Source: Thermococcales archaeon 44_46 (GTDB taxonomy: Archaea > Methanobacteriota_B > Thermococci > Thermococcales > Thermococcaceae). From it: DNA of 13,337 bases. Made by a program: the position numbers and the translations under genes. Position 1 is the first letter of the stretch, and the number at the start of each line of letters is the position of its first letter. Below, piece after piece: positions 1 through 13,337 of the stretch. The DNA is taken from contig LGET01000024.1 in NCBI GenBank assembly GCA_001507935.1, forward strand, positions 1 to 13,337. Reading direction: 5' to 3'. The notes under the pieces are model-generated. The model saw nothing but the letters and a program-made list of their open reading frames with translations. It ran no database searches and was not told where the DNA came from.

Positions 1-132
1 GAGAAGCAAAACCTGGTTAGACCCGAGGGGCTTTTTGAAGGGGATGTTGTCAAGATTCTTGAAGTTCTTGGAGACTTTGAATGTGATGGGAAAAAATATA
101 AGCTTGCCCGCGTTATACGGGAAAAAGAGTAA
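1..132 (+). CDS. C-terminal end of an unidentified protein (partial)
   Basis: An open frame runs from the first base of the window to a TAA at 130-132 and gives the last 43 residues of a protein whose start lies outside. The visible part is highly charged and alternates short hydrophobic stretches (GDVVKILEVLG, KYKLARVI) with acidic and basic residues, as in a small beta-rich C-terminal domain. I do not recognise the family. Its stop abuts the pxpC stop on the opposite strand, so the two genes converge with no spacer and neither has room for its own terminator between them. That the frame is coding is supported by the clean abutment and the codon use; the function is unknown. Confidence 0.6.
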   Translation, partial: EKQNLVRPEGLFEGDVVKILEVLGDFECDGKKYKLARVIREKE

Positions 133-1134
133 CTATCTCTTCTTTTCTACTTTTGTAAAGGCTATTACCTCTTCTCCCAAGGCTTTCAATTTGTAGGCCT
201 TCAGTTCCCCCAGGAGGAACATCTTTATGGCTTCCATGGTTGTCTCACGCCTTCTTAAAGCCTTCTGAGCATCTTCGACACTTACAGCCCTAAACCTAAT
301 CTTTCCTCCGGGCCTCGTTTGAGCAACCTTTGGAATGTCCACTCTGGCAACGACCCCTATCTTTGCGTATCCTCCAGTTGTCTGCCTGTCAGCGAGCATT
401 ATTATCGGCTTGCCGCTTTTTGGGACTTGAATCGCGCCGAGGGGAATGGCATCAGTGATTATGTCGGCACCTTTTTCTGAGTGCTCTATTTTCGGACCCT
501 CCAGCCGGTAGCCCATCCTATCAGACTCCGGTGTTACCTCGTAAGTTGAGCTTAGGAATGTTCTAATTCCTTCTTCTGTAAAGTGGTCTTCTTGTGGCCC
601 TAAAATTACCCTAACTTCACTCTCGTTTGAATATTTTGGCACAAACGCCTCCGGAAGCTTTTTACCATCCTTCCCTGTTAAAATTGCGTAGCCCAGGCTT
701 AGAGTATCCCCACTTTTCAGCGCTCTGCCAAAGTTTGCCCTCAAATAGGTGGAGCAGCTACCAAGAATCCGCTCACAACATATCCCTCCGGCAAATGCTA
801 TATATCCGTACATTCCGGTTTTTAGAGTTCCTATCTCCAACACATCGCTCCTCTTTGCCCAGTAGCTCTCCCAGGGGTTAATAGGGATACCGTTTAGTTT
901 TGCATCAACATCTCCGCCTATGGCGAAAACCGCTGAAGAGTGAAACCTTATGGTTGGTCCCCTCAGGACAAATTCAAGCAGAGGCGTATTGTCCTCATTC
1001 CCTACGAGATAGTTTGCCAATCTGGCAGAGACCTCATCCATAACTCCGCTTACTGGGACGCCAAACTTTTGGTAGCCTGTTCTTCCCAAGTCTTGGATTG
1101 TCATTAGCGAAGGAACATTAACAAGCTCTATCAT
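133..1134 (-). CDS. pxpC: 5-oxoprolinase subunit PxpC (biotin-dependent carboxyltransferase/AHS2-like)
   Basis: This is one of three subunits of prokaryotic 5-oxoprolinase, which uses ATP to open 5-oxoproline to L-glutamate in the cytoplasm. The 333-residue protein starts MIELVNVPSLMTIQDLGRTG, and the IQDLGRxGYxxxGVPxSGxMD stretch near residues 13-34 is the family hallmark. GCIP-like glycine-rich turns and the C-terminal PGGKIRF motif (residues about 280-290) also fit AHS2/KipA-type proteins. I chose the ATG at 1134: the frame stays open to 1182, but that extra part lies wholly inside pxpB and does not resemble the family. pxpC overlaps the end of pxpB by 17 bases, so translation is probably coupled. 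It is the last gene of the pxp operon. Confidence 0.93.
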   Translation of the reverse strand: MIELVNVPSLMTIQDLGRTGYQKFGVPVSGVMDEVSARLANYLVGNEDNTPLLEFVLRGPTIRFHSSAVFAIGGDVDAKLNGIPINPWESYWAKRSDVLEIGTLKTGMYGYIAFAGGICCERILGSCSTYLRANFGRALKSGDTLSLGYAILTGKDGKKLPEAFVPKYSNESEVRVILGPQEDHFTEEGIRTFLSSTYEVTPESDRMGYRLEGPKIEHSEKGADIITDAIPLGAIQVPKSGKPIIMLADRQTTGGYAKIGVVARVDIPKVAQTRPGGKIRFRAVSVEDAQKALRRRETTMEAIKMFLLGELKAYKLKALGEEVIAFTKVEKKR

Positions 1135-1822
1135 TGCTCTCGCCCCATTCTTGCTTATAAATCTCCCAGAACTCTTCTTCACTTATAGGCACAAACTTAA
1201 CGTAATCTCCAGCCTTTACTATACTTGGCGGGCTTTTAGAAGGATCAAAGGTTTTCAAGGGTGTTCTTCCAATTAAGCGCCATCCTCCAGGGCTTTCTAT
1301 GGCATACCATCCCGTTTGCTTCCCAGCTATGCCCACACTCCCGGCTGGAACTTTTAAACGCGGCTTCTCAAGCCTTGGTGTTGCAATCCTCTCGTCCATC
1401 CCGCCAAGATAAGCAAACCCTGGGAGAAATCCAAGCATATAAACTCTATAGAGGGGCTTTGAGTGTATCTCAATGACTTCCTCAACCGTTAGTCCATTGC
1501 ACTCCGCAACGAACTCTATGTCCGGGCCGAACTCTCCTCCATAGGCAACAGGTATCTCGATGATTCTCTTTTCCTCCTCTCTAGGCTCCGCAGAAAGGAA
1601 GGGCTTTACGGCTTCGAGAACTTCAGAGTATGAGATTTTGAGGGAATCATAGTAGATATAAACGCTTGTGTAAGTTGGCACAACTTCAATGAGCCACTCT
1701 GGAGCTGCTTCCTCAATTGCTTCCGCAACGGCATGGACTTTTTTATTAACATTTTCATCGATTTCATTGCCAAAAATTATTGCTATGGCTGAATCGCCAG
1801 CCGGTTTAAAAATTGGAAACAT
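1118..1822 (-). CDS. pxpB: 5-oxoprolinase subunit PxpB (KipI/AHS1-like)
   Basis: This is the second 5-oxoprolinase subunit and works with PxpA and PxpC. The 234-residue protein carries the AHS1/KipI signature: GFLPGFAYLGG at about residues 131-141 and VPAGSVGIAGKQTGWY at about 158-173, followed by SPGGWRLIGRTP. A GTG at 1831 is in frame, but it forms part of the ribosome binding site AGGTGAT (1827-1833). The ATG at 1822, four bases beyond that site, is the better start. The site overlaps the TAG stop of vapC (1832-1834), so ribosomes ending vapC arrive directly on the pxpB start. In most genomes pxpB is next to pxpA or pxpC; here it is separated from pxpA by a toxin-antitoxin pair. Confidence 0.93.
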   Translation of the reverse strand: MFPIFKPAGDSAIAIIFGNEIDENVNKKVHAVAEAIEEAAPEWLIEVVPTYTSVYIYYDSLKISYSEVLEAVKPFLSAEPREEEKRIIEIPVAYGGEFGPDIEFVAECNGLTVEEVIEIHSKPLYRVYMLGFLPGFAYLGGMDERIATPRLEKPRLKVPAGSVGIAGKQTGWYAIESPGGWRLIGRTPLKTFDPSKSPPSIVKAGDYVKFVPISEEEFWEIYKQEWGESNDRAC

Positions 1823-1831
1823 AGAAATCAC

Positions 1832-2206
1832 CTATAGTCGGGTTTTAGAATATTCAGCCCAGAAATCTTTTTCAAAATGCCTTGTGTTGTAGGTTACAAT
1901 TGTTAGTCCATTTCGTAGTGCAGTGGCGGCTATTAATGCATCAGCAATACCTACTTGGTAATCTCTTCGAAGCTCGCCCCCGAGGATTGCTATCTCTTCG
2001 TCAAGTGGAATTACATTAAAGTGGGATAGAAATCTCAGTATCTTCTCTTTTTTAACGACGTCTCTGGTTTCTTTTCCTGAAAATATCTCTGCGATTGTTA
2101 TTGTCGAAATGTGTATCCCTTCCTTCGAGATTTTTAGTAAAAATTCCTTTGATCCAGCTACTCCTCGAAGGATATCAATTATTATGTCAGTATCCACTAG
2201 ATACAT
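1832..2206 (-). CDS. vapC: VapC-type PIN-domain ribonuclease toxin
   Basis: The 124-residue protein is a single PIN domain. Acidic residues expected in the Mg-dependent nuclease site are present: D5 (with D7) in VDTDIIID, E40 in TIAEIFSG and D89 in GIADALIAAT. N107 follows in the TYNTRHF motif. Family knowledge: VapC toxins cut RNA, often initiator tRNA or rRNA loops, and are held inactive by a partner VapB; the target here cannot be told from sequence. Its start lies 20 bases inside the end of the upstream antitoxin gene, as usual for this pair. Its stop overlaps the ribosome binding site of pxpB. It lies within the pxp operon, on the same strand. A non-toxic PIN nuclease is the main alternative. 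Confidence 0.88.
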   Translation of the reverse strand: MYLVDTDIIIDILRGVAGSKEFLLKISKEGIHISTITIAEIFSGKETRDVVKKEKILRFLSHFNVIPLDEEIAILGGELRRDYQVGIADALIAATALRNGLTIVTYNTRHFEKDFWAEYSKTRL

Positions 2207-2387
2207 CTCGATCCCACTCTTTTCTGAGCTTTTTGAGATCTATTTTCTCACGTATAATCCCAAATACTTCTTCAATGTCTTTTTCGAGTTCATCTATTAT
2301 GACTAGCTTGACTTTCTTTGGAGCTTTTACCTTCTTCACTGGCTTAAATACTCCATTTTCATATATGGCATCAACAATGTTCGGCAT
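2187..2387 (-). CDS. vapB: VapB-type antitoxin, DUF104 (AF2212/PG0164-like) family
   Basis: This 66-residue protein begins MPNIVDAIYENGVFKPVKKV. The I-x-A-x-Y-E-N-G-V-F-x-P pattern is typical of the DUF104 antitoxins found beside PIN toxins in archaea. The N-terminal half should form a short beta-hairpin DNA-binding or dimer domain. The second half, from about residue 35, is a charged helix (EKDIEEVFGIIREKIDLKKL) ending in a WDRD tail that would wrap the toxin. GGAAGGA lies directly before the ATG as a weak ribosome binding site. The end overlaps vapC by 20 bases. The gene follows pxpA after 54 bases, in which a TATA-like element can be seen, so the pair may be transcribed both with pxpA and on its own. 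Confidence 0.85.
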   Translation of the reverse strand: MPNIVDAIYENGVFKPVKKVKAPKKVKLVIIDELEKDIEEVFGIIREKIDLKKLRKEWDRDVSSGY

Positions 2388-2421
2388 ATTCCTTCCCTGC
2401 AGATGTTATTGTGTTGATTCA

Positions 2422-2435
2422 TTATTAAACTTTTC
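2422..2435 (-). promoter_or_regulatory. Candidate internal promoter for vapBC
   Basis: On the minus strand this stretch reads GAAAAGTTTAATAA, a purine-rich BRE-like element followed by a TATA-like box. It lies in the 54-base gap between pxpA and vapB. A start about 25 bases downstream would fall near 2401 and give a leader of roughly 14 bases. The match is moderate, and in A+T-rich DNA it could arise by chance. Confidence 0.4.
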
Positions 2436-2441
2436 AGGAGC

Positions 2442-3206
2442 CTAAACAAACTTTCCCATAGGAACGACTTTCACTCCCTCTTCTTCGAGGCGCTTTCTTA
2501 TGTATGCTGTTATCTCAACAGCTTGAGGATTGTCTCCATGAACGCAGATTGTGTCCGCTTTGAGCTCAACCCATTCGCCGTTAATAGCTTTAACACCCCC
2601 GTCTTTGACCATTGAGATTACTCTCTCGGCTATAAGCTCTTTATCATGAATAACTGCTCCCGGCTTTCTTCTTGAGACGAGGGTTCCATCTGGATTGTAT
2701 GCCCTATCGGCGAACACTTCGTGGGCTACTTTTAGCCCCATCTCTTCTGCAATCTCCAATGGCTTTGACATTGAGAGCCCAACGAAAATAAGCTTCTTGT
2801 CGAAATCTGCAATTCCCTCTAGGACTCCCCTTGCAAGCTCTTCGTCTTTAACCAGAGCGTTGTAAAGTGCTCCATGGGGCTTAACGTGCTGGAGCTCCAG
2901 CCCTTCGGTCTTCACGAACGCATATAATGCCCCAACCTGGTAGAGAATGTAGTTCCTTGCCTCTTCCCGCGTTATGTCCATGTACCTCCTTCCAAAACCC
3001 ATTAAGTCTGGATAACCCGGATGTGCCCCAACAGCGACGTTCAGCTCTTTGGCAAGCGTTACAGTTTTTCTCATTACCATTGGATCACCAGCATGCCAGC
3101 CGCATGCAACGTTTGCCGATGTTATGTACTTCATAACCTCTTCATCAAGACCCAGCTTGTACCTCCCAAAGCTTTCACCAAGGTCAGAGTTGAGGTCTAC
3201 TCTCAT
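2442..3206 (-). CDS. pxpA: 5-oxoprolinase subunit PxpA (LamB/YcsF family)
   Basis: This is the third 5-oxoprolinase subunit, of the LamB/YcsF family with a polysaccharide-deacetylase-like barrel. Hallmarks are [12 protein letters not shown] at residues 3-14, [27 protein letters not shown] and VKPHGALYN. The conserved Asp, Glu and His residues in these motifs are expected to form the active site. The start is the ATG at 3206, preceded by GGTGGTGG; an in-frame upstream codon at 3257 would add 17 residues that do not fit the family. The resulting 254 residues match the usual length. It is the first gene of the operon pxpA-vapB-vapC-pxpB-pxpC and is divergent from nob1. In a heat-loving cell, spontaneous cyclisation of glutamine to 5-oxoproline makes this activity plausible housekeeping. 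Confidence 0.95.
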
Positions 3207-3266
3207 TGTTTCCACCACCCAATAATAAAGCGATAACCCTTTAACCCTTTTCTCCAATCACACATT
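3207..3266. promoter_or_regulatory. Divergent promoter region of pxpA and nob1
   Basis: These 60 bases must hold the promoters of both divergent genes. The only TATA-like core at a sensible distance is CCCTTTAACCC around 3238-3248, and its complement AAAGGGTTAAAGGG follows a purine-rich stretch. Read leftward it puts a start near 3218, with a leader of about 12 bases carrying GGTGG for pxpA. Read rightward it puts a start near the nob1 ATG, which has no ribosome binding site, so nob1 could be leaderless. Sharing of one TATA core is inference. Confidence 0.4.
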
Positions 3267-3752
3267 ATGCTTGTTATAGACGCCGCAATATTCATTCAAG
3301 GGGTTGATGTTGAAGGTGTTACAAGCCCAAAGGTGCTTGAAGAGATTAAAGACCCGGAATCCAAGGTATTCATTGAAAGCTTGATTAGTGCGGGAAAGGT
3401 TAAGGTTCTTGTCCCCTCAAGGGAGAGCATAGAGGCTGTTAAGAAGAAAGCTTTAGAGAGTGGGGAGCTTGGAGAGTTAAGCGAAGCAGATATTGAAATC
3501 TTGGCCTTAGCTTATGAACTCAAGGGAGAGATTTTTACCGATGACTACAACCTTCAAAACATTGCAACCCTTCTCGGCTTAAAGTTTAGAACGCTGAAGC
3601 GTGGGATAAAGAAGGTCATAAAATGGCGCTACGTCTGCATTGGCTGTGGGAGAAAGTTTGAAACTCAACCACCAGAAAACATATGCCCCGACTGCGGGAG
3701 TAAGGTTAGACTGCTTCCAAAAAAGAAGAGAACGAAGCGTCAGCGCTCATAG
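3267..3752 (+). CDS. nob1: Nob1-type rRNA maturation endonuclease (PIN plus zinc ribbon)
   Basis: Nob1 cuts the 3' end of pre-16S rRNA at the last step of small-subunit maturation. The 161-residue protein has an N-terminal PIN domain (residues about 1-115) with D5, the SEAD segment at 72-75 and T91-D92-D93. A zinc ribbon follows with C124, C127, C140 and C143, and the tail is very basic (KKKRTKRQR), suited to RNA binding. Order and length match archaeal Nob1. No Shine-Dalgarno site precedes the ATG, which suggests a leaderless mRNA. It is a single-gene unit, divergent from pxpA and convergent with the HAD gene. This PIN protein should not be confused with the VapC toxin nearby: the zinc ribbon and basic tail set it apart. 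Confidence 0.93.
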
Positions 3753-3828
3753 GGTTCTTCATCACTCCGCCAGAGTTTCTCATCATCCGCCTCTCTTAAC
3801 TACTCCTGATTACCTTTTAACTTTCCGG

Positions 3829-3843
3829 AATTGTTGTACAATT
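3829..3843. repeat. Inverted repeat between convergent genes nob1 and HAD
   Basis: AATTGT and ACAATT form perfect 6-base arms around TGT, directly after the palindrome TTCCGGAA (3823-3830). The sites lie in the 102-base gap between two converging genes. They might help end transcription or bind a protein; no poly-T tract of the usual archaeal terminator type follows on either strand. Confidence 0.4.
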
Positions 3844-3854
3844 AACTAAACTCC

Positions 3855-4301
3855 TCAACCCCTAAGCGTTGCTATTAACCTTTTCTCATTTAGCAGCAGA
3901 TTAATAGCATCTTTAACATCCTTAACCACTATATCACTTGCCAGCAATGCCTCGACGCTGGCTCCTTCATCTCCTATTGCGCATATGGCAAGCTTGGCAT
4001 TCTCAAGCATTCTGACGTCGTTATTGCCGTTGCCAACTCCAATGTAGGGTTCATATTTTAATGCTTTCTGGAGCTTTTCGTTGCCATCTTTGACCTTTTC
4101 TATTTTAACTTTCATGCCCTTAAACTCGTCTTCCAGAGTCCCAAATGTATCGGAGCTTAGAACAACGATCTCGTATTTTTCGCCAAGTTTCCTTAAAAGC
4201 TCCTTTACCTCTTCCCTTACTTTTCCTTCAAGGCCTAGTGTTCCATTTAGGTCAAATATAATTGTTCGTGCGCTTATTTTTCCATAGTTTGGAATCTCCA
4301 T
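3855..4301 (-). CDS. Small HAD-superfamily hydrolase, soluble P-type-ATPase-like (COG4087 type)
   Basis: The 148-residue protein has all four HAD motifs: D17 in DLNGTLG (motif I), S49-S50 in VLSSD (motif II), K71 or K76 in KVKDGNEK (motif III) and GNGNND at 90-95 (motif IV). The second motif-I acidic residue, which acts as general acid in phosphatases, is Asn here. P-type ATPases similarly lack it, as in their DKTGT motif, so a phospho-aspartate intermediate may be long-lived. There is no cap domain and no membrane segment, hence the old label soluble P-type ATPase; the substrate is unknown. I chose the ATG at 4301 because GGTGG precedes it and the protein then begins just before the first strand; the frame stays open for 28 more codons. 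It is divergent from the flavoprotein gene. Confidence 0.82.
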   Translation of the reverse strand: MEIPNYGKISARTIIFDLNGTLGLEGKVREEVKELLRKLGEKYEIVVLSSDTFGTLEDEFKGMKVKIEKVKDGNEKLQKALKYEPYIGVGNGNNDVRMLENAKLAICAIGDEGASVEALLASDIVVKDVKDAINLLLNEKRLIATLRG

Positions 4302-4372
4302 TCTGTCCACCAGAGGAAGTTTAGCAAAAATGCTTAAAACTTTGTTCTCAACATCCAAGTGGTGGAAGAGTT
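4302..4372. promoter_or_regulatory. Candidate single TATA element serving both divergent genes
   Basis: The 71-base gap has one clear TATA-like core, GCTTAAAAC at 4332-4340, nearly the same on both strands (GTTTTAAGC). Its centre is about 25 bases plus a 10-12 base leader away from each start codon. A GGTGG ribosome binding site lies in each leader (4304-4308 on the minus strand, 4361-4365 on the plus strand). The symmetry suggests that one TBP site can fire both ways. Confidence 0.5.
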
Positions 4373-4903
4373 GTGAGAGTGGCATGGGGAATCAGTGGGG
4401 CTGGGCACCTGCTTCTGGAAAGTATTGAGGTACTAGAAAAATTAAAGGACAAGCATGAGATTAAAATATTCCTATCCTCGGCTGGAGAAGAGGTAGCCAG
4501 AATGTATGGAGTTCTCGAAAGGATAGGAAGCTTCCCTCTCGTTAGGGAATCCAAACAGGGGCATTCGTTTCCTTCATGCGGTGCTTTTAATCTGGGTAAA
4601 TTTGACGTCTTTGTAATATCCCCCGCAACTTCAAACACGGTTGCAAAGATAAGATTGGGCATAGCAGATTCTTTGCTTTCATGCTGTGCATCTCAAGCCT
4701 TGAAAAGTAGAGTGCCGTTAATACTAGTCCCAACAGATTCCAAACCAGTTGTGGAAACCAAAGCCCCTAACGGGGAAATCTTTAAAATCTATCCACGCAG
4801 AATTGACCTTGAGCATCTCGAAGCGTTAAGAAAAGAAGGGGTAGTAGTTCTTGATCACCCTTACGATGTGGAAAAAGCTTTAGAGCGGTTTTTGTGGATG
4901 TAG
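4373..4903 (+). CDS. Archaeal flavoprotein, UbiX/Pad1-like fold (MJ0208/AfpA type)
   Basis: The 176-residue protein opens with VAWGISGAGHLL, a nucleotide-binding strand-loop typical of the flavoprotein (HFCD) superfamily. It contains SPATSNTVAKIRLGIADSLLS at residues 83-103, where these proteins bind FMN. A Cys pair at C104-C105 and the closing HPYDVEKAL motif resemble archaeoflavoproteins of the MJ0208 type, some of which are dihydromethanopterin reductases in methanogens. A Thermococcales cell lacks that pathway, so the electron partner here is unknown. The start is GTG with GGTGG seven bases before it. The 3' end overlaps the end of the convergent surface-protein gene by 43 bases. Family assignment is from motifs; the exact subfamily is less sure. 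Confidence 0.78.
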   Translation: MRVAWGISGAGHLLLESIEVLEKLKDKHEIKIFLSSAGEEVARMYGVLERIGSFPLVRESKQGHSFPSCGAFNLGKFDVFVISPATSNTVAKIRLGIADSLLSCCASQALKSRVPLILVPTDSKPVVETKAPNGEIFKIYPRRIDLEHLEALRKEGVVVLDHPYDVEKALERFLWM

Positions 4904-6918
4904 TAGAATTTTCCATCTTTTGTTACTGTTACGTAGTCTGGGGTGTATTTTGGACCATAATAGAGGTTGTGTCCATCCAGTCTGTACCATAAAGCTCTTG
5001 CCGCTTCGAGCTTGTTAAGTTCATCTAAAACGCTCAAGTTCCCTTCCTTTACCATCTCCAGCAACCCCTGCACATATTGCTCGCTTATGTTGAAAGTCAC
5101 GTAAGAGGCAAAGAACTCATATCCTGTGATCAGCTCTTCCATGAGGTTTTTGTAGGGATACGCTGGAGTTACAGATATATTAAAGCGCTTGTAAAAATCC
5201 TCTACTGCAGTAACGTCGGGCCTGTAGGGAAGTATCCCAAGAACCATCATCTCTACTGTATCATCATAGTATCTCCTAAACCAATCCCGATCATATGGAT
5301 AGAAAAGGTTCTCATTTGATATGTAAGGGTCTTTTCCAAGGACGTAAAGGGCTCTATAGTTGCTTCCAACTAGAAGGGGCACATCCCATATTACTATTAT
5401 CTCTGAGTGATCGAGCTTCCATCCGCTAATGCTTGCCGGGATCTGAAGTGCCCACGCTTTGAGGTTGAAGTCCATGAAAAAGTTGTTCATGAGAACAACT
5501 TGGGTTTCTCCATCGTAACCACATATGCCTGATCTTAGGGTTTTTATTACGGGCAAATCGTAGGAGTGGACGTAGCTGTTTACAAAATAGGCTATGTGTA
5601 GGGGGGTTATGGAGTAAAAGGGTAAAGGTTTGTTGTAAAATCGGAAGAAGTCTTCTTTAGCTCTTTCGTAAAAGAATTTCATGGCTCTTCCCATCTTAAT
5701 CTTGCCGTACCTATCAAACCCCAAATCCGGATAAATGATCTTGTATATGTGGAGGGGTTTGTAAGTAGCTGCCGATCGCCATATGTGCTCCAGCTCTTTC
5801 CTGCTATAAGGATGAGCATTCTGAAACCATTCGCCGCTTTCATCAAATTTTATCTCAAAAATTTCTGGGTAGTGGGAAAACTCCACTCGGATTGAATTGG
5901 AATTTCCATGATAATCTCTCCCTTTTATCGTTATGTTGTACTCTCCCCATCCCAGCGAAAACTCTATTATTGAACTGTAGGTAAGGGATTGCGTTTTAAT
6001 GTTGACTTTGTATTCCTTCTCCCCCACATTAATAACGAGCTCCTTCGGGGGATTCACATTGTCCCTTATTGTAAACGCAACTTTAACTTTCTCCCCTTCA
6101 CTTTCTATAGTTCCCCATATTTTAGGAGCTTTCTTATCGCTTTTCTGCTCTTTTTGAAAAACTTCCCAACTGAGATTTACCTTAGTGATTTCAAATCTCG
6201 CCGAGTTTTCTATGAACCACTCCCTAAAGGTTTGGTTGGTGATTAGGTAGCTCTCTATTGAGCCAAGGTTTTCAAGAAATTCTTCTATCTCATAAGGCTC
6301 GAATCCATCTATTATTCCATTCATGTTGTCTATAGCGTTTTTCACGTCAGGGGGAAGTTCATAGAGGGCCATGTGAAGATCCTTTATTAGGGCAATATAA
6401 TTCTGCAACGTACGGGCGGCGTAGATGTTCTGGGAGTTTTCTATGCCGTTTCTAATCCTAGGTGGCAACTGGTTGTAAGTTTCAAGGAATTCGCTTACCT
6501 GATCCTCGAATATTGTTACCTTCTTAGAGAATTCTTCAAGCGTATAGGGGCTTTCTGAAAAAAGAAAACGAATCATGTCATCTCTTAGGGGGTATGGAAC
6601 TTCTTCAAGAACTCTGCTGACCCTTTCGCTTAAATTTGCGAGGAGAATTAAGTTGTCGGTCTCTACTTCATCAAGCAGTGTACTCCTGTATTTGTAGAGA
6701 GGGTATATTTTATTTGCTATGTCTTTCTCTTCTTCGCTTAACTTTCCATCATCAAGAAACCCCAGCTTTGAGGTAATCTCATATATCTCCTGGTCTCTTT
6801 GGGTGATCTGTTGCGGAGGAGGCTGTACAGCTCTCATGCTCCAGAAAAGGAGGATTAAATACGCCAAGAAGAGTCCAATGAGAATTTTTTTGGCATCAAC
6901 AACAAATTTTTTCCCCAT
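4861..6918 (-). CDS. Membrane-anchored surface protein with probable transglutaminase-like domain
   Basis: The 685-residue protein has a short basic N-terminus, then one hydrophobic segment at residues about 11-29. It is therefore probably a type II membrane protein facing outward, or one with an uncleaved signal anchor. Eight N-x-S/T sequons (N95, 228, 248, 328, 580, 610, 627, 677) fit an extracellular glycoprotein. Residues 30-260 look helical, with recurring L-P-P-x-[IV]-[RK]-N-[GA]-I units (151-159 and 188-196). Residues 264-350 look like an Ig-type beta sandwich. Residues about 435-535 resemble a transglutaminase-like fold: C466 in [10 protein letters not shown], then H504 in [12 protein letters not shown], with D512 or D530 as possible third residue. 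The enzyme class is inferred from this pattern only. The gene is alone on its strand, divergent from nikR. Confidence 0.75.
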
Positions 6919-6965
6919 GTTTTATCATTATCTCTCAATGCTTATCTACTTTTCTTTTGCCAAAA

Positions 6966-6983
6966 TTTAAATATCTGGGATAT
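6966..6983 (+). promoter_or_regulatory. nikR promoter with overlapping inverted repeat
   Basis: TTTAAATA at 6966-6973 is a TATA box about 38 bases before the nikR start and would give a leader of roughly 11 bases. It overlaps an inverted repeat, ATATC-TGG-GATAT (6971-6983), placed where a repressor could block transcription factor binding. Autoregulation by NikR is possible but not shown. The repeat does not match the Escherichia coli NikR operator. Confidence 0.4.
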
Positions 6984-7004
6984 AAAAATACAGTGGTGAT
7001 TGTA

Positions 7005-7421
7005 GTGAGGATAATCCGTTTTGGTGTCTCGATGCCGGAAGATCTCCTAGAAAAGTTTGATGCCATTATAGAGGAAAAGGGATACGCTAACAGAAGTGAG
7101 GCTATTAGGGATTTGGTGAGGGATTTTATAGTTAGACACGAGTGGGAGGAAGGGGATAAGGAAGTTGCTGGAACTATAACCATTGTTTACAACCATGATG
7201 AGGCCGACGTGGTGAAAGAACTCCTTGACATGCAGCACGATTATGTGAATGAAATTATCTCAAGCCTTCACGTTCATATGGACGAGCACAATTGCCTCGA
7301 GGTCATTGTAGTTAAGGGAAAAGCCAGCAGGATAAAGAGAATAGCCGAACGGCTAATTAGCCTGAAAGGGGTAAAGCATGGAAAGCTAGTCATGACCACT
7401 ACGGGCAGAGAACTGGTATGA
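7005..7421 (+). CDS. nikR: Nickel-responsive transcriptional regulator NikR
   Basis: NikR is a ribbon-helix-helix repressor that binds DNA when loaded with nickel and limits nickel uptake. The 138-residue protein has the N-terminal ribbon and helices ([17 protein letters not shown], residues 3-19, to about 45) and an ACT-like metal domain from about 52. Nickel ligands are visible: H78 in MQHDY and H89, H91 and C97 in [10 protein letters not shown]. They correspond to H76, H87, H89 and C95 of the Escherichia coli protein. The start is GTG at 7005, four bases after GGTGAT (6995-7000); earlier in-frame codons have no such site and would lie in the promoter. No nickel transporter or hydrogenase gene is adjacent in this window, so its targets are elsewhere. 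tRNA-Thr follows 41 bases on. Confidence 0.94.
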
Positions 7422-7436
7422 AAAAGCTTATAAATT
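7420..7436 (+). promoter_or_regulatory. Promoter of tRNA-Thr
   Basis: GAAAAAG followed by CTTATAAA is a strong archaeal BRE plus TATA pair. It starts at the last bases of nikR. Its centre near 7431 predicts a start about 25 bases downstream, a few bases before the tRNA at 7463. Confidence 0.7.
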
Positions 7437-7462
7437 TCTCTTTTATCATCACACTTGGGTGT

Positions 7463-7539
7463 GCCGGGGTAGCCTAGCTCGGTAGGGCGGCGGACTCGTA
7501 ATCCGCAGGTCCCGGGTTCAAATCCCGGTCCCGGCTCCA
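7463..7539 (+). tRNA. tRNA-Thr (anticodon CGU), CCA encoded
   Basis: The 77 bases fold as a full cloverleaf. The acceptor stem GCCGGGG pairs with TCCCGGC (one G-U), the D stem GCCT pairs with GGGC, and the anticodon stem GCGGA pairs with TCCGC around the loop CTCGTAA. The variable loop has 5 bases, and the T stem CCGGG/CCCGG closes the loop TTCAAAT. The anticodon CGT at 7497-7499 reads ACG, so the tRNA carries threonine. The discriminator is U73, followed by CCA in the DNA. There is no intron. Confidence 0.97.
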
Positions 7540-7552
7540 TATCCTCGTTTCT

Positions 7553-7603
7553 TATCTTTGAATCTATGCGGTGATAATCTTTAATTATATCTTTGAATCT
7601 ATG
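7553..7603 (+). promoter_or_regulatory. nre promoter: TATA box bracketed by a 16-base direct repeat
   Basis: TATCTTTGAATCTATG occurs twice without a mismatch, at 7553-7568 and 7588-7603, 35 bases apart. Between the copies lies TTTAATTATAT (about 7580-7590), a good TATA box that would start transcription near 7612, shortly before the nre ATG at 7624. The second copy also runs into ATCTA-TG-TAGAT, an inverted repeat at 7597-7608. The layout looks like operator sites on both sides of the core promoter. Confidence 0.5.
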
Positions 7604-7623
7604 TAGATACGGGTAGCTAGTGG

Positions 7624-8859
7624 ATGAAGTTGGATCCTAGTTTATGTATATTGTGCAGAGGCCGAGGATGGTGCGGCCTTGCATACTGCCCCGCAATAGC
7701 AAGAGCTCGGGCCACTTTACGAATTAGGCGCTCTGTTTCTTCAAAAGTTATTGAAGGTTCAACGCCTCCATCGGTCTTTGTTGGTAGAATTGGTTATCCA
7801 TACGTGAGAATAGGACCGGCGACACCTCCCTTGATGGGGGATACGAGCGTTTTTGATTTTCCTGAGATGTGGATTAATAGAAAAATAGAGGATATTCTCG
7901 AATATCGCTGGAGCCTGATCACGGGGATCAAAATAGCAAACGTCAAAAAGCCGGAAGACAGACTTATAGAGGAGTTAAGACTTTTGGCCATGAGTTCCAA
8001 GCCCGTTGATATTGAACTTGCCCTTAAAAAACCACCAAGGCCTTTCATGACGTTCAGTGAGCAAGAGCCACCGCAGGGACCACGATCTCCCCTTGCAAAC
8101 ATGAAGGTCATTGGAAACCCCTCAATTCCAAGGCCTGTAGAGAAAGTCTATGATGATACAGATTTGCCGGCATTTAAGGCCGTTGTTAGCCTTTATGAAT
8201 CTGGATTACCTGTTTCATATATACAAAAGATATTCAGCACCGGTGCATTTGGAATTAAAAAACAGAGAAGACTCGTCCCCACAAGGTGGAGCATTACTGC
8301 CGTGGATAGCATGCTCTGTAAAAAGCTCATCACGGAGATAAAAGAATACAATCCACTAAATGAGATCCTTGTGTTTAGATATCGCATTCACGAGAATCTC
8401 TTTATTGCCATTTTATACCCAGCAAAATGGAGTTATGAATGGATGGAGGCCTGGTGGCCCGGTTCCACTTGGAATCCGGGTCGGGATAATGTTGTTATCG
8501 AAGGCGATTATGAGGATTACCACGGGAGGACAAGCTACCCAAGCATAGGTGGCTGCTATTACGCAAGTATGCTTGCGACCCTCGAATATCTGAAGAGAAT
8601 AAAACGACAAGCTACTGCGATACTTCTTAGAGAGATTTATCCCGGCTTTAAGATACCGGTTGGTGTATGGTTTGTTAGGGAAAGCGTTAGGGCAATGCTT
8701 AATTCTCCACCTGTTTTGAAGACAGACAGTCTGGATGAAGTTTTGGAGTTTTTAGAAAAAGAAACAAAGCTTGGAAGTAGTAAATGGTTCTCTTCTTCAG
8801 TACTCTTGAGAAGAATACGATTCACTAGACCCATTGACAAGTTTTTGAAGAAAGATTGA
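7624..8859 (+). CDS. nreA: Nre-family archaeal DNA repair protein
   Basis: Nre proteins are archaea-specific and take part in the response to DNA damage, in some species by binding PCNA. The 411-residue protein has the N-terminal zinc-binding cluster C8, C11, C17 and C22 (C-x2-C-x5-C-x4-C). It also has the conserved block GRTSYPSIGGCYY (about residues 303-315), followed by the REIYPGFKIPVGVW segment. Length is normal for the family. The C-terminus, where some members carry a PCNA-interacting Q-x-x-L-x-x-F motif, ends here in RPIDKFLKKD; I see no clear motif of that type. The ATG at 7624 has only a weak GGGTAG site but gives the usual short lead before the first Cys. NreA versus NreB cannot be settled from sequence alone. 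The gene stands alone after tRNA-Thr. Confidence 0.88.
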   Translation: MKLDPSLCILCRGRGWCGLAYCPAIARARATLRIRRSVSSKVIEGSTPPSVFVGRIGYPYVRIGPATPPLMGDTSVFDFPEMWINRKIEDILEYRWSLITGIKIANVKKPEDRLIEELRLLAMSSKPVDIELALKKPPRPFMTFSEQEPPQGPRSPLANMKVIGNPSIPRPVEKVYDDTDLPAFKAVVSLYESGLPVSYIQKIFSTGAFGIKKQRRLVPTRWSITAVDSMLCKKLITEIKEYNPLNEILVFRYRIHENLFIAILYPAKWSYEWMEAWWPGSTWNPGRDNVVIEGDYEDYHGRTSYPSIGGCYYASMLATLEYLKRIKRQATAILLREIYPGFKIPVGVWFVRESVRAMLNSPPVLKTDSLDEVLEFLEKETKLGSSKWFSSSVLLRRIRFTRPIDKFLKKD

Positions 8860-8990
8860 GAGATCAAAAGGCCTAACAATGGCAAAGTGTTATAGCTTTG
8901 TTTAGTTAGTATATGGGTCAAATCTGAGCTAATCATGGTTTAAACATTTAAAAAGCGTTTTTATTAAATCCTTACGATAAGTATCTAAAT

Positions 8991-9008
8991 GTTTTATAAA
9001 TATAAAAC
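8991..9008. repeat. Perfect 18-base inverted repeat
   Basis: GTTTTATA and TATAAAAC are exact 8-base arms around AA. The element resembles two opposed TATA boxes and could be a protein-binding site or a bidirectional promoter core. A related single half, GTTTATAAAAC, recurs near 9097-9107. In such A+T-rich DNA, chance is a real alternative. Confidence 0.45.
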
Positions 9009-9276
9009 TATTTTGTTTCATGTTATCTCTCAAACTTTGACTTGATTTTTTACTTTTAATGATTTTTAATATAATACGATTTAAAATAGTGTTATGGTTT
9101 ATAAAACTCAGAGTAACGCAACTTTGAAATATCAAATTACATATAAATTACATTCTATTAAAGTAAAATTTTGCAAATTTTTACCTAATGCAAAAATAAT
9201 AAAACTTACTAATCATACATTTAGCTTTTCGTGACACTCACTTCTGTTTTGGAGTTGATGTATACTATTAGATATG

Positions 9277-9312
9277 CTTTTAAACTCCTGATGTGTTATA
9301 ATATGAGGTGAT
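9277..9312 (+). promoter_or_regulatory. Promoter and ribosome binding site of the small membrane-protein gene
   Basis: CTTTTAAA at 9277-9284 is a TATA box predicting a start near 9305. GAGGTGAT at 9305-9312 is an almost perfect match to the archaeal anti-Shine-Dalgarno sequence and sits five bases before the GTG at 9318. It decides the start of that gene. Confidence 0.6.
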
Positions 9313-9317
9313 AAGAC

Positions 9318-9659
9318 GTGTTGGACATACTCGGTTTTATTTTCTATGCTGGAGCTTCGCTTGTTATCCTATTTATAGCAGCGTTTTCAGGAGGTATATC
9401 GAGGTTACTGGCCCTCCCAGCAGCGCTTGGATACATACTGCTGGCCTTTTGGTCAATAGAGCAGGCAAGTTCTGATATAATGAGAAAGGACAGGAAGAGA
9501 GATGCGAGAATGATACTCCTCTTGAACATAGTCTCCTTTGGATTAGGGGCGTTGTCCTTCTACATCTACATGAACAGTATAGTGACGCCGATATTATTGC
9601 TTGGACCAGCGTTCGTGATTGGCCTCTGGAGATCCCTGCGGGAAAATAAAGGGCCTTGA
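9318..9659 (+). CDS. Small four-helix membrane protein of unknown function
   Basis: The 113-residue protein has four likely membrane helices at about residues 5-26, 29-50, 65-85 and 88-104. A basic loop between helices 2 and 3 (MRKDRKRDAR) should face the cytoplasm, and there is a short charged tail. The start is GTG, five bases after GAGGTGAT. I do not recognise the family; there are no charged residues inside the helices that would point to a transporter. It has its own promoter and is followed by two T-rich tracts that look like a terminator, so it is a one-gene unit. It is flanked on the left by the A+T-rich gap and on the right by the pair of unknown genes. Coding is well supported; function is not. 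Confidence 0.8.
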   Translation: MLDILGFIFYAGASLVILFIAAFSGGISRLLALPAALGYILLAFWSIEQASSDIMRKDRKRDARMILLLNIVSFGLGALSFYIYMNSIVTPILLLGPAFVIGLWRSLRENKGP

Positions 9660-9663
9660 AATT

Positions 9664-9696
9664 TTCCATTCTTTTTTGTTCTCAATGTTCTTTTTT
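9664..9696 (+). terminator. T-rich archaeal terminator
   Basis: Two runs of six T (9672-9677 and 9691-9696) lie just after the stop of the membrane-protein gene, with more T-rich sequence before them. Archaeal RNA polymerase ends at such tracts without needing a hairpin. Confidence 0.6.
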
Positions 9697-9743
9697 GTGC
9701 AGGTATTTTAGATATAATGTGCCTTATATGACAATTATGTATA

Positions 9744-10046
9744 GTGGTAAAAATAACAAACTTTAAAAGGATGCTGGCTGTAGTCACAAGGGTGAAAACG
9801 CGTGGGGGCTTACAATCACATAAAGACATAAAGAACCAAAACAGTCTCAAACTTGAAATAAAATATGCATGGGGTTATTCTATAAACTATCACCGATATA
9901 TTAATGACGACAAGAGCATCTATGTGATAGTTGGAGAAAACGTTTCCTGGAGAAAGCTCTCCATCCTTAGCAAAGAAAGTGGGATAAAATACATACTATA
10001 CCGTACTGATCTTGGAGAAATATTCTCAAACTTCGGAGGTGAATGA
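9744..10046 (+). CDS. Unknown small protein, first gene of a coupled pair
   Basis: The frame encodes up to 100 residues and is rich in K, Y, I and aromatic residues; it probably has a soluble alpha/beta fold (YVIVGENVSWRKLSIL, then GIKYILYR). I do not recognise it. The start is uncertain: GTG at 9744, ATG at 9771 and GTG at 9792 are all possible, and none has a good ribosome binding site. The strongest sign that it is a real gene is its end. The last codons contain GGAGGTGA (10035-10042), which is the ribosome binding site of the next gene, whose ATG lies one base after this stop. The pair is therefore a coupled operon. The leading basic segment (KRM...TRVKTRGG) may not be translated. Confidence 0.6.
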   Translation: MVKITNFKRMLAVVTRVKTRGGLQSHKDIKNQNSLKLEIKYAWGYSINYHRYINDDKSIYVIVGENVSWRKLSILSKESGIKYILYRTDLGEIFSNFGGE

Positions 10047-10047
10047 T

Positions 10048-10401
10048 ATGGAGGCAAAAAATGCTAATTTGTCCGAAATTGGCGCTAAATATCCTTCCCT
10101 TATACCTCTAGGGGTGGAAATACTAAAAGCCAAGGCCAAGGAAGCATGTATAACTAGAAGCAACCACCGCCCATTTATCAGAGAAAATCAGAAGACAAGA
10201 GAACTTGAGCTTGTGATTCCACTTGCCTCTCTTTCAAAGCTTGAAAAGTGTGTGCTAGAAGCTGTGGGATTCCCAAAAAGACCAGTCCGGGTTGGAGATA
10301 CCATGATTATAGCTATTGTTGTAGGTTTATCCGAGCTTGGTCAAATAGATCAAGAGTTAATGCAGATGCTCCGCACACTTTATTATACGCCGACATGTTG
10401 A
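10048..10401 (+). CDS. Unknown small protein, second gene of a coupled pair
   Basis: The 117-residue protein begins MEAKNANLSEIGAKYPSLIP. The ATG at 10048 sits five bases after GGAGGTGA, which lies inside the end of the preceding gene; the frame is open a little further upstream, but this site decides the start. The N-terminal half is mixed and polar. The second half contains LVIPLASLSKLEKCVLEAVGFP and then a hydrophobic helix (TMIIAIVVGLSEL, about residues 86-98) followed by an amphipathic helix. No motif or family is recognised. A two-gene unit of about 100-residue proteins, the first overlapping the translation signal of the second, is the layout of toxin-antitoxin or small partner systems. 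That is an analogy only. Confidence 0.65.
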   Translation: MEAKNANLSEIGAKYPSLIPLGVEILKAKAKEACITRSNHRPFIRENQKTRELELVIPLASLSKLEKCVLEAVGFPKRPVRVGDTMIIAIVVGLSELGQIDQELMQMLRTLYYTPTC

Positions 10402-10503
10402 ATATTTGTTTGATTATTACCACTTGTCATTGTAAAGGAAAAAATTAATGATAATGCCGGCTTATACAAGAACAACTCCCCAAATATTGTGAAACTATGT
10501 CTC

Positions 10504-10519
10504 TAGGGCAAAAGCCCTA
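10504..10519. repeat. Short perfect hairpin
   Basis: TAGGGC and GCCCTA pair over six bases around an AAAA loop. It is the most G+C-rich spot of this intergenic stretch, so it should be a stable hairpin if transcribed. No T-run follows it, so it is not a simple terminator. Confidence 0.5.
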
Positions 10520-10542
10520 ATGCAGGCACAAACTTCCATTTA

Positions 10543-10559
10543 TACAACTTTAAGTTGTA
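10543..10559. repeat. 17-base perfect inverted repeat
   Basis: TACAACTT and AAGTTGTA are exact 8-base arms around a single T, followed by an A-run. The central ACTTTAAGT resembles a symmetrical TATA core, so the element may be an operator over a promoter. A hairpin with a one-base loop cannot close fully, which argues for a DNA site rather than an RNA structure. Confidence 0.5.
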
Positions 10560-10787
10560 AAAAATTTGTGTTTTGTAATTCACAAAAATAATAATGTTAA
10601 ACTTTCTACTAAATTTTAAATAATAAGCAACTTATAATAGTAATGAACTTATTTTTTACTTTTGTGTTTTTCAAATTTCAATATATTGTAAATATTACCA
10701 ACCTACTTTATAGTAATAAATTCGAGTAAAAGTTGAGGATAAAGTAGGCACGTTATCTCCAAAAATACCATTTAAAGTAGTAAAAAA

Positions 10788-10832
10788 TTCCGGAGGGTAT
10801 TTATACTATAATGACGCTACAATCTTCCGGGG
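10788..10832 (+). promoter_or_regulatory. Zinc-finger gene promoter flanked by TTCCGG direct repeats
   Basis: TTCCGGAG at 10788-10795 and TTCCGGGG at 10825-10832 lie 37 bases apart on either side of TTTATACTATAAT (10800-10812), a TATA box that predicts a start near the second copy. The copies are G+C-rich islands in A+T-rich DNA, which makes them stand out as operator candidates. A second possible TATA lies at 10771-10779. Confidence 0.5.
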
Positions 10833-10839
10833 AAGAGAC

Positions 10840-10980
10840 ATGAAAAATACTCAAATGTTCGTGTGTCCCTTTTGCGGTTACAAGGCAAAAAGCTTAGAGG
10901 AATTAAAGCAACATATTCTTGAAAAACACACGCTGAATAGAGAAGATGTGAGAGGTATTAGATTCATTCAAAAATATTAA
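10840..10980 (+). CDS. Single C2H2 zinc-finger small protein
   Basis: The 46-residue protein contains one zinc finger, C9-x2-C12-x12-H25-x4-H30, within CPFCGYKAKSLEELKQHILEKH. The spacing and the Leu before the first His are those of classical C2H2 fingers. A short basic tail follows (REDVRGIRFIQKY). Such one-finger proteins are common in archaea and their viruses, and several bind DNA as small regulators; others bind RNA or protein. The ATG has a weak GGGGAAGAG site. The stop lies 35 bases before queD, and a TATA-like CAAAAATATTAAAAG runs across it, so queD probably has its own promoter. Whether this protein binds the repeats around its own promoter is an inference from position. Confidence 0.82.
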   Translation: MKNTQMFVCPFCGYKAKSLEELKQHILEKHTLNREDVRGIRFIQKY

Positions 10981-11015
10981 AAGCATCTCCTTGCTTTTTA
11001 TTTATGGTGATGCCT

Positions 11016-11471
11016 ATGTTCAAAATAGTTGAGAGAAAAATCGGATGGCACAAGGACTTTGACAGCTCTCATTTCCTGGCCTTGCCCTATGAGAGCAAGT
11101 GCCTTAGGATTCACGGGCATACATATAATGTTGATGTGGAAATATGGGGAGAGCTAAACGAAAACGGTATGATATTTGATTTCAACCACCTAAGCAACCT
11201 TATAAAGCTCCTCGATCATAAAATCCTTATCAGTGAAGACTGGGTAACTGACAAGAGGGATGGATACGTTGTTGTGGAGAAGAACGGCAAGCACCTAGAA
11301 CTCCCCGAAAATGAAGTTGTAGTCCTAAACAAGCCGAACGTAACGGCAGAGTACATTGCGGAGTGGTTTGCCGAGAGAATAGCGGAAAAGGCAGGGGAGA
11401 ACGTGAAGAAGATAAAGGTGAGAATTTGGGAGGATCCGAGGAGTTATGCCGAAATTACATTGAGTGTTTAA
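11016..11471 (+). CDS. queD: 6-carboxy-tetrahydropterin synthase QueD (PTPS family)
   Basis: QueD turns dihydroneopterin triphosphate into 6-carboxy-tetrahydropterin on the way to preQ0, the precursor of archaeosine in archaeal tRNA. The 151-residue protein has the zinc ligands H19, H33 and H35. The catalytic cysteine is C29 in C-x3-H-G-H, which marks QueD rather than the E-x3-H-G-H type of PTPS-III; D67-H68 in LLDHKIL and the late WEDP Glu complete the expected site. The ATG at 11016 lies four bases after GGTGAT (11006-11011); an ATG at 11004 is in frame but would place the start before that site. No other archaeosine gene is visible nearby. The cysteine motif is the main ground for choosing QueD over a biopterin enzyme. 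Confidence 0.9.
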   Translation: MFKIVERKIGWHKDFDSSHFLALPYESKCLRIHGHTYNVDVEIWGELNENGMIFDFNHLSNLIKLLDHKILISEDWVTDKRDGYVVVEKNGKHLELPENEVVVLNKPNVTAEYIAEWFAERIAEKAGENVKKIKVRIWEDPRSYAEITLSV

Positions 11472-11527
11472 GGATTCTTACCTAAAAAGTTAAGTTACCC
11501 TGCTCCATAATTTAGGGGGTGGTTGAG

Positions 11528-11950
11528 ATGAAGTTTTCAAGGGGTAGAAACTTTCTGTTTAGAATACCTGAAGGAAAGGAGTTTTTGAGTGCTGTAAATG
11601 AATTTGCAAAAAAGCACAACGTATTGATTGGAACTATCAGCGCAATTGGAACCCTCAAAAATCCAAAAATCGGATATTTTGAAGAGGAGAAGGGACAATA
11701 CAAGGTAATTGAGCTAGAAGGAACCTACGAACTGGTATCTGCTTTGGGAAATATAAGCATAAAAGATGATGAGCCTTTTGCCCATATTCATGTGAGTTTA
11801 GGCGACAAGGATGGAAAACTATTTGGCGGCCACTTGATTGAGGGAGAAGTTTTTGTCGCTGAAGTTTACATTCAGGAGCTCCTTGGCGAACCACTAATAA
11901 GAAAACCCCAAGAAAACGGGTTGGCTCTATGGGATGCTGAAGAAGAGTGA
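11528..11950 (+). CDS. PPC/DUF296 domain protein (PD1-like)
   Basis: The 140-residue protein is a single PPC (plant and prokaryote conserved, DUF296) domain. Visible marks are GTISAIGTLKNPKIGYF at residues 35-51, the metal-site histidines H86 and H88 in FAHIHVSLGD, and H102 in FGGHLIEG. In plants the domain is joined to AT-hooks and binds A+T-rich DNA; archaeal and bacterial copies stand alone as trimers and their role is not settled. No AT-hook (R-G-R-P) is present; an N-terminal SRGR is the nearest thing. The ATG at 11528 lies five bases after GGTGG (11518-11522). It follows queD after 56 bases, so the two could be co-transcribed, although a TATA-like AAAAAGTTAAG is also in the gap. Confidence 0.87.
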   Translation: MKFSRGRNFLFRIPEGKEFLSAVNEFAKKHNVLIGTISAIGTLKNPKIGYFEEEKGQYKVIELEGTYELVSALGNISIKDDEPFAHIHVSLGDKDGKLFGGHLIEGEVFVAEVYIQELLGEPLIRKPQENGLALWDAEEE

Positions 11951-11968
11951 AACAAATGTCAACTGAAC

Positions 11969-11991
11969 TTCTTGTTTCTTAAATATTTTTT
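11969..11991 (+). terminator. T-rich terminator after the PPC gene
   Basis: A pyrimidine-rich stretch ending in a run of six T lies about 20 bases after the PPC stop, as expected for an archaeal terminator. Confidence 0.45.
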
Positions 11992-12032
11992 GGGAGTGAT
12001 TATTGGATAACTACTTATTCTCTCAAAGTTGG

Positions 12033-12049
12033 CCTTCAAGACTTGAGGG
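12033..12049. promoter_or_regulatory. Imperfect palindrome upstream of the amidotransferase-like gene
   Basis: CCTTCAAG and CTTGAGGG form 8-base arms with one mismatch around an A. The site is about 60-75 bases before the ATG at 12109 and shortly upstream of the TATA-like region near 12057-12075. It could bind a dimeric regulator. GGAGGTGG at 12096-12103 is the ribosome binding site of the gene. Confidence 0.4.
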
Positions 12050-12108
12050 ACAAAATCTTTTAGAAAAACTATTTAGGCACTAGATATAGTTTAGTTGGAG
12101 GTGGGAAA

Positions 12109-12900
12109 ATGAAACCCATTATTGGAATTGTGGCTTCTTTTGACTGGGAAACCGGTGCCCTTACCATAAACGACACTTACGTTAAGAGGATTAGAGATGC
12201 TGGAGGGATACCCGTAGCAATTCCGCCGCTTCTGGGGATAACAGATGTTATCGAAGCGATAGATGGGCTTATAATTCCCGAAGGTCCCGATATTCACCCA
12301 AGATATTACGGGGAGACACTCTCTGATAAAATTGAATGGCTTGATGTACAGAGGGATGAATTTGAACTTGCCCTCATTAAAGTTGCCCTTGAGAAAGGCC
12401 TCCCCATGCTGGGAATAGGCAGAGGGGCACAGGCGATAAATGTTGCCCTAGGAGGTAGCTTGTATCAAGACGTTAGCGAAATCCCAAAAGCCATAAGACA
12501 CAATTGGCTTAAAAACGGAAAATTCTTGGTACATCCTGCCGCGAAAGTTCATGAAGTGAGGATAAAGCTGGACTCTCTGCTCTTTGAGATACTTAAGGAA
12601 AACCTGAATGTTGAGTCTACGAGCGAGGTTTTTATAGGGGTTAACAGCTTCCATCACCAGGCTATTAAGAAACTTGGAAATGATGTAAAACCGGTGGCAT
12701 ATGCAGAGGACGGAATAATAGAAGCCATTGAAGTAGAAGGGAGGTTTGCAATAGGAGTTCAGTGGTTGGCTGAGTACCTTGACGAGATGGAACCGCTTTT
12801 TAGGGCTCTTGTAAAGAAAGCCCTTGAATACAAAAAGAAAAAACTTGGCCTGCTAAACCCTAAAAACAATTCAATAAATCTCCCCGTGGAGGAGTTGTAA
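12109..12900 (+). CDS. Class-I glutamine amidotransferase-like protein (PuuD/C26 family) lacking Cys and His
   Basis: The 263-residue protein has the fold and length of gamma-glutamyl hydrolases such as PuuD: IIGIVAS at the start, DGLIIPEGPDIHPRYYG (52-68), the nucleophile-elbow region LGIGRGAQAINVALGGSLYQD (101-121), VNSFHHQA (178-185) and GVQWLAE (216-222). In active members the elbow reads G-I-C-R-G and the later motif V-Q-W-H-P-E. Here G104 (codon GGC at 12418-12420) replaces the Cys and L220 (TTG at 12766-12768) replaces the His; only E222 remains. The frame is otherwise intact, so this is probably a maintained pseudoenzyme or a protein with another role. A strong GGAGGTGG site fixes the start. 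The end overlaps the convergent radical-SAM gene by 30 bases. Family call is firm; activity is not expected. Confidence 0.88.
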   Translation: MKPIIGIVASFDWETGALTINDTYVKRIRDAGGIPVAIPPLLGITDVIEAIDGLIIPEGPDIHPRYYGETLSDKIEWLDVQRDEFELALIKVALEKGLPMLGIGRGAQAINVALGGSLYQDVSEIPKAIRHNWLKNGKFLVHPAAKVHEVRIKLDSLLFEILKENLNVESTSEVFIGVNSFHHQAIKKLGNDVKPVAYAEDGIIEAIEVEGRFAIGVQWLAEYLDEMEPLFRALVKKALEYKKKKLGLLNPKNNSINLPVEEL

Positions 12901-13337
12901 TACCAGATGAGAACCATCGCAACTGGGGTAGGAATAATAACCCTCTCTGCAGGAGCCGAAGGTTATGCCTTTCGCTTCTATCTTTTTTCTCGCCTCCTCT
13001 AGAATCTTAAATCTTATGTCTTTTGGCAGGTAATAATAACCGCCTATTCTTTCCCCTTTCTTGTAAAGGGGTGCGAGCTTTTTCATTAGCTCGGGGAGTT
13101 TTGCCTCCATTCTCTTCCAAGAATCCATTCGGAGTTTTAAAGTTGACACAGTTATGTGAGACACAAAGCTCAACGAATCAAGAGTCTCATCAAAGTCTTC
13201 CCAAGTGTAAAAAGGTATTATCGGGTCAATTCGAGCGTAGACGGGAATACCTTCCTTCTTTGCTTTTTTCAATGCCTTGATTCTTTCCTTCGGCAGGGGT
13301 GCGTTTGGCTCAAGGAGTTTTGCTTTTTCCTCATCTA
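12871..13337 (-). CDS. Radical-SAM protein, spore-photoproduct-lyase-like (C-terminal part)
   Basis: The frame enters from the right edge and ends at a TGA at 12871-12873, giving about 154 residues of the C-terminal part. The segment LLEPNAPLPKERIKALKKAK, then GIPVYARIDPIIP, is the conserved late-barrel region of COG1533 (SplB-related) radical-SAM proteins. The C-terminal CREGYYSYPSCDGSHLV is also typical, with two cysteines that may bind a further cluster. The C-x3-C-x2-C motif for the 4Fe-4S cluster and SAM lies outside the window. An in-frame TTG at 13272 is internal and is not the start. It converges on and overlaps the amidotransferase-like gene by 30 bases. Whether it repairs DNA photoproducts or modifies something else cannot be told. 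Confidence 0.83.
   Translation of the reverse strand, partial: DEEKAKLLEPNAPLPKERIKALKKAKKEGIPVYARIDPIIPFYTWEDFDETLDSLSFVSHITVSTLKLRMDSWKRMEAKLPELMKKLAPLYKKGERIGGYYYLPKDIRFKILEEARKKIEAKGITFGSCREGYYSYPSCDGSHLVLQLLHGEIY

Follow-up and report, generated by a model that had tools for sequence, protein, structure and literature searches.

The window analysed here, a stretch of 13,337 nucleotides that makes up positions 1 to 13,337 of contig LGET01000024.1 from Thermococcales archaeon 44_46, carries an unbroken gene for a protein of the glutamine amidotransferase fold in which two residues of the catalytic triad are replaced, and this raises the question of how old the loss is and what such a protein may still do. 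An initial sequence-only reading had claimed an intact C26-type frame with both Cys and His exchanged, 116 residues apart, behind a ribosome binding site. These claims were recovered in full: Gly (GGC) and Leu (TTG) stand at positions 104 and 220, at exactly that distance, and the ribosome binding site is in place. Two further features came to light, namely that Glu222 of the triad is kept and that the G-G-x-D motif at residues 58-61 reads E-G-P-D. The features that bear on the question are:

12109..12900, plus strand: the pseudo-C26 gene (ATG start, TAA stop), encoding a 263-residue PuuD/SpuA-like protein that has the class I glutamine amidotransferase fold but lacks the catalytic Cys and His
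12097..12105, plus strand: purine-rich ribosome binding site GGAGGTGGG, 3 bases 5' of the ATG, read from the sequence
12280..12291, plus strand: E58-G59-P60-D61, an altered G-G-x-D motif, from the alignment
12418..12420, plus strand: codon 104, GGC, giving Gly in place of the nucleophile in G-I-G-R-G; Cys in 31 of 31 active-type sequences
12640..12660, plus strand: loop V178-N-S-F-H-H-Q184 (VNSFHHQ, residues 178-184), kept in 70 of 70 His-less copies
12766..12768, plus strand: codon 220, TTG, giving Leu in place of the catalytic His in V-Q-W-L-A-E; His in 31 of 31 active-type sequences
12772..12774, plus strand: codon 222, GAG (Glu), the third triad residue, retained; Glu in 66 and Gln in 4 of 70 His-less copies
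12871..13335, minus strand: gene for a radical SAM protein, the convergent neighbour, cut by the window end; its Pfam Radical_SAM match lies below the cut-off

At window positions 12871-12900 the pseudo-C26 frame and the radical SAM gene overlap by their 3' ends. The 31 active-type sequences used for comparison comprise 28 distant ones and 3 from Thermococcaceae, all of which have Cys and His at the catalytic columns.

Membership of the family by homology is plain, with a match to PF07722 (Peptidase_C26) of 187.4 bits against a cut-off of 20.5 (E 4e-55, residues 3-222), and the predicted model of the protein gives a structural match to the class I glutamine amidotransferase fold over the domain (structural relatives were taken from VIA-align of Foldseek's top 1000). 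The catalytic signatures of the family are missing: Gly104 stands where the G-x-C-x-G elbow has its Cys, which is found in only 11/70 members of the His-less clade described below, and Leu220 replaces the His of H-x-E, which none of the 70 retains. The protein also falls short of the curated cut-offs of the PuuD equivalog NF008471 (104.5 bits against 266) and of the gamma-glutamyl-CDP-amidate hydrolase model NF045546 (52.6 against 250). The closest solved structures by sequence are Lin1909 (E 1e-30; 3fij, titled as uncharacterised), SpuA (native form 7d4r) and E. coli PuuD (6vtv, gamma-glutamyl-gamma-aminobutyrate hydrolase). Unlike the window protein, Lin1909 keeps Cys and His, as does wild-type SpuA, which reads NSIHGQ where the window protein has NSFHHQ; PuuD has the catalytic Cys and His that the window protein lacks. 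Naming by homology, far above the Pfam cut-off, would thus yield a peptidase, an amidotransferase or a gamma-glutamyl hydrolase, and each of these names is contradicted by the residues.

A protein search of 94 Thermococcaceae genomes gave matches in 75, from which we dropped G004, a weak match (31% over 105 residues of a 543-residue frame), leaving 74 orthologues. Because 72 of the 74 loci have the radical SAM gene in the same convergent arrangement, a syntenic anchor, we regard these copies as orthologues and not as scattered paralogues. These 72 loci consist of 32 inside the set offset limit and 40, all in genus g4, in which the offset from the frame end to the radical SAM match is identical (-61), one base beyond the limit; the exceptions are G046, with no radical SAM gene found in 4,982 bases, and G049, where the contig ends. 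Intact frames without His220 account for 70 of the 74 orthologues and come from three genera: g1, the genus of the window itself, g5 and g4. Position 220 in these is occupied by Q (39), L (13), R (7), W (4), N (4), G (2) or C (1), and position 104 by G (44), S (13), C (11) or A (2). The sequence-only reading had raised the possibility that close relatives would prove to carry Cys and His, and they do not. Its proposed check, whether both replacement residues are conserved, came out positive in part: Gly104 is found in all 8 intact own-genus copies and position 220 is Leu in six of these and Trp in two; g5 has Gly104 and Leu220 in 7/7 copies, yet across the family it is the absence of His that is conserved rather than Leu220. 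One further own-genus copy, G081, is broken and split over two frames, and was excluded from the residue counts.

The three remaining orthologues, G093 (the record of L036, JdFR-02) and the g2 copies G001 and G002, retain Cys, His and GGG in intact GGGD, GICRG and QWHAE motifs, and presumably are still hydrolases. L036 is 58% identical to the window protein over 247 residues and has the same convergent radical SAM neighbour, and its predicted model (pLDDT 95.3) has a nearly identical order of secondary-structure elements to that of the window protein.

To place the loss, we left columns 58, 60, 104, 220 and 222 out of the alignment and built a tree from 81 sequences. A single branch (ultrafast bootstrap 100, SH-aLRT 97; recovered in 100% of 200 bootstrap trees) separates all 70 His-less sequences from the three Cys/His orthologues and the eight outgroup sequences. 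A first tree, of 103 sequences, had agreed with this: there, too, the three Cys/His orthologues branch off immediately outside the His-less clade. As judged by this comparison, the catalytic His was lost before the genera g1, g5 and g4 diversified, the ancestor being a Cys-His-Glu protein of the PuuD/SpuA class. Thereafter the catalytic columns have drifted, as parsimony requires at least 11 letter changes in the His column and at least 9 in the Cys column over the 81 rows (10 and 8 on the first tree). At the Cys position, Gly may have come first with a later return to Cys, or there may have been many separate losses of Cys; parsimony allows either order. Ser104 probably arose twice, because one group of Ser sequences, which stands beside a Cys-keeping group, uses TCN codons and the other AGY. 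In one g4 subclade (L115 of G021, L111 of G019, L114 of G033 and L116 of G030) the third triad residue has gone as well, NPQ replacing HxE. G021 combines Cys104 with Asn220, a natural analogue of the laboratory His-to-Asn mutants.

Most of the positions that are invariant in the family have been kept. Among 23 columns that are identical in the 31 active-type sequences, 15 are also identical in all 70 His-less copies (G32, G59, D61, P64, P99, G106, Q120, D121, H131, H148, N179, H182, H183, Q184 and E205), as is R105. The eight that changed are 58, 104, 108, 185, 186, 187, 220 and 222. Position 58, Gly in 31/31 active-type sequences, is E in 62 clade members and D in 5, with Q in G070 (close to G024) and G in the two early branches G064 and G047; together with P60, present in 70/70, this means that by comparison the GGxD motif has mostly turned into (E/D)GPD. 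Position 108, Gln in 31/31 active-type sequences, is Q in 42 and H in 28, all of the latter in g4. Changes at 185 (A 64, G 6), 186 (V 37, I 32, T 1) and 187 (K 64, R 6) are mild.

In class I amidotransferases, the glutamine-binding site is lined by the segment that corresponds to NSFHHQ. The suggestion that the substrate pocket may still work is favoured by the invariance of VNSFHHQ in the clade and tempered by the replacement of Q108, which shows that the pocket is not wholly unchanged. The invariance of NSFHHQ among the 28 distant sequences is partly built in, since six peptide patterns, FHHQAIKK among them, had been used to find these sequences. The motif is also found in four sequences of the same class that were found without that pattern, all four with Cys. 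A wider set, of Pfam-model matches in 16 genomes together with those four, has Cys and HHQ in 25 of 27 rows and His in 24 (one row ends before the His, two rows represent one and the same unusual bacterial frame, described next, and several genes are shared with the earlier set). A tandem C26 pair in the Gallicola sp. MAG DUUN01000864.1 (L059/L171; L059 at about 3896-4637, beside 4623-5334) has one active-type gene and, just before it, a gene reading GVSRG, SSHTQ and QFNID against GICRG, NTFHHQ and QFHPE. This degenerate C26 has also lost the HHQ loop, unlike the Thermococcus protein, and the pair is unrelated.

Pairwise dN/dS values, by the simple counting method NG86, indicate that these frames are maintained. 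The window gene compared with its own-genus orthologues gave 0.021-0.069 in the five of seven pairs with computable dS, dS being saturated in the other two; values near 1, the expectation that the sequence-only reading had set against its own proposal, are thus far off. For pairs with dS of 0.1-1.5, the median was 0.048 in g1 (10 pairs, maximum 0.214), 0.024 in g5 (14 pairs) and 0.192 in g4 (595 pairs, maximum 0.369). When both genes were restricted to dS values of 0.1-1.2, pseudo-C26 against its radical SAM neighbour gave 0.123 versus 0.061 in g1 (2 pairs), 0.025 versus 0.068 in g5 (10 pairs) and 0.126 versus 0.074 in g4 (118 pairs). On these low values, the gene is under the constraint expected of a functional gene, but in g1 and g4 it is about twofold more relaxed than its neighbour. 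Selection for a non-hydrolytic role, as had been suggested, is strongly supported: 70 of 74 orthologues are intact and have no His, and dN/dS is much below 1. With the catalytic residues lost in a single clade, the protein qualifies as a pseudoenzyme on residues and evolution, and on that footing we consider an ancient, single-origin, vertically inherited pseudo-hydrolase under selection to be shown.

The gene is nevertheless dispensable, judged by its absence from 20 of the 94 genomes (9/9 of g3, 4 of g1, 1 of g2 and 6 of g4; six of the 20 are less than 85% complete). No remnant was detected beside the radical SAM anchor in 12/12 loci read (best tblastn E 0.17), and 36 bases separate the aminotransferase match from the radical SAM match in G069. 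A functional link to the radical SAM neighbour was considered and set aside, the association being positional only: the gene is convergent and is also present in 14 of 15 searched genomes without pseudo-C26. In g4 a gene for a TK0186-type aminotransferase lies just upstream on the same strand at 54/55 loci, and the g6 locus has a different aminotransferase upstream (41% identity). No TK0186-type gene was found just upstream in the g1, g5 and g2 stretches, of which one g5 locus covers less than 1,500 bases upstream; the window has a PCC-domain gene and a QueD/PTPS-like gene at that place. A close aminotransferase homologue (E 1e-120 or better) is present in 90/94 genomes, in g1 and g5 at another place than the pseudo-C26 locus. 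Because these include all nine g3 genomes without pseudo-C26, the aminotransferase is independent of it. PMC11921379 describes TK0186 as an aminotransferase purified as a recombinant protein and assayed, so pseudo-C26 seems unneeded for its activity. A functional link between the two is therefore only a hint, and, apart from the convergent radical SAM gene, no partner gene was found at a fixed position across the genera.

Regulation of an active paralogue by the pseudoenzyme was likewise set aside. The search of the window's own genome detected no active PuuD-like paralogue, although one could have been missed as the assembly is 79% complete; by length and sequence, its two other PF07722 matches resemble a GMP-synthase-type amidotransferase subunit (C109) and CTP synthase (C229). 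A second C26 gene of active type (GICRG, QFHPE; about 30% identical) was detected, at a threshold of E 1e-15, in only 3/94 genomes, G079, G078 and G083 (L127, L128 and L129), and more distant C26 paralogues are possible. L127 and L128 have an aminotransferase-like frame, so identified from its sequence, within about 450 bases on the opposite strand.

What, then, might the protein do? In principle the superfamily is known to include pseudoenzymes: in ureotelic animals, carbamoyl phosphate synthetase I has retained a class I amidotransferase domain that lost its Cys. That degenerate domain is fused to the synthetase, whereas the window protein stands alone. We favour, with a probability of about 0.5, an old pseudo-hydrolase that has retained gamma-glutamyl binding and serves a sensing, carrying or regulatory role. 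Such a protein would no longer form and hydrolyse a gamma-glutamyl thioester, its glutamine- or glutamate-like pocket would still bind a ligand, and through that binding it would serve amino-acid or gamma-glutamyl metabolism, whether as a sensor, as a carrier or as a regulatory subunit. Precedent for the binding comes from His-to-Asn and Cys-to-Ala hydrolase mutants that were crystallised with ligand or glutamyl-enzyme bound, such as SpuA H221N with glutamyl-thioester or Glu (7d50 and 7d53); these statements on trapped ligands and intermediates are taken from PDB titles. It would be a good deal more speculative, and on balance improbable, that the disarmed pocket in Thermococcus (EGPD/NSFHHQ) is specifically a metabolite receptor that senses glutamine or a gamma-glutamyl metabolite and controls amino-acid catabolism, a reading to which the place of the g4 gene directly downstream of a TK0186-type aminotransferase gene would lend a hint.

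Other explanations share part of this evidence. The protein could be a scaffold or structural subunit in which the old pocket is a relic, its conservation owed to fold stability and an interaction surface. The free drift of the catalytic columns over the 81 rows (at least 11 changes for His, at least 9 for Cys) and the replacement of Q108 in 28/70 would suit this, as would P143, R151 and I125, which are invariant in the His-less clade but not shared by the nearest active-type orthologues, a pattern that new surface contacts might leave. A mere scaffold, however, would not need N179, H182, H183, Q184, E205, R105, Q120 and D121 to be identical in 70/70, and only the convergent radical SAM gene is a fixed neighbour across all genera; we hold this explanation to be possible but doubtful. 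We think it unlikely, though worth bearing in mind, that the same pocket has been turned to other chemistry, with the acid at position 58 (E 62, D 5 of 70) or the HH pair being catalytic. The change from Gly in 31/31 to Glu or Asp in 67/70, beside an invariant new Pro60, and the invariance of two adjacent His and Glu205 would fit a new active site, but the Gln in G070 and Gly in G064 and G047 would be unusual for an essential catalytic residue, and the genomic context suggests no substrate or pathway.

Weak gamma-glutamyl hydrolysis without the canonical Cys-His pair would fit the persistence of Gly59, Glu222 (66/70), the NSFHHQ loop and, in 11/70, Cys104. We consider it very unlikely, given that His220 is found in 0/70, that Gly and Leu in the window lineage offer no side-chain nucleophile there, that the replacement letters are inconsistent between lineages, and that, according to PDB titles, related enzymes mutated at His or Cys retain ligand or intermediate. 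As for a relaxed pseudogene in progress or an assembly error, the broken G081 copy and the gene's absence from 20/94 genomes might be cited in its favour. As a general explanation, sequencing error or recent decay was rejected and is scarcely credible, given similar replacements in many separate genomes, 70 intact frames in three genera, a single old loss and low dN/dS.

The clade offers a clean evolutionary series, from a Cys/His orthologue at the same locus (G093 and two in g2), through a single loss of His, to drift of Cys among small residues, with absence in g3, and this series is useful for asking what a disarmed pocket still serves. Among the matches listed in a literature search, we found nothing on this pseudo-C26 protein in titles or abstracts, and no archaeal nitrogen sensor of the disarmed-amidotransferase type. 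A search for TK0187, which we take to be the KOD1 locus tag of the T. kodakarensis pseudo-C26, returned only unrelated material. The intracellular protease of PMC4870337 was taken as a different protein. Gene-disruption strains exist in the order, T. kodakarensis KU216 being one named in PMC11921379.

Several other features of the window are worth recording. A 685-residue frame at 4861-6918 (minus strand) has no Pfam match at E 0.01 and, by eye, one N-terminal hydrophobic stretch. A tRNA-Thr (CGT) lies at 7463-7539 (plus strand) between the nikR-like and nre genes, and the ORF that runs across it on the minus strand, at 7274-7540, is in all likelihood no real gene. On the minus strand there is also a 5-oxoprolinase cluster with pxpB (1118-1831) and pxpA (2442-3257), between which lie a PIN-domain toxin-like gene (1832-2206) and an AF2212-like antitoxin-like gene (2187-2387), both on the same strand.
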